The notes under the pieces: generated by a model
Told to the model about the DNA's origin: nothing
Seen by the model: the letters and a program-made list of their open reading frames with translations, nothing else
The model's database searches: none
Translations under genes and position numbers: made by a program
NCBI GenBank assembly: GCA_018266075.1
Contig: JAFEBB010000022.1
Span: forward strand, 1-64,000
Reading direction: 5' to 3'
Source of the DNA: Deltaproteobacteria bacterium
Lineage (GTDB): Bacteria; Myxococcota; Myxococcia; Myxococcales; SZAS-1
Length of the DNA stretch: 64,000 bases
Part shown: in pieces, positions 1 through 64,000 of the stretch
How positions within the stretch are numbered: position 1 is the stretch's first letter
How the letters are laid out: every line of letters begins with the position of its first letter

Positions 1-316
1 CGGCGGCGACGGCAACGTGTACAGCTACTTCGTCTCCGACGACTCCTGGACCGAGGCCGGCGTGACCTGGAACAACCAGCCCACCGCCAACACCGCCAGC
101 GCCCTCGGCTCCTGGTGGCTCTGGGACGACGGCACGGTCCACGACATGGTGGGCACGTACACCGCGGCCGCCCTCGCCAGCCAGGTGCAGACCGAGCTGG
201 ATGGCGACAAGAGCCTCAGCCTGATGCTCGCGTCGTCGGGCTACACCACCACCTACTACACGCGCGAGACCAGCGACGACGCCAAGAAGGCCACGCTGAC
301 CGTGACGTACTACTAA
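1..316 (+). CDS. DNRLRE domain-containing protein, C-terminal part (5' end outside window)
   Basis: The reading frame is open from base 2 and ends at the TAA at 314-316, so only about 104 C-terminal residues are visible. The motif DDSWTEAGVTWNNQP followed by a GSWW segment and a final KKATLTVTYY strand matches the beta-sandwich DNRLRE module (CBM96-like) found at the C-terminus of secreted proteins and glycosidases, where it is thought to aid surface attachment or carbohydrate binding. The rest of the protein, and therefore its main function, lies upstream of the window. A strong intrinsic terminator follows 25 bp after the stop. Confidence 0.8.
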   Translation, partial: GGDGNVYSYFVSDDSWTEAGVTWNNQPTANTASALGSWWLWDDGTVHDMVGTYTAAALASQVQTELDGDKSLSLMLASSGYTTTYYTRETSDDAKKATLTVTYY

Positions 317-340
317 GCGGTACGCAGCTGCGATGAACGG

Positions 341-380
341 GTGCGCCGGCCTCCTTCGGGGAGCCGGCGCACTTGTTTTT
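341..380 (+). terminator. Intrinsic terminator of the DNRLRE gene
   Basis: A perfect 10-bp stem (GTGCGCCGGC at 341-350 pairing with GCCGGCGCAC at 363-372) encloses a 12-base loop and is followed directly by TTGTTTTT. It lies 25 bp downstream of the stop codon at 316. Confidence 0.9.
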
Positions 381-507
381 CGAGCCCAGCTCTCGGAATG
401 GCGAGACCGCCTCCAGGCAACGCGAGAGCCTGATGCTCGCGAAGCGGTACACGCTGCACCAGGGGCCCGCGCCGCGGCGAGGACGTCGGCTCGCTTGATC
501 GCCTGAG

Positions 508-987
508 CTACTTCGCGGCCTGCGCCAGCGGCTTCCCCGACGCATGCTCGAGGACGGTCTTGAGCGTCCCCTTGAGCACGGGGAGTTGAGCCTCGAGCGA
601 CTCCGGGGTCGAGCCCGTCATCTCGATCACCATCTGCAGGCCGTTCACGTCCACGACGTACCCCTGGGTGAACGACGCGGAGCCCGCCACGGTGTGGCTC
701 TCCTTGAACATCGACACCCGGAACGGGGTCGAGGTGCGGACGCGGAAGGGGCCCTCCGGCTTCACGTCGTCGTCGCCGCCAGGCGCGGGGACCAGCTTGG
801 CGACGAGGTCGTCGTGGTTCATGAGCACGGGCCCGATCGCGGTGAGGCGGCAGTCTTCGTCCCCGGACGGCTCCGGGCAGCGGAAGAAGTTGAAGACGCG
901 ACCCGGCACAGCGACCTTCTTCCAGCCGCCCGACTCTTCAAGCTGGAAGTCGAAGTCCGCCGGGACCTGCACCGTGCCCGCGGGCAC
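508..987 (-). CDS. Hypothetical protein
   Basis: About 159 residues from a GTG at 987, with no family recognised. No signal peptide is visible from this start; it contains two Cys (RCPEP and DEDCR) and a C-terminal Ala/Leu-rich segment. The start is doubtful. The same frame stays open upstream to about 1119 and reads as plausible protein (YWPKVYDTLLAIQLHTPP) but has no ATG, GTG or TTG there. The preceding same-strand gene (1092-1508) ends inside that extension. Either a CTG at 1017 starts it, or the two ORFs are one gene split by a frameshift near 1092-1119. Confidence 0.6.
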   Translation of the reverse strand: MPAGTVQVPADFDFQLEESGGWKKVAVPGRVFNFFRCPEPSGDEDCRLTAIGPVLMNHDDLVAKLVPAPGGDDDVKPEGPFRVRTSTPFRVSMFKESHTVAGSASFTQGYVVDVNGLQMVIEMTGSTPESLEAQLPVLKGTLKTVLEHASGKPLAQAAK

Positions 988-1091
988 CGGCGGGGTGTGG
1001 AGCTGGATGGCGAGCAGCGTGTCGTAGACCTTGGGCCAGTATGGGCGGTGCCCGGCTACTTCTACGCACGGAACACGGACGCCCTCAAGGC

Positions 1092-1508
1092 CTAGCCGTC
1101 CTGCACGATGACCACCGTCTCATAGAGGCCCACCTGCTCGCCGTTGCGGGGCACGACCTTGTAGCGAGCGAGGGTGCGGCCATGCCCGCGATCCAAGCTC
1201 CTCACCGGATCGATATGGCCACCCACGGAGAGGGCAACCGCGCGCGCGTAGGCGTCCCCGCAGACATCGCCGTCGAACGGGCAAGGCCGAGGCGCCATGA
1301 GCTCGACCACGGCGTCCGGGGCGCTGGAGGCGCTGCGATACTCATAACGGATGTGGCCATCGACGGCGTGTGCACGCACCGCAGGCGCGGGCAGGCTGAA
1401 GTCGACGACAGGGACGTCGGCGGTGGGAGCGGCGGACAGCAGGGCGACCAGCAACGCGAATCCTGGGGCCGATTCGCCTGGCCCGTTTGCTGCTCTGGAG
1501 GCGTGCAT
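1092..1508 (-). CDS. Hypothetical secreted protein
   Basis: Encodes 138 residues from an ATG at 1508. Residues 16-30 (GFALLVALLSAAPTA) form a hydrophobic segment with an A-x-A-like cleavage site, so export is likely. The mature part has two Cys in PCPFDGDVCGD and no recognised domain. It may be joined to the following ORF (508-987), whose frame is open from 1119 without a start codon. It is divergent from the gene at 1808, and the intervening DNA holds a repeated 17-bp motif. Confidence 0.5.
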   Translation of the reverse strand: MHASRAANGPGESAPGFALLVALLSAAPTADVPVVDFSLPAPAVRAHAVDGHIRYEYRSASSAPDAVVELMAPRPCPFDGDVCGDAYARAVALSVGGHIDPVRSLDRGHGRTLARYKVVPRNGEQVGLYETVVIVQDG

Positions 1509-1559
1509 CCCCCAAGGAGCACGCCATGTCCCCCGCCGCTTCGTTGTGCGTTCGAACGC

Positions 1560-1696
1560 GTGACCGCCGGGCGATCGCGGGTGACCGCCGAACGATCAGG
1601 GGAGAGGCTGGGCCTTCACGGGGTGTCCGCCGCGCGATCATCCTCTATGAGGAGCGCCTCGCGCTCTTCTCGCTCGCCCGATCGCCGCACGGACAC
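1560..1696. promoter_or_regulatory. Putative operator array: four copies of GTGWCCGN4RCGATC
   Basis: Three direct copies lie at 1560-1576 (GTGACCGCCGGGCGATC), 1581-1597 (GTGACCGCCGAACGATC) and 1623-1639 (GTGTCCGCCGCGCGATC). An inverted copy with the same ends lies at 1680-1696. Start-to-start spacings of the direct copies are 21 and 42 bp, that is two and four helical turns, so all would face the same side of the helix. The array is between two divergent genes (starts at 1508 and 1808). The rest of 1509-1807 shows no convincing gene. Binding by a regulator is inferred from the spacing. Confidence 0.45.
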
Positions 1697-1807
1697 CCTC
1701 TCTGCCTGTTCCGACCAACACGCGGGAATCACGCCTCTTTCGCCCTGGCCGGTCGCAACACCTGGCTCCATCCGGCTCGCCTCGCGAGCCCAACCCCGGA
1801 GCCCGCC

Positions 1808-2656
1808 ATGTTCAAGTCCCTCGTCGTGGTCCTCGCCGTCGTGACCTTCAACCGCGCGGCGGTCGCGGAGAGCACGCGCATCACCTACCCCGACTCGTGG
1901 GCGGCGGAGGGCTTCCGCCGGGCCGACGGGCTCTACACGCGGATGGCGCCGCAGCACACGGTGGGTGAGCTGGTCCCGACGGTCACCGTGACCCCGCCGG
2001 AGAAGCTCCTCGGCGAGCGCGGGGAGTGGTTCACCCGGGCGATTCGCCGCATGGAGGCCGACACCATCGTCGACATGCAGGTGGTGGGCGAGACCGATGC
2101 GGACGGCAAGCACATCGCGATCGTGGACAGCGCGGTGCGCGCGGCCGACGGCTCGGAGCGGGTGGTGCGCTGGTTCATGGTCACCGACGACGACTGGGCC
2201 GCGGTGGTCTTCGTCTCCGCCGAGAGCGAGAAGGTGATGAACCCCTTCACGGACGACATCGTGGGGATCGTGAAGTCGGTGGAGTTCCACGCCTCGGCGC
2301 GTCCGGCGCCAGCCCACGCGCGGGTGCTGGAGCTGCCCACCGCGCCCGCGCCGACGCCGACGCCGACGCCGAGCTCGGCACCGGCACCGGTTCCCCAGGC
2401 GAAGCCCGGTTCCGGTGGCGTGTTCCGCTGGCCCTCGCTGCCCCAGGTGCCGGCCAACCGCGGCCCGGTGGCCCAGCCCTCGCGCACCCGTGGCCCGGTG
2501 GCCCAGCCCTCGCGCACCAACTCGCCCCCGCCTCCGCCCGCGGCCCACGCGCAGAACGGCAAGGTCGCTGAGAAGAACGCGCCGCCGCCTCCGGGCAAGA
2601 AGACCGACGGCAAGGGCAAGGCGAAGAGCCTGATGCTCGCGAAGCTCGGATTCTAG
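1808..2656 (+). CDS. Secreted hypothetical protein with Pro-rich tail
   Basis: 282 residues. The ATG at 1808 gives a clear signal peptide (MFKSLVVVLAVVTFNRAAVA); the same frame is open further upstream but has no protein-like content. The mature domain (about 20-165) contains no family I recognise. The tail is Pro/Ala-rich, with an APTPTPTPSSAPAPVP stretch, a perfect tandem decapeptide (RGPVAQPSRT twice) and a basic Lys/Gly end. Such tails usually span or tether to the envelope. Repeat A1 lies 20 bp after the stop. Confidence 0.7.
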   Translation: MFKSLVVVLAVVTFNRAAVAESTRITYPDSWAAEGFRRADGLYTRMAPQHTVGELVPTVTVTPPEKLLGERGEWFTRAIRRMEADTIVDMQVVGETDADGKHIAIVDSAVRAADGSERVVRWFMVTDDDWAAVVFVSAESEKVMNPFTDDIVGIVKSVEFHASARPAPAHARVLELPTAPAPTPTPTPSSAPAPVPQAKPGSGGVFRWPSLPQVPANRGPVAQPSRTRGPVAQPSRTNSPPPPPAAHAQNGKVAEKNAPPPPGKKTDGKGKAKSLMLAKLGF

Positions 2657-2675
2657 ATTCCTTCACCGCGTGCCG

Positions 2676-2735
2676 CCCCATCCCCGACCCCTTCCCCGGT
2701 CTCACGCGGGGAAGGGAATTCTCATTGGGGGATGG
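2676..2735 (+). repeat. Dispersed repeat family A, copy A1
   Basis: This 60-bp element has an outer inverted pair (CCATCCCC and GGGGGATGG) and an inner hairpin CTTCCCCG/CGGGGAAG around the core GTCTCACGCGGGGAAG. The same core recurs between genes elsewhere in the window (8076, 23566, 26065, 26850, 27321, 29264, 30588). Confidence 0.7.
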
Positions 2736-2808
2736 TCTTCCCTGAAGACAACCCTTGAGCGCCTCGAACGCGAGAGGTACTAGAAAGTAGGAACTCAGGG
2801 AGAGAGAT

Positions 2809-3522
2809 ATGCACGTCCGAATTCTCGGTTTGGTCCTCGGCGCGGTGGCGCTCGTCGCCTGCAGCGGCTCCGGCTCGAGCTCGAGCAGCAGCAGCGGTGG
2901 CACCACCACCACGAACGGCAGCACCGCGAGCGCGAGCTCGGCGTCGGCCACGGCGAGCGGCTCCAGCGGGGCGAGCACCAGCGCCGGCAACGGCACCACC
3001 TCGGTCGGGAACGGCACCGGCTCCACCGGCAACGAGACCACGGGCGCGAGCTCGGCGTCGGCCACGGCGAGCGGCTCCACGGGCGCGAGCACCAACGCGG
3101 GCAACGGCTCCACGGGCGCGAGCACCAGCGCCTCCAGCGGCAGCGGCTCGAGCACCGCGTCGGACTCGACCAGCGGCAGCAGCGGCTCGAGCAGCAGCAG
3201 CTCGAGCGGCAGCAGCGGGGTGAGCAGCGGCAGCGGCTCGAGCACGGGCAGCGTGGGCGGAAGCGGCGGCTCGGGCGGCACCGTCGGCTCGGGCGGCACC
3301 AGTGGCGGCGGGATCGGCTCGGGCTGCTCGAGCGACGCGGACTGCACCGCGCCGGAGACCTGCCAGACCGGCCAGTGCGAGTGCCCGCCGGTGAGCGCCA
3401 GCCCGTCTGCGGGCGGCGGCTGCACCAACCTCGGCCAGCAGGGGAACTGCACCAACGGCAAGTACGCCGAGTGCGAGACGCAGGGCGCCTGCCCGGTCTG
3501 GGTCGAGGTCGTCTGCTTCTGA
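2809..3522 (+). CDS. Ser/Thr/Gly-rich linker lipoprotein with small Cys-rich C-terminal domain
   Basis: 237 residues. An SD-like AGGGAGAGAGAT precedes the ATG. The signal peptide ends in the lipobox VALVAC, with Cys18 as the lipidation site. Residues 20-165 are a low-complexity Ser/Thr/Gly/Ala/Asn linker with recurring units such as GASTSAGNGTTS. The C-terminal 70 residues carry about ten Cys (CSSDADC, CQTGQCECPP, CTNLGQQGNC), resembling small disulfide-rich modules of myxobacterial surface lipoproteins. It is probably an outer-membrane protein displaying a disulfide knob on a flexible stalk. No enzymatic motif is seen. Confidence 0.8.
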   Translation: MHVRILGLVLGAVALVACSGSGSSSSSSSGGTTTTNGSTASASSASATASGSSGASTSAGNGTTSVGNGTGSTGNETTGASSASATASGSTGASTNAGNGSTGASTSASSGSGSSTASDSTSGSSGSSSSSSSGSSGVSSGSGSSTGSVGGSGGSGGTVGSGGTSGGGIGSGCSSDADCTAPETCQTGQCECPPVSASPSAGGGCTNLGQQGNCTNGKYAECETQGACPVWVEVVCF

Positions 3523-3556
3523 CGAAGCTGTGCGGGACACCGACCTCCACTCGCCC

Positions 3557-3977
3557 ATGAACCTGCGCCCCATCCTCCTCGCGGCCGCCGTGCTGTGCTC
3601 GGCGGGCACCGCGGCCGCCGAGCCGCCGCGCGTGACGGCCTCCACCCTGCCCAGCTGGTGGCCCGCGGCCCAGTTCGGAAAGTCCTCTGTGGTTACGGCA
3701 GAGGACTACGGCGAGGCGCAGTTCAACACCACGGCCGACGCCACCTCAGGTGGAGATCGGCGGCCACACCGATAATGTCGGAACCCACGACTACAACCTG
3801 AAGCTCTCCGACGCGCGCGCGGCCGCGGTGAAGGATTGGCTCACCGCGCACGGCATCGCCGCCGGCCGCCTCACCAGCCACGGCTATGGCGATACGCAGC
3901 CGATCGTGCCGAACGACAGCGAGCTCAACCGCGCGAAGAACCGGCGGGTGGAGCTGAAGAAGCCGAACTGCAAGTAG
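3557..3977 (+). pseudogene. OmpA-family protein remnant (internal deletion and frameshift)
   Basis: The ATG at 3557 opens a signal peptide (MNLRPILLAAAVLCSAGTAAA) and about 50 further residues, then terminates at 3775. From 3750 another frame encodes the C-terminal half of an OmpA peptidoglycan-binding domain: GGHTDNVG, the SDARAAAVKDWL helix, GYGDTQP and NRRVELKK, ending at 3977. The first strand and helix of the OmpA fold (the VxFDxxSxxL part) are missing between the pieces. The simplest reading is a larger OmpA-like protein that lost an internal segment, leaving the two ends out of frame. The C-terminal piece alone would lack a signal peptide. Confidence 0.75.
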
Positions 3978-4047
3978 GCGCGCCGATATCATCGCCGGCG
4001 CGTGTCGATTCCCGGTTGGCGCGCGTCGGGCCGGTTAGATTGCCGGC

Positions 4048-4968
4048 GTGATCCCCGCCGTCTCCCTGAAGCAGCTCACCAAGCGCTACCGCACGCTCAC
4101 CGCCCTCGACGGGCTCGACCTGGAGATCGCCCAGGGCGAGATCTTCGCGTTGCTGGGCCCCAACGGCGCCGGGAAGACCACGGCAATCTCCATCGTGGCC
4201 GGGCTCCTGCGCGCGAGCAGTGGCACGGCGGAGGTGCTCGGCCGCGACGTGGTCCGCGAGTACCGCTTCACGCGGCGGAACGTGGGGCTGGTGCCGCAGG
4301 AGATCAACTACGACCCGTTCTTCAACGTCGAGGAGGCCATCCGCTTCCAGGCGGGCTACTTCGGGGTGAAGCTGACCGCGGCCCGGCTGGACGAGGTGCT
4401 CGAGGCCCTCGGGCTGCAAGACAAGCGCAAGGCCAACACCCGGGCGCTCTCGGGGGGCATGAAGCGGCGGCTGCTCATCGCCAAGGCGCTGGTGCACGAG
4501 CCGCGGGTGCTCTTCCTCGACGAGCCCACCGCGGGGGTGGACGTGGAGCTTCGGCAGAGCCTCTGGCGGTACGTGCGCACGCTGCGCGAGCGGGGCACCA
4601 CCATCGTGCTCACCACCCACTACCTGGAGGAGGCGCAGGAGCTGGCCGATCGGGTGGGGGTGATTCACCACGGCAAGCTCCTCACCGTGGACGCGCTGGA
4701 GCCCTTGCTGCAGCGGCACGCCACCCAGACGCTCAGCGTGATCCTGGCCACGCCGGTCTCGGAGGTGCCCGCGCCGCTGCGCGCGCTGGGGGCGACGTCG
4801 TCGGAGGGCGGGCGAAGGCTGGAGGTGGCCACGCGGTACGGGCAGTCGTTCGGGCCGGCGCTGGCGGCGGTGGCGGAGGCGGGGCTGCAGGTGGTGGACG
4901 TGGAGACGCGGCGGATGGATCTCGAGGACGTCTTCGTCTCGCTGGTGCACCCCGGGGCCGCGCCTTGA
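4048..4968 (+). CDS. ABC-2 type exporter, ATP-binding protein (YadG-like)
   Basis: 306 residues from a GTG at 4048. It has a complete ABC ATPase core: Walker A GPNGAGKT (37-44), signature LSGGM (134-138), Walker B VLFLDEP (D158/E159) and the switch His in TTHYLEEA. The C-terminal extension of about 90 residues is usual for exporters paired with ABC-2 permeases. Its stop overlaps the TTG start of the permease (TTGA), so the two are translationally coupled. The substrate cannot be read from the sequence. Confidence 0.93.
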   Translation: MIPAVSLKQLTKRYRTLTALDGLDLEIAQGEIFALLGPNGAGKTTAISIVAGLLRASSGTAEVLGRDVVREYRFTRRNVGLVPQEINYDPFFNVEEAIRFQAGYFGVKLTAARLDEVLEALGLQDKRKANTRALSGGMKRRLLIAKALVHEPRVLFLDEPTAGVDVELRQSLWRYVRTLRERGTTIVLTTHYLEEAQELADRVGVIHHGKLLTVDALEPLLQRHATQTLSVILATPVSEVPAPLRALGATSSEGGRRLEVATRYGQSFGPALAAVAEAGLQVVDVETRRMDLEDVFVSLVHPGAAP

Positions 4969-5777
4969 ACGCGCCGCGCGTGCCGCTCCCTCCCGCGGAG
5001 CCGGAGCTCGAGGGGCTCGCCGGGGTGGGCGTGCGCACCCTGCTGGAGCGCGAGCTTCGGCGGTTCTTGCGCGTCTCCGGCCAGACCATCTTCTCGCCGC
5101 TCATCACCACCTCGCTCTACTTCGTGGTCTTCGGGATGTCGCTGGGCCACCGGCTCGCCGAGGTGGAGGGCGTGCCCTACATCCGCTTCATCGTCCCCGG
5201 GCTGGTGTCGCTGGGGGTGGTCTCCAACGCGCTGCTCAACACCAGCTCCTCGCTCTTCTCCATGAAGGTGCAGGGCACGATCATCGACCTGCTGGTCACG
5301 CCGCTCTCCTACGCGGAGATCCTGGTGGCGCTGCTCACCGCGGCGGTGGTGCGCGCCCTGCTGGTGGGCGGGTTGATGTGGATGGTGGCGGGGGTGTTCT
5401 CGGGCTTCGACCTGGCCCACCCGCTCTGGGCGCTGGTGCTGCTCCTGGGCATCGCCCTGGCGTTCGCGGCGGTGGGGATGATCGTGGGCATCTGGGCCGA
5501 CAAGTTCGAGCAGGTGAACTTCGTCCCCGCGTTCGTGATCACCCCGCTCACGTTCCTGGGCGGCGTCTTCTACTCGGTGCGCGGGATTCCCCCGGCCCTG
5601 GCCATGCTCACCCGGGCCAACCCGGTCTTCTACCTGGTCGACCTGGTGCGCTTCTGCATGCTGGGCGTGCACGACGCCCCGCTGACGCTCGGCGTGGCGG
5701 TGCTGGCGGTGTTGTTGGCGGGTTCCATCGGCACCGCGTGGTGGCTCCTGCGCTCCGGCTACAAGCTGCGCGGCTGA
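4965..5777 (+). CDS. ABC-2 type exporter, permease protein (YadH-like)
   Basis: 270 residues from a TTG at 4965 that overlaps the ATPase stop by 4 bases. An N-terminal cytoplasmic helix (LLERELRRFLRVSGQTIFSP) is followed by six hydrophobic segments, as in the ABC2_membrane fold. The conserved loop ITPLTFLGGVFYS precedes the last membrane pair. It forms the transport channel with the product at 4048-4968 as a 2+2 complex. The stop is followed closely by the next transcription unit at 5843. Confidence 0.92.
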   Translation: MNAPRVPLPPAEPELEGLAGVGVRTLLERELRRFLRVSGQTIFSPLITTSLYFVVFGMSLGHRLAEVEGVPYIRFIVPGLVSLGVVSNALLNTSSSLFSMKVQGTIIDLLVTPLSYAEILVALLTAAVVRALLVGGLMWMVAGVFSGFDLAHPLWALVLLLGIALAFAAVGMIVGIWADKFEQVNFVPAFVITPLTFLGGVFYSVRGIPPALAMLTRANPVFYLVDLVRFCMLGVHDAPLTLGVAVLAVLLAGSIGTAWWLLRSGYKLRG

Positions 5778-5842
5778 AGCGGATCCAGTAGCCCTCCTGG
5801 TGCGCGCGGATTAGGACTGTCGCCCCCGCAACCGGAGAATCC

Positions 5843-5941
5843 ATGAACCTCTACTTCGCCAAGGGCGCCTGCTCGCTGTCGCCGCACATCGTGCTCCACG
5901 AGCTCGGGCTGCCGTTCCAGGCCATCCGCATCGGCCTCTAA
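5843..5941 (+). pseudogene. Glutathione S-transferase, N-terminal fragment (gene split by an insert)
   Basis: An SD (CCGGAGA) precedes the ATG at 5843. The first 30 codons match a bacterial GstA-type thioredoxin-fold N-terminus, including [20 protein letters not shown], in which the conserved Cys10/Ser region binds glutathione. After CGC ATC the frame runs into foreign sequence and stops at TAA 5939-5941. The rest of the gene resumes in the same phase at 8482. Joining the parts at the shared CCGCATCG gives a continuous 201-residue protein, the usual GstA length. Confidence 0.85.
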
Positions 5942-5954
5942 TTTCTACTTTTGA

Positions 5955-6982
5955 GGCGCCGGCTTTGCCCCCAAGGCATCGCCGGAAATCGTTCGATCGG
6001 TCATCCGCACTGACGGCGGCGCAGCAGTCCAAGAGAGTGGCGATACCCTCGCCGCAGTGGACGATTCGCAGGTTGTAGTTTCTGCAACTTTTGATGAACT
6101 CGGGCTCAAGGATCCAGCCGGTCTTGGCAGATTCCTATTCAGGATTGACTACTCAGCGAACTGTGGAGCGGAAGGATTCCCAACTTCAACTCCATCCAAT
6201 TCGCGCTCTGACTATGCGGACGCAAGAACGGGGTTCGCACCGGGCATTATCATCGCGAAGACTTCCGCGCCGAATGTTGTCGCCGCCCAAGTTGGGACCC
6301 CTTTGCTCGTTACAATTGATGGCACAGACGTATCGGGCTTCCAGGTCCCAAGGGGCATGAGCTACGCCGACGCCTTTATCGCTCTCCTAAGGAATCCTGC
6401 CGTCCAAACAGCGATTCCTGACCCAGTCAATTACCCAGCGAGTGGCAGTCAGGCCGAGGACGCGTGCGATCACGCGATTCGCAACGCTGGTGTCTACGAG
6501 ACCGGGACACCCAGCTTTGCGCAATGGGCGCTAGACGGAATTAAGGCACCGAAGCCGGTGCCATCCAACGCCGGTTCGGCGCGATTGCCTTCGGCGCGCC
6601 CAATGGTTCGAACCCCCCACGAGTGTTCATCGGTACATACCTGAATGGTTCTGTGCTTTCGGTCAACCAGGATGGGTCTGCGCTGACCTTCAACCTGGTA
6701 AATATCGACGCTCAAGACATGAACTCAATTGTGCTTGATTCTCAGCATAACTTCATCGCAGCGTCGTCCAGCACGGGGCTGATTGCGATCCTCGACGCCG
6801 AGAGCGGTACATTCCTCCGGAAGATTCAGGATTCTCAGTTTCCGACAGTGGAACTTGCCACAGCTCGGGTTTCTCCCGACGGAAGCACGATTCTAGTCCC
6901 GGACCAGGGCTGTATTGAGGAGGATCCAAATAGCGGCGCGTGCACGACGCGCGACGGAATCTCGATCTTGAGCGTCCAATGA
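5955..6982 (+). pseudogene. Beta-propeller-like secreted protein, 5'-truncated and frameshifted
   Basis: The first frame is open from 5955, just inside the insert edge, to 6644 (a GTG at 6057 is the first usable start). It encodes about 230 residues with no recognised domain. A second frame, open from 6545 to 6982, reads RFGAIAFGAPNGSNPPRV before VFIGTYLNGSVLSVNQDG, showing that coding shifts frame between about 6545 and 6600. The second part (DSQHNFIAASSSTGLIAILD, ARVSPDGSTILVPD) resembles YVTN/YncE-type propeller blades. The N-terminus and any signal peptide appear lost at the insertion boundary. The stop overlaps the next gene (ATGA). Confidence 0.6.
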
Positions 6983-7584
6983 AGACTTATGCGTGGCGCC
7001 TGAATGTGAAAGTTATCGCCGCCTTGTCTGTATGCTTCCTGGGAGGCTGCAGCGGCAGTTCGTCAGGGTCATCCGATGCTGGGGTCGACGCAGGGAGCCA
7101 AGGGCCTTCGGCAATCGGGATTTGGCACGAAATCGACGGCGGCGCGTATCCGATGGGTGTGGTGATTTATTCCTACCCAGCGGATGGCGGCCTTGGCTGG
7201 GATCCGTGGGGACTGACGCTCGAGCGCGCGGCGATTCACTTTCAACCGGGCGCCTGTTCGAACTACGTCACTCTCGCCGACGGTGGACTTGCCCTTGCGC
7301 CCGACGCCGGGGTTGGCCAGCGCTACGTAACCCTTAGTCGGAGCGTGGAGCTTAACTGGGCAATCGATAACCAGCCGGCCCTAGCTCAGTCGATAAGTCA
7401 GGGTATCGATACTCGCGACAGTACGAATGATCAAATTTCTACAGACTTTTCGCTTGCTGGCACCCTTGCAACTGGCTCGCTTACGGTCAACTTGGTGGTC
7501 ACGTATCGGAGCATGGACTCCGGCGCCGTAATAGACTCAGAGTCGCGGAACGCGGTCCTCTTCAGAGCAACAGGATGTCCCTGA
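6979..7584 (+). CDS. Putative lipoprotein of the insert
   Basis: 201 residues. The ATG at 6979 overlaps the preceding stop (ATGA). The signal peptide ends in the lipobox FLGGC, with Cys24 as the lipid attachment site, followed by a short Ser/Gly linker and an Asp-Ala-Gly segment. The body holds repeated 'DGG' turns (EIDGGAYP, YPADGGLGWD, LADGGLAL) and a C-terminal beta-rich part (FSLAGTLATGSLTVNLVVTY). No family is recognised. Codon use is less GC-biased than outside the insert. It overlaps the next gene by 10 bases, so the two are probably cotranslated. Confidence 0.75.
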   Translation: MKTYAWRLNVKVIAALSVCFLGGCSGSSSGSSDAGVDAGSQGPSAIGIWHEIDGGAYPMGVVIYSYPADGGLGWDPWGLTLERAAIHFQPGACSNYVTLADGGLALAPDAGVGQRYVTLSRSVELNWAIDNQPALAQSISQGIDTRDSTNDQISTDFSLAGTLATGSLTVNLVVTYRSMDSGAVIDSESRNAVLFRATGCP

Positions 7585-8054
7585 CACAACAGACCACCGG
7601 CTTGCTCAGGATGCCCCGGGGCTTCGTGGCCGCGGGTCTGTTGCTAGTCGAGATCTGGAGCTGCAATCCGTTTTCAGAGACCCATCAGCGATTCGCACTC
7701 CTGTCCGACGGCGGATGTGGCTGGTTCTCGAACAACGAAACGGAACCGAACTCCGCGTGCAGTCCAGCCATCGGTTGCGGCGACGTGGCGTGCTCGAGCG
7801 ACAGCGAGTGCACGGGGCGCGCCACGTGTGAAGAGCTGATGCACTGCCGTTGTGCGGCGGCGACGCGCTGCACGAATGGGCTCTGCGCTTTGGACCAAAT
7901 CGCCGGAAGTGACGCCGGCGTACCGACCAGCTGCAGCTCCGACTCGGATTGTGCTGCAGGCTGGAGCTGCGACATCGACCGGTGTGTCGTCCATATTGGA
8001 GCGATGTGCCCGTCAGATGTTGCCGCGCTTTGCGGTAGGCCGGACGGCGGTTGA
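7575..8054 (+). CDS. Cys-rich secreted or lipoprotein-like protein of the insert
   Basis: 159 residues from an ATG at 7575, overlapping the previous gene. A hydrophobic segment (GFVAAGLLLVEIWSC) precedes Cys30, a possible but poor lipobox; an in-frame ATG at 7611 would give a cleaner signal peptide. The mature part has about 20 Cys in knob-like repeats (CGDVACSSDSECTGRATC, CSSDSDCAAGWSCDIDRC), as in myxobacterial 'SDxDC' surface proteins. It is likely extracytoplasmic and disulfide-bonded. It is followed directly by repeat copy A2. Confidence 0.7.
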   Translation: MSLTQQTTGLLRMPRGFVAAGLLLVEIWSCNPFSETHQRFALLSDGGCGWFSNNETEPNSACSPAIGCGDVACSSDSECTGRATCEELMHCRCAAATRCTNGLCALDQIAGSDAGVPTSCSSDSDCAAGWSCDIDRCVVHIGAMCPSDVAALCGRPDGG

Positions 8055-8075
8055 GGGCGGCGAGGGTCGTCGGCG

Positions 8076-8133
8076 GCCCCCTCTCCCAAAGGGGACGGTT
8101 CACAGCTCGTCTCACGCGGGGAAGAGGACTCTG
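8076..8133 (+). repeat. Dispersed repeat family A, copy A2 (inside the insert)
   Basis: The segment CCCAAAGGGGACGGTTCACA then GCTCGTCTCACGCGGGGAAG aligns with copy A8 (30588-30650) and with the reverse complement of A3 (23566-23625). Its presence shows that the insert carries a repeat that is also resident elsewhere in this genome. Confidence 0.65.
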
Positions 8134-8233
8134 AATTCAGTGTGGGTGATCGCGACGCAGGCGTACGCCTTCACTCCTCGCGAGCCCCGAAAGTTGGTTG
8201 AATCACGTTGCCGATGCGCACCGGGGATTCCCG

Positions 8234-8474
8234 ATGACAGCCAGTGTTCGGGTGGGGTTGGGCGCGATGGCGCTCGGACTCCTCATCGCTGGAATGCTCG
8301 GCGCCTGCGCGCGCCGGCTGGGCGCTCACCGAGGTCGACAAGGACGTCGCGCGATACCACCTCCACGACGCCAACGCCTGTGTCCGGGCGGGCTAAGCCT
8401 ACCTGACCGGGCAAGGCGCGAAGAAGGATCCCATCTGGGCTGTGCCGATCTTCTCCCACGGATGCGCGCTCTCT
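8234..8474 (+). pseudogene. Sel1-repeat lipoprotein fragment
   Basis: The ATG at 8234 starts a lipoprotein signal peptide (AMALGLLIAGMLGAC). The coding then shifts frame near 8310. The new frame reads WALTEVDKDVARYHLHDANA, then CVRAG, a TAA stop, AYLTGQGAKKDPIWAVP and IFSHGCAL. This is the pattern of a Sel1/TPR-like repeat (xxCxxAGxxYxxGxGVxKDxxxAxxxFxxxC). It is broken by a frameshift and a stop, and cut off at the right edge of the insert next to the resumed transferase gene. Confidence 0.65.
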
Positions 8475-8481
8475 CCAGCGC

Positions 8482-9003
8482 CGCATCGACGGCAAGACCC
8501 ACAAGACCGAGAGCGGCGCCGACTACTACGCGGTCAATCCCAAGGGGCAGGTGCCCGCGCTGCAGCTCGAGGACGCGCAGGTGCTCACCGAGGGCGCGGT
8601 GATCGTGCAGTACCTGGCCGACTTGAAGCCGGAGGCCAAGCTGGCGCCGGCGAACGGCACCTGGGAGCGGTACCGGCTGCAGGAGTGGCTGAACTTCGTG
8701 GCCACCGAGCTGCACAAGGGCTTCAGCCCGCTCTTCAACCCCAAGTTCACCGGGGAGCTCCGGCAAGCGGCGATGGACCGTCTGGCCCAGCGGCTCGACC
8801 ACGTGGAGGCCGCGCTCTCCAAGAGCCCGTTCCTCATGGGCCAAGGCTTCTCCGTGGCCGACGCGTACCTCTTCACCATCCTCACCTGGTCCAAGCGCGG
8901 GGAGCTCGACCTCTCGCGCTGGCCGGCGATCACCGCGTTCGTGGCTTCGATGCGGGCGCGTCCGTCGGTGCAGGCCGCGATGAAGGCCGAGGGGCTGAGC
9001 TGA
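8482..9003 (+). pseudogene. Glutathione S-transferase, main C-terminal fragment
   Basis: From CGC ATC GAC at 8482 the frame encodes the remaining 171 residues of a GstA-like protein. It includes the cis-Pro motif NPKGQVPAL, the TEGAVIVQYLADL helix of the thioredoxin domain, and the all-helical C-terminal domain ending in RPSVQAAMKAEGLS. In-frame GTGs at 8551 and 8581 could start shorter products, but these would lack the glutathione-binding N-terminus. The missing 30 residues are at 5843-5932. It is convergent with the FG-GAP gene ending at 9043. Confidence 0.8.
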
Positions 9004-9042
9004 GGGCTTGAGGCGGCGGGCACGCGCAGCGTGTCTCGAGCC

Positions 9043-11324
9043 TCACGGCCCCGCATCTGGCCAGCAGAGGTCGCCTACCACCACGACCTGGTTCGTGTCG
9101 TTGCTGGTCACGAACCCCCATCCGCCGCCGGCGCCGAGGCGGCCCGCCACCAGGTGGCCCTGGGCGCGTCCTGAAACGGGAGTGCGGGCGACCGCGCCGC
9201 CGTCGAGCGTCCCTGCGGGCAGAAGTGCCAAATTGGCCCCGACGATGGCGCCAATCTCCAATCGCCCATCGCTAGCGAGGTCGACAAGCGCGGGCTCCAT
9301 GGCGCCCATGGGCGCCGTGCTCGCCAGCACGAATCCACCGTCTCCTTGCGAGAGCAGGATGCGCAGCCCATCGGTGATCAGATCCGCCTTGCCGTCGCCG
9401 TCGTAGTCCCCGGCGACGAGGTGCTCGTGGTTGAAGAGCGCCGTCTGGGTCGCTTCGGAATAACCGCCGTCCGCGAGGCCCCACCACAGCGAACACGGCG
9501 AGCCACACGTCAGCAGATCCTCGACGCCGTCACCGTCGAAGTCGGCGTGGGCGAGGCGATCGAAGCTGGGACCGAAGCCGCCATCGAGCCACAGCAGCGT
9601 CCTCGAAGCCACGCCCCCATCTCCCGCGAAGAGCTGGAGCACGCCATCGAGGGTGAGGACGTCGAGGGCGTCGCGTCCGGTGCCATCCGTTGCCGGCGCG
9701 AACGCACGAACGGCGACCGGCCCCACGACGCCAACGTCGACGAAGCTTCCGTCGCCGGCTCCGTGCGCGAAGAACAGGCCGCTCGGCGTGGTGTGGATCA
9801 TATCTGCGCGGCCGTCTCCATCCAGGTCGAGGAATTGCCTCACGTCCTTCACGCCCGCCGCGGACACGAGCGGTTGAGGGGGAGCGAAGGCGCCCGTGGG
9901 GAGCGCCTCGAACCAGGAGGCGCCGCCGTCGGTGCACCAGGCCAGGATGTCGTTGACGCCATCGCCGTCGACGTCGGCGAGCGCCAGGTCCGGCGTCACG
10001 CGAAACCCGGCGTCGCCGAGCAGCTCTGCGGCCTGGAGCCGGCCGGTGCCGTCGTTGCGGATGACCCGGCTCCCCATCACGAGATCCGGAGCCCCGTCGC
10101 CGTCCACGTCGGCGACCTGGGCTCCCAAGTCGAAGGTGGTGGAGTTCCCCAGGCCGCAGTCGTACCGCTGGACCACGTCGAACGTCCCGGCAGGGCCTCG
10201 TTTGGCGATTTCGCACTCGTATCCAGACGAGAGCCTCGTTGTGCTCACCAGCTCTGGCGTGCCGTCTCCATCGAGATCCGTGGCTGCCGCCGCGAAAACG
10301 GTGGAGAGGCCGCCAATGCGCCCGGAGACACTGAAGCCACCGTCGCCGAGGCCAAGCATCACCTCACTGTCCGCAATCAGGTCCGCACGCCCATCACCAT
10401 CGAGATCTGCGATGGCCTTGGGCGCTCCGTAGACGCCGGCCTTGGTCACGGGCTCGAGGTGGTCGCAGTGCCACCGCGTGAACCACATCCCGGACCGGTT
10501 GAGGAGGACGATCTCGGGCGAGCCGTCGCCGTCGATGTCGGTCAAGAACAGGCGCATCTCCCAGAAGTCATCGAAGTGGCCGCCGTCGACGATCGATCGC
10601 GGGCCGACGCCGCCGTCCTCCCAGAGCGCCCACACGCCCAGGTGGTTCGCTTCGTCCGAGGCGATGAAGGACGCCCTCCCGTTGCCATCGAGATCCGCGG
10701 TGATCCCGGTCCAGGTGCCTGCGTCGGGGACCAGGTGCCCATCGAAGCCGCCGTCCGCGAGCTGCAGCAAGAAGAGGAGGGGCCCATATCCGCTGCCCAC
10801 GACGTCCAGCCGACCATCGCCGTCGAGGTCGCCGACCGCCAGCGCTGCCAGGCCCGCGGCGGTCGAGAGCACGCGCGGCGCGCCGAACGCACCACCGCCA
10901 AGCCCGGGCCTCACATAGAGGCCTGCGTCGCCGATGGCGATGAGCTCGGGAACTCGATCGCCATCGAGGTCGACGAAGACCGGCGCAGGCGTCTCGGGCA
11001 AACCCAGGTCGGGCAGCTCGGTGCCGCGCATGGCCGGCGAGCACGTGCGCACCGGCGTTCGGGGGGGAACCCCGCGTCCCAGGTGGGCCCAGGCGCGCAG
11101 ACGATTGGGCCCGCATCCACTGCTCCGGCGTCGGCGCCGCCATCCGAAGCGGCGCCGCCATCCAGAGCGGGACCAGCGTCCCGAGGCGTCCCGGCATCGG
11201 CAGGGCTCCCCGCGTCCGCGAGTCCGGCGTCAGCGCCCGAGCTCTGCGTCGTGGTCCGGAGACACGCGGTCGCCGCGACCAACATGCCCAGCGCGGCCAG
11301 CCAGCGATTCGCGATCAACGCCAT
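9043..11324 (-). CDS. FG-GAP/VCBS repeat lipoprotein, frameshifted at a G7 tract
   Basis: The ATG at 11324 begins a lipoprotein signal peptide (WLAALGMLVAATAC, Cys21) and an Asp/Ala/Gly linker up to PTWDAGFPP. The frame then changes, and about 670 residues of FG-GAP beta-propeller repeats follow down to 9043 (first in-frame start GTG 11052). At least ten Ca-binding loops of the type DLDGDGRADLI, DVDGDGVNDIL and DYDGDGKADLI are visible. The shift falls at a run of seven G at 11061-11067 (C7 on the coding strand). One base more or less would join the parts into a single lipoprotein of about 760 residues. The gene may be phase-variable, a pseudogene or a sequencing error. A surface adhesion role is inferred. 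Confidence 0.8.
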
Positions 11325-11339
11325 CTCCTGGTTCCCAGC

Positions 11340-11657
11340 CTAACAGGACATGCAGACTCCTGATCCGATCGGAGGTTTCCCCCGAAGCCAACGAGCAGGA
11401 GAGCGTTGACCCTCGTCGTGCCGTCGCCGAAGCTCGAGCACGTCTCGGACCGCGGGACTCCAACCTTCGACCTTGCGCGTAGTGATGTTGAGCCAGGGCG
11501 CGGGGAGCTTGAGGAAGACCAGCATCTCGGGTGGCCCGGTCCAGTCGCGGAGAGCGCAGTGCACCTGGGCGAGCTCGAGGGGGAGCGTCGCGCCGACGTG
11601 CACGCGGACGGGGCGTCGGTCGTTCGGGAGCGGGGCTCGGCGACCCCCGCGGACCAT
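11340..11657 (-). CDS. Doubtful small ORF
   Basis: 105 residues from an ATG at 11657. The part RPVRVHVGATLPLELAQVHC and WTGPPEMLVFLKLPAPWLNI has balanced protein-like composition, but the ends are Arg-rich and no family is recognised. It lies 18 bp from the divergent TspO start and ends just upstream of the FG-GAP gene on the same strand. There is no clear SD. It could be a remnant. Confidence 0.3.
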   Translation of the reverse strand: MVRGGRRAPLPNDRRPVRVHVGATLPLELAQVHCALRDWTGPPEMLVFLKLPAPWLNITTRKVEGWSPAVRDVLELRRRHDEGQRSPARWLRGKPPIGSGVCMSC

Positions 11658-11675
11658 CGACCCTACGTTCTCGGC

Positions 11676-12224
11676 ATGCGAACCGAGATCCATCCAGACA
11701 CCGCCGCCCGCTCGAAAGCCCTCCTCGCCGCGGCCGGCTTCGCGGGGGCGGTGGCGGGGGCATCCGCGCTTGGCGCAAGGTCCTCGCCCGGGCGCGGCCG
11801 GTGGTACCGCAGGCTCCGCAAGCCGCCCTTCCAGCCGCCGAGCTGGGTGTTCGCGCCGGTGTGGACCGCCCTCTACGCGCTCATCGCGCTCTCGGGGCAT
11901 CGGGTGTGGCGACGTCGGGACCGCCCGGGCCGCAACCGCGCGCTGGCCCTCTGGGCCGTGCAGCTCGGGCTGAACGCGACCTGGTCCCCGCTCTTCTTCC
12001 GGGCGAGGAGGCCAGGGCTGGCCCTCGCCGACCTCGGCCTGCTCTGGCTCTCGGTGGTGGGCTACACGGCTGCGGCGCGAGAGGTGGATCGCCCGGCGGC
12101 CTGGGCGGTGGTGCCGTACCTGGGGTGGACCAGCTTCGCCTTCCTGCTCAACGAGGAGATCGTGCGGCGGAACCCCTCACCCAGGACTCACCGGAGTGGA
12201 TGGCGCCTCGCTCGTTCGACGTGA
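11676..12224 (+). CDS. tspO: TspO/MBR family protein
   Basis: 182 residues from an ATG at 11676. It has five hydrophobic segments and the family motif WYRRLRKPPFQPPSWVFAPV followed by WTALYALIALSG, then ALWAVQLGLNATWSPLFF. These are characteristic of the tryptophan-rich sensory/translocator proteins that bind porphyrins and cholesterol and act in tetrapyrrole and stress signalling. An N-terminal extension of about 35 residues precedes the family core, and the C-terminus runs on about 20 residues (NPSPRTHRSGWRLARST) beyond the usual end. The 270 bp after it hold no convincing gene. Confidence 0.85.
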   Translation: MRTEIHPDTAARSKALLAAAGFAGAVAGASALGARSSPGRGRWYRRLRKPPFQPPSWVFAPVWTALYALIALSGHRVWRRRDRPGRNRALALWAVQLGLNATWSPLFFRARRPGLALADLGLLWLSVVGYTAAAREVDRPAAWAVVPYLGWTSFAFLLNEEIVRRNPSPRTHRSGWRLARST

Positions 12225-12494
12225 CCAAGCGCGAGGGCTCGATGCGACGAAGCGCCGCAGCCTGGACGCCAGGCCTGTCTGGATCGCGTCCGGACGCCCG
12301 AACGGTGGCGCACCACGTCGCGGAATTCGGGGACCGCTCGCGGTGGTCATCTTCAGCCGCGCGGCGCTCGCCGGGAGCGCACTTCGGAGGCCGCTCGACC
12401 GGCGCCGACGACACCTGGAGCTTCGAGGGCCGCATCGACCGCGCCACCAGCGACCTCCGCTGAGTAGGATGAAGCTTCGCTCAGGGAGCACACG

Positions 12495-12962
12495 TTGGCT
12501 CACGCGGTCGAACGGATGAGGTCACCGCAGCTCGCGACGGGATTCGTCCTGGCGGTCGCGCTCGTCGGCTGCCGCGGGAGTGGCCTCTCCTCGACGGCGC
12601 CAGCTTCCCCCGAGACGCGCACGCCGGAGGCGCCCATGGCTCACCCCGCCGAACCGACGAAGGTGGAGCTGGTGCAGGACCAGCCGGCGGCGATCGGCAA
12701 GGGACTGAAGCTGACCCTCAAGAACGTGCTCTACACCCACGCCACCAACGCCAAGGGTGAGTCGGTCAACGACGCGTTGATGATGCTCGAGGCGACCCGG
12801 GACGGGAAGAAGGTCGAGGTTCAGCTCGAGCGGCTGTTCCCCGGCCCGCCGACCTACCAGGACGTCCTCGGGCTCCAGCTCGCCATCGACTACGTCGACG
12901 CCTACCACCAGCCGTCCACGGGGGCGGTGCTGGTCATGTCGAGCGAGGCCTCGACCCGATGA
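12495..12962 (+). CDS. Putative lipoprotein
   Basis: 155 residues from a TTG at 12495, chosen because AGGGAG at 12483-12488 is correctly spaced; an in-frame ATG at 12516 is the alternative. The lipobox AVALVGC gives Cys26 as the lipid site. The mature region (VELVQDQPAAIGKGLKLTLK, NDALMMLEATRDGKKVEVQL) looks like a single beta-sandwich domain without a recognised family. Its stop overlaps an ATG that opens only a 26-residue reading frame. Confidence 0.7.
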   Translation: MAHAVERMRSPQLATGFVLAVALVGCRGSGLSSTAPASPETRTPEAPMAHPAEPTKVELVQDQPAAIGKGLKLTLKNVLYTHATNAKGESVNDALMMLEATRDGKKVEVQLERLFPGPPTYQDVLGLQLAIDYVDAYHQPSTGAVLVMSSEASTR

Positions 12963-13294
12963 GGCGCTCCATCGCTCTCAACGCCCGGTTCGACGCGGCC
13001 AAGCAGGTGCTGGTCCCGGCGTCCGAGCTCGGGCGCTGAGCGCCGCCAGGGGTGGGCATCACCCGTGTGCCCGTCGAAGTCGCGACTCCCCTGGGGCGAC
13101 CAACGCTTCGGTGCTGCCCAGATCCCCACGCGGGGGGCGTGGACCGTTCGACATCGCTCGAACTGGATTGCGACCCCTCGTGAGGTCTCCCCATCCAGGC
13201 CGAGCTCGGTGGCCCCACCTGCGTGGCCGTCGCGCCGGGAAACCACGTGCCGATCAGCGACACCGGAGACAACGCCCTGCGTGAGCTCTACTGA
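12960..13294 (+). pseudogene. Degenerate coding DNA with in-frame stops
   Basis: One frame from the ATG at 12960 stays protein-like through two internal stops. It reads MRRSIALNARFDAAKQVLVP, then a TGA, later TSLELDCDPS, another TGA, then IQAELGGPTCVAVAPGNHVP and ISDTGDNALRELY before a final stop at 13294. No family is recognised. The opposite strand has a long open frame, but it is Arg/Ser-rich and looks like a shadow. The remaining sequence to 13509 shows no gene. Confidence 0.35.
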
Positions 13295-13509
13295 GCCGTA
13301 CCGCGACGGCCGCGCGGCTCGCACGCGCGAACCCGGCCCCGGATTGCCCGCGCGGCGACGCGGTCGCCGACCGATCCTGAGCACCTTCGAAATATTGGGT
13401 GCCTTCTCGGACACCCGGCGCTCCTCCTCCGCCCGGCGCGCGCGCGCGCTCGCTATCACCTGCGGCGCGACACGCTGTGCAACCACTCAACTCATTGAGG
13501 AGCCCGGGA

Positions 13510-14334
13510 ATGCCTTTCGTGAACGTCAAAGGTGGCGTCGAGATTTTCTACAAAGATTGGGGCAAGGGTCGGCCCCTGTTCTTCCACCATGGCTGGCCGC
13601 TGTCGTCCGACGACTGGGACGCCCAGCTGATGTTCTTCTTGGGCAAGGGCTTTCGGGTGATCGCCCACGACCGCCGCGGCCACGGGCGCTCCACCCAGAC
13701 CGACCTCGGCAATGACATGGACACCTACGCCGATGACGTGGCCGCCCTCGTCACCGCGCTCGATCTCAAGGACGTCACCCACATCGGCCACTCGACCGGT
13801 GGCGGCGAGGTGGTGCGCTACCTCGCTCGGCACGGGACGATGCGCGCGCGGAACGCGGCCATCATCAGCGCCATCCCGCCGGTGATGGTGAAGTCTGCCA
13901 AGAACCCCGGCGGTACGCCGATCGAGGTCTTCGACGGTATCCGCAAGGGCCAGGCCGCGAACCGGGCCCAGTACTTCCTCGATTTTGCCTCGGGCCCCTT
14001 CTACGGCTTCAACCGGCCGGGCGCGAAGGTGTCGGAGGGCATCATTCGCAACTGGTGGCGCCAGGGGATGATGGGCAGCACCCTGGCCCAGTACGAGTGC
14101 ATCAAGGTCTTCTCCGAGACCGACATGACCGAAGACCTCAAGAAGATCGACATCCCGCTGCTGGTGATGCACAGCGAGGACGATCAGGTCGTCCCGTTCG
14201 CCGACGCGGGGCCGCTCTCGGCCAAGCTGGCGCCGAAGGCCACGCTCAAGGTCTACAAGGACTTCCCCCACGGCATGCCCACCACGCACGCCGAGGTCAT
14301 CAACGCGGACCTGCTGGCGTTCATCAAGGGCTGA
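13510..14334 (+). CDS. Alpha/beta hydrolase, cofactor-free haloperoxidase/esterase type
   Basis: 274 residues from an ATG at 13510 with the SD GAGGAG. The fold is typical: oxyanion region HGWPLSSDDWD, nucleophile elbow GHSTGGG (Ser95), acid in HSEDDQVVP (Asp224/225) and His254 in FPHGMPTTH. The family comprises non-heme chloroperoxidases and related esterases, usually near 275 residues. The physiological substrate is not evident. It appears monocistronic, with a strong hairpin behind it. Confidence 0.9.
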   Translation: MPFVNVKGGVEIFYKDWGKGRPLFFHHGWPLSSDDWDAQLMFFLGKGFRVIAHDRRGHGRSTQTDLGNDMDTYADDVAALVTALDLKDVTHIGHSTGGGEVVRYLARHGTMRARNAAIISAIPPVMVKSAKNPGGTPIEVFDGIRKGQAANRAQYFLDFASGPFYGFNRPGAKVSEGIIRNWWRQGMMGSTLAQYECIKVFSETDMTEDLKKIDIPLLVMHSEDDQVVPFADAGPLSAKLAPKATLKVYKDFPHGMPTTHAEVINADLLAFIKG

Positions 14335-14344
14335 CGTCGAGCTC

Positions 14345-14398
14345 GAGGCAGCGATCACGACCGCGCGCCGGTGTCGGGGCCGGCGCGCGCTCTGCCTC
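14345..14398. terminator. Possible bidirectional terminator hairpin
   Basis: A 9-bp perfect stem (GCGCGCCGG at 14363-14371 and CCGGCGCGC at 14380-14388, 8-base loop) is nested inside an outer pair GAGGCA/TGCCTC (14345 and 14393). It lies between the convergent genes ending at 14334 and 14428. There is no T-run, so function is inferred from position and stem strength. Confidence 0.5.
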
Positions 14399-14427
14399 CG
14401 CGGAGACCTTGGCGGTCGGTGGTGAAC

Positions 14428-15282
14428 CTACGGCTGCTCGCTGGACTCCCGAAGCGCGTCTCGAAGCGCGCGCGACGCGGCACGAACTTCGCTCTCGAGG
14501 TCGACGCGCGGGTCGAGCTCGCCCTCCACCCAGGTCTCGGTGGAGGCGAGGATTCCGATCAGCGCTCGGAGGCGGTGCGAGCTCTCTTCGAGCCTCTGCA
14601 CCAGGGCGGTTTCCTCCGGACAGCGGCGTCGCAACAGCGCCACGCCGAACTCGAGGCCTTGAAGCGGGCTGTTGGCGCGGTCGCGGACCGACAGGAAGAT
14701 TCGGGCCGCGCGAGCCAAGGCATCGCGCTCGGCCTGCGCCCGGGCGAGGCGGTGGACGATCTCGTTTCGCTGGGTTCGCATCACCAGAAGCGCGCCCGAC
14801 ACGGCCGCGAGCAGGAGGGTCATCCACGGTTCGCCCGTCGAGCGCAGAACCGCCGAGTGCACCCCTCCGAGCGAGAGCCAGAGGGCGCCGGCGCTCATCG
14901 CGAGGAGGGCGAGCAGGGTGAGGCCGAACCGGCGCCGTCCCGGGGCGAGGGCCGCGATCCCGACGATGACGAACTGGTGGGTCGTCAAAGGGTCGCGCAG
15001 CAGGCCGCGATCGAACGCGATGTGCTCGGTCAGCCAGATGTTTGGAATGTAGGCCAGCGTGATCAAGGCAAAGACCGTTGCGACGGCGGCCGGTCGTGGA
15101 CGGTTCCTCTGGGCGAGGAGAATGAGAAGGCCGAACGCCGCAAGACCCGCGTGCGCCACGTCGGCCCAGAACATCCGAGCACCGAGGATTCGCCCTTCCA
15201 GCGGGGCGAAGACCAGCTCGGCAGCCAACACGAGCAGACAGCTCCAGATCGTCAGGCGCAGGTCGTCGTTGCGCGCCGTCAC
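14428..15282 (-). CDS. Membrane sensor protein with kinase-like dimerisation helix but no ATPase domain
   Basis: 284 residues; the start at 15282 overlaps the stop of the response regulator gene upstream. Six or so hydrophobic segments fill residues 8-170, followed by a helical linker and a HisKA-like region (SVRDRANSPLQGLEFGVALL). In that region the phospho-accepting His is absent; compare HDLNN/HELRNPL in true kinases. The protein then ends without any N/G1/F/G2 ATP-binding boxes. It is probably a signalling input or scaffold protein that works with the adjacent receiver. Truncation of a former kinase is also possible. Confidence 0.65.
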   Translation of the reverse strand: MTARNDDLRLTIWSCLLVLAAELVFAPLEGRILGARMFWADVAHAGLAAFGLLILLAQRNRPRPAAVATVFALITLAYIPNIWLTEHIAFDRGLLRDPLTTHQFVIVGIAALAPGRRRFGLTLLALLAMSAGALWLSLGGVHSAVLRSTGEPWMTLLLAAVSGALLVMRTQRNEIVHRLARAQAERDALARAARIFLSVRDRANSPLQGLEFGVALLRRRCPEETALVQRLEESSHRLRALIGILASTETWVEGELDPRVDLESEVRAASRALRDALRESSEQP

Positions 15283-15662
15283 GGTGGCACCTGGACCAGC
15301 TCCAGCAGGCGTCCGACGTCGTACGGCTTCGAGAGCAAGGTGGCCATGGGGACCGCGGCCGCCTCTCGGACGAGCGGGTTCGTGGTGGCGTGCCCGGTGA
15401 TGAAGACCAGACGCCCCGCGAAGCCGTGGGCCGCCAACCAGTCGTACACCTCGAGGCCTGTGGGCTGCCCCGGGCCGAGGTTGATGTCCAGGAGTGCGAG
15501 GTCGCTGGTCACGCCGTGCGTTCCGGCCGCCCGCACCTCGTCGAGCGAGTGGGCAACCGCGACTTCCGTGCCGTCATCGCGAAGAACCTCTGCCGTGAGC
15601 TCGGCGAGAGCCACGTCATCCTCGACGACGAGAACCCGGAGAGGCCGGTCCGCGGGACCCAT
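15279..15662 (-). CDS. Single-domain response regulator receiver
   Basis: 127 residues forming one REC domain: acidic pair ED-D (14-16), phospho-acceptor Asp59 in LALLDINLG, Thr-Gly switch FITG (87-90) and Lys112 in LLSKPYD. No output domain is present, so it probably relays or modulates phosphorylation. It is the first gene of a two-gene unit and overlaps the membrane sensor gene downstream by 4 bases. Confidence 0.88.
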   Translation of the reverse strand: MGPADRPLRVLVVEDDVALAELTAEVLRDDGTEVAVAHSLDEVRAAGTHGVTSDLALLDINLGPGQPTGLEVYDWLAAHGFAGRLVFITGHATTNPLVREAAAVPMATLLSKPYDVGRLLELVQVPP

Positions 15663-15987
15663 CAGGCCAAGCTAGGTCGCGTCCCCGGCGGCGGCACTCG
15701 CGGGGTAGGCCGGAGTTGTGCACGGGCACACGCTGCGAGGCGGGCCGAGCCGACCATCGAGGTCGAGCCGCGGGCGCCAGGTGCTTCCGGCCAAGACGAA
15801 TTCGCCAGTCGCGTCGGATGGCGCCCTGGCTCTCCACCAAGGTGGGGCAGGGAAGGGCAGGCGCATTGGGTCACCTGGCCGTCGATTTCTGCGAATGCCG
15901 CTCGGGAGCGTGAAGCCGCCAGAAGGGGAGCACGGCTCTCCTGAGCTCGAGAGGAGTTGGCCTGACGAAGATCCAGGCGCGGTTCCC
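15663..15987. other. Intergenic region without a recognisable gene
   Basis: These 325 bases separate the end of the GH5 gene from the start of the response regulator (both minus strand). Open frames here are Arg/Pro/Ser-rich and show no family features. The regulator's promoter should lie here, but no sigma-70 or sigma-54 elements were identifiable with confidence. Confidence 0.4.
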
Positions 15988-17301
15988 TCACCGTTCGAGC
16001 TCGACCACCACCATTTCCCTGCGCGGCGCCTCGATCGACAGGAGCGCGCCCTCGTCTTCGAGGGTCCAGCGCGACGCGGCACCCTCGACGCGCACCCGCG
16101 CGCGCCCGCCCGCCCAGCGCTGGGGGATCACGATCTCCGTCGTGGCGTCGCCCGCGGCGCGATAGCGGAGGCGCCAGGGGCCGCCGTCGCCGCTCTCCCA
16201 ACCGACCGGCTCGCCCGCCAGCGCGCGCGGGTAGGGGCGCACCAGCGCACCTGTCCACGGGCGATCGCCCCCGTCCGGCGTGACGATCGACGCGTCTTCC
16301 TCGTTCCAGTCGACGTCGGTCGGGTTGTAGTGCCAGACGGCCCAGCTCGCGAACGCGCGATCGAGCAGGCAGCACGCGTCCTCGATCATGCGGCCTCCGC
16401 CCTTTGCGCCATTGAGCACGCCGAACTCCCCCACGAGCAGCGGCATGTCCAGCCGGCGTGCGGTGCCTTCGAGGCGACGCAGGCTGAGCGGGAACAGCGA
16501 CGCCGCCCGCAGGTATCGGCCGGCGAGGATGGCGGGGGCATCATAGAGGTGGGGCGCGAAGACCACGTTTCGCGCAGCCAAGCGCGGCAACCTGACCGGT
16601 GCGCCGAACGCGGCGAACGGCGACGGCTCGATGAAGAGGAGCCTCGTCGGATCCAGCTCGTCGCGGGCGCGGACGCACGCCTCGTAGTAGGCCGGCAGCG
16701 CCCGCCGCTCGAGGTCTCCCCCGAGGAACGCAGCGAGGTCGCCCATCGGTTCGTTGAAGACGTCGTAGCCCAACACGGCCGAGCTTCCGGTCATGGCCCG
16801 CATCACCCGTCGCATGCAGGCGAGCATCGAGCTGCGCAGGCCATCGGCGTCCCGCCAGAAGCGCTCGAAGGCGCGCCCCACCGAGGGTCGGGTCAAGTAT
16901 CGGAAGAACCACGAGCGGCCGGGCGAGGAGGGCCGCTGCGTGGGGAGCGCCCAGCCCGGCGCGCCATCGCCGCCCAGCGCTCGCGAGAAGAGGTCCTGGT
17001 GAAAATCGATGATGACGTGCAAGCCCCGCTCGCCAGCGGCCTTCGCCAGGGCCTGAATCTTGGCGAGGTAGGCGTCGTCGTAGGTGCCTCGCTCGGGCTC
17101 GAGCGCCTCCCAGATCACCAGCAGACGCACCACGTTCCAACCCCAGCGGGCCAGCGGATCGAACGCCGCGGGGGCATCGAAGGGCAGAAAGGGAGGGAGC
17201 TTGCTGCGGCCCGAGACGTTGGCGCCGCGGAAGAGGCGCACCCGACCGAGCTCGTCGCGAATCCATCGACCATCGCAGGTGAATCGGGGCAGCGTCTTCA
17301 T
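15988..17301 (-). CDS. Glycoside hydrolase family 5 protein (endoglycoceramidase-like)
   Basis: 437 residues. The ATG at 17301 is chosen because it overlaps the stop of the upstream TPR frame (ATGA); an ATG at 17328 would add nine residues. The (beta/alpha)8 barrel shows FRGANVSG at strand 1, WNVVRLLVIWEAL and VIIDFHQDLF. The acid/base Glu is in DVFNEP (E184) and the nucleophile Glu in LLVGEFGV (E292). A C-terminal beta-sandwich of about 90 residues follows, as in endoglycoceramidase/GH5_27-29 relatives. No signal peptide is evident, so a cytoplasmic location or a mis-set start must be considered. Confidence 0.88.
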   Translation of the reverse strand: MKTLPRFTCDGRWIRDELGRVRLFRGANVSGRSKLPPFLPFDAPAAFDPLARWGWNVVRLLVIWEALEPERGTYDDAYLAKIQALAKAAGERGLHVIIDFHQDLFSRALGGDGAPGWALPTQRPSSPGRSWFFRYLTRPSVGRAFERFWRDADGLRSSMLACMRRVMRAMTGSSAVLGYDVFNEPMGDLAAFLGGDLERRALPAYYEACVRARDELDPTRLLFIEPSPFAAFGAPVRLPRLAARNVVFAPHLYDAPAILAGRYLRAASLFPLSLRRLEGTARRLDMPLLVGEFGVLNGAKGGGRMIEDACCLLDRAFASWAVWHYNPTDVDWNEEDASIVTPDGGDRPWTGALVRPYPRALAGEPVGWESGDGGPWRLRYRAAGDATTEIVIPQRWAGGRARVRVEGAASRWTLEDEGALLSIEAPRREMVVVELER

Positions 17302-18065
17302 GCGAGGACACGATATCGAAACGGGCATTGCTCGCTGCGAAGCGCTCGAGGTTGAGCGGGTTGCGCCAGGTCACCGGGGCGGATGGGCCCGGAGCCAGGC
17401 GTCGATGCCAGCCATCTCCGGAGGTCGCTCCGCACCGCAACCAGCCGAGCCCGAGCGGACAGCGCCAGCGCTCGCGCTCGCTCCGGCTCGACCGCGGCGT
17501 CGGTGAGCACCTGGGTGAGCTCGAACTCGGTGGTCGCCGTCTCCCACCACAAGTCGGAGCGTCGTCCGAGGTACCCGAGGGCCTTCTCCAGGTCGTGCTG
17601 GGCCTCCGGGAGCTGGCGGCGATGCGCCGCATCCCGGCCCAGCCCCCGCTAGAGGTCGCCCATCTCGTTGGGCTCGGGGTTCTCCTGGCTCTCGTAGATG
17701 CCTCGGGCCACCTCCAGGTCGGCGTGCGCCTCCTCGAAGCGGCCCAGTCGCGCGAAGGCCTGCGCCCGGCCGACCAGCGCCCAGGCGCGATAGCCATTCG
17801 AGTCGGCATCGCCCATCGCCGAGAAGGTCTGCACGCCGTGGTTCGCCTCCCGGAGTGCGTCGTTCGCGTCGCCACAGCGGGCGTCCACCTCCGCGAGGTT
17901 GGTCTCCTCGACCACCGTGGTGGCATGGTCTGCGCCGGGAGAGCCGACGACTCTTGCACAGCGACGAGTCGAAGGTTGCGGTCCGTGTTCGCGTGCACGA
18001 CTGGCCCTGAGGTCGGCGACGCGCTCGCGAGCGCGATTGCAAGCTTCGAGTTCATCATCCAACAT
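17298..18065 (-). pseudogene. TPR-containing C-terminal region interrupted by an in-frame TAG
   Basis: A single frame runs from 18065 to 17298 with one amber stop at 17649-17651. Before it lie TPR-like helices (NLAEVDARCGDANDALREAN, ALVGRAQAFARLGRFEEAHA). After it the same frame continues with AQHDLEKALGYLGRRSDLWW, ARALALSARARLVAVRSDLR and a WLAS end. That closing pattern is common at the C-terminus of myxobacterial Ser/Thr kinase-TPR proteins. The N-terminal 60 residues are not convincing, so the kinase part is probably lost. The final stop overlaps the GH5 start. Confidence 0.6.
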
Positions 18066-18107
18066 TCATCGCCGCGGCAGTCGCCCCCCGGGACTTGGAG
18101 CTTCGCG

Positions 18108-18518
18108 ATGATGACGGTGGAGATGAAGGTCGGCCGCTTCATCGAGATCCGCGGGCGCGGCGTGGTCACCCAGGAGGAGATGCAAGCCTTCCGGAGCCGG
18201 CTCTTCGCGCTGATGGTGAAGGCGGGGCGTCCCATCGTGGCCGCGGTGGACATGCGCGGGCTGGCGCCGTTCGACGACACCGTGCGCGGCATGTTCGTGG
18301 GCCTGATGCGCGGCGACAACCCGCACGTGGAGCGCAGCGCGCACCTCGCCGAGGCCGGGAGCGCCTACCACCAGCAGGCGGTGGAGATGATCACCCTGGC
18401 CGGGAACCCCTCGCGCAAGCTCTTCTCCGAGGTCCCCGAGCTGGAGCACTGGCTCGGCGAGCGCATGGACGACGCCGAGCGCGCGCAGATGAAGGCGTTC
18501 CTGGCCGAGCCGGGTTAG
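18108..18518 (+). CDS. Hypothetical protein, possible SpoIIAA/STAS-like fold
   Basis: 136 residues from an ATG at 18108, with GGAG seven bases upstream. The arrangement of strands and helices (FIEIRGRGVVTQEEMQAFRS, PIVAAVDMRGLAPFDD, a helix with HLAEAGSAYHQQAVEMI, and a C-terminal acidic-basic helix) resembles SpoIIAA-like/STAS domains that bind small ligands or partner proteins. No catalytic motif is present. It is divergent from the broken TPR gene. Confidence 0.7.
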   Translation: MMTVEMKVGRFIEIRGRGVVTQEEMQAFRSRLFALMVKAGRPIVAAVDMRGLAPFDDTVRGMFVGLMRGDNPHVERSAHLAEAGSAYHQQAVEMITLAGNPSRKLFSEVPELEHWLGERMDDAERAQMKAFLAEPG

Positions 18519-18559
18519 GGATCTTGAACGGCTTCTCCTCTCAGCCATCCAGGCCACAC

Positions 18560-18910
18560 ATGAAAAAGGATCCCGAGATCGACCGCTACCTCGCGAACGT
18601 GCTCCCCGATCGCCGCTCGGCGCTGCAGGAGCTTCGAAAGCGAATCCACAGCATCGTCCCTGGCCTCGCCGAGTGCATCAGCTACAAGATGCCCGCCTTT
18701 CGCTTCGAAGGGCAGGTCATCGCGGGCTTCGCGGCGACGTCCAAAGGCTGCTCGTATTTCCCCTTCAGCGGCTCCACGCTGCGGACGCTCCGCAAGGACC
18801 TGGCGACGTACAGCCAGACCAAGAGCGCCCTGCACTTCACGCCCGAGAAGCGCTTGCCTGCGACGCTCGTGCGGAAGCTGCTCCGGGCGCGAATCGCCGA
18901 GCTGAAGTGA
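18560..18910 (+). CDS. DUF1801 (YdhG-like) protein
   Basis: 116 residues from an ATG at 18560. The core ECISYKMPAFRFEGQVIAGF with CSYFPFSGSTL and the closing LHFTPEKRLPATLVRKLLRA match the DUF1801 family related to the Bacillus Fra frataxin-like iron chaperone. It starts 42 bp after the previous gene and may be cotranscribed with it. Two further DUF1801-type genes occur at 42504 and 46585. Confidence 0.85.
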   Translation: MKKDPEIDRYLANVLPDRRSALQELRKRIHSIVPGLAECISYKMPAFRFEGQVIAGFAATSKGCSYFPFSGSTLRTLRKDLATYSQTKSALHFTPEKRLPATLVRKLLRARIAELK

Positions 18911-18998
18911 GGCGCACCGCCCGCGACGTCGACCGTGCGAGTACCATCCGTGCCCGCGCGTCTGAGCCGATTCCTCCAGCGGGGCCTGCTGCACCTGC

Positions 18999-20522
18999 AT
19001 GACCACCCACTACGACGACCTGGTGATTGGGACGGGAATGGGCGGCCTCACCGTCGGCGCGATGCTGGCGAAGTCGGGCCGCCGCGTGCTGCTCCTCGAG
19101 GCCCACGACACCGCCGGTGGCTACGCGCACACCTTCCAGATGAAGGACTACCGCTTCTGCGCGCAGGTCCACTACATCTTCAACTGCGGCGAGGGCGAGA
19201 CCATCCACCGCTTCTTGTCGCGGCTGGGTGTGGCCGAGCAGGTGCCGTTCGTGCGGCTCGATCCCGAGGGCTTCGACCACGTGGTCGTGGGCGGGGAGCG
19301 CTTTCGCATTCCGAATGGGCTCGCCAAGTTTCGCGAGCGGTTGATGCGCCAGTTTCCCGAGGCGCACGAGCCGTTGCGACGATACTTCGAGGTCATTGCC
19401 GCCATCGCCGACGGGCTCGATCGCCTCGACGCCGTTCCGCCCCTGCTCTCGCCCGCCGCGCTGCTGGCCGCGTGGCGATACCGACACGTCATCCGCCACC
19501 TGCGCTGGACGCTGGAGGATCTGTACGACGACGTCCAGATGCCGCCCAAGCTCCGGGCCATCCTCGCGGGCCAGTGCGGCGACTATCTCCTGCCGCCGCG
19601 CGACGTCTCCCTGCTCCTGCACGTGGCGCTGGTGAGCGGCTACGACCGGGGCGCGTACTATCCCAAGCGCCATTACTTTCATTTTATCGAAACCATCGTC
19701 GAAGCCATTCGCGCGCAGCCTGGGTGTGCGGTGCTGCTCGAGCACGAGGTGGAGCGGATTCACGTCGAGCGCGGGCAGGTGGTGGGCGTGACCGCGAAGA
19801 ACGGCGCGCGCTTCACCGCGGACCGCTACATCTCGAACGTGGACCCCAAGCGGACCGCGCGGCTGGCCGGCGAGCAGAGCTTCACGGGCCAGGACGCGGA
19901 GCGGCTCGACTACGACTACTCGAGCGGCACCATCACGTTGTACCTGGGCATCCGCGGGCTGGATCTGCGCGAGCACGGCTTCGGCTCGCACAACGTCTGG
20001 CACTACCCGCACGCAGACCTGAACCGGATCTACGACGACCAGCTCCTGCGCAACGACCTGCGCGATCCGTGGCTCTTCCTCTCCACGCCGACGCTGCACT
20101 CCGAGGAGCCGGGGCTCTGCCCGCCGGGGGATCAGATCCTGGAGGTCGCGACCTCCTGCGACGAGGCGCACTTCGCGCAGCTGCGGCGCAGGGATCGGCG
20201 CGCGTACAACTTCGAGAAGAAGCGGCTCCGGGACCACCTCCTCGACGTCCTCGAGAGGCACTACCTGCCCGGGCTGCGCAGGCACCTGGTGAAGCAGGTG
20301 ATGGGCACGCCGGCTACCAACGAGCGCTTCTGCTGGGCGCCGCTTGGCAACTCGTACGGCGCGGCGCTCACCCCGCGGCACGTGGGCCTGGCGCGCAAGC
20401 CCTACCGCTCCTCGCTGAAGAACCTCTGGCTGGTGAATGCGACCGCCGGGTTTCCCAGCGTCGCCGGGACGGTGAGCGCGGGGCTGACGCTCTATCGCGA
20501 GCTCTCCGGCGACGCGGTGTAG
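18999..20522 (+). CDS. FAD-dependent oxidoreductase of the carotenoid isomerase/retinol saturase family
   Basis: 507 residues. The N-terminal Rossmann motif VIGTGMGGLTVGAMLAKSG followed by LLLEAH binds FAD. The segment HTFQMKDYRFCAQVHYIFNC and the C-terminal FAD motif NLWLVNATAGFPSVAGTV are typical of CrtI/RetSat enzymes, which desaturate, saturate or isomerise polyenes. The exact substrate is unknown; no other carotenoid gene is adjacent. It converges on a methyltransferase gene 28 bp away. Confidence 0.88.
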   Translation: MTTHYDDLVIGTGMGGLTVGAMLAKSGRRVLLLEAHDTAGGYAHTFQMKDYRFCAQVHYIFNCGEGETIHRFLSRLGVAEQVPFVRLDPEGFDHVVVGGERFRIPNGLAKFRERLMRQFPEAHEPLRRYFEVIAAIADGLDRLDAVPPLLSPAALLAAWRYRHVIRHLRWTLEDLYDDVQMPPKLRAILAGQCGDYLLPPRDVSLLLHVALVSGYDRGAYYPKRHYFHFIETIVEAIRAQPGCAVLLEHEVERIHVERGQVVGVTAKNGARFTADRYISNVDPKRTARLAGEQSFTGQDAERLDYDYSSGTITLYLGIRGLDLREHGFGSHNVWHYPHADLNRIYDDQLLRNDLRDPWLFLSTPTLHSEEPGLCPPGDQILEVATSCDEAHFAQLRRRDRRAYNFEKKRLRDHLLDVLERHYLPGLRRHLVKQVMGTPATNERFCWAPLGNSYGAALTPRHVGLARKPYRSSLKNLWLVNATAGFPSVAGTVSAGLTLYRELSGDAV

Positions 20523-20550
20523 CGGCGAGCGGCGCCGGACGACGACGGCC

Positions 20551-21156
20551 TCACCACAGCCCGGGGATGAGCCTCGCCCGGCCGGCAGCGTAGGCCTCGT
20601 AGCGGGTGGCGAGTGCCTCGCGGAGGAACCGCTCCTCCACCTGGATGCGATACGCATAGGCGATGGCGTCGGTGATGAGCACGACCGCGAGGGTGAGGAC
20701 GTTTCTGCAGGCGAGCGCGAACGCCACGAAGAACAGGATCTGCGCCAGGTAGCCCGGGTGGCGCACCACCCGGTACGGCCCGCGTGCGACGACCTCCTGC
20801 CCGGGACTGGCCTGCAGGGTGAGGGTGAAGAGCGACCCCAGGGTGAACATGGCCCAGAGTTGAAACGCGAAGGCCACGAGCATCGCGCCCACCGCCGCCC
20901 AGGCGAAGCCCTCGCTCAGGGGGAGTGCGCCCATTCCCGCCCAGGGGAAGAGCGCGCCGGAGAGCATGGCCGCGGTGTGCGCGAGCCCGAGGAGCATCCC
21001 GCTCCTCTTCTCCCGCGCCGGCGCGGGCGCGCCGCCGGCGAGGCGCTTGCTCACCACCCCGATGACACCGGTGAGGACGAAGAGAAGGCAGAAGGCGGCG
21101 AGGAGCGGACTCATGTCGATGGCCTGGGGATCCGGGTTCGAGAGGATCGTCCACAT
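20551..21156 (-). CDS. Isoprenylcysteine carboxyl methyltransferase (ICMT)-family membrane protein
   Basis: 201 residues from an ATG at 21156; an ATG at 21114 is possible. Five hydrophobic segments are present, with the family SAM-binding motif VARGPYRVVRHPGYLAQIL in the third quarter and a C-terminal VEERFLREALATRYEAYAAG. Bacterial members methylate small hydrophobic or quinone-like substrates in the membrane. Convergent with the RetSat-like gene. Confidence 0.85.
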   Translation of the reverse strand: MWTILSNPDPQAIDMSPLLAAFCLLFVLTGVIGVVSKRLAGGAPAPAREKRSGMLLGLAHTAAMLSGALFPWAGMGALPLSEGFAWAAVGAMLVAFAFQLWAMFTLGSLFTLTLQASPGQEVVARGPYRVVRHPGYLAQILFFVAFALACRNVLTLAVVLITDAIAYAYRIQVEERFLREALATRYEAYAAGRARLIPGLW

Positions 21157-21410
21157 CGACGGTAGCGCAGGGCGGGCGCTTCGTGGAGCCGCGCCAAGGT
21201 GCCTGGACCCGCGCGTCGCCCATCCAGGCGGATTGCCACCGCATCCTGGCGTCCCGACGCCGAAAACCCAGCGTGCCGCGAATCCGTTTGCGCATAATCC
21301 AGCTGTGCCGGGTTTCAACCCGAGCAGGTGCGCCCCAACGGTCGGTGACGGCCGCTCGGGCGCTGCGGGTGTAGGTCCCCATCACTGCTCTCCTGGGGCG
21401 TGAGGTCATC

Positions 21411-23498
21411 ATGCGCAATTCGATCATCGCCGCGGCCACCGTGCTCTGGCTCGCCGCCTGCGGCAGCAACACGCCAGCGGGTTCGGGTGGGGGCACGACC
21501 GCGGGCTCGTCCTCGGGCTCGCCCACCGCCGGGAGCGCCTCGAGCGCCACCAGCGCAGCCGGCTCCAGCGGCGGCACGATCACCGGAGCCTCCGGCAGCA
21601 ACGCGAGCACGTCGACGTCCACCGGATCTTCCGCGTCGAGCGGTGGCACGGACTCCACGGGCAGCTCCGCCTCGAGCCTCAGCAGTGGATCGACGGGGGC
21701 GACCACGGGCGCGACGAGCGGCTCATCCAGCGTCGCCTCGAGCTCTGCGGGCGCGAGCTCCGGCGGAAGCAGCGGCAGCGCGACCACCGGCGCGAGCGCG
21801 TCGGACAGCGGGAGCTCCGGCAGCAGCGCGACCAGCAGCGCGACGGGCAGCGCCACCACGGCTGGGAGCGACAGCAGCGGCGGGACCACGGTCGGCACCA
21901 GCGCGGGCAGCGGCAGCGACACGTCGAGCACGAGCGCGGGCAGCGTCACGTCGAGCACGAGCGCAGGCAGCGGCAGCGACTCGGCTGGCACGAGCGGGGG
22001 AAGCGGCAGCGACTCTTCGGGCACGAGCGCGGGCAACGGCGGGACCACGGTCGGCACCAGCGCGGGCAACGGCGGGACCACTGCGGGCACCAGCGGCAGC
22101 AGCGGGACGGGCCACTGCTCGGATGGCATCCAGGACGTCGACGAGAGCGACCGCGACTGTGGCGGCCCCACGTGTCCGGCCTGCGGCGCGGGCAGCGCCT
22201 GCGTGGCCCCGTCCGACTGCAGCTCCGAGGTGTGCACCGCGAACGTGTGCGTCGCGCCCTCCTGCTCCGACGGGATCCAGAACGGCGACGAGACCGATCG
22301 CGACTGTGGCGGCGCCACCTGCGCGCCCTGTGCCGCGGGCGCGGGTTGCCTTCAGGGCCGCGACTGCGACTCCCAGGTCTGCGACCAGGGCCTCTGCGCG
22401 AGCCCCTCCTGCGGCGACGGCGTGAAGAACGGCGACGAGACGGATCGCGACTGCGGCGGCGGAACCTGTCCTGCCTGCGCGGTGGGGGCCGGCTGCGTGG
22501 GCAATGGCGACTGCGCCACCGGGCTGTGCCTCTCCGGCACCTGCGCCACCCCGAGCTGCACCGACGGTCAGCAGGACGGCACGGAGACGGATCGCGACTG
22601 CGGCGGCGGGTCGTGCCCCGGATGCGCGGACGGCCAGGCGTGTCAGGTGGGGACGGACTGCGCCTCGGGCAGCTGCGTCGGCAACCTCTGCGCGGTGCCG
22701 TCCTGCAGCGACGGCGTGAAGAACCAGGACGAGACCGACATCGACTGCGGGGGCTCCACCTGCCTGCCCTGCAACGACGGTCGAGCCTGCCTGATCGATG
22801 CCGACTGCTTGAACCTCTGCGACGCCTCGGTGTGCCGCTCGGCGGTGAGCTGCGCGGAGCTCCTCAGCCGCAAGCCGGCGACCCCCGATGGCGCCTACAC
22901 CCTCCAGCCCGCAGGCGTGCCCAGCCGGTTCGGCGCGTACTGCGACATGACCCGGAACGGGGGCGGCTGGACGCTCCTGCTCAAGGCCACGGGCGACGAC
23001 ACCCTGGCCTATGGGGCGTCGTACTGGACCGACGCGAACCTGCTCAACGACACCGACCTCACCCTGGCCAACGGGAACGCCAAGTACGCCGCGTTCCTCG
23101 ACCTGCCCCTCACCACGCTGCGGGGTGAGCTCGACGGGACGCTCTTCAGCATGAACGTCACGGGCCTGCCCACCGCGCAGCAGGTCTTCGCGGGCGCCGG
23201 CCAGGTGGTGAACGGGGCGCCTCCGGTGGCGGAGGGCACGGGCAACTGGGTCTACCAGGCGAACTGCCAGCACTTCGGCATCAACAATGCGCCGGTGAAG
23301 TACAACCAGGTGCGCTTCGGCTATGTGGCCAACCAGGAGAACGACTGCAACACCTGCGACACCAGCATCGGCCTGGGCAACACCACGACCACCAACAAGC
23401 CAAACTCCAACCGGGGCGCCGGCTACGAGTGTCTCTCCACGGGCTGCAACCCCGGCCAGGTGAACGCCGCAGGCCAGGGCCGGCTCTGGGGCCGCTGA
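21411..23498 (+). CDS. Giant linker lipoprotein with Cys-rich repeats and fibrinogen-like C-terminal domain
   Basis: 695 residues. Lipobox ATVLWLAAC gives Cys17. Residues 20-230 are a Ser/Thr/Gly/Ala linker. Then come five tandem units of about 46 residues of the type SDGIQNGDETDRDCGGATC with further paired Cys (from about 235 to 465), a module widespread in myxobacterial surface proteins. The C-terminal 220 residues contain DGAYTLQPAGVPSRFGAYCD and RNGGGWTLLLKATGDD, matching the start of fibrinogen-like or collagen-binding globular domains. The protein is anchored in the outer membrane with a ligand-binding head, so adhesion or recognition is the likely role. Confidence 0.85.
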   Translation: MRNSIIAAATVLWLAACGSNTPAGSGGGTTAGSSSGSPTAGSASSATSAAGSSGGTITGASGSNASTSTSTGSSASSGGTDSTGSSASSLSSGSTGATTGATSGSSSVASSSAGASSGGSSGSATTGASASDSGSSGSSATSSATGSATTAGSDSSGGTTVGTSAGSGSDTSSTSAGSVTSSTSAGSGSDSAGTSGGSGSDSSGTSAGNGGTTVGTSAGNGGTTAGTSGSSGTGHCSDGIQDVDESDRDCGGPTCPACGAGSACVAPSDCSSEVCTANVCVAPSCSDGIQNGDETDRDCGGATCAPCAAGAGCLQGRDCDSQVCDQGLCASPSCGDGVKNGDETDRDCGGGTCPACAVGAGCVGNGDCATGLCLSGTCATPSCTDGQQDGTETDRDCGGGSCPGCADGQACQVGTDCASGSCVGNLCAVPSCSDGVKNQDETDIDCGGSTCLPCNDGRACLIDADCLNLCDASVCRSAVSCAELLSRKPATPDGAYTLQPAGVPSRFGAYCDMTRNGGGWTLLLKATGDDTLAYGASYWTDANLLNDTDLTLANGNAKYAAFLDLPLTTLRGELDGTLFSMNVTGLPTAQQVFAGAGQVVNGAPPVAEGTGNWVYQANCQHFGINNAPVKYNQVRFGYVANQENDCNTCDTSIGLGNTTTTNKPNSNRGAGYECLSTGCNPGQVNAAGQGRLWGR

Positions 23499-23565
23499 CC
23501 CGGCCGCGGTGAGCACGGGTCGCACCGTCGACTCGAGAGAGCCGATGGTGGATGGACCCGCTGCG

Positions 23566-23625
23566 CTCCCTTCCCCGCGGGAGACGGGCTGCGAAGCGTC
23601 CCCTTGGGGAGAAGGCCGGGGATGG
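23566..23625 (-). repeat. Dispersed repeat family A, copy A3 (inverted)
   Basis: The reverse complement reads CCATCCCCGGCCTTCTCCCC, AAGGGGACGCTTCGCAGCCC, GTCTCCCGCGGGGAAGGGAG, nearly identical to A8 at 30588-30650. It lies between convergent genes (ends at 23498 and 23650). Confidence 0.7.
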
Positions 23626-23649
23626 CGTCTGTCGCCGCGCCGCGCCTGC

Positions 23650-25140
23650 CTAGTGGTGGTGGTAGAGCAGCCACACCTCGGACCCGGTGTCGCTGGCCAC
23701 GATGTCATCCTGCGCGTCGCCATCCAGATCGACGACGTGGAGGCTGGCGGCGTTCACCACGCCGCTCGAGGGGATGGTGACCACGCCGCCATCGACGAAG
23801 GTGGGCTGGTTTGCTCCGTCGTTCACCCAGAGCTGCACCTGCGCCCCGCCCGACGTCAGCTCGAGCGCGGCCACGTCGAGGTAGCCGCTGAGGAAGATGC
23901 CGTGGGCGATGGCCAGCGAGGGGGTGTCGCCCTGCTCGGCGTCGGTGCCGCAGTTGGGCGAGTTGTTGCCGCTGCCAATGAAGAGGTGAAAGCTCGCGCC
24001 GCCGCCGTCGGGGAAGTTCTGGTCCGCCGCGCTGGCCATGTCCTGGGTGCCGTCGCCGGTCAGGTCCGCCACGAAGATGTTGCCGTCGAGGCTGTCCAGG
24101 CCGCCGCAGGGGGCGTTGCTCCCGATGTTGAAGCCCGCATCGGCGGACTGCACCACCACCCGGAGCTGCGCGCCGTCGAGCCACACCAGGTCGCTCAGCC
24201 CGTCGCCGTCGAGGTCGCCGCTCGCGGCGCTGAGGATCGGCGCCGAGACCTGGTGCCAGAAGTTCGCTTCCACGAAGGCGTTGCCCCCGTCGGCGAGGGC
24301 GCCGTCGACCCAGTGGGCGACCGCGGTGCCGTTCTGGCAGGCGAGCACCAGGTCGTTGCCCAGAGGCTCGACGTCGTCGCAGGGGCCCAGCCCCGGGAGG
24401 AGGTCCGAGCGGAGCGCGCCCAGGCCCGTCGCGGTCCAGGGCGCCGAAGCGACCTGCACCGACACCATCTGCACCGAGACCGCGATGGTGGGGAGCCCGT
24501 CGGTGAAGGTCCGCTGCGCACCGGTGACCGGGCCCGACGTCGAGAGGAAGCCGCCGTCGACGAAGCCGCCATCTCCGGTGTTGAGCAGCAGCTCCACGCC
24601 GTAGCGCGGGGTGGCGAGCCCGCGGTCGAGGCCGAGCAGGAGGTCCGGCCCGCGCACGCCATCGACGTCGGCCGCGTTGCTGCAGGTCACCAGCTCGCCG
24701 GTTGCCATGGGCAGCCGCTGCACGTCGAAGATTCCCGACACGCCCGTGGTGCCGCCGTTCGTGGTGGTGCCGGTGGTGGTCGAGCCGGAGCTCGAGCCGC
24801 TGCTGCTGGCGCTGGAGCCGGTCGAGCCGGAGCTCGAGCTGCTGCCGGTGCTGCTGGTGCCGGTGGACGCGCTCGACGAGCTGGAGCTGCTCCCGCTGCT
24901 GGTGGACCCGCTGGACGAGCCCGAGCTGCTGCTCGCGCTCGCGGAGCTGGTGGAGCCGCTGCTTGCGCCGGCGCTCGACGCGCCCTCGGTGGTGGTGGTC
25001 GTGGTCGAGCCGGTGGTGGTCGAGCCGGTGCTGGCGGCGCCCGAGCTGGATCCGCTGTCCGCGAACTTCTTCTCGCCGTTGAAGAGGAGCTCACAGCCAG
25101 AGAGCGAGAGCAGCGCGGCGGCGACGAGGAGGGGGCGCAT
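23650..25140 (-). CDS. FG-GAP repeat lipoprotein with Ser-rich linker
   Basis: 496 residues. The lipobox LLSLSGC gives Cys16. Residues 30-145 are a Ser/Thr/Gly linker. The C-terminal 350 residues form an FG-GAP-like propeller with calcium loops such as DLDGDGLSDLVWLD, DLTGDGTQDMASA and DLDGDAQDDIVASD. Its ATG overlaps the upstream stop (TGATG), so it is coupled to the secreted protein gene at 25140-25928. It is the second gene of a module that recurs at 34805-38073. Confidence 0.85.
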   Translation of the reverse strand: MRPLLVAAALLSLSGCELLFNGEKKFADSGSSSGAASTGSTTTGSTTTTTTEGASSAGASSGSTSSASASSSSGSSSGSTSSGSSSSSSSASTGTSSTGSSSSSGSTGSSASSSGSSSGSTTTGTTTNGGTTGVSGIFDVQRLPMATGELVTCSNAADVDGVRGPDLLLGLDRGLATPRYGVELLLNTGDGGFVDGGFLSTSGPVTGAQRTFTDGLPTIAVSVQMVSVQVASAPWTATGLGALRSDLLPGLGPCDDVEPLGNDLVLACQNGTAVAHWVDGALADGGNAFVEANFWHQVSAPILSAASGDLDGDGLSDLVWLDGAQLRVVVQSADAGFNIGSNAPCGGLDSLDGNIFVADLTGDGTQDMASAADQNFPDGGGASFHLFIGSGNNSPNCGTDAEQGDTPSLAIAHGIFLSGYLDVAALELTSGGAQVQLWVNDGANQPTFVDGGVVTIPSSGVVNAASLHVVDLDGDAQDDIVASDTGSEVWLLYHHH

Positions 25141-25928
25141 CAGAACCGACCTCCCACCGTCACTTCGCCGCCTGCGCCCGCGCTCGCTGGTGCCGCGCTG
25201 AAATACAGGTACCCGCCGATGCCGCCGGCGATGAGGGCGCCGGCCCAGAGGCCATCGGCCGCGCGCGCGAGGTTGAGCTGGGACGATCGGTCCGCATCGC
25301 TGGAGCTGGGCGTGAGGTCGCCGTACTTCTTGATCGCCAGCCCGGTGGAGACCGCCGCCGCGGCGGTGAGCGCGCCGGCGATGCCCAGGACCACGTACGC
25401 AGGCGTGCGGGAAGTGCCTGGCTCCTCGGGGGCCGCCGTCGAAGCCGCCACGGCCTCCGTGGGCGCCGCCTCCACCAGTTGCGCGCCCACGAAGAGCGCG
25501 TGCACGTCGCGCGAGACCACGGGGCCGAGCGCGCCCAGGTCCTTCTCGAAGCCGCCCTGCTGCGCCAGCACCTGCGACCTGCGCGCGTCCACCAGGGTGA
25601 GGTCGATGCGGTACTGGTCACCGAGCCGGCCGAGCTGGCCGGAGAGGAGATAGTCGGCGCCGAGCGCGTTGCCGATCTCCGCCAGGCAGGAGCTCTCGCT
25701 GCAGCCGAGGAGCTGGCGCTGCCGCTCGACCCCCAGGAGGTCGGCGATCACCTGAGGCGTCACCACGTCGAACTTGTTGAACTTCACCACCTCGGCGGAG
25801 GCCACCTGGGTGAGCAGCTCCGCGGCGTGGGCGTCCTTGCCGTCCACGTCGTGGAACGCGAGCACGGCGACCTTCGGACGATGCGGCGTCGCAGCCAGCA
25901 TCGCGCAGAGAATCCAGCTCGCAACCAT
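25140..25928 (-). CDS. Secreted TolB/CsgG-like protein with C-terminal membrane segments (module 1)
   Basis: 262 residues. The ATG at 25928 gives a short N-terminal hydrophobic stretch (MVASWILCAMLAATP). Residues 18-150 form an alpha/beta domain of the type seen in TolB-N/CsgG/LpoB proteins: KVAVLAFHDVDGKDAHAAEL, IADLLGVERQRQLLGCSESS, then CLAEIGNALGADYLLSGQLG. Two hydrophobic segments (YVVLGIAGALTAAAAV and a Gly/Ala-rich one) lie near the C-terminus. It is a clear paralogue of 37126-38073. Coupled by TGATG to the linker lipoprotein downstream; the pair probably acts at the cell surface. The activity is unknown. Confidence 0.75.
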   Translation of the reverse strand: MVASWILCAMLAATPHRPKVAVLAFHDVDGKDAHAAELLTQVASAEVVKFNKFDVVTPQVIADLLGVERQRQLLGCSESSCLAEIGNALGADYLLSGQLGRLGDQYRIDLTLVDARRSQVLAQQGGFEKDLGALGPVVSRDVHALFVGAQLVEAAPTEAVAASTAAPEEPGTSRTPAYVVLGIAGALTAAAAVSTGLAIKKYGDLTPSSSDADRSSQLNLARAADGLWAGALIAGGIGGYLYFSAAPASAGAGGEVTVGGRF

Positions 25929-26064
25929 CGACGCTCCGGGGTTGGTTTCGAGGATAGAGGATCGCCGCTTTAAGTCTTCTGGTCGACGATGCCCTCGTTG
26001 GGTCATCCAAGGCGCTTCTTCACCCAAAGTGAAACCTGGATTCAGAAGCCGCTTCGCCTGACGC

Positions 26065-26126
26065 CTTCGCGAAGCCCCATCCCCCGACTCTTTCCGCGTC
26101 TCACGCGGGGAAGGGAGTCGCATTGG
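26065..26126 (+). repeat. Dispersed repeat family A, copy A4
   Basis: CTTCGCGAAGCCCCATCCCC is followed by CGACTCTTTCCGCGTCTCAC and GCGGGGAAGGGAGTCGCATTGG split across the core. It lies in the 308-bp region between the divergent genes at 25928 and 26236, which otherwise holds nothing recognisable. Confidence 0.7.
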
Positions 26127-26235
26127 CCCGCCTTCGGCGTGACAGCGATGTCGCGCCGTCGCCTCGTCGGGTCCTCGAACCCCGCGAAACGCGTCGACGC
26201 GCCGGATGGCATGGCGGTTGCCTCCGTCGCCGGCC

Positions 26236-26841
26236 ATGTCGATCTCGAGGCTCTTCTTGTCGCTGCTGCTCGGCAGCACGATCGCCGCGTGCGGCTGGAC
26301 GCAGGACCTGGGCGAGACCGCCCAGGCGTTCAATCACCTCGGCGATGCCGGCGTGGCGTCCTCCGCGTCGACCGATGCGGGCTGCGCGCCGAGCGCGTTC
26401 GATCCGTTGCTTCCGTATGCGCTGGGGGTGAGCCAGCCCGAGGAAGCCGCGTGGATCGTCCCGGCCGGCGAGGTGAACGTGCCCGTGGTCGGACCCGGGC
26501 TCACCAACGTGCTGCACGCGACCGGCGACGGCTGGTGGATCTGGCTCAGCTTCGGCGAGCCGCCCGTCGACGGCGAGCTGCCGCGTTCGCTCGGGCGACC
26601 GAGCTGCGCCGAGGACGACGCGCGCCTGTTTGCGGTGCCTGGTCCCGACGGCGGCGGCCGTTTCCTCGAGCGTCCCCTCCATGCCCACGTTCACGTGGTC
26701 GACGCGGGCACCGAGCCCGGCGCGCTGCTGGAGCTGGAGCTCACCGAGCTCGCCTACGAGGACGTCGGTGGGGCCGTGGCGCTGCCGGATCAACACCTCT
26801 CGGACGTGATCGCGACCTGGTCGAATGACGGCGGCGGCTGA
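26236..26841 (+). CDS. Putative lipoprotein
   Basis: 201 residues from the ATG at 26236; an upstream in-frame GTG at 26206 would place extra residues before the signal peptide. The lipobox GSTIAAC gives Cys19. The mature part has an Asp-Ala-Gly linker and a beta-rich domain (PAGEVNVPVVGPGLTNVLHA, PLHAHVHVVDAGTEPG). No family is recognised and no catalytic motif is visible. Repeat A5 follows 8 bp after the stop. Confidence 0.72.
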   Translation: MSISRLFLSLLLGSTIAACGWTQDLGETAQAFNHLGDAGVASSASTDAGCAPSAFDPLLPYALGVSQPEEAAWIVPAGEVNVPVVGPGLTNVLHATGDGWWIWLSFGEPPVDGELPRSLGRPSCAEDDARLFAVPGPDGGGRFLERPLHAHVHVVDAGTEPGALLELELTELAYEDVGGAVALPDQHLSDVIATWSNDGGG

Positions 26842-26849
26842 CGGCGAAA

Positions 26850-26883
26850 CCCCATCTGCCGTGGGGAAGGGGAGCCAAGTGGG
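26850..26883 (+). repeat. Dispersed repeat family A, copy A5 (short, degenerate)
   Basis: CCCCATCTGCCGTGGGGAAG then GGGAGCCAAGTGGG retains both outer ends of the family but has lost about 20 bp around the GTCTCACG core. It lies directly after the stop at 26841. Confidence 0.5.
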
Positions 26884-26979
26884 CGCTCGCGTGGATGAGC
26901 AGTCAGCGCCCAGCCCGCTTGCGGACCCGGACGCAAATCCCCAGCGTAGCAATTGCGGTCCGTTCACCCGGGAGCTGCC

Positions 26980-27310
26980 ACGTTCGCTGCGTACGTCACC
27001 TTCCAGCTCGACGACGCCTTCGACGCCGACCTGCTGCGGAAGATTGCGGAACAGGCCAAGGCTGTTCGTCGGCCTGCCGCAGCTGCGGAACAAGTTCTTC
27101 ACCGTGGATGTGGCCAACCGACGCGCCATCAACGTGTACGTGTGGGAGAGCGAAGACGCCGCCCGCTCGTTCTTCAGCGAAGGCCTGATCGAGAAGGTGA
27201 CCCAGCTCTATGGCGTGAAGCCCAAGGTCGAGTTCGCCGAGATCGCCGGCATCGTCGACAACTCGCGGCGAGGGCTCACCCAGGAGCTCGGCGGGACCCC
27301 GAGCCCTTAG
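26980..27310 (+). pseudogene. YdhR-like/dimeric alpha-beta barrel protein, start lost and frameshifted
   Basis: GGGAG at 26970-26974 precedes an ACG at 26980, where an ATG would be expected. The frame reads TFAAYVTFQLDDAFDADLLR and KIAEQAKA, then shifts by one base near 27065. It continues as FVGLPQLRNKFFTVDVANRR, AINVYVWESEDAARSFFSEG and a helix ending at 27310. The full sequence resembles small monooxygenase-like proteins of the YdhR/ABM type, about 100 residues long. Both an ATG-to-ACG change and an extra base would be needed to explain it, so decay is more likely than one read error. Confidence 0.6.
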
Positions 27311-27320
27311 ACGCAGAAAC

Positions 27321-27372
27321 ATGACTCACCTTCCCCGCGTGAGACGGGAAGGGGGCGATGGGTTTCGCGAAG
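27321..27372 (-). repeat. Dispersed repeat family A, copy A6 (inverted)
   Basis: The reverse complement reads CTTCGCGAAACCCATCGCCC, CCTTCCCGTCTCACGCGGGG, AAGGTGAGTCAT. It fills the gap between the convergent ends at 27310 and 27385. Confidence 0.7.
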
Positions 27373-27384
27373 AGCGAATGGGCT

Positions 27385-29136
27385 TCAGACATCCACGACC
27401 ACATCCCCCTTCGGCCGCGAGCAGCACACCAGCACATTCCCCTCCGCGGGCGCGTCGAGTGGCTCGGGGTCATACGCCACCTCGCCGAGCAGCAGGCCGC
27501 TCTCGCAGTTGTGACACACGCCCGTCCGGCACGACCAACGCACGGGCACATCACACGCCTCGGCGAGCTCGAGCAGGCTGCGATATCGAGTCGGGTCCCA
27601 ACGCGTGCTCAACCCGCTCCGCGCGAACGACACCATCGGCCCCGTCGCTGGCGCGCCCTCGGGCAGATGCGGCGCGCGCCTCGGTCCCGCCACCACGCCC
27701 GGGTTGAGCGGAGAGCCGCCCGCGAAGATCTCCGTGTGCACCCGCTCCGGCGCGACGCCCAGCACGGCCAGCGTGGCCGTCATCGCCTCGTTGAAGGCGC
27801 TGGGGCCGCACAGGTAGACCTCGGCCGCAGTCGGAACGCCGAGCGCCGCGAACACGCCCGCGTCGAAGTGCCCCGGACGATCGAAGTCGACGCCCAGCCG
27901 ATCCCCGCCTTCCGGACGGCTGTAGAGCACCTGGCCGTGGCAGCGCTTCAGCGCCTTCACCAGCGCGCGCGACTCCGCAGCGAACGCATGCCCGCGCTTG
28001 TTGCGCGCGGCGTGCAGCCACCACACCTCGCGCTCTGAAGACTCAGCCACGAGCGCATGCAGCATGGCCATCACCGGGGTCGCGCCGATGCCCGCGCTCA
28101 AGAGCACCACCGGTCCCTTCCCGGGCTGGAGCACGAAGCTTCCCCGCGGAGCGCTCGCGTCCAGGGTGTCGCCCACGCGGACCTTCTGACTCAGGAACGC
28201 GCCCGCCACGCCGTGCGGCTCGAGCTTCACGCTGATGCGCCGCACCTCGGCCGACGGCAGCCCGGAGAGCGAGTAGCTGCGGAAGAGGGGCGGCTTGGTC
28301 GGATCAGTCCGGAGTCGCAGCACGATGAACTGCCCCGGCAACGCAGCAGGGAGCTCCGCGTCCGCAGGTGGCGCGAGGTCGAACGAGAGCACGTCGACGG
28401 CCTCTTGCTGCACGCGCATCACCCGGTGCGGCGCGAACCCTGGCCGCGCGGGACGCGACGCGTACGCGGGCGCCAGCCCGGCGTTTCCGCTCCCGCGATT
28501 CTCGAGCAGCGCCTGGAACGAGCCCTTCCACCCGGGCGAGAGCGCGGGGAGCCGCAGCGCCTTCTCCAACTTCTCCCGCGGGTGATGGGGCGAGTAGAGC
28601 AGGGCGTTCACCTCGGCGATGGTCATGCGCTCCTTCGCCTGGCCGACGAGCGTGATCTCGTCGCCGGCGCCGACGTCGCCTTCGCGGAGCACCCGCAAGT
28701 AGAAGCCGGGCCGACCGCTGGCGGTGAGCAGGGCGGCCATGCGCGGCTCGTCGAGGCGGATGCCCACGCGGTAGCAGGTCACCCGCGGCGCGCTGACCTC
28801 GAAGACCGCCGAGCCGATCTCGAATTGGTCGCCCACGCAGACCTCGTCGTCGGGCAGGCCGTCGACGGTGAAGTTCTCGCCAAATTGTCCAAACGTGAAG
28901 TCACTGCGGCGGAGCTGCGCTTCCCAGTGCCGGTACGAGGCCAGCTGGTAGACGTAGACCGCGCGGTGCACGCCGCCGTGGCCCAGGAGATCGCCCTGGC
29001 CGTCGCCCTCGAGGTTGAGCGTGCGCGCGTGCACCCGGCCGGCGACTGCGCTCTTCCAGATGCCGGTGTGGACCGTCTTCCCTCGCCAGGAGAGGTCCCG
29101 CGGCAAGCCGACGTTGACCGAAACCAACTTCGCCAC
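27385..29136 (-). CDS. MOSC domain fused to ferredoxin-NAD(P)H reductase with [2Fe-2S] ferredoxin domain
   Basis: 583 residues. The GTG at 29136 is chosen for its SD (GGGAGG, five bases upstream). Residues 1-160 form a YiiM-type MOSC domain (LEGDGQGDLLGHGGVHRAVY, FGENFTVDGL, APRVTCYRVGIRL) with its C-terminal helix. Residues 230-330 form the FAD domain (FRSYSLSG) and 335-470 the NAD domain (LSAGIGATPVMAML, YLCGP). A plant-type ferredoxin ends the chain: C536-x4-C541-x2-C544 and C571/C572. It probably passes electrons from NAD(P)H via flavin and iron-sulfur to a cofactor-linked MOSC reaction such as reduction of N-hydroxylated compounds. Monocistronic. Confidence 0.9.
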   Translation of the reverse strand: MAKLVSVNVGLPRDLSWRGKTVHTGIWKSAVAGRVHARTLNLEGDGQGDLLGHGGVHRAVYVYQLASYRHWEAQLRRSDFTFGQFGENFTVDGLPDDEVCVGDQFEIGSAVFEVSAPRVTCYRVGIRLDEPRMAALLTASGRPGFYLRVLREGDVGAGDEITLVGQAKERMTIAEVNALLYSPHHPREKLEKALRLPALSPGWKGSFQALLENRGSGNAGLAPAYASRPARPGFAPHRVMRVQQEAVDVLSFDLAPPADAELPAALPGQFIVLRLRTDPTKPPLFRSYSLSGLPSAEVRRISVKLEPHGVAGAFLSQKVRVGDTLDASAPRGSFVLQPGKGPVVLLSAGIGATPVMAMLHALVAESSEREVWWLHAARNKRGHAFAAESRALVKALKRCHGQVLYSRPEGGDRLGVDFDRPGHFDAGVFAALGVPTAAEVYLCGPSAFNEAMTATLAVLGVAPERVHTEIFAGGSPLNPGVVAGPRRAPHLPEGAPATGPMVSFARSGLSTRWDPTRYRSLLELAEACDVPVRWSCRTGVCHNCESGLLLGEVAYDPEPLDAPAEGNVLVCCSRPKGDVVVDV

Positions 29137-29263
29137 GGAACCTCCCAGGATGCTCAAGGAGTGTTCACGGCGGCGGCGAAACCACATCCCCTTCACGCGA
29201 AAGAGCCTTCCGCGACTTCGTCGTCGAGGCGTTTGAGGGCTGGCGGGGCTGAGAGGTCCACGA

Positions 29264-29314
29264 CCCCATCGCCGACCCCTCGCCCCTTCGACCGGGGGAA
29301 GGGGAGTCACGTGG
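29264..29314 (+). repeat. Dispersed repeat family A, copy A7
   Basis: CCCCATCGCCGACCCCTCGC followed by CCCTTCGACCGGGGGAAGGG and GAGTCACGTGG keeps the outline of the family with a changed core. It lies between divergent genes at 29136 and 29389. Confidence 0.6.
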
Positions 29315-29388
29315 GTCGTCGCTTGCTCGCCTCTCGACTCGCACTCCACAGCGGCCATGGCCAACTGACTCCTGATCCCGGAGTCGCC

Positions 29389-29703
29389 GTGCGCTCGCCC
29401 ATCCTCGACGCCGTCTTCGTCTCCATCCCCGAGAACTGGGGCGACGGGCGCTGGGAAGTCCCGCTGCGGGACATCCTCGAGTCGCAGGAGGTCATCGGGG
29501 AAGGGTGTCCGGTGCCGATGCCTGAGGAATGCCCTCAGCTCGCCTTCTCCGAGCTGCTCGATCCCGAGACCGTGCAGCACTTCGTGGACGCCTGGCAGGC
29601 GCTCGAGCTGAGCGCGCAGAAGGCGGGCGGCTCGCTGGTCATCCGCTCGGCGGAGCAGAGCGCGTTCGTTGAGTTGAGCGAGGAGCCAACACCGAATTCA
29701 TGA
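29389..29703 (+). CDS. Small hypothetical protein
   Basis: 104 residues from a GTG at 29389 with GGAG six bases upstream. It is acidic and has no signal peptide or membrane segment. Parts such as VFVSIPENWGDGRWEVPLRD, FVDAWQALELSAQKAGG and SLVIRSAEQSAFVELSEE look like a compact alpha/beta protein. No family is recognised. It converges on the metallopeptidase gene. Confidence 0.65.
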   Translation: MRSPILDAVFVSIPENWGDGRWEVPLRDILESQEVIGEGCPVPMPEECPQLAFSELLDPETVQHFVDAWQALELSAQKAGGSLVIRSAEQSAFVELSEEPTPNS

Positions 29704-29712
29704 AGTCGCGGC

Positions 29713-30549
29713 CTAGTGGAACGTGTCACACGCCCTCAGCTCGCCCGAGTCATGTCCCGCGCGGAACCAGTGCTTCCGCTCCGCAGATGAGCCGTGCGTC
29801 CAGGTCTCCGGCTGCACCGTGCCCGTCGCCTGGCGCTGCAGCCGGTCGTCGCCGACGGACGCCGCCGCGGTGATCGCCTGGTCGAGGTCGCCCGGCTCGA
29901 GCAGCCCGCGCTTCTCCGCCGACGCCGCCCACACGCCCGCGTAGCAATCCGCCTGCAGCTCCAGCTTCACCGAGAGCCCGCCTTCGCCCTGGAGCTGCGA
30001 GCGGCTGGCGTGCTGCACGCGGTCCGAGGTGCCGTCGAGCTTCTGCAGGTGGTGCCCCAGCTCGTGCGCGATCACGTACGCCTGCGCGAAGTTTCCCGGG
30101 GCGCCGAAGCGGGTGCGCAGCTCCTCGAAGAAGGTGACGTCGAGGTACACGCGCTCGTCGTTGGGGCAGTAGAACGGCCCGACCGCCGATTCACCCATGC
30201 CGCAGCCGGTGGTGGTGGCGTCGGCGTAGAGCACGACCTTGGCGCGGCGATAGTTGGGCACGCGGTCGGCCCAGGTCTTCTGCACGTCGTCGAGGACGTA
30301 GCCCACGAACGCGCGCGCCTCGTCGTGGCCCGCGTGCTGCGCTGGACCCGCCGAGCCGCCGCCAAGCACGGGGCCGAGGAGGTAGCTCGCGGCCCCGATC
30401 AGGCCGAAGACCACCAGGCCGCGCTTCCAGCCCAGCCAGTAGATGAGATCGAAGAGCAGGCCCAGGCCGCCGCCGCCGGATTCCCGAGGAGCGCGGTCGC
30501 TGCGGCGATCTTCGACGTCGGAGCTGTCGTAGTTGTCGTCGCCGCGCAT
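29713..30549 (-). CDS. ypfJ: Neutral zinc metallopeptidase, YpfJ family
   Basis: 278 residues from an ATG at 30549. A charged, Gly-rich cytoplasmic N-terminus precedes one membrane segment (LVVFGLIGAASYLLGPVLGG). The periplasmic domain carries the zincin motif HELGHH (H162, E163, H166) and a downstream LELQADCYAG that supplies the third ligand. The FYCPNDERVYLD segment is conserved in the family. These membrane-anchored proteases are of unknown substrate. Confidence 0.9.
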   Translation of the reverse strand: MRGDDNYDSSDVEDRRSDRAPRESGGGGLGLLFDLIYWLGWKRGLVVFGLIGAASYLLGPVLGGGSAGPAQHAGHDEARAFVGYVLDDVQKTWADRVPNYRRAKVVLYADATTTGCGMGESAVGPFYCPNDERVYLDVTFFEELRTRFGAPGNFAQAYVIAHELGHHLQKLDGTSDRVQHASRSQLQGEGGLSVKLELQADCYAGVWAASAEKRGLLEPGDLDQAITAAASVGDDRLQRQATGTVQPETWTHGSSAERKHWFRAGHDSGELRACDTFH

Positions 30550-30587
30550 GGGCGGAAGGTAGCACGCGAGTTGAGAACCTTCGCCGT

Positions 30588-30650
30588 CGCGAAGCCTTCT
30601 CCCCAAGGGGACGCTTCGCAGCCCGTCTCACGCGGGGAAGAAGAGTCGGG
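30588..30650 (+). repeat. Dispersed repeat family A, copy A8
   Basis: CGCGAAGCCTTCTCCCCAAG, then GGGACGCTTCGCAGCCCGTC, TCACGCGGGGAAGAAGAG. It lies between the divergent genes at 30549 and 30736. This and A3 are the best-preserved pair of the family. Confidence 0.7.
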
Positions 30651-30735
30651 AGCGCTGCGTCAAGAGCTCCCGACGACCTGGACGGGGAAGAGGACGGGGT
30701 TTCGCGGCTCAATTTCTCCTATCTTTGACCGCACC

Positions 30736-31737
30736 ATGGTCCGGTCCTCGCCCGCGCTTCTCTGCCTCTCCGCCGCGACGCTCGTCGCGCTCCTCGGCTG
30801 CCCCAAGTCGCCGCCGCCCAATCCGCTCGAAGGCTGGACGACCGAAGCGGTCAAGGAAGCGGGCTTCCAGGCGAGCTTTCCCGAGCAGCCGACGCGGACC
30901 GAGATCCCGAGCGGAGGGCAGCCCGCCCACCTCGTGAAGGCCAAGAAGGACGGCGTCGAGTACTCGGTGATGGCGATGGCGCCTGCCACGGACAAGGAAG
31001 CGCTCATCCAGCTGAACGCGCTCTTCGACGGCATCGCCGGACAGCTCGAGAAGGCGGGCGGGCAGGGCACCGACGTCACCGTGAACGGAAAGCGGGCCCG
31101 GCGGATCGAGTCGAAGATCGGCGACGACCTGAGCCTCCTGCTCCTCGTCAACGGCAATGATCGCCTCTACGTGGTGGCCGCCCACGGCAGGCGGGGATCC
31201 GGGTCGTTCCAGGACGCGACAGCTCAGGCGTTCCTCGATTCGTTCCGCGTGATCCCCGTGGAGGCGACGCCCGCGGCGCTCGAGCTGCCTCCGGTGCTGT
31301 GGAAGGACTTCTCGCCGGCTGGCGCGGGGTTCAAGGTCCGCATGCCAGGGAATCCGCCGCCGCTCGAGTCCAGCGCGGATGGGATGAACATCAAGACCTA
31401 CGCCGTCGACGCGCCCAATGGGCGATTTGCCGTGGACGTCATGCAGCTGAAGGACGGCCGCGCCATGCCCGAGGGCGCGCTCGATCAGTTGATCGAGACG
31501 ACCACGAAGCGGGTTCCAGCCACCTCGACCGGAAGTCACGGTCCGCGCTTCAGCTTGGATGGCGCCCCCGCGAACGATCTCCTGTTCGTCGGGACGAGTG
31601 GCCCGAGCCGGCTGGCGATCCGGTTGGTCCAGGCCAAGGACCGCATCTTCAAGGTGAGCGTGCTGACGTCTCAAGCCAAGGAGAGCGCCGAAGAGAAGGC
31701 CTTCTTGACCTCGTTCCATCTGGAAGGTCATCCGTAG
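30736..31737 (+). CDS. Putative lipoprotein with two related domains
   Basis: 333 residues. The lipobox TLVALLGC gives Cys22. Two similar halves follow, each starting with a 'GF-xx-FPE/MPG' strand and ending with an 'AFLxSFxV/L' helix: 45-178 (GFQASFPEQPTRTEIPSGGQ to QAFLDSFRVIP) and 195-333 (AGFKVRMPGNPPPLESSADG to KAFLTSFHLEG). This suggests an internal duplication of a DUF-type domain found in secreted proteins. The sigma factor gene starts 18 bp after the stop, so it may share its transcript. Confidence 0.75.
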   Translation: MVRSSPALLCLSAATLVALLGCPKSPPPNPLEGWTTEAVKEAGFQASFPEQPTRTEIPSGGQPAHLVKAKKDGVEYSVMAMAPATDKEALIQLNALFDGIAGQLEKAGGQGTDVTVNGKRARRIESKIGDDLSLLLLVNGNDRLYVVAAHGRRGSGSFQDATAQAFLDSFRVIPVEATPAALELPPVLWKDFSPAGAGFKVRMPGNPPPLESSADGMNIKTYAVDAPNGRFAVDVMQLKDGRAMPEGALDQLIETTTKRVPATSTGSHGPRFSLDGAPANDLLFVGTSGPSRLAIRLVQAKDRIFKVSVLTSQAKESAEEKAFLTSFHLEGHP

Positions 31738-31755
31738 CGAACGGATCTCGCGGCG

Positions 31756-32559
31756 ATGGGCGACGCGAAAGACACCTGGCTCGAGCCCGCACTGCTCGAC
31801 GCGGAGTCGCGCTGGCCGCAGGTGCGCTTCCGCTCCGACGAAACCCGCGCGGCGTTTTCGCGCACGCTGGATCGACGCTCGACCGATTCGCGCCAACCGG
31901 CTGCCGCAGCCGAGCTCCTGCTCGCGTCGGCGTGCGCCGCGGGCGACGAGGCCGCGCTCACCGCGGTCGACGCGCTGCTCGCGCTCGAGGTGGCGCGCGC
32001 GGTGCGGCCGATTGCGGCGGAGCTGGTCGACGACGTGGCCCAGCTGGTCCGCGAGCGGCTCTTCGTGGGAACGCCGCCGCGCATCGCCGACTACGCGGGC
32101 GACGGTCCACTCGGCGCGTGGCTGCGTGCGGTCGCGGTGAGGACCGCGCTCAACGCCAAGCGTCCCGCCGAACGCGAGGAGCCCATCGGCTCGACGCCGG
32201 ACCAGCCGCTCGCCGATCCCGACCCCGAGCTGGCCTTGCTGCGCGCGCGTTACCGCGAGTCGTTCCGCGCGGCGTTCGCTCAGGCCATCGCCGCGCTGTC
32301 GCTGCGCGAGCGCACCGTGCTCCGCCTCGCCACGCTCGACGGCCTGAGCCTCGCGCGCATCGGCGCCATGTATCGCAAGGACGCGTCCACCATCTCGCGC
32401 TGGCTGGCCGAGACGCGCCAGTCCCTCCTTGCTGCTACCCGTGCGCGGCTCGCCGCTGAGCTCGGCACGCCCAGCAGCGAGCTCGACAGCCTCATGCGCG
32501 CGGCGGACAGCGAGCTCACGGTGAGCTTGGCGCGGCTGCTGGCGTCGGCGAAGCCGTAG
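31756..32559 (+). CDS. RNA polymerase sigma factor, Sig-70_gmx1-like (TIGR03001 type)
   Basis: 267 residues. An N-terminal helical part with region-2 features (ELVDDVAQLVRERLFVG, YAGDGPLGAWLRAVAVRTAL) is followed by a region-4 HTH: AIAALSLRERTVLRLATLDG, then LSLARIGAMYRKDASTISRW. The arrangement and size match the sigma-70-like group known mainly from Myxococcota, rather than ordinary ECF factors. No anti-sigma gene of the usual kind is adjacent. The kinase encoded two genes downstream carries an H-x3-C-x2-C zinc-finger N-terminus like that of anti-sigma factors, so it may be the regulator. Confidence 0.82.
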   Translation: MGDAKDTWLEPALLDAESRWPQVRFRSDETRAAFSRTLDRRSTDSRQPAAAAELLLASACAAGDEAALTAVDALLALEVARAVRPIAAELVDDVAQLVRERLFVGTPPRIADYAGDGPLGAWLRAVAVRTALNAKRPAEREEPIGSTPDQPLADPDPELALLRARYRESFRAAFAQAIAALSLRERTVLRLATLDGLSLARIGAMYRKDASTISRWLAETRQSLLAATRARLAAELGTPSSELDSLMRAADSELTVSLARLLASAKP

Positions 32560-32651
32560 CGCCTTCGCGTGGAGAAGAGGCTTTTCAGCCACTTGCACCG
32601 CGAAATGCAAGGCCCTCCGCGAGCCCGTGTCGGCTCAGCAGGAGGAAGCCC

Positions 32652-33182
32652 ATGAACCGAAACCTGTCCTGTCTCGCTGCCGTCGCCGTCGTCCTCTTCG
32701 CCGTCCCCGCCTTCGCCGCCGAGGGCACCGCCCAGCCGCCGCTCACCCTCCGCGCTGGCCAGAACCTGGTGCTCGACGTCGCGGACATCTCGAAGATCGC
32801 AGTGGGCGATCCCGGCGTCGCCGACATCAAGCCCATCGGCGAGAACAGCCTGCTCGTGGTGGGCGTGAAGGAAGGCAAGACCTCCATCCGCGTGTGGAAG
32901 TCGAACAAGGAGGTGCTCACCTGGGAGGTGACGGTCACCCGCGCCGATGCGAAGTCGGCGCCCACGCCCGGTGCGGAGATCGTGAGCCTGAAGGTCGGCG
33001 CCAAGACCTCCAAGTCCGCGCCCAACCTCTCGCGCGTGGCCGTGGGCGATCCCGCGATCGCCGACGTGAAGCCCACCGACGCCGGCATCGACATCCAGGG
33101 CAAGGCGCCGGGCAGCACCACCATCGTCCTCTGGGTCGAGGGCGGGTCGCGCAAGGTGATCGAGGTGCAGGTGTCGCCGTAG
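32652..33182 (+). CDS. Secreted protein of two secretin/pilus-type N-domains (T2SS-T3SS_pil_N)
   Basis: 176 residues with a signal peptide (LAAVAVVLFAVPAFAAEG). The remainder is two copies of the short beta-domain found at the N-terminus of secretins and CpaC-like pilus proteins. Copy 1 spans 28-97 (LVLDVADISKIAVGDPGVAD then IKPI, LLVVGVKEGKTSI). Copy 2 spans 107-176 (SRVAVGDPAIADVKP then GKAPGSTTIVLWV). No secretin channel is attached, so it may be a free periplasmic ligand or interaction protein. The kinase 9 bp downstream bears the same domains outside the membrane, which links the two products. Confidence 0.85.
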   Translation: MNRNLSCLAAVAVVLFAVPAFAAEGTAQPPLTLRAGQNLVLDVADISKIAVGDPGVADIKPIGENSLLVVGVKEGKTSIRVWKSNKEVLTWEVTVTRADAKSAPTPGAEIVSLKVGAKTSKSAPNLSRVAVGDPAIADVKPTDAGIDIQGKAPGSTTIVLWVEGGSRKVIEVQVSP

Positions 33183-33191
33183 GCTTGGGCC

Positions 33192-34781
33192 ATGTCCGCG
33201 CTGCCTTCGGGCTGCCCCGACGAGAACGTGCTGCTCCGCGTCGCGCTTGGCACCAGCGCCGACGCGGAGCTCGCGCTCGTGGAGGCGCACCTCGACACCT
33301 GCGATCGCTGCCGGCGCACGCTCGTCGCCGCGGCCAGTGAAGTCGCCTCGCCTCCGCCCCGCGCTGCCGCCAGCCTGCAGCACGGCGAGCAGGTGGGCCG
33401 CTACGTCGTCGAAGAGATCCTCGGCGTGGGCGGCATGGGCGTGGTGTACGCCGCGCGCGATCCCAGCCTCGACCGCCGCGTGGCCATCAAGGTCATGCGC
33501 AACCCGGAGCACGAGCCGAGCGGCGCGCGGCTCCGACGCGAAGCGCAGGCCATGGCCAAGCTCGCGCACGCCAACGTGGTGCCGGTGTTCGAGCTGGGCG
33601 AGTGGAACGGGAAGCTCTTCCTGGCCATGGAGCTGGTGGAGGGCCAGACGCTGGAGATCTGGCGGCGAGGAAAGCCATCGCCGGAGCTCCTGGTGCAGGC
33701 CTTCATCGACGCCGGTCGCGGATTGGCGGCGGCGCACGCGGCGGGCGTGGTGCACCGCGACTTCAAGCCGGCCAACGTGCTCCTGGGCAAGGACGGCCGC
33801 GCGCGCGTGACCGACTTTGGGCTCGCCCGTCCCGACGGCGCACCGCTCGAGCCCCGCGCGTTCAGCGAGCCGATGCCGGTAGAGCTCACGCGCACGGGCG
33901 CGATGCTCGGCACCCTCGCGTACATGGCGCCGGAGCAGCTCGAGGGAAAGCCCGCCGACGCGCGAAGTGATCAGTTCGCGTGGTGCATCGGCCTTGCGGA
34001 GGCGCTCACCGGGAAGCGGCCGTTCGACGGGACGGACGCGGCGTCGCTGCACGCTTCGATCGCGCGAGGCCCGCGGCTCGACGGTGTGCCGACCGCGATT
34101 CGTCGCGTGCTCGCGCGCGGGCTTTCGATCGACCCGGCTTCGCGATTTCCCTCGATGGATGCGCTGCTCGATGCGCTCGAGGCCACACAGCGTCGGCGGA
34201 TCGCGCGTTGGGTTGCGGGTGGTGCAATCGCGCTGCTCGGCGTGGTGATGGCAGCGGTCCTCGTGTCCGCGCAGAAGCCTGTCGCCTCGCTCGACGCGCC
34301 GGCAGTCGTCGACGCGAGCGCGATGCGCGCCGAGCCGATGCCCGCCGACGGGACCATTCGCGTGACGGCAGGCGTCGTGAAGCGGCTGTGGATCCCCGGG
34401 CTGGCGCGCGTGGCCGTCGGCGACTCGGAGATCTCCGATGTGAGCGTCGCCGGTGAGAACGTGCTCGAGATCGTGGGCAAGCGCGCGGGACACACTTCTG
34501 TGGTGGCCACCAGCGGCACCGAGACGAAGCGCTGGGAGCTCGAGGTCGCCCCGGCGGGGCCCACGCGCTCGACGTTGAAGTTGCGCGTCGGGAATCAGGA
34601 GGTGATCGACACCGTCGGGACCGAGAAGCTGGCCATCGGCGATCCCGACATCGCGGACATCAAGCCCATCGGCGAGCGGCAGGTGCTCGTCGTGGGCATG
34701 AAGGCAGGAAGTACGGAGCTGACGATTTGGGAAGTTGGCGGCGGGCGGAGGCAGGTGGCGATCGACGTGGCGGGGCCGTAG
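33192..34781 (+). CDS. Membrane Ser/Thr kinase with anti-sigma-like zinc finger and two extracytoplasmic pilN domains
   Basis: 529 residues. Residues 1-50 hold H33-x3-C37-x2-C40, the zinc motif of anti-sigma factors. A complete PknB-type kinase follows: GVGGMGVVYAA, AIKVM, H188-R189-D190 in HRDFKPANV, DFGLARP, and MAPEQLEG in the activation region. One membrane helix (about 340-360, GGAIALLGVVMAAVLVSA) is followed outside by two pilN domains (about 387-450 and 457-529: LARVAVGDSEISDVSV, KLAIGDPDIADIKPIGE). They are close to those of the secreted protein just upstream. A sensor kinase that recognises the same kind of ligand and acts on the neighbouring sigma factor is inferred. Confidence 0.88.
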   Translation: MSALPSGCPDENVLLRVALGTSADAELALVEAHLDTCDRCRRTLVAAASEVASPPPRAAASLQHGEQVGRYVVEEILGVGGMGVVYAARDPSLDRRVAIKVMRNPEHEPSGARLRREAQAMAKLAHANVVPVFELGEWNGKLFLAMELVEGQTLEIWRRGKPSPELLVQAFIDAGRGLAAAHAAGVVHRDFKPANVLLGKDGRARVTDFGLARPDGAPLEPRAFSEPMPVELTRTGAMLGTLAYMAPEQLEGKPADARSDQFAWCIGLAEALTGKRPFDGTDAASLHASIARGPRLDGVPTAIRRVLARGLSIDPASRFPSMDALLDALEATQRRRIARWVAGGAIALLGVVMAAVLVSAQKPVASLDAPAVVDASAMRAEPMPADGTIRVTAGVVKRLWIPGLARVAVGDSEISDVSVAGENVLEIVGKRAGHTSVVATSGTETKRWELEVAPAGPTRSTLKLRVGNQEVIDTVGTEKLAIGDPDIADIKPIGERQVLVVGMKAGSTELTIWEVGGGRRQVAIDVAGP

Positions 34782-34804
34782 AAGAGCGCCAACATCGATC
34801 GCCC

Positions 34805-37129
34805 CTACGGCGCGCAGGGCACCAAGAGCTGCACCGCGCCCACCGTCGGCCCGCTGCGGCGCGGATTGCCGAAGATGTCGACGTCGAAGGGCGACGGGCC
34901 GTAGTCGTCGATCGCGCTTTGGATGAGAGAGCACGCCGGCAAGTAGGGCGCGGTGCTCGGCGCCGGGTTCAGGTTCCACGAGGTGTCGGAGAGCAGATCC
35001 GCGAGCCCGCGGCTGGTGGAGTCCCAGCTCAGGAGCAGGTCGCGCATGCACGCGTCGGGCGTGCCGGTGGCGCACGCGGCGCGGACCACGCAATGGCTCG
35101 CGTCCGCCGAGCAGTCATTGAGGTAGGCGAAGTTCCCCGAGGCGCTGAAGGTGGGCATCTGCGCCTCGAGCGACGCCAGGGTGGTGAACGTGGACGGCGT
35201 GTTGGGACACGACGCGGCGACATCGGGTCCGTAGATGCCGTCGTAGCTCTCGTTGATGAAGAGGTTGCCCTTGAACCCGCTGATCAGCGTGGGCTGCGGA
35301 CACTGGTCGAGGTACACGCCGCCCGACTGGCTCCCGCTCCCCACCAGGATGTTGTTGTTCACGGTGATGGTGTGCCCCGAGTGCGAGTCGTTCTCCAGCC
35401 AGAGCGCGTAGCCCGGGCTGGAGCCGCTCCCTCCGGCGTAGATCATGTTGTGCGCCACGATGGTGGGCTGGAACTGGACCGAGCCGAAGCGCAAGCCGAT
35501 GGAGGTCGCGCTCGACTGCGGGTTGCCCGCGTGGATGAAGTTGTTGACCACGTTGGTCTGCGCGTGCGCGCCGAGGAGCTTGATGCCCGTGGTGGAGCCG
35601 GAGCTGTCGCCGCCGTAGATCTTGTTGCCCACGATGTTCGTGGTGATGGTGGCGCCGTTTCCGCCGCCATTGTCGAAGATGGCGAAGCTCCCGGACCCGC
35701 CGCTGGCCGGAGTCCCGCCGTGGATCACGTTCCCCAGAACGTCGACGCCCTGGGTGCACGACCAGAGCAGGTAGAGGCCCACGCTCGCCGCGTCGACGCT
35801 GCTGTTGGCGGTCCCCGTGCCCCCGAAGATGGAGTTGCGCTCGAGGGCCAGGCCGGCCGTCTGGGTGAGCGCGAGGGGATTGTCGAGGAAAACGCCGGCC
35901 GAGCCCGCCACGCCGCTCTGGACCAGGGCCTTTCCCGCGCCGCCCTCGATGCGGTTGTCGTGGATGTGCGGGCCGGTGGAGGACTGCACGTCGATGGCCA
36001 CGCTGCCGAGGTACTGCGCGTTGCCCTGCACCTGGCCTTTGCCGCCGCGGATGACGTCGTGGTGGATCTCGGGCGAGCCCGCCGTCACCATCACGCCCGC
36101 CGAGCCCACGCCCGAGACCGAGCTCCCGCCGCCGCCGCCCTCGATGACGCAGTTGGAGAGGGTGGGGCTCGCGCCCCCGGCGACCTCCACGGTGTGGAAC
36201 TCCGCCGCGCCGCTCGCAGGCGGGCCGGTGATGGTCAGGCCGTCGATGACCACGTCGTTGCCGATGGGGGTCGAGCTCGCGTCGATCTTCAGGGTGTACG
36301 CGCTCGAGGTCGACGAGCAGGTGAGGGTGGTCTGGTTCGCCGGGGCACCCGCCGCGAAGTAGGGCGTGCCTCCATCAGCGAGCGCGGGATCGAAGCAGAG
36401 CTGAGGACGGCCGTTGAAGGCGCAGTCGTAGCCGCCCTTGATCGACACGGGCTGGTTCAACACCACGGACTCATCGAGCTGGCCGGCGCAGATGTGGATC
36501 TCCGAGCCGGTCGGCGCGCCCACGGTCGCGGTTATCGCCGCGCCGAGGGTCTTCTTCGGCAAGGCTTTCGAGCCGGGGTTGCCGTCGTCTCCGTTGGTGG
36601 GATCCACGTAGAAGATCGTGCCCGCGGGGGTCGCGTCCGCGAGGCAGGGATCCGCCTGCGGGCCGACGGGCCGGGTCTGTGCCGGCGGCCCCGCGTCCGG
36701 GAGCCCCGTGCTCCCCGACGAGCCCGAGCTGCCGCCCGAGCTCGACGAGGCGGAGGAGCCTGGACCGCTCCCGGTGCTGGAGCCGGTCGCTGTCGTGGTC
36801 GTGGTGGAGCTGGAGCTGTTGCTCCCCGTCGATGTGGTCGACGCCGAGCCCGTGTCGCTGGCGGTGGTCGCGCCGGTGGAGGAGGCGGTGGTCGTGCCGC
36901 CCGAGGACGCGCCGCTCGCGGTGGTCGCGCCGGTGGAGGCGCCGGTGCTGGCGCTGGCGGTGTCCGCGACGCAGATGCCGAGCGACGCGTCGCAGTGACC
37001 GACCTTGCAAGGAAGATCGGGGCCGCAGGTCTTGGAGCTGTCCGCGAAGAAGAGACAGGCCGAGCTCGGGAGCGCCAGGCACATCACGGCGAGGCGCATG
37101 GCCAGCCCGCGTCGAAGGGCGGCGCTCAT
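34805..37129 (-). CDS. Linker lipoprotein with right-handed beta-helix (DUF1565-like), module 2
   Basis: 774 residues. The ATG at 37129 overlaps the upstream stop (ATGA). The lipobox CLALPSSAC gives Cys25, followed by CGPDLPCKVGHCDASLGICV and a Ser/Thr/Ala/Gly linker (about 57-165). The motif IFYVDPTNGDDGNPGS begins a parallel beta-helix domain of about 480 residues with repeated turns (NNFIHAGNPQSSATSIGLRF, GNKIYGGDSSGSTTG, NNNILVGSGSQSGG). A Cys-containing C-terminal piece ends in PTVGAVQLLVPCAP. Such domains often bind or cut polysaccharide, but no active site is visible. Confidence 0.85.
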   Translation of the reverse strand: MSAALRRGLAMRLAVMCLALPSSACLFFADSSKTCGPDLPCKVGHCDASLGICVADTASASTGASTGATTASGASSGGTTTASSTGATTASDTGSASTTSTGSNSSSSTTTTTATGSSTGSGPGSSASSSSGGSSGSSGSTGLPDAGPPAQTRPVGPQADPCLADATPAGTIFYVDPTNGDDGNPGSKALPKKTLGAAITATVGAPTGSEIHICAGQLDESVVLNQPVSIKGGYDCAFNGRPQLCFDPALADGGTPYFAAGAPANQTTLTCSSTSSAYTLKIDASSTPIGNDVVIDGLTITGPPASGAAEFHTVEVAGGASPTLSNCVIEGGGGGSSVSGVGSAGVMVTAGSPEIHHDVIRGGKGQVQGNAQYLGSVAIDVQSSTGPHIHDNRIEGGAGKALVQSGVAGSAGVFLDNPLALTQTAGLALERNSIFGGTGTANSSVDAASVGLYLLWSCTQGVDVLGNVIHGGTPASGGSGSFAIFDNGGGNGATITTNIVGNKIYGGDSSGSTTGIKLLGAHAQTNVVNNFIHAGNPQSSATSIGLRFGSVQFQPTIVAHNMIYAGGSGSSPGYALWLENDSHSGHTITVNNNILVGSGSQSGGVYLDQCPQPTLISGFKGNLFINESYDGIYGPDVAASCPNTPSTFTTLASLEAQMPTFSASGNFAYLNDCSADASHCVVRAACATGTPDACMRDLLLSWDSTSRGLADLLSDTSWNLNPAPSTAPYLPACSLIQSAIDDYGPSPFDVDIFGNPRRSGPTVGAVQLLVPCAP

Positions 37130-38073
37130 GGCGAGCCCTCCGTCGCCGGCGCGCCGGCGATCCACCAGGCCCCGCCTGCGCCCGCGGCCACGATTCCCAC
37201 GCCGGTGAGCACGGTGGAGATCACCGCGCGGTTGTGCACGGCGGAGCGATCGTCGCTCACCACCTTGGATGACTGCGCGTTCTGGATGTCCGACTGGAGG
37301 GTGTTCTCCGAGGAATGCGCCATCACCCCCACCACGGCGCTGGCGACCAGCGCGGCGGTGCCCACGGCCAGGAGCACATAGGAGCCCGTCGGGTGGCCCT
37401 CGGGGGGCGCGCTCGCCTCGAGCCCACCCGCTGGGGTCGGAGGTACCTTCGGCGTCGCGGTGAGGTTGGGCTTGCTGTCGCCCGCGTGGGCGTCGGCGAC
37501 GTTGGGCTTGGCTCCGCCGGCGCGCGCGTCGGTCATCAGCTTCGGGACCATCTCTTCGAACGCGGCGAGCAGGCCCTGCACCGCGGTGCCCTTCACCAGC
37601 CGCCGCTGGGCGCCGACGGCGATGCCCTTCTGGTTCACCGCGCTCAGGCTCACCGCGAAGCTCGACTCGAGCACCGCGATGTTGCCCAGCACGATGTAGT
37701 CGGCGCCCATCGCGCCGCCGAGCTCGGCCAGACAGCTCGACTCCGCGCAGCCCAGGAGCTGCCGCTGCCGGTCCAGGCCCAGCACCGCGCCGATCTGCGA
37801 GGGGGTGATGATCTCGAAGCCCTGGTCGCGCACGGCCCCGGCGAGGAAGTCGTCGAGCGTCTTCAGCGTGGCGGGCTCGATTCCTCGCACCGCAGGCAGG
37901 TCGAGCACCATCACCCGCGGTTGCTTGGACTGCGCCGCGCGAGCGGGCGAAGCGCCGAGCACGAGGCTCAGCGCGAGGGCGCCTCGGATCACGAGGTGCA
38001 CGAGCCAATTTGGGAGAGGGGAGTGGGCGAGGCGCGGCGAGGAACGACGAGTGCAACGCGGAGTCAGCGTCAT
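37126..38073 (-). CDS. Secreted TolB/CsgG-like protein with C-terminal membrane segments (module 2)
   Basis: 315 residues from an ATG at 38073. The hydrophobic signal (GALALSLVLGASPARA) begins about 30 residues in, so a GTG start closer to it is possible. The alpha/beta domain matches that of 25140-25928: RVMVLDLPAV, IGAVLGLDRQRQLLGCAESS, CLAELGGAMGADYIVLGNIA. A variable linker holds a near-repeat (DARAGGAKPNVADAHAGDSK). Two C-terminal hydrophobic segments follow. It is translationally coupled (ATGA) to the beta-helix lipoprotein, as module 1 is to its FG-GAP lipoprotein. Confidence 0.75.
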   Translation of the reverse strand: MTLTPRCTRRSSPRLAHSPLPNWLVHLVIRGALALSLVLGASPARAAQSKQPRVMVLDLPAVRGIEPATLKTLDDFLAGAVRDQGFEIITPSQIGAVLGLDRQRQLLGCAESSCLAELGGAMGADYIVLGNIAVLESSFAVSLSAVNQKGIAVGAQRRLVKGTAVQGLLAAFEEMVPKLMTDARAGGAKPNVADAHAGDSKPNLTATPKVPPTPAGGLEASAPPEGHPTGSYVLLAVGTAALVASAVVGVMAHSSENTLQSDIQNAQSSKVVSDDRSAVHNRAVISTVLTGVGIVAAGAGGAWWIAGAPATEGSP

Positions 38074-38184
38074 GAGGCGGAATGATAGGCGAGGCTCGTG
38101 CTCTTCGTCTCTCCGCGCAGCCTCGACGGGATCAATCTTGTTCCCTGGAGCTGGCGCGAGCAGCTGGAGCAAGGCCGAGGGCTT

Positions 38185-38334
38185 CTAAAACTCTCGCCAC
38201 GCGTCGAACCACTTCGTCGCTTCCTTCTGCGGAACCTGCGCGGTCACCCGCTCGACGAGGCGCGCGTACGCCGCGTCGATCTCCTCGCGCATGATGGTGT
38301 CGATGTCGGCCTCGACCGCGTTGAACGTATCCAC
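38185..38334 (-). CDS. Small ORF or gene remnant
   Basis: 49 codons from a GTG at 38334 to a TAG at 38185 encode a protein-like, acidic helical sequence (TFNAVEADIDTIMREEIDAA, QVPQKEATKWFDAWREF). Residue balance is good compared with the Arg-rich alternative frames. There is no SD, and the family-B repeat begins 5 bp upstream. It may be the tail of a larger gene cut by the repeat, or a short independent gene. No family is recognised. Confidence 0.4.
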   Translation of the reverse strand: MDTFNAVEADIDTIMREEIDAAYARLVERVTAQVPQKEATKWFDAWREF

Positions 38335-38338
38335 GGCT

Positions 38339-38363
38339 GTGGGAGGCGCTTCCCAGCGCCGAC
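38339..38363 (+). repeat. Dispersed repeat family B, copy B1
   Basis: A 25-mer, GTGGGAGGCGCTTCCCAGCG followed by CCGAC, identical to B3 (40502-40526) and matching the reverse complement of B2 (40420-40444) with one change. Internally it holds the imperfect palindrome GGCGCTTCCCAGCGCC. Confidence 0.75.
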
Positions 38364-38488
38364 AAGTTGGTCTCCGGACGTGGTGGATGCGGGAGCGGCT
38401 ACCAAGCTGCGACCGACACCTTGTCTCCCTCCATCCCGCGTAGTCTGATCAGCCCAGCAAGGCCGGCCGTTCGCAGTCGAGGAGCTCC

Positions 38489-39763
38489 ATGCGTCGCGCC
38501 GCGGTGCTGCTCTTCGTTCTCGCCGCCTGCGATCACAAATTGCCTCCGCAGTTCCCCGTCTGCGCGGACGCGCCGGTCGTCACCGACGCAGGCACCGCGG
38601 TCACGGCCACCTACTACGGCGACATCAAGCCCATCCTCGACGGTCGCTGCATCGGCTGCCACACGGCGGGCGGGCTCGCGCCGTTCTCGCTCGATTCATT
38701 CGATCTCGCGTCGGCCAACGCCGCGCTGATGGCCGCCGACGTGCAGACGCGCCACATGCCGCCCTGGCTTGCTGACCACTGCTGCCAGGAGTACCGCGAC
38801 TCGCCGCAGCTCACGCCGGAGCAGATCGCGCTCTTCGGCGCGTGGCTCGACGCGGGCACGCCGCTCGGCGACCCAGCCGATGCGGGCGCGCCGATTCCCA
38901 CGCTGGGCATGTCGCGTGTGGACGTCGAGGTCGGCATGGGCGCGCCGTACACGCCGCATCAACAAAACGAGCTGCGCTGCTTCACGCTCGACTGGCCGGA
39001 ACAAACCACGAAGTTCGTCACCGGCATCAACTTGAAGGTGGGCAACCGCTCCATCGTGCACCACGTGATCCTCTACGTGGTCGACCAGGGCAGCGCCGAC
39101 TCGCTCAAGAAACAAGAGAACGCCGACGGCCAGCCCGGCTTCGACTGCACCGGCGGTCTCGTGGGCGCGAACGTCACCGGCGGGCTCGCAGGTTGGCAGC
39201 CCGGCTCGCAGGGCCTCGACTTCCCCGACCACACCGGCACGAAGGTCGAGCCACACTCGGCCATCGTGATGCAAATCCACTACAGCCTGGAGCACGGCGG
39301 CAGCGGCTCGGATCAAACGACGCTGCAGCTCGAGGCCTCCGACTCGGCCACCGAGCTCAAGGGCATCGCCGTGGGCGATCTGCTCTGGATGGCGAACGGC
39401 TCGATGCGCATTCCCAAGGGCGCCGTCGACTACCCGTACACCACGGAGATCCACCCGATCGATCTCTACTCGAGCGGCAATCCGATGCTGCTCTACAACG
39501 TGTCGCTTCACATGCATCAGTTCGCGACGCACGGGTTGCTCACGCTCGAGCACGCCGACGGCACGCGCGAGTGCCTGCTGCAAGTGTCGAACTGGGACAT
39601 GGGCTGGAACGGGACCTTCTGGTTCGCGCAGCCGCTGCGCGTGGTCTCCGGCGACAAGATCTTCCTGGAGTGCGACTTCACCAACACCACCGACCACGAC
39701 CTGGTCTGGTCCAACTCCGGCGAGATGTGCGCCGGCTTCGGCACGTACATCGATGCGCACTGA
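38489..39763 (+). CDS. Copper type II ascorbate-dependent monooxygenase-like lipoprotein with heme c site
   Basis: 424 residues. The lipobox LLFVLAAC gives Cys14. A c-type heme motif CIGCH (54-58) sits in a short cytochrome-like domain ending near RHMPPWLADHCCQE. The C-terminal 280 residues resemble the two-domain PHM/DBH copper fold: His pair in SIVHHVILYVVD, MQIHYS and HMHQFATHG. These proteins are common in Myxococcota; the natural substrate is unknown. The stop overlaps the start of the next gene by 11 bases. Confidence 0.85.
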   Translation: MRRAAVLLFVLAACDHKLPPQFPVCADAPVVTDAGTAVTATYYGDIKPILDGRCIGCHTAGGLAPFSLDSFDLASANAALMAADVQTRHMPPWLADHCCQEYRDSPQLTPEQIALFGAWLDAGTPLGDPADAGAPIPTLGMSRVDVEVGMGAPYTPHQQNELRCFTLDWPEQTTKFVTGINLKVGNRSIVHHVILYVVDQGSADSLKKQENADGQPGFDCTGGLVGANVTGGLAGWQPGSQGLDFPDHTGTKVEPHSAIVMQIHYSLEHGGSGSDQTTLQLEASDSATELKGIAVGDLLWMANGSMRIPKGAVDYPYTTEIHPIDLYSSGNPMLLYNVSLHMHQFATHGLLTLEHADGTRECLLQVSNWDMGWNGTFWFAQPLRVVSGDKIFLECDFTNTTDHDLVWSNSGEMCAGFGTYIDAH

Positions 39764-40409
39764 GCTCGTGGCCATCGTCGTCGCGGCTGCGGGCGCGCTC
39801 GGCTGCGCCTCCGCGACGAGCTTGTGCACCGCGCGCAACCTGGCCGAGGGCGAGACGCAGCTTGGCGTGGGCTTGAAGGCGCCGTGGCCCGTTGCGGAAG
39901 TGGGAATTCGCCGCGGGCTCACCGACAGAATCGAGCTCGGCGCGCAGGGCGGCGGGTTCGTGAGCCGCCCGCTGACGATGGTGAGCGCGCTCGCCGATGT
40001 GAAGGCCCAGCTGCACCGCGCCGCGACGCCGAATGTCGGCTGGGACCTCGCGCTGGATCCGTCGGTGGGCTACGAGAGCTTCGAGGCCACGGGCGCGCCG
40101 ATTCGCTCGGTGAACGGCGGCCTCGCGCTGCTCGTGGGACACGGCATCGGCAATGGGCACCAGGTGGTGCTCGGCCCGCGGATGATCGAGAGCCTGCTCT
40201 GGGACGCGAACTCCGAGCCGACCTGGGTGCCGTCCTGGGGCGCGTCGCTGGCGGTGGCCTTCGCGGTGAGCAATCGGGTGCAGCTCATTCCCGAGTGCAC
40301 GGTGATGTATTCGCCCGTGACCTACAACACGAAGCAGGGCATTCCGATGGCGCAGTGCGCGCTGGGAGTGCTGGTGGGGAATGGGCCAGGTGATGCGGCG
40401 CAGCGGTGA
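39753..40409 (+). CDS. Putative outer-membrane lipoprotein, beta-barrel-like
   Basis: 218 residues with ATG at 39753. The lipobox AAAGALGC gives Cys18. The remainder alternates short amphipathic strands with Gly and aromatic residues (EVGIRRGLTDRIELGAQGGG, SLAVAFAVSNRVQLIPECTV). A YSPVTYNTKQG loop lies near the end, resembling small outer-membrane barrel proteins. Overlap with the copper/heme lipoprotein gene suggests a shared job. The exact function is not recognisable. Confidence 0.72.
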   Translation: MRTELVAIVVAAAGALGCASATSLCTARNLAEGETQLGVGLKAPWPVAEVGIRRGLTDRIELGAQGGGFVSRPLTMVSALADVKAQLHRAATPNVGWDLALDPSVGYESFEATGAPIRSVNGGLALLVGHGIGNGHQVVLGPRMIESLLWDANSEPTWVPSWGASLAVAFAVSNRVQLIPECTVMYSPVTYNTKQGIPMAQCALGVLVGNGPGDAAQR

Positions 40410-40419
40410 CACGGGATCG

Positions 40420-40526
40420 TCGGCGCTGGAAAGCGCCTCCCACGAACTCAGTATTCAAGTTTGGTGGGCAAGCTTGGAAGGATCGATGTGGAAGTGAGCC
40501 TGTGGGAGGCGCTTCCCAGCGCCGAC
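40420..40526. repeat. Repeat family B, inverted pair (B2 and B3) between convergent genes
   Basis: B2 (40420-40444, minus orientation) and B3 (40502-40526, plus orientation) are 25-mers facing away from each other with 57 bp between. Transcribed, they could form a long stem of about 24 bp. The pair lies between the ends at 40409 and 40528, so it could act as a two-way terminator. Copy B1 alone near 38339 shows that the unit is dispersed rather than only a terminator. Confidence 0.7.
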
Positions 40527-40527
40527 C

Positions 40528-41595
40528 TCATCCAGGCAGGCCGATGAAGTAGCGCATGAAATAGAAGAAACCCACCCACGCGATCACCGGTCCCAGCGCG
40601 GCGACCCACATCGGAACCGGGTTCGTCTCAACGCGCGACTTCTCGTCGACGTCGGCCTGCGAGAGCACCCACTGGAAGAAGAACACGAGGATGGCGATCA
40701 CCAGCGCGAACGCCGAGAAGGCGGTGGTGTCCGAGATGTCGTTCATCCCGAACTCGTCGTGGGTCGCGCCGCTGAGCGCCAGCGCGTAGAGCCCGAAGAG
40801 CACCGTGAGCTTGTAGGTGTAGCGCCACAGCTCGCGCCTGAGCTCGCGCTTCGGCGCGTTGTGATCTTCGTTGTAGGCCTGGAGGGCGCGCTCGATGGTG
40901 TCGTGCGCGCGCGCGGCGTCGGTCTCGGCGACCTGGAGCAACGCCGTGCGCACGCGGACTGCGCTGTCGGCGCCGCAGTAGCTGCAGCGCGCGAGCGCCG
41001 CGTCCTCGACCACTGCGAGCGGCGCTCCACAACGTCGACACATGGCCGGTCCGCCCGGCGTGAGCGGCGGCCGCGCGCGGAACAGATTCACCAGGAGCGC
41101 CCGCGCGCGCGTGCGCCGGCTCGCATAGACGCCGAGCGCTCGCGGCACGAACACGAAGATCCACATCACCACGCCGGTGAAGATCATCTCGGTGACGTCG
41201 TTGTCGTCGGTCGGCGGGAGATGAAAGCGCTTCACGGCGGCCTGCAGGATCAACGTCGCGCACATCATGGCGCTGAGGAGCACCGGCACCATGAACGCGA
41301 GCAGGTAGCCCACCAGCGACCAGTCGAACATCCGCGCCAAGACCTGCGTGGCGTACCAGGGCGGCGCGTCGAGCTTCGCGAAGAGGGCCTCGGCCTGGGC
41401 GTGATCGGCGGCGTCGCGGGTGTGCAGATCGCGCAGCCGGCGGTAGTCGTCGGGCAGCGGCGTCGTCGCGTGGCAGAAGGGACAGGCGACCGTGTCGCCC
41501 GTGCCCAGCGGAAGCGGAGCCGCGCAGTTGCTGCAGGTGAGCACGCGGACCGCCGGCGCTTCGGGCGCCGGCGCGGCCTGGGCCTTGTGGCTCAT
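40528..41595 (-). CDS. Membrane protein with two zinc-ribbon motifs
   Basis: 355 residues from an ATG at 41595. A rubredoxin-like zinc ribbon lies near the N-terminus (CSNCAAPLPL then CPFCHATTPLP) and a second in the middle (CRRCGAPL then CSYCGAD). Hydrophobic pairs lie at about 90-125 and 145-175, and three more segments in the C-terminal third. A helical segment with AHDTIERALQAYNEDHNAPK separates them. No catalytic motif is present. Zinc ribbons suggest a structural or interaction role on the cytoplasmic side. Confidence 0.7.
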   Translation of the reverse strand: MSHKAQAAPAPEAPAVRVLTCSNCAAPLPLGTGDTVACPFCHATTPLPDDYRRLRDLHTRDAADHAQAEALFAKLDAPPWYATQVLARMFDWSLVGYLLAFMVPVLLSAMMCATLILQAAVKRFHLPPTDDNDVTEMIFTGVVMWIFVFVPRALGVYASRRTRARALLVNLFRARPPLTPGGPAMCRRCGAPLAVVEDAALARCSYCGADSAVRVRTALLQVAETDAARAHDTIERALQAYNEDHNAPKRELRRELWRYTYKLTVLFGLYALALSGATHDEFGMNDISDTTAFSAFALVIAILVFFFQWVLSQADVDEKSRVETNPVPMWVAALGPVIAWVGFFYFMRYFIGLPG

Positions 41596-41678
41596 GCGGC
41601 GATCATCGCACGCGGCGCGCTTCTCACCGAGGGCGCGCTTCGACCTCGCCGCGGCTCGGGTGGCAAGATGGAGAGGCC

Positions 41679-42500
41679 ATGTCGACCGAACGCTCAATCT
41701 CGTCGCACCGCACACGCTTCGTGACCGTCGCGCTCAGCCTGCTGCCGCTGCTGGGCTGCCCCGTCCACGAAGAGGCGCTGCCCTTCGGCCTCTGCAAGCT
41801 CTACGACGCCCCCGCGCTCGACGCGGCCATCGCCAAGGGCCTCAACGTCAACGCCGGCTGCTGCGACGAGCACATGATTGGCGAGTGCTCGGTCCCGCGA
41901 CCGAACTCGACGCTGTTGGTCCACGCCATCGAGTCGAAGCGAGCCGATGCGGTGAGGGTGCTTCTCGCCCACGGCGCCGATGTGAATGCGCCCTCGAGCA
42001 CGGGCCTTCCGCTCGGCATCGCGATTTCGATGGGGCAAGCGGAGGTGGTGGAGCAGCTGCTTGCGAAGGGCGTGAACGACGCCTCGCGCGATCAGGGCCT
42101 GCACATGGCCGCGCACGCGGGTCAGGTCGACGCCGGCAAGCGCCTCATCACCATGCAGCCCGCGGCGCAGCGAGGCGCGGCCTGCGCGTTGCTCGAGTGC
42201 AGCGTGGTCCCCGAGCTGGTGCAGCAAGGGCGCCCCGAGCTGCCGCGGCAGCGCGAGCTCTTGCTCTGGGCCATCCAGAATTGCCCCGATCCCAACTTGA
42301 AGTGTGAAGGCGACGAGCACCTCTTCACGCAGATCGCGCGCGACGATGCCAACGCGCCGCTCGTCGAAGCGCTGCTCGCGAAGGGCGCCGACGTGAATGC
42401 GCCAGAGCGGAACAACCGCACGGTGAAGGAGTACCTGCGGCACTTCAACGACTACGACTCGCGGCCGCGCATCAAGGCGCTGCTCGAGGCAACGCACTGA
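41679..42500 (+). CDS. Ankyrin-repeat lipoprotein
   Basis: 273 residues. The lipobox LSLLPLLGC gives Cys27, preceded by a long, basic n-region. At least four ankyrin-type repeats are visible, such as DAVRVLLAHGADVNAPSSTG, VVEQLLAKGVNDASRDQGLH and PLVEALLAKGADVNAPERNN. The Cys in KLYDAPALDAAIAKGLNVNA followed by CCDEHMIGEC may form disulfides. It is probably periplasmic or surface-exposed and engaged in protein binding. Confidence 0.85.
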   Translation: MSTERSISSHRTRFVTVALSLLPLLGCPVHEEALPFGLCKLYDAPALDAAIAKGLNVNAGCCDEHMIGECSVPRPNSTLLVHAIESKRADAVRVLLAHGADVNAPSSTGLPLGIAISMGQAEVVEQLLAKGVNDASRDQGLHMAAHAGQVDAGKRLITMQPAAQRGAACALLECSVVPELVQQGRPELPRQRELLLWAIQNCPDPNLKCEGDEHLFTQIARDDANAPLVEALLAKGADVNAPERNNRTVKEYLRHFNDYDSRPRIKALLEATH

Positions 42501-42503
42501 GGC

Positions 42504-43109
42504 TCAGTCGTCGATGCCCTTGCCGGCGAGGATCCGCGGCGTGTGCTTCTTCACGCGGTCCTCACGCGTCTTCGACTGTTTAGCCTGTGAAACATAATAA
42601 ATATATCCACGCTGCCGGCCAGGCGTGAGGGCCTCGAACGCGCGCTCCAGGGCCGGGTTGTCGTCGAGCGCCTTCTGAAGCTCCTCCGGCACCGTGTACT
42701 CGGAGTGCTTCTTCAGCTTCACCTTCAAGCCGGCTTTCTCGAGCTTGAGCGCGCGCTCGATGTAGTCGGCCAGGACCTTCTTGTTCTTCTTGATCTCGGC
42801 AAGGCTCTTGAGCCGGATCTGACGCGCGGCCTGCACGTTCTCCGTCTGCTGGATGAGGATGCCCTCGGGGTCGTCGAGGATGGCGCCCTTGAAGAACAAG
42901 TACGCGACGTACTCTTTGAAGGCATGAATCAGGACCACGTTCCCGCCCTCGAACGCGTAGCAGGGCCAGCCCCACTTGAGGTCCTCGTCGAGCCCGGAGT
43001 CGAGGGCGATGGCGCGCAGCGCTTTGATCTCGTCGACCCAGCCGCCCTCGTGCCAGCTGAAGAACTTGTCGACCTTGGGGCTGGTCTTTTGAGCGGCTTT
43101 CTTGGCCAT
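42504..43109 (-). CDS. YdeI family protein (DUF1801 plus OmdA-type domain)
   Basis: 201 residues from an ATG at 43109. Residues 10-115 follow the DUF1801 pattern (GWPCYAFEGGNVVLIHAFKE then YVAYLFFKGAILDDP). Residues 120-201 are Lys-rich and contain YTVPEELQKALDDNPALERA with FEALTPGRQRGYIYYVSQAK, the YdeI/OmdA signature linked in enterobacteria to protection against antimicrobial peptides. It converges closely on the ankyrin gene. Codon use is less GC-biased around 42590-42605. Confidence 0.88.
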   Translation of the reverse strand: MAKKAAQKTSPKVDKFFSWHEGGWVDEIKALRAIALDSGLDEDLKWGWPCYAFEGGNVVLIHAFKEYVAYLFFKGAILDDPEGILIQQTENVQAARQIRLKSLAEIKKNKKVLADYIERALKLEKAGLKVKLKKHSEYTVPEELQKALDDNPALERAFEALTPGRQRGYIYYVSQAKQSKTREDRVKKHTPRILAGKGIDD

Positions 43110-43197
43110 GGTCCGTGACCCTCTGAATCGAGAGGTGACCATAGCGCTTACGCCACACGGGCGGCATGGCAGAGTGCCGGTCCAGGGAGGCCGCCCC

Positions 43198-43590
43198 ATG
43201 ACCGACGCCGACGTGAAGAGCTGGTTCGCCGAATACCTCTCCACCTTCGCCGCCTGCGGCCGAGGTGAGCGCGAGCTGAATGCGCTGCTCGGGTACTACG
43301 GCGTCCCGATCCTGGTGACGACCGACGGCGGCTCGAGCGCGCTCACCAGCGACGCGCAGGTCCTCGCGATGGCCAAGCAGCAGATCGACGGGATGCGCGC
43401 CCAGTACGACCACAGCGACCTCCTCGAGGCGAGCGTCAGCGTGGTGAACGCCAGCTCAGCGCTCTACCGCGGCGAGTTCGCGCGCGTGCGCAAGGACGGC
43501 ACGGAGATCAACCGGCTGCTCGTGAGCTACCTCATCACCGAGGGCGCGAGCGGACGGCGGATCTCGGCGCTGCTCGTGCACCACCGCTGA
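43198..43590 (+). CDS. Small SnoaL-like/NTF2-fold hypothetical protein
   Basis: 130 residues from an ATG at 43198 with SD GGGAGG. The pattern of helix (DVKSWFAEYLSTFAACGRGE), strand (YYGVPILVTTDGG), helix and a beta-sheet C-terminal half (LLEASVSVVNASSALYRGEF) resembles small NTF2-like proteins such as DUF6841. No active site is identified. The DNA after it (43591-43747) holds no convincing gene. Confidence 0.7.
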   Translation: MTDADVKSWFAEYLSTFAACGRGERELNALLGYYGVPILVTTDGGSSALTSDAQVLAMAKQQIDGMRAQYDHSDLLEASVSVVNASSALYRGEFARVRKDGTEINRLLVSYLITEGASGRRISALLVHHR

Positions 43591-43747
43591 GCGTTTACGG
43601 GTAGAGCCCTACGCCGCGCGGCGGCGCATCGAGTCCGGCGTGGGCGAGACCCTGCCCGTGAGCGCGCCGGGGTTCGGGATGCGCATCAGCGCCGTGTTGC
43701 CGAAGCCCGACGACGCGCTCCGGAGCCACAGCGCGCCGCTCCGCGGC

Positions 43748-43921
43748 TCAGCACCGAAGGTGCCGCCGCCCAAGCTCCACGCGCGGACGGTCCAGCAGCA
43801 GCGCCAACGCGCGCGCCTGAGGCTCCGTGTCACACCGGTATTCCTGGGTGCCGAGCTGGGTGGCGAGGCGAACCATCCAGAACGGACCCTCGCGTCGAAT
43901 GCTGGAGCGCGTTGCAGTCAT
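43748..43921 (-). CDS. Small hypothetical protein
   Basis: 57 residues from an ATG at 43921, with GAGGA five bases upstream. It is a basic, balanced sequence (REGPFWMVRLATQLGTQEYR, CDTEPQARALALLLDRPRVE) that reads as a compact alpha/beta mini-protein. The frame stops at 43748. A second minus-strand frame stays open to 43609 and continues with protein-like sequence, so a frameshift that shortens a longer protein of about 100 residues is possible. No family is recognised. Confidence 0.5.
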   Translation of the reverse strand: MTATRSSIRREGPFWMVRLATQLGTQEYRCDTEPQARALALLLDRPRVELGRRHLRC

Positions 43922-44062
43922 GTCGTCCTCGCGGTCTTGCCTCCCTGCCTCAGCAAGCGCCGTTCCAAGGTCGCCTCACGGAGAGAGGGCTGAATCGGCG
44001 TGCGTTCGCTGCGGCGGCGACGTCGCGTGACGCAGCTCTTGCGGGCCCCTCGGCGATCTGGG

Positions 44063-44533
44063 TCAAGGCTCCGGCGAGGGGCCGTTCAGATCCACGCGAT
44101 CGGGCAGCTCGTTTTCATCGTCGTGCGCGTGCGGAAACGGCTCGGCCAGCGCCACGCCGAGCGCATCGATCGCCGCCACGAGCCCCTCGGTGAATGCGCC
44201 GCGCGAGAAGTGTCGACGCAGGATCGCCGCGACCTCGTCCCAGAGGTCCTGGCCGGTGCGCGCGTGCACGCCCGCGTCACCGAGCACGGCGAAGCGGCGC
44301 CGCCCGGGCACCACGAAGATGAGGACGCCGTTGCGCTCGCGGGTCTGCCGCATGCCCAGCCGCTCGAACGCGCGCTCCGCCGCGGCCTGCACGCTTCCCC
44401 AGAACAGCGGCGCCACCGAGACGCGGAGCTCCGCCGAGGTCTTCTGCTCGGCCTCGCGCAACGCCCGCTCGATGCGCGGGAGGTCGAGGGTGCGGATCCA
44501 GCCGTCTCGGGTCCGGAGCATTGCCCACCTCAC
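44063..44533 (-). CDS. TPM-domain protein (cytoplasmic)
   Basis: 156 residues. The GTG at 44533 overlaps the upstream stop (GTGA); an in-frame ATG at 44521 is an alternative. It has no signal peptide. The domain contains ALREAEQKTSAELRVSVAPL, RNGVLIFVVPGRRRFAVLGD and GLVAAIDALGVALAEPFP, matching the TPM fold that often pairs with LemA. It is the third gene of a lemA-TPM-TPM operon on the minus strand. Confidence 0.82.
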   Translation of the reverse strand: MRWAMLRTRDGWIRTLDLPRIERALREAEQKTSAELRVSVAPLFWGSVQAAAERAFERLGMRQTRERNGVLIFVVPGRRRFAVLGDAGVHARTGQDLWDEVAAILRRHFSRGAFTEGLVAAIDALGVALAEPFPHAHDDENELPDRVDLNGPSPEP

Positions 44534-45252
44534 CAGGAGCCGCTGGCGCCGCCGCCGCCGGAGCGTCCGCCGCCGCCGGAGAAGCCGCCGCCCGAGGAGC
44601 CGCCGCGGCGGCTGTTGCCGCTCAGCAGGTTGAACAAGAGGAACATCGCCAACCGCGGATGGGTGATCGCGAAGGCGAGCAGAATCACCGCCACGATCAC
44701 CAGCAGGACCAGCTGCGCAGGACTGACGTGAAGCTGCGGCAGCTGTGGATTCGTCGGGGCAGGGGCCTCGCCGCTGATGCGCGCCAGCAGCGCGTCCACC
44801 GAGCCCGACACCGCGCCGTCCACGTCGCCCGCTCGCAGCCGCGGCACCGCCACCTCGCGGATGATGCGCGAGGCCACCGCGTCGGGGACCACGGGCTCGA
44901 GCCCGTAGCCCACCTCGATGCGCATGTGCCGGTCCTGCATGAACACGAAGACCGCCACGCCGTCGTCGAGCTTCTTCTGGCCCACGCCCCAGGCCTCGAA
45001 GGTGCGCGCGGCCCAGTCTTCGAGCGGCACGTCGCCGGTCGAGCGGCCGATCCAGACGATCACCTGGTGCCCGGTGGCTTGCTGGTAGGCCTCGAGTCGT
45101 TGATCCAGGCGCTCGCGCGTCGGCGCGCTCAGCGCCCCGTCGGGATCCGTCACCCAGCGCGTGGGGGCCGGCGGCGGCTGGAACGCGCCCAACAACAGCA
45201 GCGCGCCCAGGCCCAGCGCGAGCGCGCCGCCGAGGGTGGACAGGCGTCGCAT
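44530..45252 (-). CDS. TPM-domain membrane protein with Gly/Ser-rich tail
   Basis: 240 residues. A signal-like segment (GALALGLGALLLLGAFQ) precedes a TPM domain at 25-165 (VTDPDGALSAPTRERLDQRL, VIVWIGRSTGDVPLEDWAAR, RIEVGYGLEPVVPDAVASRI). A C-terminal membrane helix (LVLLVIVAVILLAFAI) follows, then a tail rich in Gly, Ser and Arg (RGGSSGGGFSGGGGRSGGGG). This arrangement is typical of YgcG-like proteins found beside LemA. It begins 4 bp after lemA. Confidence 0.88.
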   Translation of the reverse strand: MRRLSTLGGALALGLGALLLLGAFQPPPAPTRWVTDPDGALSAPTRERLDQRLEAYQQATGHQVIVWIGRSTGDVPLEDWAARTFEAWGVGQKKLDDGVAVFVFMQDRHMRIEVGYGLEPVVPDAVASRIIREVAVPRLRAGDVDGAVSGSVDALLARISGEAPAPTNPQLPQLHVSPAQLVLLVIVAVILLAFAITHPRLAMFLLFNLLSGNSRRGGSSGGGFSGGGGRSGGGGASGSW

Positions 45253-45256
45253 GGGC

Positions 45257-45856
45257 CTAGAACTTCACCTTCGGCGCGTGGGTGGCCTCGGGCTCGGCCT
45301 GGAAGTAGGGCTTCTCCGCGAACTTCGCGCCCGAGAGGTTGGCCACGAACACGGTGGGGAAGCTGTCGCGCTTGGCGTTGAAGTCGCGGGAGAGCTCGTT
45401 GAAGCGCATGCGCTCCACGGCGATGCGGTTCTCGGTGCCCTCGAGCTGGGCGAGGAGGTCGCGGAAGGCGTCGGTGCTGCGCAGCTGCGGATAGGCCTCC
45501 ACGCTCACCAGGAGCCGCCCCAACGCGCCGCCCAGGTTCTGCTGGGCCTGCTGGAACTTCGCGAACTCGTCCGGGTTCTGAAGAATCGCCTCGGTGGCCG
45601 TGGTGGTGACCTGCGTTGCCTTGGCGCGGGCCTCGGTGACCTCGGTGAGCGTGCTCTTTTCGAAGTTGGCCGAGCCCTTCACCGTCTCCACCAGGTTGGG
45701 CACGAGGTCGAGGCGGCGCTGGTAGGCGTTCTGCACCTGACCCCACTGGGCGCGCACCGCCTGGTCGGAGCGCACCAGGCCGTTGTAGCTGCCCACGCCC
45801 CAGACGCCGAGCAGCACCAGCAGCGCCACCAATCCGATTCCGAACCACTTGCCCAT
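45257..45856 (-). CDS. lemA: LemA family protein
   Basis: 199 residues from an ATG at 45856 with SD GGAGG. An N-terminal membrane anchor (GIGLVALLVLLGVWGVGSYN) is followed by the LemA helical bundle. This includes YNGLVRSDQAVRAQWGQVQN, the conserved YQRRLDLVPNLVETVKG segment, and RFNELSRDFNAKRDSFPTVF near the C-terminus. It is the first gene of the operon with two TPM-domain genes. LemA proteins are membrane scaffolds of poorly known role. Confidence 0.93.
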   Translation of the reverse strand: MGKWFGIGLVALLVLLGVWGVGSYNGLVRSDQAVRAQWGQVQNAYQRRLDLVPNLVETVKGSANFEKSTLTEVTEARAKATQVTTTATEAILQNPDEFAKFQQAQQNLGGALGRLLVSVEAYPQLRSTDAFRDLLAQLEGTENRIAVERMRFNELSRDFNAKRDSFPTVFVANLSGAKFAEKPYFQAEPEATHAPKVKF

Positions 45857-46026
45857 GAGGTCCTCCGAAGCTCGTGCTGGGCGGATGTGCAAGAGCAGGG
45901 CCCGGGCGCCGCGAGGGTTTTCCGCGCAACCGCTGCGCGAAGACGCGTGCGGACGAGGCTCGTCGAAAAGCTTGCGCGCGAACGATCTCGCTCGTCAGGA
46001 GGGGAGCGCTCGCGGAAGATCGCGGC

Positions 46027-46572
46027 ATGCCCACTCGAGACGCCTTCTGCAACTCCTGCGGCACGAAGTATCCCTTGCCGCTCGCGTATCCGCGCACGTG
46101 CACGTCGTGCAAGCAGATGGTCTGGGCCAACCCGATCCCGGTGGGCGTGGGGCTGGTGCCGGTGCAGGTCGGCGAGCGCACGGGGCTGCTCGTGATTCGA
46201 CGCGCGATTCCGCCCGGCGTGGGCAAGCTCGCGCTGGTGGGCGGCTTCGTGGAAGAGCACGAGTCTTGGCAGCGCGGGCTCGCGCGCGAGGTGCACGAAG
46301 AGGCGAACGTGGTCGTCGATCCGGCGCGCGTCGAGCCGCTGTGGTTCGTCTCCAGTGAGCCGAAGCCGAACCGCGTGCTGCTCTTTGGGATCACCGAGCC
46401 CATCGCAAAGCTCCCGCCCTTCGAGGCCGACGGCGAGACGTCCGAGCGCGGCGTCATCTTCGGGCCGGAGGGACTCGATCCGATCTTTGCCTTCCCGCTG
46501 CATGCCGAGGCCGCGCGCCGATATTTTGCGGCGCGAAAGATCAGCGGGCCCAATGCGTTCACGTCGATTTAG
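46027..46572 (+). CDS. NUDIX hydrolase with zinc ribbon (NudC/NADH-pyrophosphatase-like)
   Basis: 181 residues. An N-terminal zinc ribbon (FCNSCG and CTSC, Cys8/11 and Cys25/28) precedes a Nudix fold. The Nudix box runs from G73: G-x5-E79-x7-R87-E88-V-x-E91-E92, with Asn94 replacing the usual Gly. It probably cleaves a nucleoside diphosphate derivative. It is followed 12 bp later by a DUF1801 gene in the same direction. Confidence 0.9.
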   Translation: MPTRDAFCNSCGTKYPLPLAYPRTCTSCKQMVWANPIPVGVGLVPVQVGERTGLLVIRRAIPPGVGKLALVGGFVEEHESWQRGLAREVHEEANVVVDPARVEPLWFVSSEPKPNRVLLFGITEPIAKLPPFEADGETSERGVIFGPEGLDPIFAFPLHAEAARRYFAARKISGPNAFTSI

Positions 46573-46584
46573 CGAGGTCCATCA

Positions 46585-47016
46585 ATGAGTCCGACCAAGC
46601 GCGCGAACAAGAAGCCCACGACCTTCACCGCCGAGGAGCGCGCGGCGATGAAGGAGCGCGCGCGTGAGCTCAAGGCGGGCGACGTCGACGGCACGAAGGC
46701 CGTGCTCGAGAAGATCGCTTCGCTGCCCGAGCCGGATCGTTCGATGGCCAGGCGGATTCACGCGATCGTGCTGTCGGCCGCGCCATCGCTCACGCCGCGG
46801 CTCTGGTACGGCATGCCCGCCTACGCGCGCGACGAGAAGACGATCTGCTTGTTCCAGAGCGGCCAGAAGTTCAAGACGCGCTACGCGACGCTCGGCTTCA
46901 GCGACAAGGCCAAGCTCGACGATGGAGAGATGTGGCCCAACGCGTACGCGCTCACGAAGCTCACGCCCGACGTGGAAGCGAAGATCGCCGCGCTGGTGAA
47001 GAAGGCCGTCGGCTGA
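46585..47016 (+). CDS. DUF1801 (YdhG-like) protein
   Basis: 143 residues. A basic, Ala-rich N-terminal 60 residues precede the DUF1801 core ([40 protein letters not shown]). It starts 12 bp after the Nudix gene, so the two are likely cotranscribed. The stop TGA (47014-47016) abuts the opposing GH16 stop, which begins at 47017. Confidence 0.85.
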
Positions 47017-48612
47017 TCATGGCCGCGCGTACACGCGCACGTAGTCCACGAGCATCTGCTGCGGAAACACGGTGGTGGCGTCGGGCGAGCCCGGCCAGCT
47101 TCCGCCCACGGCGAGATTCAACAATAAATAAAACGGCTCGCGGTCGAACTCCCAGGTTCCACTGCCGCCGACGTCCGCCGGCGTGTGCGTCTCGTAGAGC
47201 GCGGTGTCCACGTAGAAGCGGATGACTTGAGGCTCCCACTCGATGGCGAACACGTGGAAGTCGTCGGAGTACGGCACGGGCAAGCTGTACGCGAGCCCGG
47301 TGTTGAAGCCCGGCGCGTGCAGGCTGCCGTAGGCGTTGTCGGGCTCCTTGCCGATGTTCTCCATCACGTCGATCTCGCCGCAGGCAGGCCAACCGGCTGA
47401 GTCGATGTCGACGCCCATCATCCAGAACGCGGGCCACATGCCCTGGCCCGTCGGGACCTTGATGTTCGCCTCGAAGCGGCCGTACTGCTGCGAGAAGAGC
47501 CCGAGCGAGTTCACCTTGCCGGAGGTGTAGAGGCAGGTGTTGCCGTTCACCGGGTAGCTGCACGTCAGGCTCGAGTCGGTGTTCTCGCGCGCGGTGATGA
47601 CCAGGTTCCCGCCTTGCTGGATCACGTTCTGCGTCCCCGGCGTGTAGTACTCGAGCTCCTGGTTGCCCATCCCCGAGCCGCTGACCTCGTTCTGCCACTT
47701 GCTCGGATCCGCCGGGACGTCGTCGCCGCCGTCGAACTCGTCGCTCCACACGAGCACCCAGCCGCCGTCGCCGCCGGAGGTGCTGCCGCTCGATCCTGTC
47801 GAGCTCGTCGAGCTGCTCGTGCCCGTGGAACCGCTCGAGCCCGACGAGCTCGAGGTGCTGGAGCTGCTCGTCGTCGTGCTCGTGGATCCCGAGGTCGGAC
47901 TCCAGGTGTCGATGCGGAAGAGCGTGAAGCGCGCGCCCGCGCCGGCGGTCTGATCGGTGGTGCTCTCGAGGAGGCCGAGCTGGCCGTGGGCGCTCGGCGC
48001 GCCGTCGTTGCCTTGAAGCACCTGCTCGCCATCGAGCCAGACCGTGATCGTGCCCGCACTGCGCTGCACACGGAGCACGTGCGCGACGCCCGGCGACGGC
48101 GCGCTCAACGGCGCGTTCGCGATCTCGGTGTCCTGCTGGCCCGGGTTGAGCTTCTTCAAGTACACGCCCTGAAACTGCTCGGGGTGCACGATGACCGCGT
48201 ATCCATCGTCGGCGCTGGCCGATGCGGCGTAGACGAGCCCGAAGCCCGAGTCGCCCTCGGAGCTGCCGGCGATGGTCACGTCGAAGTCGCCGATGTCGAA
48301 CGCGAGCACGGAACGCGCGCGCTCCCAGGTGTTGCCGTCGAGCGCTTCGTACGAGCCGATGTGGCGCGTCCAGGTGCCGTTGCGCGTGGTGTAGTCGTTG
48401 GAGTGGCTCGCGTCGGCGTAGTCATCGCAGAAGAAGGGCGCGCCGCTGCAGGGATCCGATCCCGTCGTGCCGGTGCTGCTCCCAGACGTCGACGACGTGG
48501 TGCTGCCGGTGCCCGTTGTCGCCGAGGTCGCGCCCGAGCCGCTGGTGCCTTGGACCTTCGCGGTGGAGCAGGCGGTCAACAGGCTGATGAGCAGAAGGAG
48601 GACGCGTCGCAT
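47017..48612 (-). CDS. GH16 family beta-glucanase lipoprotein with linkers
   Basis: 531 residues from an ATG at 48612. The lipobox SLLTAC gives Cys15. A Ser/Thr/Gly linker, a concanavalin-like domain (about 50-230, with CSGAPFFCDD and GFGLVYAASASADDGYAVIV) and a second Ser-rich linker precede a GH16 catalytic domain of about 240 residues. Its active site is E413-I-D415-V-M-E418 in CGEIDVMENIG. The family cleaves beta-1,3 and beta-1,3-1,4 glucans. Surface anchoring fits degradation of fungal or algal polysaccharides. The lemA/Nudix region lies beyond its end. Confidence 0.9.
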   Translation of the reverse strand: MRRVLLLLISLLTACSTAKVQGTSGSGATSATTGTGSTTSSTSGSSTGTTGSDPCSGAPFFCDDYADASHSNDYTTRNGTWTRHIGSYEALDGNTWERARSVLAFDIGDFDVTIAGSSEGDSGFGLVYAASASADDGYAVIVHPEQFQGVYLKKLNPGQQDTEIANAPLSAPSPGVAHVLRVQRSAGTITVWLDGEQVLQGNDGAPSAHGQLGLLESTTDQTAGAGARFTLFRIDTWSPTSGSTSTTTSSSSTSSSSGSSGSTGTSSSTSSTGSSGSTSGGDGGWVLVWSDEFDGGDDVPADPSKWQNEVSGSGMGNQELEYYTPGTQNVIQQGGNLVITARENTDSSLTCSYPVNGNTCLYTSGKVNSLGLFSQQYGRFEANIKVPTGQGMWPAFWMMGVDIDSAGWPACGEIDVMENIGKEPDNAYGSLHAPGFNTGLAYSLPVPYSDDFHVFAIEWEPQVIRFYVDTALYETHTPADVGGSGTWEFDREPFYLLLNLAVGGSWPGSPDATTVFPQQMLVDYVRVYARP

Positions 48613-48733
48613 CCGGAGATTGTCGGACAGGAGCGAGACCGGATGCGAGGACTCCAGCGGCGGCATTTTTTTCGATTGCTGCCGCGTCCACCGAACGTGC
48701 GATCGTCGCACTCAATTCACGCGGAGCTCAACG

Positions 48734-49195
48734 ATGTCCCGTCGCCTGATTCGCCTGATTCCTGTCATCTTGGTCGTTCTGGCCGGTTGCGCCACGGCGC
48801 CCATCAACAGCGCGGGCTATTCGGTCCAGGTGGTGGGCAAAGCGCTCGACGACACCTGCCAGAGCCTGGGTCAGGTGGTGGGCGAGGGCGGCGGCTCCTT
48901 CGGAGGCGACCTCATCGCCAACGACAGGCTCGTGGAGTACGCGACCAACGACGCACGGAACAAGGCCGGCGCGATGGGCGCGACGCACTTGATGCTCAAC
49001 CCGCCGCAGCTCGGCGCGACCGCCAACGGCACCACGTCCACGGCGACGGTGACGGGCATCGCCTATAAGTGTCCTCAAGCCGCCGGCGCCGCGACCGCGG
49101 CCGAGCCCAGGTGCCACGTCGAGGGCACGCCGGAATGGGAGAACGCCGACGCCGCGGGAAAGAAGAAGCTGCTCGAGGCCTGCAAGAAGCCGTAG
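48734..49195 (+). CDS. Putative lipoprotein, DUF4156-like
   Basis: 153 residues. The lipobox VILVVLAGC gives Cys19. The domain contains ALDDTCQSLGQVVGEGGGSF and NDARNKAGAMGATHLMLNPP, a pattern found in DUF4156/RcsF-like small lipoproteins in which Cys residues form disulfides. A Cys-containing Ala-rich C-terminus (RCHVEGTPEWENADAAGKKK) is appended. Divergent from the GH16 gene. Confidence 0.8.
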   Translation: MSRRLIRLIPVILVVLAGCATAPINSAGYSVQVVGKALDDTCQSLGQVVGEGGGSFGGDLIANDRLVEYATNDARNKAGAMGATHLMLNPPQLGATANGTTSTATVTGIAYKCPQAAGAATAAEPRCHVEGTPEWENADAAGKKKLLEACKKP

Positions 49196-49234
49196 CGGCT
49201 TCGGTCGCGCGCGAGATGGCAGAGTGAACCGGTC

Positions 49235-49786
49235 ATGCACCTCCTCCAGCTGGTTGTTCTCGCCGCGTCGCTTGCGCCGCTGCCTGCAGATTTGAAGGCG
49301 CCCGAGAAGCCATCGCCCGAGCTGCTCGCGCTGGTCGACGCCGCAAAGGCTCAGGGCCTGGTGAGCGTCGACCCGGAGCGTGATGGGAACAAGCAAGCGT
49401 GGTGCAAGTCGGGAAAGCCCGCCGCGGAGCTTCCGATTCGCGAGCCGTCGACGCTCGATCGAATCTGGTGGCCGGCCCGCGCTGGAAGCTCGAAGGCCGT
49501 GCGCGCGCAGGTGGCGCATCTGAGGAGCGCGGCCTGTCCCAACGACGTCTTCCGGCTCGAGCTGATGGAGGTGACCTACGAGAGTGAGGCCGACGCGAAG
49601 CGGGCGCTCCAGGAGCTTCGCAAGTACACCGAGGACCACGACGTCGAGTCGATGAAGTTCGTGCACGCGTACTGGCGCAAGGAGAACCGCGTGTACGACG
49701 GCGCGAGCGGCGCGTTCATGTGGTGGGATCCGTTCTTGAAGATCTTGAAGCGCGCGGGCGTGCGCGAGCTCCTCAACCAAGATTGA
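49235..49786 (+). CDS. Hypothetical secreted protein
   Basis: 183 residues from an ATG at 49235, with a short N-terminal hydrophobic stretch (MHLLQLVVLAASLAPLPA). The mature part includes RLELMEVTYESEADAKRALQ, AYWRKENRVYDGASGAFMWW and a Lys-rich end. It is not a recognised family, though the middle part resembles ferredoxin-like proteins with one alpha-beta-alpha unit. It may be cotranscribed with the gene 5 bp after its stop. Confidence 0.65.
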   Translation: MHLLQLVVLAASLAPLPADLKAPEKPSPELLALVDAAKAQGLVSVDPERDGNKQAWCKSGKPAAELPIREPSTLDRIWWPARAGSSKAVRAQVAHLRSAACPNDVFRLELMEVTYESEADAKRALQELRKYTEDHDVESMKFVHAYWRKENRVYDGASGAFMWWDPFLKILKRAGVRELLNQD

Positions 49787-49791
49787 CCCAC

Positions 49792-50832
49792 ATGGCTCTC
49801 GTGCTCACCCACGCGCTTCGCTTGCGCCGCGCCGATCTCGATCGGCTCACCGACACGCACCGCAACCAGTTCGTGCAAGCCATCGCGCCCGGCAATGTGG
49901 AGATGGCGCGCGGGCTGATCGAAGAGGCCGGCGACCCCGAGGGCGACGCGCACGGCCTGGTCTATCTGCGCTTCGAGGACGCCGCGGCTTCGCGCGCGTT
50001 CGAAGGCTGGTTCCTCGACGACGCACGCCATCCGTCCAAGAAGGCCAGCCTCGACGGCGGTGCGTTCTTCGCGGCGGGAACCCTCGACGAGGTCGAGGTC
50101 GAGCTCTCGCAGTCGACGCCCGGTCCGCGGCCAACAGACGTCGGTGCACAGGCCTTGTACGACGCGGTCCTCGCGCTCGGGCCGAAGATCGCCGTCAAGA
50201 CTTCAGGGCCCGAGCTCAAGTCCAACCCGCCCTTCGCGTTCGCGACCGCGCCCAAGATCGAGATGGAGAAGGGCGCGCTGGCGCTGGAGGTCGTCGAGGC
50301 CAAGCGCTACACCGCCGAGGACATCGCGGCTGCGGGCCCGGACACCCAGTATCAAGTGATGGTCGCGCTGCAGTCGAAGTTCGCCGGCAAGCGCGAGCAG
50401 ATCGAGACAGCCATCACCCGCATCTACGAATTCGGCGATCCGGGTTCCAAGCCCAAGCGCGGGCTCTACGCGTACGGGATCGTCTTCCTGCGGCTGCGCG
50501 AGGAGAACGGCGCGCGCGGCTTCGACGGCTGGTTCTGGGACATGCGCCAGAAGGAGCCCTCGGCGTACTGGCCCAGCAAGACGACCACGCTCGGAAGCGG
50601 ATCCCTCCTGGTCGCCGGCACGTTCACGCCCACCGGCGTGGAGCTCACGAAGGGCAAGCTGAAGGTGGCGTGCTCGAACGCGCTGCCGGTCGCTGCCGCG
50701 CTCGCGGCCGGATTCAAGAAGCTCGGGCTCACCTTCGACGTGACGCTCGTGCACGAGGCCGCGAGCGGCGAGTCGGGCTACTTCGGCTCACCCGCGCACC
50801 AATCCCAGCTGCGGATGTTCCCGGACGCGTAG
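49792..50832 (+). CDS. Hypothetical protein with an internally duplicated domain
   Basis: 346 residues, ATG at 49792. Two homologous blocks are visible. One runs from about 45 to 105 (GDPEGDAHGLVYLRFEDAAA, AFEGWFLDDARHPSKKASLD, AAGTLDEVEVEL). The other runs from about 217 to 285 (GDPGSKPKRGLYAYGIVFLR, FDGWFWDMRQKEPSAYWPSK, VAGTFTPTGVEL). There is no signal peptide, membrane segment or known motif. It ends 2 bp before the convergent REC-PilZ gene. Confidence 0.65.
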   Translation: MALVLTHALRLRRADLDRLTDTHRNQFVQAIAPGNVEMARGLIEEAGDPEGDAHGLVYLRFEDAAASRAFEGWFLDDARHPSKKASLDGGAFFAAGTLDEVEVELSQSTPGPRPTDVGAQALYDAVLALGPKIAVKTSGPELKSNPPFAFATAPKIEMEKGALALEVVEAKRYTAEDIAAAGPDTQYQVMVALQSKFAGKREQIETAITRIYEFGDPGSKPKRGLYAYGIVFLRLREENGARGFDGWFWDMRQKEPSAYWPSKTTTLGSGSLLVAGTFTPTGVELTKGKLKVACSNALPVAAALAAGFKKLGLTFDVTLVHEAASGESGYFGSPAHQSQLRMFPDA

Positions 50833-50834
50833 GG

Positions 50835-52361
50835 CTACGCGCGCGCCCGCGGCTCGCGCTCGTGCAGCCGCAGCGAGCTCGACACGAATCGCGAATACGC
50901 CTCGGCGCCCACGCGCTCTTCGACGTAGCGGCGCAGCGCCTCGGTGCTGTCCGGGTCGAGGCGCTCGATGCTCCCGGCCACGAGCAGCTCGCCGCTCGGA
51001 TCGCGACGCACCACGCGCACGGTGCGCACCACGCAGCGGACGGTGTCGCCGCCGGGCAGCGGGAACTCCAGGTGCAGCTGCTCGCCCACGGCGCACGACG
51101 CGTCGGTCGCGAGCAGCACACCGCCGAGGCTCACGTTCTCGATGCGGCCCTTGAGCGAGCCGTCGGAGCGACGCGCCATCACCTCGGCCTCGAGGCTGGC
51201 ACGCGCCGTCGCGCGCAGCGAGAGCTCGAGCGCGTGCGAGAGCGCCTGGAGGAGCGCGCGCGGCTCGAGCGTGGCGTCCACCGACGGCGTGTCCCGCGGC
51301 AGCTGCGCGGCGACCTCGCGCGAGGCGACGGCGAGCACGTCGTGGGCGCCGAGCGCGGTGATCTCGCGGATCACCCGCGCCGGATCCTGCTCGAGCACCG
51401 GACCGCCCACGGCCACCAGCGCCGGGGCGTGCAGGGCGATCTGCTCCAGGGCGCCCGCCAGCGTGTCGGCATGCAGGGTGCGGATGGCCGAGCGTCGGAG
51501 CAGGCCGGCCACGTCGCTGAGCAGCGCGCCGCGCAGGCCCACCAGCAAGAGCGCGCGATCCCGCGCCGCCACCGCAGCCGCCGTGCCTGCGCGCAGCCCG
51601 GCCACGAACGCCGCCAGCTCGCGCTTCAGATCCTTGGGCATCGCCTCGAAGGCCACGGCCATGCCCGGCCCGTGGGTGAGCGCCTCGGGGCTCTCGGTCG
51701 CCACGGCGCGCACCACCTTGCCGTGCAGCCGCAAGGGCTTCCGGAAGGGCAGGGTGAGCAGCACGTCGACGTCGGTCTCCACCGGCAGCGGGTGGTAGCT
51801 CGAGAGGAAGATGCCGCCGTGCGCGAGGTTCTGGGTGTACTCGTTCACGAGCTCGGTCGCGGCGTTCACCGCGACCTCGAGCTGCACCGCCTGCGCCTCG
51901 CGCGGCACCACCATGCTCGCCGTCGTGGGCCGCGCGTTGCGCACCGGCTCCGGCGGCAGGGGCGGGCGGTTCTCCGCGCTCGCGAGCAGGCTGGTCACGG
52001 CGTTGAGCAGCGCGGCGGGATCCACCGGCTTGGAGAGCAGCTTGCCCGGCGCGATCGCCTGCTCCACGCCCTCGCGCTGGGTGTCGAGCATCTGCAGCGC
52101 GGTGACGCCGATGACAGGCAGCGCGCGCGCCCAGGGACGGGTGCGCAGCTCGCGGACGAGGTCGAGCCCGCCCATGCGCGGCAAGAGCAGATCGGTGAGC
52201 AGCAGATCCGCGCCGCCGAACCAGAGCTCGCGGAGCGCCTCTTCGCCGCTCCGGTAGGCCACCACCTCGAAGCCCGCATCGACCAGCTGGTCGCTGAGGA
52301 TGGCCACCAGGGTGGCGTCGTCCTCGACGATCGCCAGCTTCGGTCCCGCGTCCGATGCCAT
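50835..52361 (-). CDS. REC-PilZ-pseudoREC-PilZ regulator
   Basis: 508 residues. Residues 1-125 form a receiver with Asp57 as phospho-acceptor (DLLLTDLLLP), acidic cluster EDD and SKPV near the end. A PilZ-like domain at about 150-260 (NAATELVNEYTQNLAHGG, IFLSSYHPLPVETDVDVLLT) resembles the myxobacterial TIGR02266 type. A second receiver-like fold (about 270-370) lacks the Asp (VAVGG at the expected place). The C-terminal domain (about 390-508) is another PilZ (RSDGSLKGRIENVSLGGVLL). c-di-GMP binding at PilZ is inferred; the canonical RxxxR is imperfect. Confidence 0.85.
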   Translation of the reverse strand: MASDAGPKLAIVEDDATLVAILSDQLVDAGFEVVAYRSGEEALRELWFGGADLLLTDLLLPRMGGLDLVRELRTRPWARALPVIGVTALQMLDTQREGVEQAIAPGKLLSKPVDPAALLNAVTSLLASAENRPPLPPEPVRNARPTTASMVVPREAQAVQLEVAVNAATELVNEYTQNLAHGGIFLSSYHPLPVETDVDVLLTLPFRKPLRLHGKVVRAVATESPEALTHGPGMAVAFEAMPKDLKRELAAFVAGLRAGTAAAVAARDRALLLVGLRGALLSDVAGLLRRSAIRTLHADTLAGALEQIALHAPALVAVGGPVLEQDPARVIREITALGAHDVLAVASREVAAQLPRDTPSVDATLEPRALLQALSHALELSLRATARASLEAEVMARRSDGSLKGRIENVSLGGVLLATDASCAVGEQLHLEFPLPGGDTVRCVVRTVRVVRRDPSGELLVAGSIERLDPDSTEALRRYVEERVGAEAYSRFVSSSLRLHEREPRARA

Positions 52362-52453
52362 GCGAACCTCCCGACTGTTCGGCGGGGGGAACCTAGTCGA
52401 TCGGCCGGCGGGAAAGGTGGCGAATTCGATATTTCAGGGAGGCGCGATTTTTC

Positions 52454-52987
52454 TCAGGCCTGGTCCCGCCACACGGCCACGTAGGTCGCGGTGTCCCAGG
52501 CGTTGCGGATGGCCACCAGCATCAGCGCGAGCGTGACCGCGGCGATCACGAAGAGCCCCGTCTCGAGGTGCTTGCGCAGCTCGAACGCTGCGACGGGCAG
52601 CGCGGCGTACCCCGCGAGCGGCGCGACGTGGAACCAGATCCAATCCGACAGCTCGGTCTGGTGCGAGGTCTGGATACGGGCCAGCCAGGTGCCACGGCTG
52701 GCGTAGATCACCCCGGCGAGGCCCAGGACCTCGAGCAAGATCGCCAGCTCATCGAGCCGCGGCCAGGGCGTGGAGAGCAGGGCGGCGAGCACCAGCGGGG
52801 CCACGAGCTGCACGATGGTGGGCGTGCCGAACGCGGCCAGGGAGCCCCGCGAGTTGGGATCGCGGCGCATCGAGGCGACGAGCGTCACGGCCACGAACAT
52901 GAGGCCGATGAGCGCGCCCGAGGCCGAGCCGAGGATGACGTAGAAGCCGCTCCAGCCCGAGAGCGCCGTGCGCGTGGCTTCGTTCAT
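52454..52987 (-). CDS. Small integral membrane protein
   Basis: 177 residues. Five hydrophobic segments are visible, beginning with FYVILGSASGALIGLMFVAV and ending with LFVIAAVTLALMLVAIRNAW. A basic loop (SMRRDPNSRG) lies between the first and second. No family is recognised. It stands alone between the REC-PilZ and the beta-propeller/cytochrome genes, all on the minus strand but with clear gaps. Confidence 0.75.
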   Translation of the reverse strand: MNEATRTALSGWSGFYVILGSASGALIGLMFVAVTLVASMRRDPNSRGSLAAFGTPTIVQLVAPLVLAALLSTPWPRLDELAILLEVLGLAGVIYASRGTWLARIQTSHQTELSDWIWFHVAPLAGYAALPVAAFELRKHLETGLFVIAAVTLALMLVAIRNAWDTATYVAVWRDQA

Positions 52988-53039
52988 GGCCAGGCTCCCG
53001 GAAAAGGTTAGGCATCCGGGAGCCCGGGGACAGCGACCG

Positions 53040-56000
53040 CTACGGGTAGCTGCACATATCGCCGCCCGACGGCCCGAGCGCCGGCTCCGAGATCGTCGTG
53101 GTGTCGCCGTCGATGGAGAGCAAGAACGCCGTGAGCTGTCGGATGTCCGAGGCGCTCGGCTGGAACACCTGCGCCACCGGCGACTGGTAGTGCCCCTGGA
53201 ACGTGGTGCTGAACGCCTCCTCCAACGTGCGCGCGTTGCCCGCGTGGAAGTAGGGCGCGCCGACCTGCGTGCCCAGGAGCGAGGGCGGGTTGTAGCCCGA
53301 GGTGAAGTCCTTCGCGCTCACGCCGCCCGCGCCTTGCGCGCCGGTCAGCATGTCCTGACGCAGCTCCAGCACGTTCACCGCCGCGGGCGAGACGCCGGTC
53401 GGCACCGCTCCGTTGGCCGCGATGGTGCCCACCGGCCGCAGAATGCACTGCAGCTGCTCGAAGCCCGTCGGCTCGCCGGAGCGCATGGTCTGCTTGCCCG
53501 AGCTGGTGCTCGGGTAGAGCGCCGCGGGGAAGTGGGCGTTCTGCGCGTTGGTGAGCCAGCTGGTGTTCGAGAGCGACGTCGACGCCGACGAGCCGAACGC
53601 GTCGTTGGGCACATCGCCCGGCGCATAGAAGACCTTGGAGATGGTCCAGCTCTCCCCGCTGTGGCAGGCCATGCAGTTGCCGTTCTGGAAGACCGAGCGG
53701 CCCGCGGTGACGTCGCCGGCGTTGAGGTTGGTGGGCGCGCGCGGCGAGCGGATGTTCTGGATGAACGCGGTGATCTCGGCCCAGTTGTTGATCACGCTGT
53801 GACCGTGCGTGCCGGTGCCGTTGGGATCGGCCACGTCGGCCGACGAGCCCTGTAGGCCCTGCTGCGGCGGCGTCTGGTTGAAGAGGTCGATGCGGTCGGC
53901 CTTCACCGGTGGCGTGCTCGTCGCGGACACGATCGCGCCCACGCCGCCGGAGATGCCGCGCACGTTGCCCTCGAAGTCGGCGATCTCGTCGTTGACCGCG
54001 GTCCAGTTGAGGATGCGCTGGGCGCCGGACGTCTTGGAGAAGGTGCCGTCGAGGCTGGTCGACTGCCGCGGGCCTCGCGCGAAGTACCAGGTCACGTTGT
54101 CCGAGAGGCCGTCGACGTGGCACGCCGCGCACGAGCTCCACGCTGCGCCGTTGAGCGACCAGCGGCCGAGGCCGGTGGTGAAGAAGCGCTTGCCGTTGAG
54201 CTGCGCGGCCGCGGACGTACCCGCGGTGGGCATCGCCGTCGACTGCACGTCGGCGGTGGCGCTCGAGGAGAGCGTCTGGGTGTTGAGGTCGATGGCCTCC
54301 ACGTCGCGGGTGCCGTCGTTGATGACAAAGGCGAAGGCCCGGTTGCGGCTCACCGCCACGCCGATGGGCAGGTGGATCGCGCTGTTGGTCGAGCTGCGCA
54401 CGTCGATGAAGTTGCCGTTGTCGGCGTTGCTCGCCGCGGAGCCGACCTGGGTGATCGCGCCGGAGGACGTCGTGAGTCGGAACAGCGCGTCGGCGCCCTC
54501 GGCGGCCACGTAGGCGAACGCGCTCTTGAAGGCGAGGTCCACGGGCAAGAGCGGCATGCGCGTGGAGGCCGTCCCGCTCGCGATGTCGGCCGTGGTGGTG
54601 AAGAGCGCGTCCAGCGTGAAGGTGCGGGTGGCCTGGCCGCCCGTGGGATCGATGATGGTTAGGCCGGGGTGGGTGGTGGTCTTGGCGTTCGCGGTGTCCG
54701 GCGCGCAGATCCCGCCGTTCGCGATGTTGCAGGCGCCGGCCGCGGAGCCGAAGCCGCAGTCGGAGTCGACGGTGCAGGTGTTCTTGCACGCGCCGTTCAC
54801 GCAGCTGCCGGAGAGGCCGCCAGGGCACTGCGAGTCGAGCGCGCACGCGCCCTTCTGGAACACGCCCGTGGGGCCGGCCGGCGACGCGCAGGTGCTGGTG
54901 ACGTAGATGAAGCCGTTGTCGTCGATCGTCGCCGAGGCCACCTGGTTCGGGAAGCAGCCGGTGGCGCTGCCCTTGGCGTCTTTGAAGCCGGTGTCGGTCA
55001 CGGGCGGCAGATCGATCGTCGTCGGCGTGGCGGTGGCCACGGGCACCTTGTAGAGCAGGCCCTTCCAGTTGGTGTCCGAGGCCGCGAGGTCCGCAGCGTT
55101 CTCGGGCGCGGTTCGCACCGCGAACCACTCGGTCACGTACACCGTCTCATCCGCGTCGCTCGCGTCGCCGTTGTTGGTGATGGCGATGCCGCGCGGGTGC
55201 GCGAGCGCGGGGCGCGGCGCGAACTGAACGGCAGGGCCGAGCAGGCCGGTGTTGGCGATCGTGGCGTTGAGATCGATCGTGGAGGTCACCGTGAAGCCAA
55301 CCGGATCGATCACCGAGAGCGTGCCGTCCACCCAGTTGGAGACGTAGAGCGCCGAGTTGTTCGGGGTGAGCGCGAGCGAGGTTGGCTCAGAGCCCACGTT
55401 CACGCTGCGTCCCACGAGCGGCGTGGTCTTCAGGCCGGTGAGCTCCACGACCTTCTGGTCCTGGCGCAGCACGACGTACGCCGTGGTGCCGCAGCCATCG
55501 ACGACGACCTGCCACGGCTCGCCGCCCACGTAGAGCTCCGAGAGCAACGTGACGTTCGGCTGGCCGGTGCCGTAGTCCACCGAGAAGACCGAGACGCTGC
55601 TCGCGTCGCGGTTCACGGCCACGAGCGTGCTGTCGTCCGAGGAGAGCGCGATGGCCGAGCCGCGCGTCGGGCCCACCGCGGTCACCGTGCACGCGCCGCC
55701 GGTGCTGCCGCTCGAGGAGCCGCTGGTGCCCGTGCTTGAGCCGCTTCCCGAGCCAGAGCCGCTTCCGGATCCACTTCCAGAGCCCGAACCGGACGTGGCC
55801 GTCGCCGACGCGCTGCCGGAGTCCGAACCCGATCCGGACGTCGCCGAGGTGCTGCTGGTGCTCGAGCTCGACGACGCGCTGGACGGGGTCGTGCTCGTCG
55901 TGCCCGAGGAGCCGCTGGTGCTGGTCGACGCGGAGGACTCGCTGGTCGTGCCCGTGCTCGACGCCGCCGTGGAGCTCGCGGAGGTGCTCGCGGTCGAGGA

Positions 56001-56129
56001 GGTGCTTCCGGTCGCGGTCCCGCCCGTGGTCGACGAGGCGCTGCTGCCCGTCGTGTTCTTGCCGCAGCCCAGCGCCGCAAGCGCGAGCGCGCAACCGAGC
56101 AGCGCCGCGCGCGTTCCTGAGGTCATCAT
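53040..56129 (-). CDS. Giant linker lipoprotein: YVTN-type beta-propeller plus di-heme cytochrome c region
   Basis: 1029 residues. The lipobox ALALAALGC gives Cys22. A Ser/Thr/Gly/Ala linker (about 30-145) precedes a beta-propeller with repeated blades (AIALSSDDSTLVAVNRDASS, SLALTPNNSALYVSNWVDGT, GVAVSRNRAFAFVINDGTRD). A Cys-rich insert (CALDSQCPGGLSGSCVNGAC) interrupts it. The C-terminal 400 residues carry two c-heme motifs, CAACH and CMACH, and resemble MauG/cytochrome c peroxidase-type electron-transfer proteins, with a conserved PYFHAGNARTLEEAF segment. Surface redox activity is inferred. Confidence 0.85.
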   Translation of the reverse strand: MMTSGTRAALLGCALALAALGCGKNTTGSSASSTTGGTATGSTSSTASTSASSTAASSTGTTSESSASTSTSGSSGTTSTTPSSASSSSSTSSTSATSGSGSDSGSASATATSGSGSGSGSGSGSGSGSGSSTGTSGSSSGSTGGACTVTAVGPTRGSAIALSSDDSTLVAVNRDASSVSVFSVDYGTGQPNVTLLSELYVGGEPWQVVVDGCGTTAYVVLRQDQKVVELTGLKTTPLVGRSVNVGSEPTSLALTPNNSALYVSNWVDGTLSVIDPVGFTVTSTIDLNATIANTGLLGPAVQFAPRPALAHPRGIAITNNGDASDADETVYVTEWFAVRTAPENAADLAASDTNWKGLLYKVPVATATPTTIDLPPVTDTGFKDAKGSATGCFPNQVASATIDDNGFIYVTSTCASPAGPTGVFQKGACALDSQCPGGLSGSCVNGACKNTCTVDSDCGFGSAAGACNIANGGICAPDTANAKTTTHPGLTIIDPTGGQATRTFTLDALFTTTADIASGTASTRMPLLPVDLAFKSAFAYVAAEGADALFRLTTSSGAITQVGSAASNADNGNFIDVRSSTNSAIHLPIGVAVSRNRAFAFVINDGTRDVEAIDLNTQTLSSSATADVQSTAMPTAGTSAAAQLNGKRFFTTGLGRWSLNGAAWSSCAACHVDGLSDNVTWYFARGPRQSTSLDGTFSKTSGAQRILNWTAVNDEIADFEGNVRGISGGVGAIVSATSTPPVKADRIDLFNQTPPQQGLQGSSADVADPNGTGTHGHSVINNWAEITAFIQNIRSPRAPTNLNAGDVTAGRSVFQNGNCMACHSGESWTISKVFYAPGDVPNDAFGSSASTSLSNTSWLTNAQNAHFPAALYPSTSSGKQTMRSGEPTGFEQLQCILRPVGTIAANGAVPTGVSPAAVNVLELRQDMLTGAQGAGGVSAKDFTSGYNPPSLLGTQVGAPYFHAGNARTLEEAFSTTFQGHYQSPVAQVFQPSASDIRQLTAFLLSIDGDTTTISEPALGPSGGDMCSYP

Positions 56130-56309
56130 CGAGGTTCCCCCGTTCGAACCGGAGGTTCACTCTAGGTCGAGCGTGTCGTCGGGTGGCCAGCGAAAACGCG
56201 GACCGGGTCGTGATAGATGATTTGTACGCCAACGACTGCTCGGGGCTGAGCCGAGGCTGACGACGCAGGGGGGCTTGCGATCGACTGGGGCCACATCTCT
56301 CCCGATGCC

Positions 56310-57815
56310 TTGCCCGAGGCCATCCTGGTGGTGGGCGGCGATTGCATCGAGTGGGTGAATCCGCAGGCCGAGTCCCTGCTCGGCGCGGCTGCGGGCGCGC
56401 TCGCGAACGCGCCGCTCACCCAGATCCTGGAGCCGGGCGAGCTGGCGCGGCTGCAGAACCTCGAGGCCCATCGCCGCGACGGCTGGCACGTGCCGCCCGT
56501 GCTGCGCTTGCGGCTGCGTCGCGCCGACGGGACACCCCTCTTTGCCGACGTCGCGGTCGCCCACTCGGATGGCCGCCGGGTGCTCACCGCGCGCGACGCC
56601 GGCGAGAGCCACGCGGCCGAGCAGCTCATGTCGCGGCTGGGGCAGCTCTCGGTGACCGACGGCTCCATCCGCGACCTCGAGAGCCTCTTCGACGCCGCCT
56701 CGCCAGTCTTCGAAGCGCTCGGCTGGGTGGCGTGCCTCACCGAGGCGCGCGGCGACGTGGCCTGCGTGACGCGCATGGGCGGCGTTCGCGTTGGCAATCC
56801 GCTCGCGGACTACGTGGCCGGCCTGGTGGGCAACGAGGTGCCGCTCGGCAAGTACCCGGTGGTGGCGAAGGTGGTGCGCACCGGCCAGCCGCTCTTCCTC
56901 GACGACATCCCTCAGGTGCAGCCTGGCCCGGAGCACGCGGCGACGGCGCTCTCGGAGCAGATGATCCGCAGCCGCGGCCTGAGCCGGAGCGCGTGGCTCC
57001 CCGTTCCGAACGTGCACGGCGGCACGCTGGTGCTCTCGGTGGCCGGCGACGCGCTCAGCCACCCGGACTTCGTGGCCACGCAGCTCTTCGCCGCGCAGCT
57101 GGCCTCGGCGCATCGGCTCTCGCAGCTGCGCGCGGAGCTGGTGCGCAAGGAGCGGCTCGCGGCCGTGGGGGAGATGTCGGCGGTGCTCGCGCACGAGGTC
57201 CGAAACCCGCTCGGCGCCATCTTCAACGTCATCGGCGGGCTTCGGCACGAGGCCACGAGCACGGCCGCGAGCGGGCTGCTCGACGTCCTCAGCGAAGAGG
57301 CGGAACGCCTGCACCGGCTGGTCTCGGATCTGTTGATGTTCGCGCGGCCGCCGGCGGCCAAGCCGGTGGTGGTGGCCACCGCGGCGGCGATCCACGAGGC
57401 GATCGGCGCGGCCCGACAGGACCCGGGCGCAGCCGGCGACTATCGACTCACGGAGAGCGTGCCCGCGGAGATCCCGGCGCTGCGCGCGGATCCGGAGCTT
57501 CTGCGCCGCGCGCTGGTGAACCTGGTGGTCAACGCCATCCAGAACGTGAGCGCCGGGGGCGAGGTGCGCGTGTCGGCCGAGCCAGGGCGCGAGCGGAACG
57601 TGGTCATCGCCGTGGGCAACGAGGGCCGGCCGATCGCGCCGGCGATCGCGGAGCGCATGTTCGAGCCGTTCTTCACCACGCGTGCGATGGGGACCGGGCT
57701 CGGGCTGGCGCTGGTGAAGCGCGCCGTCGAGGACATGGGTGGAACGGTGGCGCTGCGCTCGTCGAATGCCGGGCCGCGGTTCGAGCTCAGCCTTCCGGTC
57801 GCCGACGCGAGCTGA
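56310..57815 (+). CDS. Sensor histidine kinase, PAS-GAF-HisKA-HATPase
   Basis: 501 residues from a TTG at 56310. The frame is open about 50 bases upstream with no standard start, so the true start is uncertain. Residues 1-95 resemble PAS (ILVVGGDCIEWVNPQAESLL). A GAF-like domain follows at about 110-265. HisKA carries His295 in VLAHEVRNPLG. The ATPase has N-box LVNLVVNAIQN, G1 VGNEGRPI, the F box EPFFTTRAMGTGLGLAL, and ends in VALRSSNAGPRFELSLPV. No membrane segment is seen, so it is cytoplasmic. Its partner regulator is not adjacent. Confidence 0.88.
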   Translation: MPEAILVVGGDCIEWVNPQAESLLGAAAGALANAPLTQILEPGELARLQNLEAHRRDGWHVPPVLRLRLRRADGTPLFADVAVAHSDGRRVLTARDAGESHAAEQLMSRLGQLSVTDGSIRDLESLFDAASPVFEALGWVACLTEARGDVACVTRMGGVRVGNPLADYVAGLVGNEVPLGKYPVVAKVVRTGQPLFLDDIPQVQPGPEHAATALSEQMIRSRGLSRSAWLPVPNVHGGTLVLSVAGDALSHPDFVATQLFAAQLASAHRLSQLRAELVRKERLAAVGEMSAVLAHEVRNPLGAIFNVIGGLRHEATSTAASGLLDVLSEEAERLHRLVSDLLMFARPPAAKPVVVATAAAIHEAIGAARQDPGAAGDYRLTESVPAEIPALRADPELLRRALVNLVVNAIQNVSAGGEVRVSAEPGRERNVVIAVGNEGRPIAPAIAERMFEPFFTTRAMGTGLGLALVKRAVEDMGGTVALRSSNAGPRFELSLPVADAS

Positions 57816-57824
57816 GCGAAGCGC

Positions 57825-59273
57825 TCACCGCCGCCACGGCGCCAGGTAGCCCACGAGCTTCCCGAACGCGATGGCGTCGTCACGACGAAGCTTCATCTGC
57901 GGCCCGCTCACCAGGACGTTCGTCGCGCCGACGCGCGTGCCGTTGCTGCTTCCGAGATCGTCGACGCGCGCGCCGCTTCGCAAGATCGCGATGCGCGCGT
58001 GCTTGCGCGAGACGGTGTCCGCGCGCTCCCAGCTCGGCTCCACCACGATGTCCGCGTCGCCGCTGCGTCCGACGACGTAGCTCCCGCCCGGCCGCAGCCC
58101 GAAGATGCGGTCGCCCAGATACAGCACCCACGGCGGGCCCTGCTGATCCTCCGCTTCGAGCTGCAGTCGCGAGGGCACCCAGTGGATCGGCCCGGGCGCC
58201 AGGTGTTCTGCCTCGCGCCGCAGCTTCTGCATGCGCGCGTCCACCGTGTCGTTGGGCAGGGGCCGACCAATCCAGCCGTGGCCCTCATGCAGGTTGGAGC
58301 GGCTTCGCGCGGACACCGACGGCTCCTGCAGATCGCGCGGCGCGCCGTCCTCGGCCACGAGCTTCTGGATCGACTCGAAGGGAATCATCCGCGTTGGCGA
58401 GTCGATCACGGGCGGCCGCACGTCCAGCGCCGGGAGCGCGCGGAGCTGCCGCAAGGCCGCCTTGGCCGTGTCGGGTCGATCATTGGGAGAGCGCGCCACG
58501 AGCCGCTCGATGAAGTCGGCGAACGGCTCGCTCACGTTCACGTACGGTTTGAACTTGAAGTCGAGCTCCACCGTGCGCAGCTCGGAGACGGCGCGGCGGC
58601 TCAAGAGGCGCGCGAGCGTGGCGCCGAGCGCGTAGAGATCCGATCGGCCGTCGACCTCGCCCGCGAGCTGCTCGGGCGGCATGTACTCGAAGGTGCCGGC
58701 GCCGCTGGCCGGGTTGCTCGAGCCCAGGTCGCGGACCGAGCCGAAGTCGACGAGCACCGTGCTCCCGTCCGGCTTGAGGATGAGGTTGGCCGGCTTCACG
58801 TCGCGGTGGATGAGCGCGGGCGAGCGGCTGTGGAGGTACTCGAGCACCTCCAGCACTTCGGCGGCGATGCGGCGCGCGTCGGGTTCATCGAAGCGGCGCT
58901 CGTCGAGCGACACCTCGAGGTTCGAGCCGGGCACGAACGTCTGCGCGATGTACAGCCGCAGCTCGGGGCCTTCGCCGTCGACGAAAGCGTCGATGAACGT
59001 GGGAATGCGCGGGTGTTCGAGCTGGCGAAGTACCCGGCCTTCGCGCTCGAAGCGATCAATGGACTTCACGTCCGGCGCGACGCCGAACGAGAGCTCCTTG
59101 AGCGCGACCACGTCTCCGCCGCGGCGGGCGCGATACACGCGCGTGTACGGTGAGAGGAAGAGCAGCGCCTCGATCACGAAGTCCTTCGCGCGGAGCGCTG
59201 CGCCGCACTTGGCGCAGCGGAGCGCGCCGGCTGAGGGCGCTCCGCAGGCGGGACACTTCCGGTCGGTGGTCAT
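57825..59273 (-). CDS. Ser/Thr kinase with N-terminal zinc ribbon and C-terminal FHA domain
   Basis: 482 residues from an ATG at 59273; a GTG at 59288 is possible. A zinc ribbon (CPAC at Cys7/10, CAKC at Cys20/23) starts the chain. The kinase has Lys59 (ALKEL), H-R-D158-V-K-P-A-N, D176-F-G and EYMPPEQLAG, but the Gly-rich loop is missing (LLFLSPYTRVYRARRGGDVV). The C-terminal FHA domain begins at YVVGRSGDADIVVEPSWERA and contains VSRKHARIAI and SSNGTRVG. It lacks a membrane segment, so it is cytoplasmic. The FHA probably binds its own or partner phosphothreonine. Confidence 0.88.
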   Translation of the reverse strand: MTTDRKCPACGAPSAGALRCAKCGAALRAKDFVIEALLFLSPYTRVYRARRGGDVVALKELSFGVAPDVKSIDRFEREGRVLRQLEHPRIPTFIDAFVDGEGPELRLYIAQTFVPGSNLEVSLDERRFDEPDARRIAAEVLEVLEYLHSRSPALIHRDVKPANLILKPDGSTVLVDFGSVRDLGSSNPASGAGTFEYMPPEQLAGEVDGRSDLYALGATLARLLSRRAVSELRTVELDFKFKPYVNVSEPFADFIERLVARSPNDRPDTAKAALRQLRALPALDVRPPVIDSPTRMIPFESIQKLVAEDGAPRDLQEPSVSARSRSNLHEGHGWIGRPLPNDTVDARMQKLRREAEHLAPGPIHWVPSRLQLEAEDQQGPPWVLYLGDRIFGLRPGGSYVVGRSGDADIVVEPSWERADTVSRKHARIAILRSGARVDDLGSSNGTRVGATNVLVSGPQMKLRRDDAIAFGKLVGYLAPWRR

Positions 59274-59457
59274 CGCGAGTTCCACCACGATCGCAGGACG
59301 CTCGGCATGAGGGAAGGGCGGGGCCGCGGGTCGCGCAAGGTCGCGTGCGCACGGGTGAGTTCCAGGGCGCGTCGATTCAGCGCAGCGCTCTTCGATTCAG
59401 CGCCGCCTTCTTCGTTGCCCAGAGCGAGAGCGGCGCACGCGCACCAGGCGCCGTAGC

Positions 59458-60270
59458 TCAGCTCGGCCAGATCGATCCCGGCGGCCCGAAGCGCGTGTCG
59501 GCCGGGAACGCGAGCCCGAAGTGCTCGCGCATCACCGCGAGCAGCTCGTCCGGCGAGCGGAGCTTCAGCACCTCCGCGTGGCCATCGCGGCCGCGGCGCT
59601 TGAGCTCGTCGTTGAGCAGCGTGAGCCGCGTGCCATCGGGCCCGGCGCGCGCGACGATCAGCCGGTTGCGAAAGTGCGAGCCCGGGTGCGCGCTCGTGTA
59701 CCAGTGGCCCAGCTCGCGATCGATGGTCGGCATCTCCTCGCCGGTGAACTCGCAGACGTCGCTCCAGACGTCGCCGAGCCGCACTTGATGGAAGAACTTC
59801 CCCTCCTCGCGAATGATGCGTCGCGGCTCGTGCGGCGTCTTCTGTTCTTCGTCCGTCTCGAGCCGCAGCGACTGCGTCAGTGAGAGCGCGCCCACGCCCA
59901 CGTCCGTGAGCCGCGGACCGTCGGGCAGCTCCACGCGCAGGAACATGTGCGTGCGCGCGGGGATGTAGTCGCGCGGGCGATCGAGGCGCACGCGCGCGCT
60001 CAGCGGTCGGACGTTGAAGCCGAGCTGCGTGAGCACCTCGAGCAAGAGCCCGTTCTGCTCGAAGCAGTAGCCGCCGCGGCGCTCGGTCACGAGCTTGCGG
60101 AACAGCCCCTCCGGCTCCAGCGACCAGCGCTTCCCGAGCAGCACGTCGAGGTTCTCGAAGGGAATCGTCGAGGTGTGCGCGCGGGTGATGGCGTCGAGCG
60201 TCTCCAGGGTGGGCGTGCGCGGGCCGGCGTAGCCGATGCGTGCGAAGTAAGCGTCGAGGTCGAGGCTCAT
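59458..60270 (-). CDS. nat: Arylamine N-acetyltransferase
   Basis: 270 residues from an ATG at 60270. The catalytic triad of the family is intact: Cys69 in RRGGYCFEQN, His108 in ARTHMFLRV and Asp123 in LTDVGVG. The segment STIPFENLDVLLG is conserved in NAT enzymes. They transfer acetyl from acetyl-CoA to arylamines, hydrazines or, in secondary metabolism, amide-forming substrates. The cupin gene at 60337 is divergent and shares the 66-bp interval. Confidence 0.93.
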   Translation of the reverse strand: MSLDLDAYFARIGYAGPRTPTLETLDAITRAHTSTIPFENLDVLLGKRWSLEPEGLFRKLVTERRGGYCFEQNGLLLEVLTQLGFNVRPLSARVRLDRPRDYIPARTHMFLRVELPDGPRLTDVGVGALSLTQSLRLETDEEQKTPHEPRRIIREEGKFFHQVRLGDVWSDVCEFTGEEMPTIDRELGHWYTSAHPGSHFRNRLIVARAGPDGTRLTLLNDELKRRGRDGHAEVLKLRSPDELLAVMREHFGLAFPADTRFGPPGSIWPS

Positions 60271-60336
60271 GGGCCGAGGAGTAACGCCGACTGAAACTTC
60301 GCACCACCGCAGGCCACTTCGAGCCCGGAGGTCTCC

Positions 60337-60720
60337 ATGGGCTGGCTCTTGCCGCTGACGCTCTTCCTTGCTGCGCCGTCGCCGACGAACGGGATCACCC
60401 GCGAGATCCTCGCGCGGGCGCCGGTGCCAAACCTGCCGGGCTACGAGACCCGGCTGATGCGCGTCACCTATGCGCCGGGCGTGGCGTCGCCGCCGCACCG
60501 ACACGCCGTCGCGGGTGTGGGGCTGGTGCTGCGCGGCACGGTCGAGTCCGCTTTCGGCGACGCCAAGCCGGTCCTCTTCAAGGCCGGCGACACCTTCGTC
60601 GATCCCGCGAATACGCCGCACACCATCTCGCGCAACCCGGACGCGAAGGAGCCCTTGGTGCTGCTGCTCAGCTACACCATTCCGGTCGACGCGCCGAACG
60701 CGGAGCCGCTCGCGAAATGA
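60337..60720 (+). CDS. Cupin-domain secreted protein
   Basis: 127 residues. SD GGAGG precedes the ATG by five bases. A short signal-like stretch (MGWLLPLTLFLAAPSPT) is followed by a single cupin barrel. Metal ligands PPHRHAVAG (His54, His56) and HTIS (His95) match the cupin_2 pattern. Reactions of such small exported cupins are mostly unknown. It is divergent from the arylamine N-acetyltransferase and convergent with the phosphatase gene ending at 60805. Confidence 0.82.
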   Translation: MGWLLPLTLFLAAPSPTNGITREILARAPVPNLPGYETRLMRVTYAPGVASPPHRHAVAGVGLVLRGTVESAFGDAKPVLFKAGDTFVDPANTPHTISRNPDAKEPLVLLLSYTIPVDAPNAEPLAK

Positions 60721-60804
60721 GCGGACCGGTCACGTCGTCGCGAGCCACTGGAGCGCATCGCCGCGCCGCCGGAACACCGCGAGCTGCTGCGCTGCGGGTC
60801 GGCT

Positions 60805-61506
60805 TCAGCTCGACGAGACCGGATACCCGGCGATCTTCCCCGCCTGCAGGTCCGCGCCGAACTGCTGCAGGAACTGGAGCTGGTCGGGCAGCTTCATCCC
60901 CATCTGCTTGGCCTCGGCGATGGCGGCGTCGGGCGACCAGCCGTCGACGGCCATGCGGTACGCGGCGCACATCACGCCCGTGCGTCCCTGGCCGGCCTCG
61001 CAATGCACGTAGGCGGGCTCGTTCTGGGGATTGGTGACGTAGTCGAGGAACTGCTTCACCTGATCATTCGACGGCGGCGTGTTGTCCACGAGCCCGAGGT
61101 GCAGCGAGTTCATGCCCAGCGCCTGGGCGCGCGGGGTGTCGTCGTCGTTCTCGAGGCAGAGGTTCACCACGCTCTTGTAGCCCTGGGTGTGGAGCTGGGC
61201 GATGGCGTCGTCCGAGAGCCGCGAGCCGCGCGTGAGGTGGTCGTCGACCTTGGCCTGGTAGGTGTTCACCGGGTACTGCGCGCCGAGCAGCTCGGCCACG
61301 CCGACGCCCGCCGCGGCGCCGTCGAACGCGGAGTCACCCACGTTCACCACGGCGTTCTTGGCGGCGGTGGCGGCGCCCGAACCATTGCCCTGGGCGATGT
61401 CCTTCACAGCCGTCGACGCGGCGTTGCCGGCTTGCTTGAGATCGTTGCCGACCACCTGGCCGAGCCGCGAAAGCCCATTGCCCAGGTTCTTGATGTCGAT
61501 GCCCAT
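60805..61506 (-). CDS. Protein tyrosine/dual-specificity phosphatase with Ala/Gly-rich N-terminal helix region
   Basis: 233 residues. ATG at 61506 is chosen since GGGAG lies six bases upstream; a GTG two codons earlier is possible. Residues 1-70 are helical, Ala/Gly-rich and of low complexity. From about 75 there is a DSP/PTP domain with general acid Asp141 and the P-loop VHCEAGQGRTGV (Cys169, Arg175). It is likely to dephosphorylate protein or lipid substrates. No signal peptide is seen. The nearest kinase is the FHA protein 1.5 kb away, but no link is shown. Confidence 0.88.
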   Translation of the reverse strand: MGIDIKNLGNGLSRLGQVVGNDLKQAGNAASTAVKDIAQGNGSGAATAAKNAVVNVGDSAFDGAAAGVGVAELLGAQYPVNTYQAKVDDHLTRGSRLSDDAIAQLHTQGYKSVVNLCLENDDDTPRAQALGMNSLHLGLVDNTPPSNDQVKQFLDYVTNPQNEPAYVHCEAGQGRTGVMCAAYRMAVDGWSPDAAIAEAKQMGMKLPDQLQFLQQFGADLQAGKIAGYPVSSS

Positions 61507-61669
61507 GGCCACTCCCGAAAGTTGGTGAGGTCGATTCTAGGCCGCTCGCATGAGGGCGCGCTGAGAGTTCGCGAGGGCCCAAGGTCTTTCGAACGATCGT
61601 GGCACCTCTCCGCCTGGGTCCAGGGGCGGCCCGAACTGGGCGAGCTTCTCGGACGGCGCGGCCCGACGC

Positions 61670-62188
61670 TCAGAAGCAGGCGCGCGGCGGTGCGGTGATT
61701 TGCACCGTGAGCTGCTCGCTGAGATCGAACGCGACGAGCTGATTGCCGAGCAGCTTCACCGCTGTCGTGGCTTCGCGCCAATCGTTGATTTCGATGCCGC
61801 TCGCGCCGCCGTCGACGACGCTGGGATCGATGCCGCCGATCCAGACACCGCTGAATCCGCCATCGCTGAAGTCGGCGGACTCGACCGCTTGGCTGCAGGC
61901 GAAATCAAACTCGCTGGCGTTGACGCAGCCCGCGGCGCCGCCTGAGACACAGCCGCCATCGGGCCAACCCAGCCGGCGCGAGCCAAGGCCGATCACCGAG
62001 ATGACGCCGTCGGTGCTGTTCAAGAGCGGGCCAGAGACGCTGAAGCCGGCGTCCTGCTCTGACCAGACGAAGTCGGACGGCGAGCCCGCGGGGTCCGAGC
62101 TCGTGTGGCAGCCACCTTGAGTCCCTTGGGTGCAGCCGCTGAGGGCGGCCACGAGCATGAGGCCAAAGTGGAACGAGCTCCGACGCAC
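61670..62188 (-). CDS. Putative lipoprotein
   Basis: 172 residues if started at the GTG at 62188; the frame is open further but lacks protein-like content. The lipobox MLVAALSGC gives Cys19. The mature domain contains FVWSEQDAGFSVSGPLLNST, VISVIGLGSRRLGWPDGGC and IEINDWREATTAVKLLGNQL, a beta-rich single domain with about four Cys. No family is recognised. Confidence 0.65.
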   Translation of the reverse strand: MRRSSFHFGLMLVAALSGCTQGTQGGCHTSSDPAGSPSDFVWSEQDAGFSVSGPLLNSTDGVISVIGLGSRRLGWPDGGCVSGGAAGCVNASEFDFACSQAVESADFSDGGFSGVWIGGIDPSVVDGGASGIEINDWREATTAVKLLGNQLVAFDLSEQLTVQITAPPRACF

Positions 62189-62310
62189 CTCGCGATCATC
62201 GCACAGAGAAGACGCCTCCAAGCGCCGACGCCCTCGCACCCACGCTTGAACGGCCCCGCGCGGGCGCGCGCGTGCGTACCTCTCGGTTGCGCACAAGAGA
62301 GGGCATCGCC

Positions 62311-63264
62311 ATGCAACCGACCATCCCCCAGGACATGAAGGCCGCCGCCATCGACCAGTTCGGCGGCCCGGAGGAGCTCCACGCCGAGCGGCTCCCGGTT
62401 CCCAAGCCGAAGGCCGACGAGGTGCTCATCCGCGTCGATGCCGCGGGCATCGGCGTCTGGGACAAGTGGGTCCGCTCGGGCGAGTTCCTGCTCGGCGAGA
62501 AGCGTTTCCCCATGATCATCGGCAACGACGGCGCGGGCGAGGTGGTTGCCGTGGGAGACAAGGTGAAGCGCTTCCGGCCAGGCGACCGCGTCTACGCGTA
62601 CTCGATGGAGGGCGGCTTCTATGCCGAGTACGCGTGCGTGAAGCAGGCGTGCGTGGGCAAGCTCCCCGAGGGCCTGAGCGCCGAGCAGGCCGGCGCCCTG
62701 GGCGCGGATGGCGTCACCGCGCTGCGCGGGCTGCAGGACACGCTGAAGCTCCAGCCCGGCGAGAAGCTCCTCATCTTCGGCGCGAGCGGCGGCATCGGAC
62801 ACCTCGCGGTTCAGCTCGCCCAGCGCATGGGCGCCCAGGTCTTCGCCGTGGCCTCGGGGGATGACGGCGTGAAGCTCGCCCAGAAGCTCGGCGCCGACGG
62901 AGTCGTGGATGGAAAGCACGGGGCCGTCGTCGACGCGCTCAAGACCTTCGCGCCCGACGGCCTCGACTGCGCCCTGGTGCTCACCAGCGGAAAGGGCCTC
63001 GACGCGGCGCTCGGGCTGCTCAAGAAGGACGGGCGCGTAGCGTATCCGAACGGCGTCGAGCCCGAGCCGAGCGCGCCCTCGGGCATCACCGCGCGCGCGT
63101 ACGACGGCGTGCCCGATGCGGACGTGTTCGATCGACTCAACGCGCTGATTGCGAAAGGGCCGTTTCACGTCCAGGTGCGCACCTACAAGCTCGACGACGC
63201 CGCCCAGGCCCACCGCGACGTGGAGAAGCACCACCTGGGAAAGTTCGCGCTCAAGATGAACTGA
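62311..63264 (+). CDS. Zinc-free quinone oxidoreductase-like MDR protein
   Basis: 317 residues from an ATG at 62311 with a GAGAGGG SD. The GroES-like N-terminal domain (IIGNDGAGEVVAVGDKVKRF, PGDRVYAYSMEGGFYAEYAC) and the Rossmann part with GASGGIGHLAVQLAQ fit the NADPH:quinone oxidoreductase/zeta-crystallin group. Typical catalytic zinc ligands are absent. Alternative substrates such as enals are possible. It is divergent from the lipoprotein gene at 61670-62188 and 12 bp upstream of the metallo-beta-lactamase gene. Confidence 0.92.
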   Translation: MQPTIPQDMKAAAIDQFGGPEELHAERLPVPKPKADEVLIRVDAAGIGVWDKWVRSGEFLLGEKRFPMIIGNDGAGEVVAVGDKVKRFRPGDRVYAYSMEGGFYAEYACVKQACVGKLPEGLSAEQAGALGADGVTALRGLQDTLKLQPGEKLLIFGASGGIGHLAVQLAQRMGAQVFAVASGDDGVKLAQKLGADGVVDGKHGAVVDALKTFAPDGLDCALVLTSGKGLDAALGLLKKDGRVAYPNGVEPEPSAPSGITARAYDGVPDADVFDRLNALIAKGPFHVQVRTYKLDDAAQAHRDVEKHHLGKFALKMN

Positions 63265-63276
63265 TAGAACGGGTTC

Positions 63277-64000
63277 GTGCTCGCGCCCCTTCAGGTCACG
63301 TTGGCGCTGCTCCTGAGCTCGCAACCCGCGAGCTGGAGTCAGCCCATGGAGCCGTTCCGGATCGTGGACAACGTCTACGACGTGGGCACGGTCGGGCTCG
63401 CGGCGTACCTCTTCGTGACGCCACAGGGCGACATCCTGCTCGATGGCGGGCTCCCATCGTGCGCGCCGCTCATCGAGGCGAACATCCAGAAGCTCGGCTT
63501 CAAGCTGAGCGACGTGAAGGTCCTCCTCAACAGCCACGCGCACTTCGATCACTCGGGCGGGCTGGCCCAGCTGAAGAAGGACACCGGCGCGCGGCTCCTC
63601 GCGAGCGAGGGCGATCGCAGCGCGCTCGAGGGCGGCTTCTATCTGGGCAGCGAAGAGGACGCGTCGCTGGCGGCGCCGCCGGTGAAGGTGGACGCCGTCA
63701 TCCACGACGGCGAGACGGTGACGCTCGGCGGCTTCACGATCACCGCGCACCTCACGCCCGGGCACACGCGCGGCTGCACCTCGTGGGGCTGGACCGCGCA
63801 CGACGGCGGCAAGAGCTACGAAGCGCTGGTGTTCTGCTCGGCGTCGATCGCCGCGAACCGGCTGGTGGAGCGGCCGCAGTACGCGGGCATCGTGGCGGAC
63901 TACCGCGCGACCCTGGCGAAGGCCGCGAAGATGAAGGTCGAGATCTTCCTCGCGCCGCACCCGGAGTTCTTCGGGCTCGAGGCCAAGCGGGCGAAGCAGA
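63277..64000 (+). CDS. Subclass B3-type metallo-beta-lactamase fold protein (3' end outside window)
   Basis: At least 241 residues from a GTG at 63277; the window ends in the gene. A short hydrophobic N-terminus (VTLALLLSSQPASW) suggests export. The zinc motif HAHFDH (H87-x-H89-x-D91-H92), H163 in TPGHTRG and H228 in LAPHPEFFGL are as in subclass B3 enzymes and in related non-beta-lactam hydrolases of this fold. The GGLPSC and CSASI regions also agree. Whether it hydrolyses beta-lactams cannot be told. The same-strand oxidoreductase 12 bp upstream is probably in the same operon. Confidence 0.88.
   Translation, partial: MLAPLQVTLALLLSSQPASWSQPMEPFRIVDNVYDVGTVGLAAYLFVTPQGDILLDGGLPSCAPLIEANIQKLGFKLSDVKVLLNSHAHFDHSGGLAQLKKDTGARLLASEGDRSALEGGFYLGSEEDASLAAPPVKVDAVIHDGETVTLGGFTITAHLTPGHTRGCTSWGWTAHDGGKSYEALVFCSASIAANRLVERPQYAGIVADYRATLAKAAKMKVEIFLAPHPEFFGLEAKRAKQ

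Follow-up and report, generated by a model that had tools for sequence, protein, structure and literature searches.

Two kinds of described systems come closest to the locus analysed here. In bacterial NHEJ capture (Ku/LigD), the fragment gained has neither homology nor mobile machinery and its ends are unrelated to each other; heterologous DNA is reportedly acquired by NHEJ. Non-autonomous elements such as mobile insertion cassettes, MITEs and transporter IS carry passenger genes without a transposase, have the inverted ends of their parental elements and usually occur in several copies. Target duplications of 8 bp are made by IS66-, IS256-, ISL3- or IS1595-type enzymes. The 64-kb window (the whole stretch of DNA analysed here, on a contig of 103 kb) contains a glutathione S-transferase (GST) gene split by an insert that resembles both kinds in part. 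Like a fragment captured by NHEJ, the insert shows no homology or mobile machinery, has unrelated ends and lies in a genome with Ku genes; unlike a simple capture, it is flanked by an exact 8-bp duplication, which would require a staggered break that was filled in. With the non-autonomous elements it shares passenger genes, the absence of a transposase and the 8-bp duplication, but it has neither their inverted ends nor their several copies. A literature search combining 8-bp repeats, non-autonomous elements and Myxococcus found no paper.

The interrupted gene is gstA-like and lies on the plus strand, with its 5′ part at 5843-5933 and its 3′ part at 8489-9003. Of the 201 positions of the NCBIfam GstA model NF007831, the left piece matches 1-28 and the right piece the stretch that follows, 30-200. 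Read from 8482, the right piece alone scores 213.2 bits, above the curated cut-off of 198, and the left piece supplies the N-terminus that the right one does not have. Both are open and undecayed, with a GC3 of 1.0 (left) and 0.96 (right). The sequence CCGCATCG occurs at 5926-5933, as the end of the 5′ part, and again at 8481-8488 on the same strand and in the same codon phase. The direct repeat is exactly 8 bp long, since the two copies have different neighbours on either side (GGCCAT-CCGCATCG-GCCTCT versus CCAGCG-CCGCATCG-ACGGCA). Removing one copy together with 5934-8480, 2,555 bp in all, gives a frame of 201 codons (MNLYF...KAEGLS) without a stop, which bears out the preliminary description of this DNA on the repeat as well as on the restored GstA-like frame. 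Aligned with intact relatives of the order (e.g. L008, L012 and L017), the rejoined protein shows no gap at the seam; these relatives are distant homologues from other families of the order, and the empty site rests on them. Two scans of genome contigs for an empty site in close relatives found nothing. Elsewhere in the genome there is one GST-like match, a weak one (29%). Immediately beyond the 3′ part comes a large FG-GAP repeat lipoprotein-like gene (9043-11052), encoded on the minus strand.

At the insertion site, target codons were neither gained nor lost. When blunt insertions were simulated with random segments of the window, an overlap of at least 8 bp at the seam arose in 0.044% of cases. 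Because a chance overlap of 8 bases thus has a probability of about 4 in 10,000, we read the junctions as an insertion accompanied by an 8-bp duplication; a duplication due to chance is very unlikely.

The insert itself spans 2,547 bp (5934-8480) and is single-copy in the genome. The preliminary description called it less GC-rich than its surroundings, which holds above all up to position 8053 (55-64% versus 66-71% in the flanking genes); 8054-8480 has 63-68%, and the deficit lies mainly in the left three quarters. This low-GC stretch is the sole one of its kind within the window. GC3 of the first four genes of the insert is 0.58-0.74, and that of the upstream ABC transporter genes 0.97-0.99. 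The tetranucleotide correlation between insert and genome (r 0.04) is below that of all 300 random windows (mean 0.67). The composition of the insert is foreign.

Five genes or gene remnants, all on the plus strand, are carried by the insert. Gene A (5955-6644) is a 5′-truncated open frame without a signal peptide or family; it has no start, and an in-frame TGA stands immediately upstream at 5952. Gene B (6551-6982) resembles the end of a beta-propeller protein, with weak WD40-type matches only and no convincing start. Gene C (6979-7584) encodes a lipoprotein with the lipobox LGGC, and its ATG overlaps the stop of gene B (ATGA). Gene D (7575-8054), whose start overlaps the end of gene C, encodes a Cys-rich secreted or lipoprotein-like product with the TIGR04201 Myxo_Cys_RPT repeat. 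Gene E (8232-8480), a lipoprotein gene of the Sel1 type by a weak match (E 0.04), has decayed: it contains a frameshift as well as an internal TAA, and the right edge of the insert cuts it off. The insert thus begins and ends within broken genes, as had been noticed from the first: gene A is without its 5′ end, gene E without its 3′ end, and the two ends of the insert are unrelated to each other. The overlapping starts and stops of genes B, C and D are those of an ordinary operon fragment. Genes A to D form the last part of an operon, in which two truncated genes precede two lipoprotein-like genes with overlapping starts, and this truncated operon together with part of a decayed gene has the look of an arbitrary chromosomal fragment. 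Since gene E carries a stop and a frameshift and genes A and B are degraded, unlike the GST halves, the decay is probably older than the insertion. Decay before the move would speak against a maintained mobile cassette.

Between genes D and E the insert carries a short dispersed repeat (8082-8125, plus strand) of about 45 nt with a 34-base core, GGGGACGCTTCGCAGCCCGTCTCACGCGGGGAAG. Genome-wide, eight copies differ from this core by no more than 3 mismatches; this contig has three (8082-8125, 23570-23613 and 30596-30641), and the copy in the insert is the most divergent of the eight. Its ends, CTTCTCCCC...GGGGAAG, could form a hairpin, and it is possibly a REP-like element. When the whole insert was searched against 195 genomes of the phylum, with two candidates scored per genome, a match across 8082-8125 appeared in this genome only. 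The TIGR04201 Cys-rich repeat of gene D is matched 13 times in this genome and not once in 14 control genomes. A partial relative of gene C is found on another contig of the same genome, C1 (C1:182203-182349; 43% identity over about 50 residues). This fragment (L047:8213-8350, equal to G000:C1:182203-182349) sits beside a lipoprotein gene in an island of 59% GC, and it is another remnant of gene C's lipoprotein family. A survey of 1.66 Mb of the genome for low-GC islands included the island that holds it, C1:181951-184300; among the part of the islands that was inspected, none is a copy of the insert.

We propose that the GST gene was disrupted by a captured chromosomal fragment, joined into a staggered break by Ku-dependent end joining, and we give this reading a probability of a little under one half (about 0.48). 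A double-strand break in the GST gene would have left 8-nt overhangs; these would have been filled in as a stray fragment was joined, giving the 8-bp direct repeats. The fragment captured would be the 2,547 bp that comprise the final portion of a lipoprotein operon of low GC and part of a decayed Sel1-type gene. The likely joining route is Ku-dependent end joining, which is plausible because the genome encodes two Ku proteins, on contigs C7 and C96; the fragment ends, unrelated and situated within genes, are as expected of such joining. Two observations count against this reading. A clean 8-bp duplication is also made by many DDE transposases, and no donor locus was found for an insert whose tetranucleotide signature is foreign.

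In an unlikely rival reading, the insert was transposed with an 8-bp target duplication by a DDE transposase that worked in trans or on cryptic ends. The length of the duplication, exactly 8 bp, and the unchanged target codons agree with it. Beyond the duplication, the insert shows none of the marks of a DDE element. Neither Pfam, NCBIfam nor PHROGs revealed a transposase, and the insert has no PHROG match of note. Terminal inverted repeats are likewise absent: the end-to-end score of 7 is equalled or beaten by 51% of random internal segment pairs, and the hairpins at the tips (5 bp on the left, GCCTC...GAGGC, and 4 bp on the right) are too short to count. The preliminary description was therefore right on both the missing transposase and the missing inverted ends. 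The 166-contig draft of its own genome contains no second copy of the whole insert, nor of either end. The recurrence of the same 2.5 kb at other sites, which the preliminary description had raised, also failed to appear in the 195 phylum genomes, among which the family has no other genome (two candidates were scored per genome, so that weak copies could escape). Plasmids gave no match to the insert DNA, plasmids and phages none to gene A, and viral contigs none to genes A and C. A transposase supplied in trans would leave the absence of related ends unexplained, and the truncated genes at both ends of the insert also speak against transposition. Two broader assignments were rejected on the same searches: a mobile element family, as neither the whole insert nor either end has a second copy, and a phage or plasmid origin, as plasmids, phages and viral contigs gave no match and no PHROG stood out.

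Close to its left tip, at 5939-5953, the insert reads TAATTTCTACTTTTG, which is reminiscent of a portion of Cas12a CRISPR repeats. The stem lacks its second half and no RNA family matches there, and the likeness is probably due to chance. Around the insert, matches to RNA families are at chance level only.

Rather improbable, in our view, is illegitimate recombination at an 8-bp microhomology, by template switching or integration of a small circle, in which one copy of CCGCATCG would have come with the donor DNA. The same repeat would result, and CCGCATCG is not a rare sequence (0.095 per kb per strand). Such an origin calls for two events at one target position, or for a circle that carried the same 8-mer by coincidence, and no donor is seen.

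Doubtful to a greater degree is an assembly artefact, in which a piece from a different organism or strain was wrongly assembled into the GST gene. The foreign tetranucleotide signature, the 166 contigs of the draft and the fact that the insert is seen nowhere else are all compatible with such an error. Against it, k-mer assembly or gap filling does not yield a pair of in-register junctions that share an exact 8-bp duplication, the insert has the genome's own short repeat, another contig carries a relative of gene C, and the contamination estimate is 0.73%. That the insert is a low-copy mobile unit of a kind not yet described, with lipoprotein genes, no inverted ends, an 8-bp duplication and an enzyme not yet recognised, is very improbable.

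The preliminary description had left three readings side by side: a mobile unit, a captured fragment or a joining error. The captured fragment is now favoured by the single-copy state, the absence of inverted ends, the broken and decayed genes of the insert and the undecayed GST halves. A mobile family finds no support in the ends of the insert or in its distribution across its own genome and the 195 phylum genomes, and a joining error, still conceivable, is hard to reconcile with two precise junctions. In the most likely account, captured DNA disrupted the gene in a one-off event, and no new kind of mobile element is involved.

As for the origin of the captured fragment, neither the draft genome nor the 195-genome phylum set, which has no genome of the same family, contained a donor locus. 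The fragment probably stems from a donor of this lineage and from a region of unusual composition, because the insert has a dispersed repeat that has so far turned up in this genome alone, as well as the myxobacterial Cys-rich repeat, and because the relative of gene C sits inside another low-GC island, on C1. The most likely source is a close relative, or else a region of the same lineage that was lost or is unsampled. The foreign tetranucleotide signature also allows for an unrelated donor, in which case the dispersed repeat would have arrived later.

Wider consequences would follow only if the 2.5-kb unit turns up at another site. If end joining is the true route, the fill-in duplication of a captured fragment can pass for the footprint of a transposon. 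For the organism itself, the locus is a clean example of a myxobacterium that gains oddly composed lipoprotein genes and loses a metabolic gene in one event.

Follow-up and report, generated by a model that had tools for sequence, protein, structure and literature searches.

Gene content and domain architecture of the locus

Three adjacent genes on the forward strand of the window, by which we mean the whole 64,000-nucleotide stretch of DNA analyzed, encode a sigma factor, a secreted protein and a protein kinase; all three open reading frames were found where the original prediction had placed them. The first gene (31756–32559, +) codes for an ECF-type sigma factor of 267 amino acids, whose proposed resemblance to Sig-70_gmx1 was confirmed by the NCBIfam model TIGR03001 (201.2 bits, against a curated cut-off of 154.6). 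It is the only protein of this genome that scores above the TIGR03001 cut-off. The nearest sigma factor that we found (locus L161, 56–60% identical) adjoins a kinase containing SAF domains (PF08666, 51 bits) and not pilN domains.

The second gene (32652–33182, +) is predicted to encode an exported protein of 176 amino acids, in which a hydrophobic leader is followed by two pilN domains (PF13629, 101.4 bits in two stretches, cut-off 23), as had been suggested. Its AF2 model contains two Ig-like sandwiches (pLDDT 86). Fold searches with the pilN domains returned Ig-like domains of many functions, and were set aside as a clue to a specific function because all matches were generic Ig-like or kinase folds. 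Among solved structures, the Tad secretins 8jvb and 8odn RcpA alone are convincing relatives of the protein at the sequence level. The domains of the trio thus combine an Ig-like shape with membership of the pilN family; they are not ordinary BON or Ig domains devoid of similarity to pil_N. The secretin domain itself (PF00263) was detected in neither the pilN protein nor the kinase, and is present in the C55 protein of the same genome.

The third gene (33192–34781, +) starts after a gap of 9 bp and encodes a membrane Hanks kinase of 529 amino acids, composed of a ZAS-like finger, a kinase domain, a transmembrane segment and two pilN domains. The finger region (33192–33335, +) has the anticipated H-x3-C-x2-C arrangement, with residues C8, H33, C37 and C40. 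The kinase domain (33402–34148, +; Pkinase, 130.9 bits) contains an intact P-loop, the VAIK lysine (K100) and the HRD and DFG motifs. It is followed by a long helix (34155–34274, +; residues 322–361 in the AF2 model), which according to hydropathy includes a single transmembrane segment and becomes hydrophobic from approximately residue 337. The ectodomain (34344–34778, +) consists of the two terminal pilN domains that had been proposed, at about residues 385–455 and 458–528 (PF13629, 74.8 bits, cut-off 23). The AF2 model of the whole kinase has a pLDDT of 83, with values mostly over 90 in the ectodomain. Comparison with PASTA kinases of the PknB/Stk1 type (NCBIfam NF033483) gave 219.8 bits, below the cut-off of 450 and within the kinase part only. 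When plasmid records were searched with the kinase, only generic kinases were recovered, none of which covered 80% of the query.

The finger of the window kinase scores slightly below the Pfam cut-off for zf-HC2 (20.5 vs. 22.2 bits), with relatives reaching 30.1 and 26.4 bits. A profile of the finger matches solved anti-sigma domains, including those of DdvA, ChrR and RsiW as well as 3hug_B (E-values from 9e-6 to 4e-3); the last, an anti-sigma partner, bears the description "conserved membrane protein" in its deposition. Residues H33, C37 and C40 are conserved in all 77 finger-kinases of a set selected with the finger model, and C8 in 33 of 35 Tad-type kinases. Six additional finger-kinase-TM proteins of about 930–975 amino acids (L277–L282) are encoded in the same genome with no recognizable sigma gene next to them, so that 6 of its 7 finger-type kinases lack a sigma neighbor, implying that the finger may do something else.

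It had also been pointed out that the motif VAVGDPxIADxKP is nearly identical in the secreted protein and the kinase. The motif is indeed common to both; as a sign of pairing between them it was rejected, since it represents the consensus of the pilN family and is also found in the KilC-like secretin of the same genome (IAVGDPNVADVKP). The second pilN domain of the kinase is 44% identical to this secretin, compared with 41% to the first domain of the secreted protein. In a tree of pilN domains, those of the trios group apart from the secretin domains (SH-aLRT 99), and within the trio group kinase and exported domains are mostly separate. The first exported domain and the second kinase domain of the window are exceptions that fall near the secretins, in an alignment whose 71 columns resolve little.

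Conservation of the trio and exchange of its outer domains

To follow the distribution of these genes, 79 relatives were searched for pilN domains and 195 Myxococcota genomes with a kinase profile; the profile search scored the best 8 candidates per genome, such that divergent pilN-kinases may escape. A total of 37 genomes contain a pilN-kinase: 34 that were tabulated, L143 (whose sigma gene was placed beside the kinase by a collection scan, L165, rather than by gene calling), one genome whose locus is distributed between the contigs of L091 and L078, and L284. Kinases without the sigma factor were looked for, and none was found among the best 8 candidates per genome: all 37 genomes have a TIGR03001 sigma. 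The expectation that the three genes co-occur and stay adjacent therefore holds for the sigma factor, apart from an insert in two genomes, and partly for the secreted protein, whose gene precedes the kinase in 33 of the 37 genomes and is missing as a separate gene in four. In L089 and L094, an IS66-like insert, named from its gene pattern, lies between the sigma and pilN genes.

The four genomes that lack a separate pilN gene have kinases with additional outer domains: three, five and three pilN domains in L095, L142 and L143, respectively, and SAF plus pilN in L284. By the fusion ("Rosetta stone") argument, these kinases suggest that the exported protein and the kinase ectodomain act together.

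Family f1, to which the window organism belongs, contains kinases with pilN tails, and so do several genera of family f3. Carriers include a strain labeled Myxococcus xanthus (AM003), M. dinghuensis, M. vastator, Pyxidicoccus caerfyrddinensis, Archangium violaceum and A. lansinium, and the order sigma-pilN-kinase is kept across genera and both families. SAF kinases accompanied by the sigma factor were found in four genomes of genus g33. Among 59 named sigma loci, which were chosen by the sigma factor, 45 have a finger-kinase at most two genes away, pilN types included.

Phylogenetic analysis of the finger and kinase regions united 34 pilN kinases with a single SAF kinase in one group (SH-aLRT 94), outside which fall 42 other sigma-adjacent finger-kinases. 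Inside this group, the window and SAF kinases form a pair (94), as do L095 and L142. The sigma tree reproduced both pairs and also a 31-member group common to the two trees (99), a topology that does not force a single origin. Taken together, the conserved adjacency, the agreeing trees, the fusions and the sigma-type promoter that links the genes (see below) support the proposal that they form one system, and we conclude that the trio is a conserved signaling module whose sensor derives from proteins of Tad/Kil pili.

Several loci depart from the common arrangement. The kinase of L284 (L284:5050-7146) carries SAF and pilN domains side by side and adjoins a TIGR03001-like sigma gene. In a lineage resembling M. 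xanthus, a TetR-like frame on the opposite strand is situated between the pilN and kinase genes (L166:7452-7974). A record named Comamonas sp. KCTC 72670 (L168, BNCN01000009.1) contains a myxobacterial locus with Myxococcus-type neighbors and is probably mislabeled. In genus g21 (L096–L103), a lone gene with a single pilN domain occupies the chromosomal place of the genus g24 trio, with neither sigma nor kinase gene, and its domain clusters with the exported pilN domains in the tree. This gene is either a remnant or an older state, and its survival without sigma and kinase implies an independent role.

The domains PF13629 and PF08666 are the periplasmic domains of partner proteins of Tad/Kil pili: pilN is found in CpaC/RcpA/KilC and SAF in CpaB/RcpC/KilB. 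The locus differs from these systems in that it has neither a secretin barrel nor pilus genes, and in that the domains are located on a kinase. In the same genome, a gene for a prepilin peptidase and genes for FHA proteins are clustered with that of a pilN-bearing secretin; a CpaB-like gene also occurs, beside genes for platform-like and FHA proteins (the platform and CpaB assignments were made by reading the sequences). A pilus ATPase fused to an FHA domain was observed in L084, a fusion that has been reported for KilF (PMC8460266). KilC has been stated to have no canonical N0 domain (PMC8460266), and Pfam detects pilN at this end of the secretin in the window genome. The Pseudomonas proteins RcpC and RcpA, the latter through its N-domain, assemble into a complex across the periplasm (PMC12307814). 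The presence of a Tad secretin was rejected as a predictor of the trio, because genomes without the kinase also carry pilN secretins.

A predicted promoter motif downstream of the sigma gene

An ECF-like motif, TGCAA[CGT]-N14-[CGT]GTGTC, was found upstream of whichever gene follows the sigma gene. The sequences AAC and GTC at such spacing are typical of ECF promoters. In the window, the predicted sigma-specific promoter (32606–32631, +) reads TGCAAG-N14-CGTGTC, resembles a −35/−10 pair and ends 20 nt upstream of the pilN start codon. The motif TGCAAC-N14-GGTGTC is present, with the window variant included, at 30 of 32 pilN genes (spacer of 14 in 29 and 13 in one); the two genes without it are additional copies located upstream. 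In L090 and L148, another pilN gene precedes the sigma gene and does not have the strict motif.

As the motif had been spotted by eye at pilN genes, it was then tested on eight loci that had played no part in its definition and in which the kinase directly follows the sigma gene (pilN-fused, SAF and SAF+pilN types). All eight have it, with a spacer of 14; seven match the strict form, and L095 has C in place of the first T. Taken over all 38 sites in related loci, a single spacer deviates from 14, with a length of 13.

The motif is rare elsewhere. Upstream of approximately 1,088 other genes in the fetched loci, the strict form was absent, the single hit belonging to a SAF kinase of the same family. 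Whole-genome counts are close to the control level apart from the sigma-linked site, which in the genomes searched is the one that recurs at a promoter position; in the window genome, this site and two others were found (control, one), and five further sites that we inspected are intragenic or coincide with a gene start. A wider regulon defined by the strict motif was rejected on this basis. The lone pilN genes of genus g21, which have no sigma, also lack the motif. The presence of the motif before the gene that follows sigma, the outcome at the eight loci and the scarcity of other sites suggest that the sigma factor transcribes the pilN and kinase genes from this predicted promoter. There is good evidence that few other strong promoter sites exist, with essentially one predicted site per genome. 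A single-operon regulon would be unusual, and targets with weaker sites may be missed. No motif occurs upstream of the sigma gene in 34 loci; simple autoregulation of sigma was thus rejected.

A candidate transmembrane sigma switch

A reasonable hypothesis is that the locus encodes a transmembrane sigma switch, in which the Hanks kinase serves as a membrane anti-sigma factor with feedback through its own promoter; we consider the probability of this reading to be about one half. The sigma factor would bind the promoter at 32606–32631 and transcribe the pilN and kinase genes, and would in this way produce both the exported protein and its own regulator. The kinase would span the inner membrane, exposing its Ig-like pilN domains to the periplasm and keeping finger and kinase domain on the cytoplasmic side. 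In the resting state, sigma might be held at the membrane by the finger, alone or together with the kinase domain, while the ectodomain would pack against the exported pilN protein and/or the pilN-type N-domains of a Tad/Kil secretin. A change in this contact could alter kinase activity and free sigma, giving more pilN protein and more regulator. What we infer in this scheme is that the finger binds sigma, in which direction control runs, and which ligand and phosphorylation target the kinase has. An anti-sigma role is favored by the kinase gene standing where the anti-sigma gene of an ECF operon is usually located, and by the match of the finger profile to anti-sigma structures. The six finger-kinases of this genome that lack a sigma neighbor, and the zf-HC2 score of the window kinase just below the cut-off, count against it. 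Membrane anti-sigma factors of the ZAS type, such as RsiW and M. xanthus DdvA, likewise have an N-terminal cytoplasmic H-x3-C-x2-C finger, a gene 3' of sigma and a sigma-type operon promoter; here, in contrast, a complete Hanks kinase is inserted between finger and membrane. The sigma family and the finger-kinase module are also shared with myxobacterial TIGR03001 pairs whose kinase has the architecture finger-kinase-TM-TPR. Those pairs have a TPR-rich sensor, mostly the order kinase-then-sigma and no secreted pilN gene, and no motif was seen in them. A more specific version, in which the anti-sigma kinase reads the assembly state of the prey-killing Tad/Kil machine through domains copied from the machine's own secretin (pilN, KilC) and alignment ring (SAF, KilB), the sigma factor has essentially one target operon and the response is the production of a pilN protein that possibly caps or tunes the machine, is tentative.

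The kinase may instead be an activator, with sigma inactive until phosphorylated and the finger acting only as a docking site. ECF43 sigma factors act in this way (PMC8999054, PMC13147305), and the pairs EcfP-PknT and EcfK-PknS likewise have a sigma gene beside that of a membrane Hanks kinase; all catalytic residues are present in the window kinase. In those pairs the kinase controls sigma, whereas for the trio the likeness lies in gene adjacency, from which similar control could be proposed by analogy. The trio also differs from them in its finger, its TIGR03001 family and its pilN/SAF sensor. ECF43 sigma factors have lost the acidic DAED motif of region 2.2 (PMC8103513, PMC8999054). A comparable loss, with uncharged Ser or Thr residues in place of the motif, was rejected here, as the acid at position 93 is retained in all 35 aligned sigma factors, which makes a replica of the EcfP switch less plausible, and a serine of the motif (position 92) is present in only 13 of the 35. 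The conserved Ser and Thr residues of the sigma factor are located in region 4 or at the C-terminus, several of them inside the DNA-reading helix, which also counts against activation by phosphorylation, and we regard this alternative as unlikely.

Even less likely, in our view, is a sensor of envelope stress or the cell wall, whose pilN and SAF domains would be generic Ig-like or glycan-binding modules linked to pili by ancestry only. Such a role would agree with the functional diversity of the Ig-like domains returned by the fold search and with the mostly separate clade of the trio pilN domains; however, the use of domains from two partner proteins, once within one kinase (L284), exceeds what chance use of Ig folds would give. 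The least probable of the alternatives is that the main targets of kinase signaling are FHA proteins of the Kil/Tad machine and that the outer domains of the kinase monitor this machine, with control of sigma secondary: Kil/Tad clusters of this genome and its relatives do carry FHA proteins and an FHA-fused ATPase, the ectodomains are built of KilC- and KilB-type domains, and a study of Kil in Myxococcus xanthus postulated an unknown upstream cascade via FHA proteins for assembly induced by prey contact (PMC8460266), but the constant linkage is with sigma and not with kil genes, and pilN Kil/Tad secretins are also found in kinase-less genomes.

A search of the literature, with most subscription papers beyond reach, did not turn up any account of kinases with pilN or SAF domains or of a sigma-linked finger-kinase. 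If the proposed sigma switch is correct, an ECF sigma factor, an anti-sigma finger and a Hanks kinase, previously described separately, would be combined with a sensor derived from a pilus machine. The occurrence of the kinase family in strain AM003 provides a testable candidate sensor of the Kil machine; the promoter motif could be used at once to build a reporter, and natural controls are provided by the loci of the fused, SAF and lone-pilN types. Elsewhere in the window genome, a sigma-like gene followed by one for a finger-bearing protein is located upstream of the Tad/Kil CpaB-like gene (L327:521-1791).
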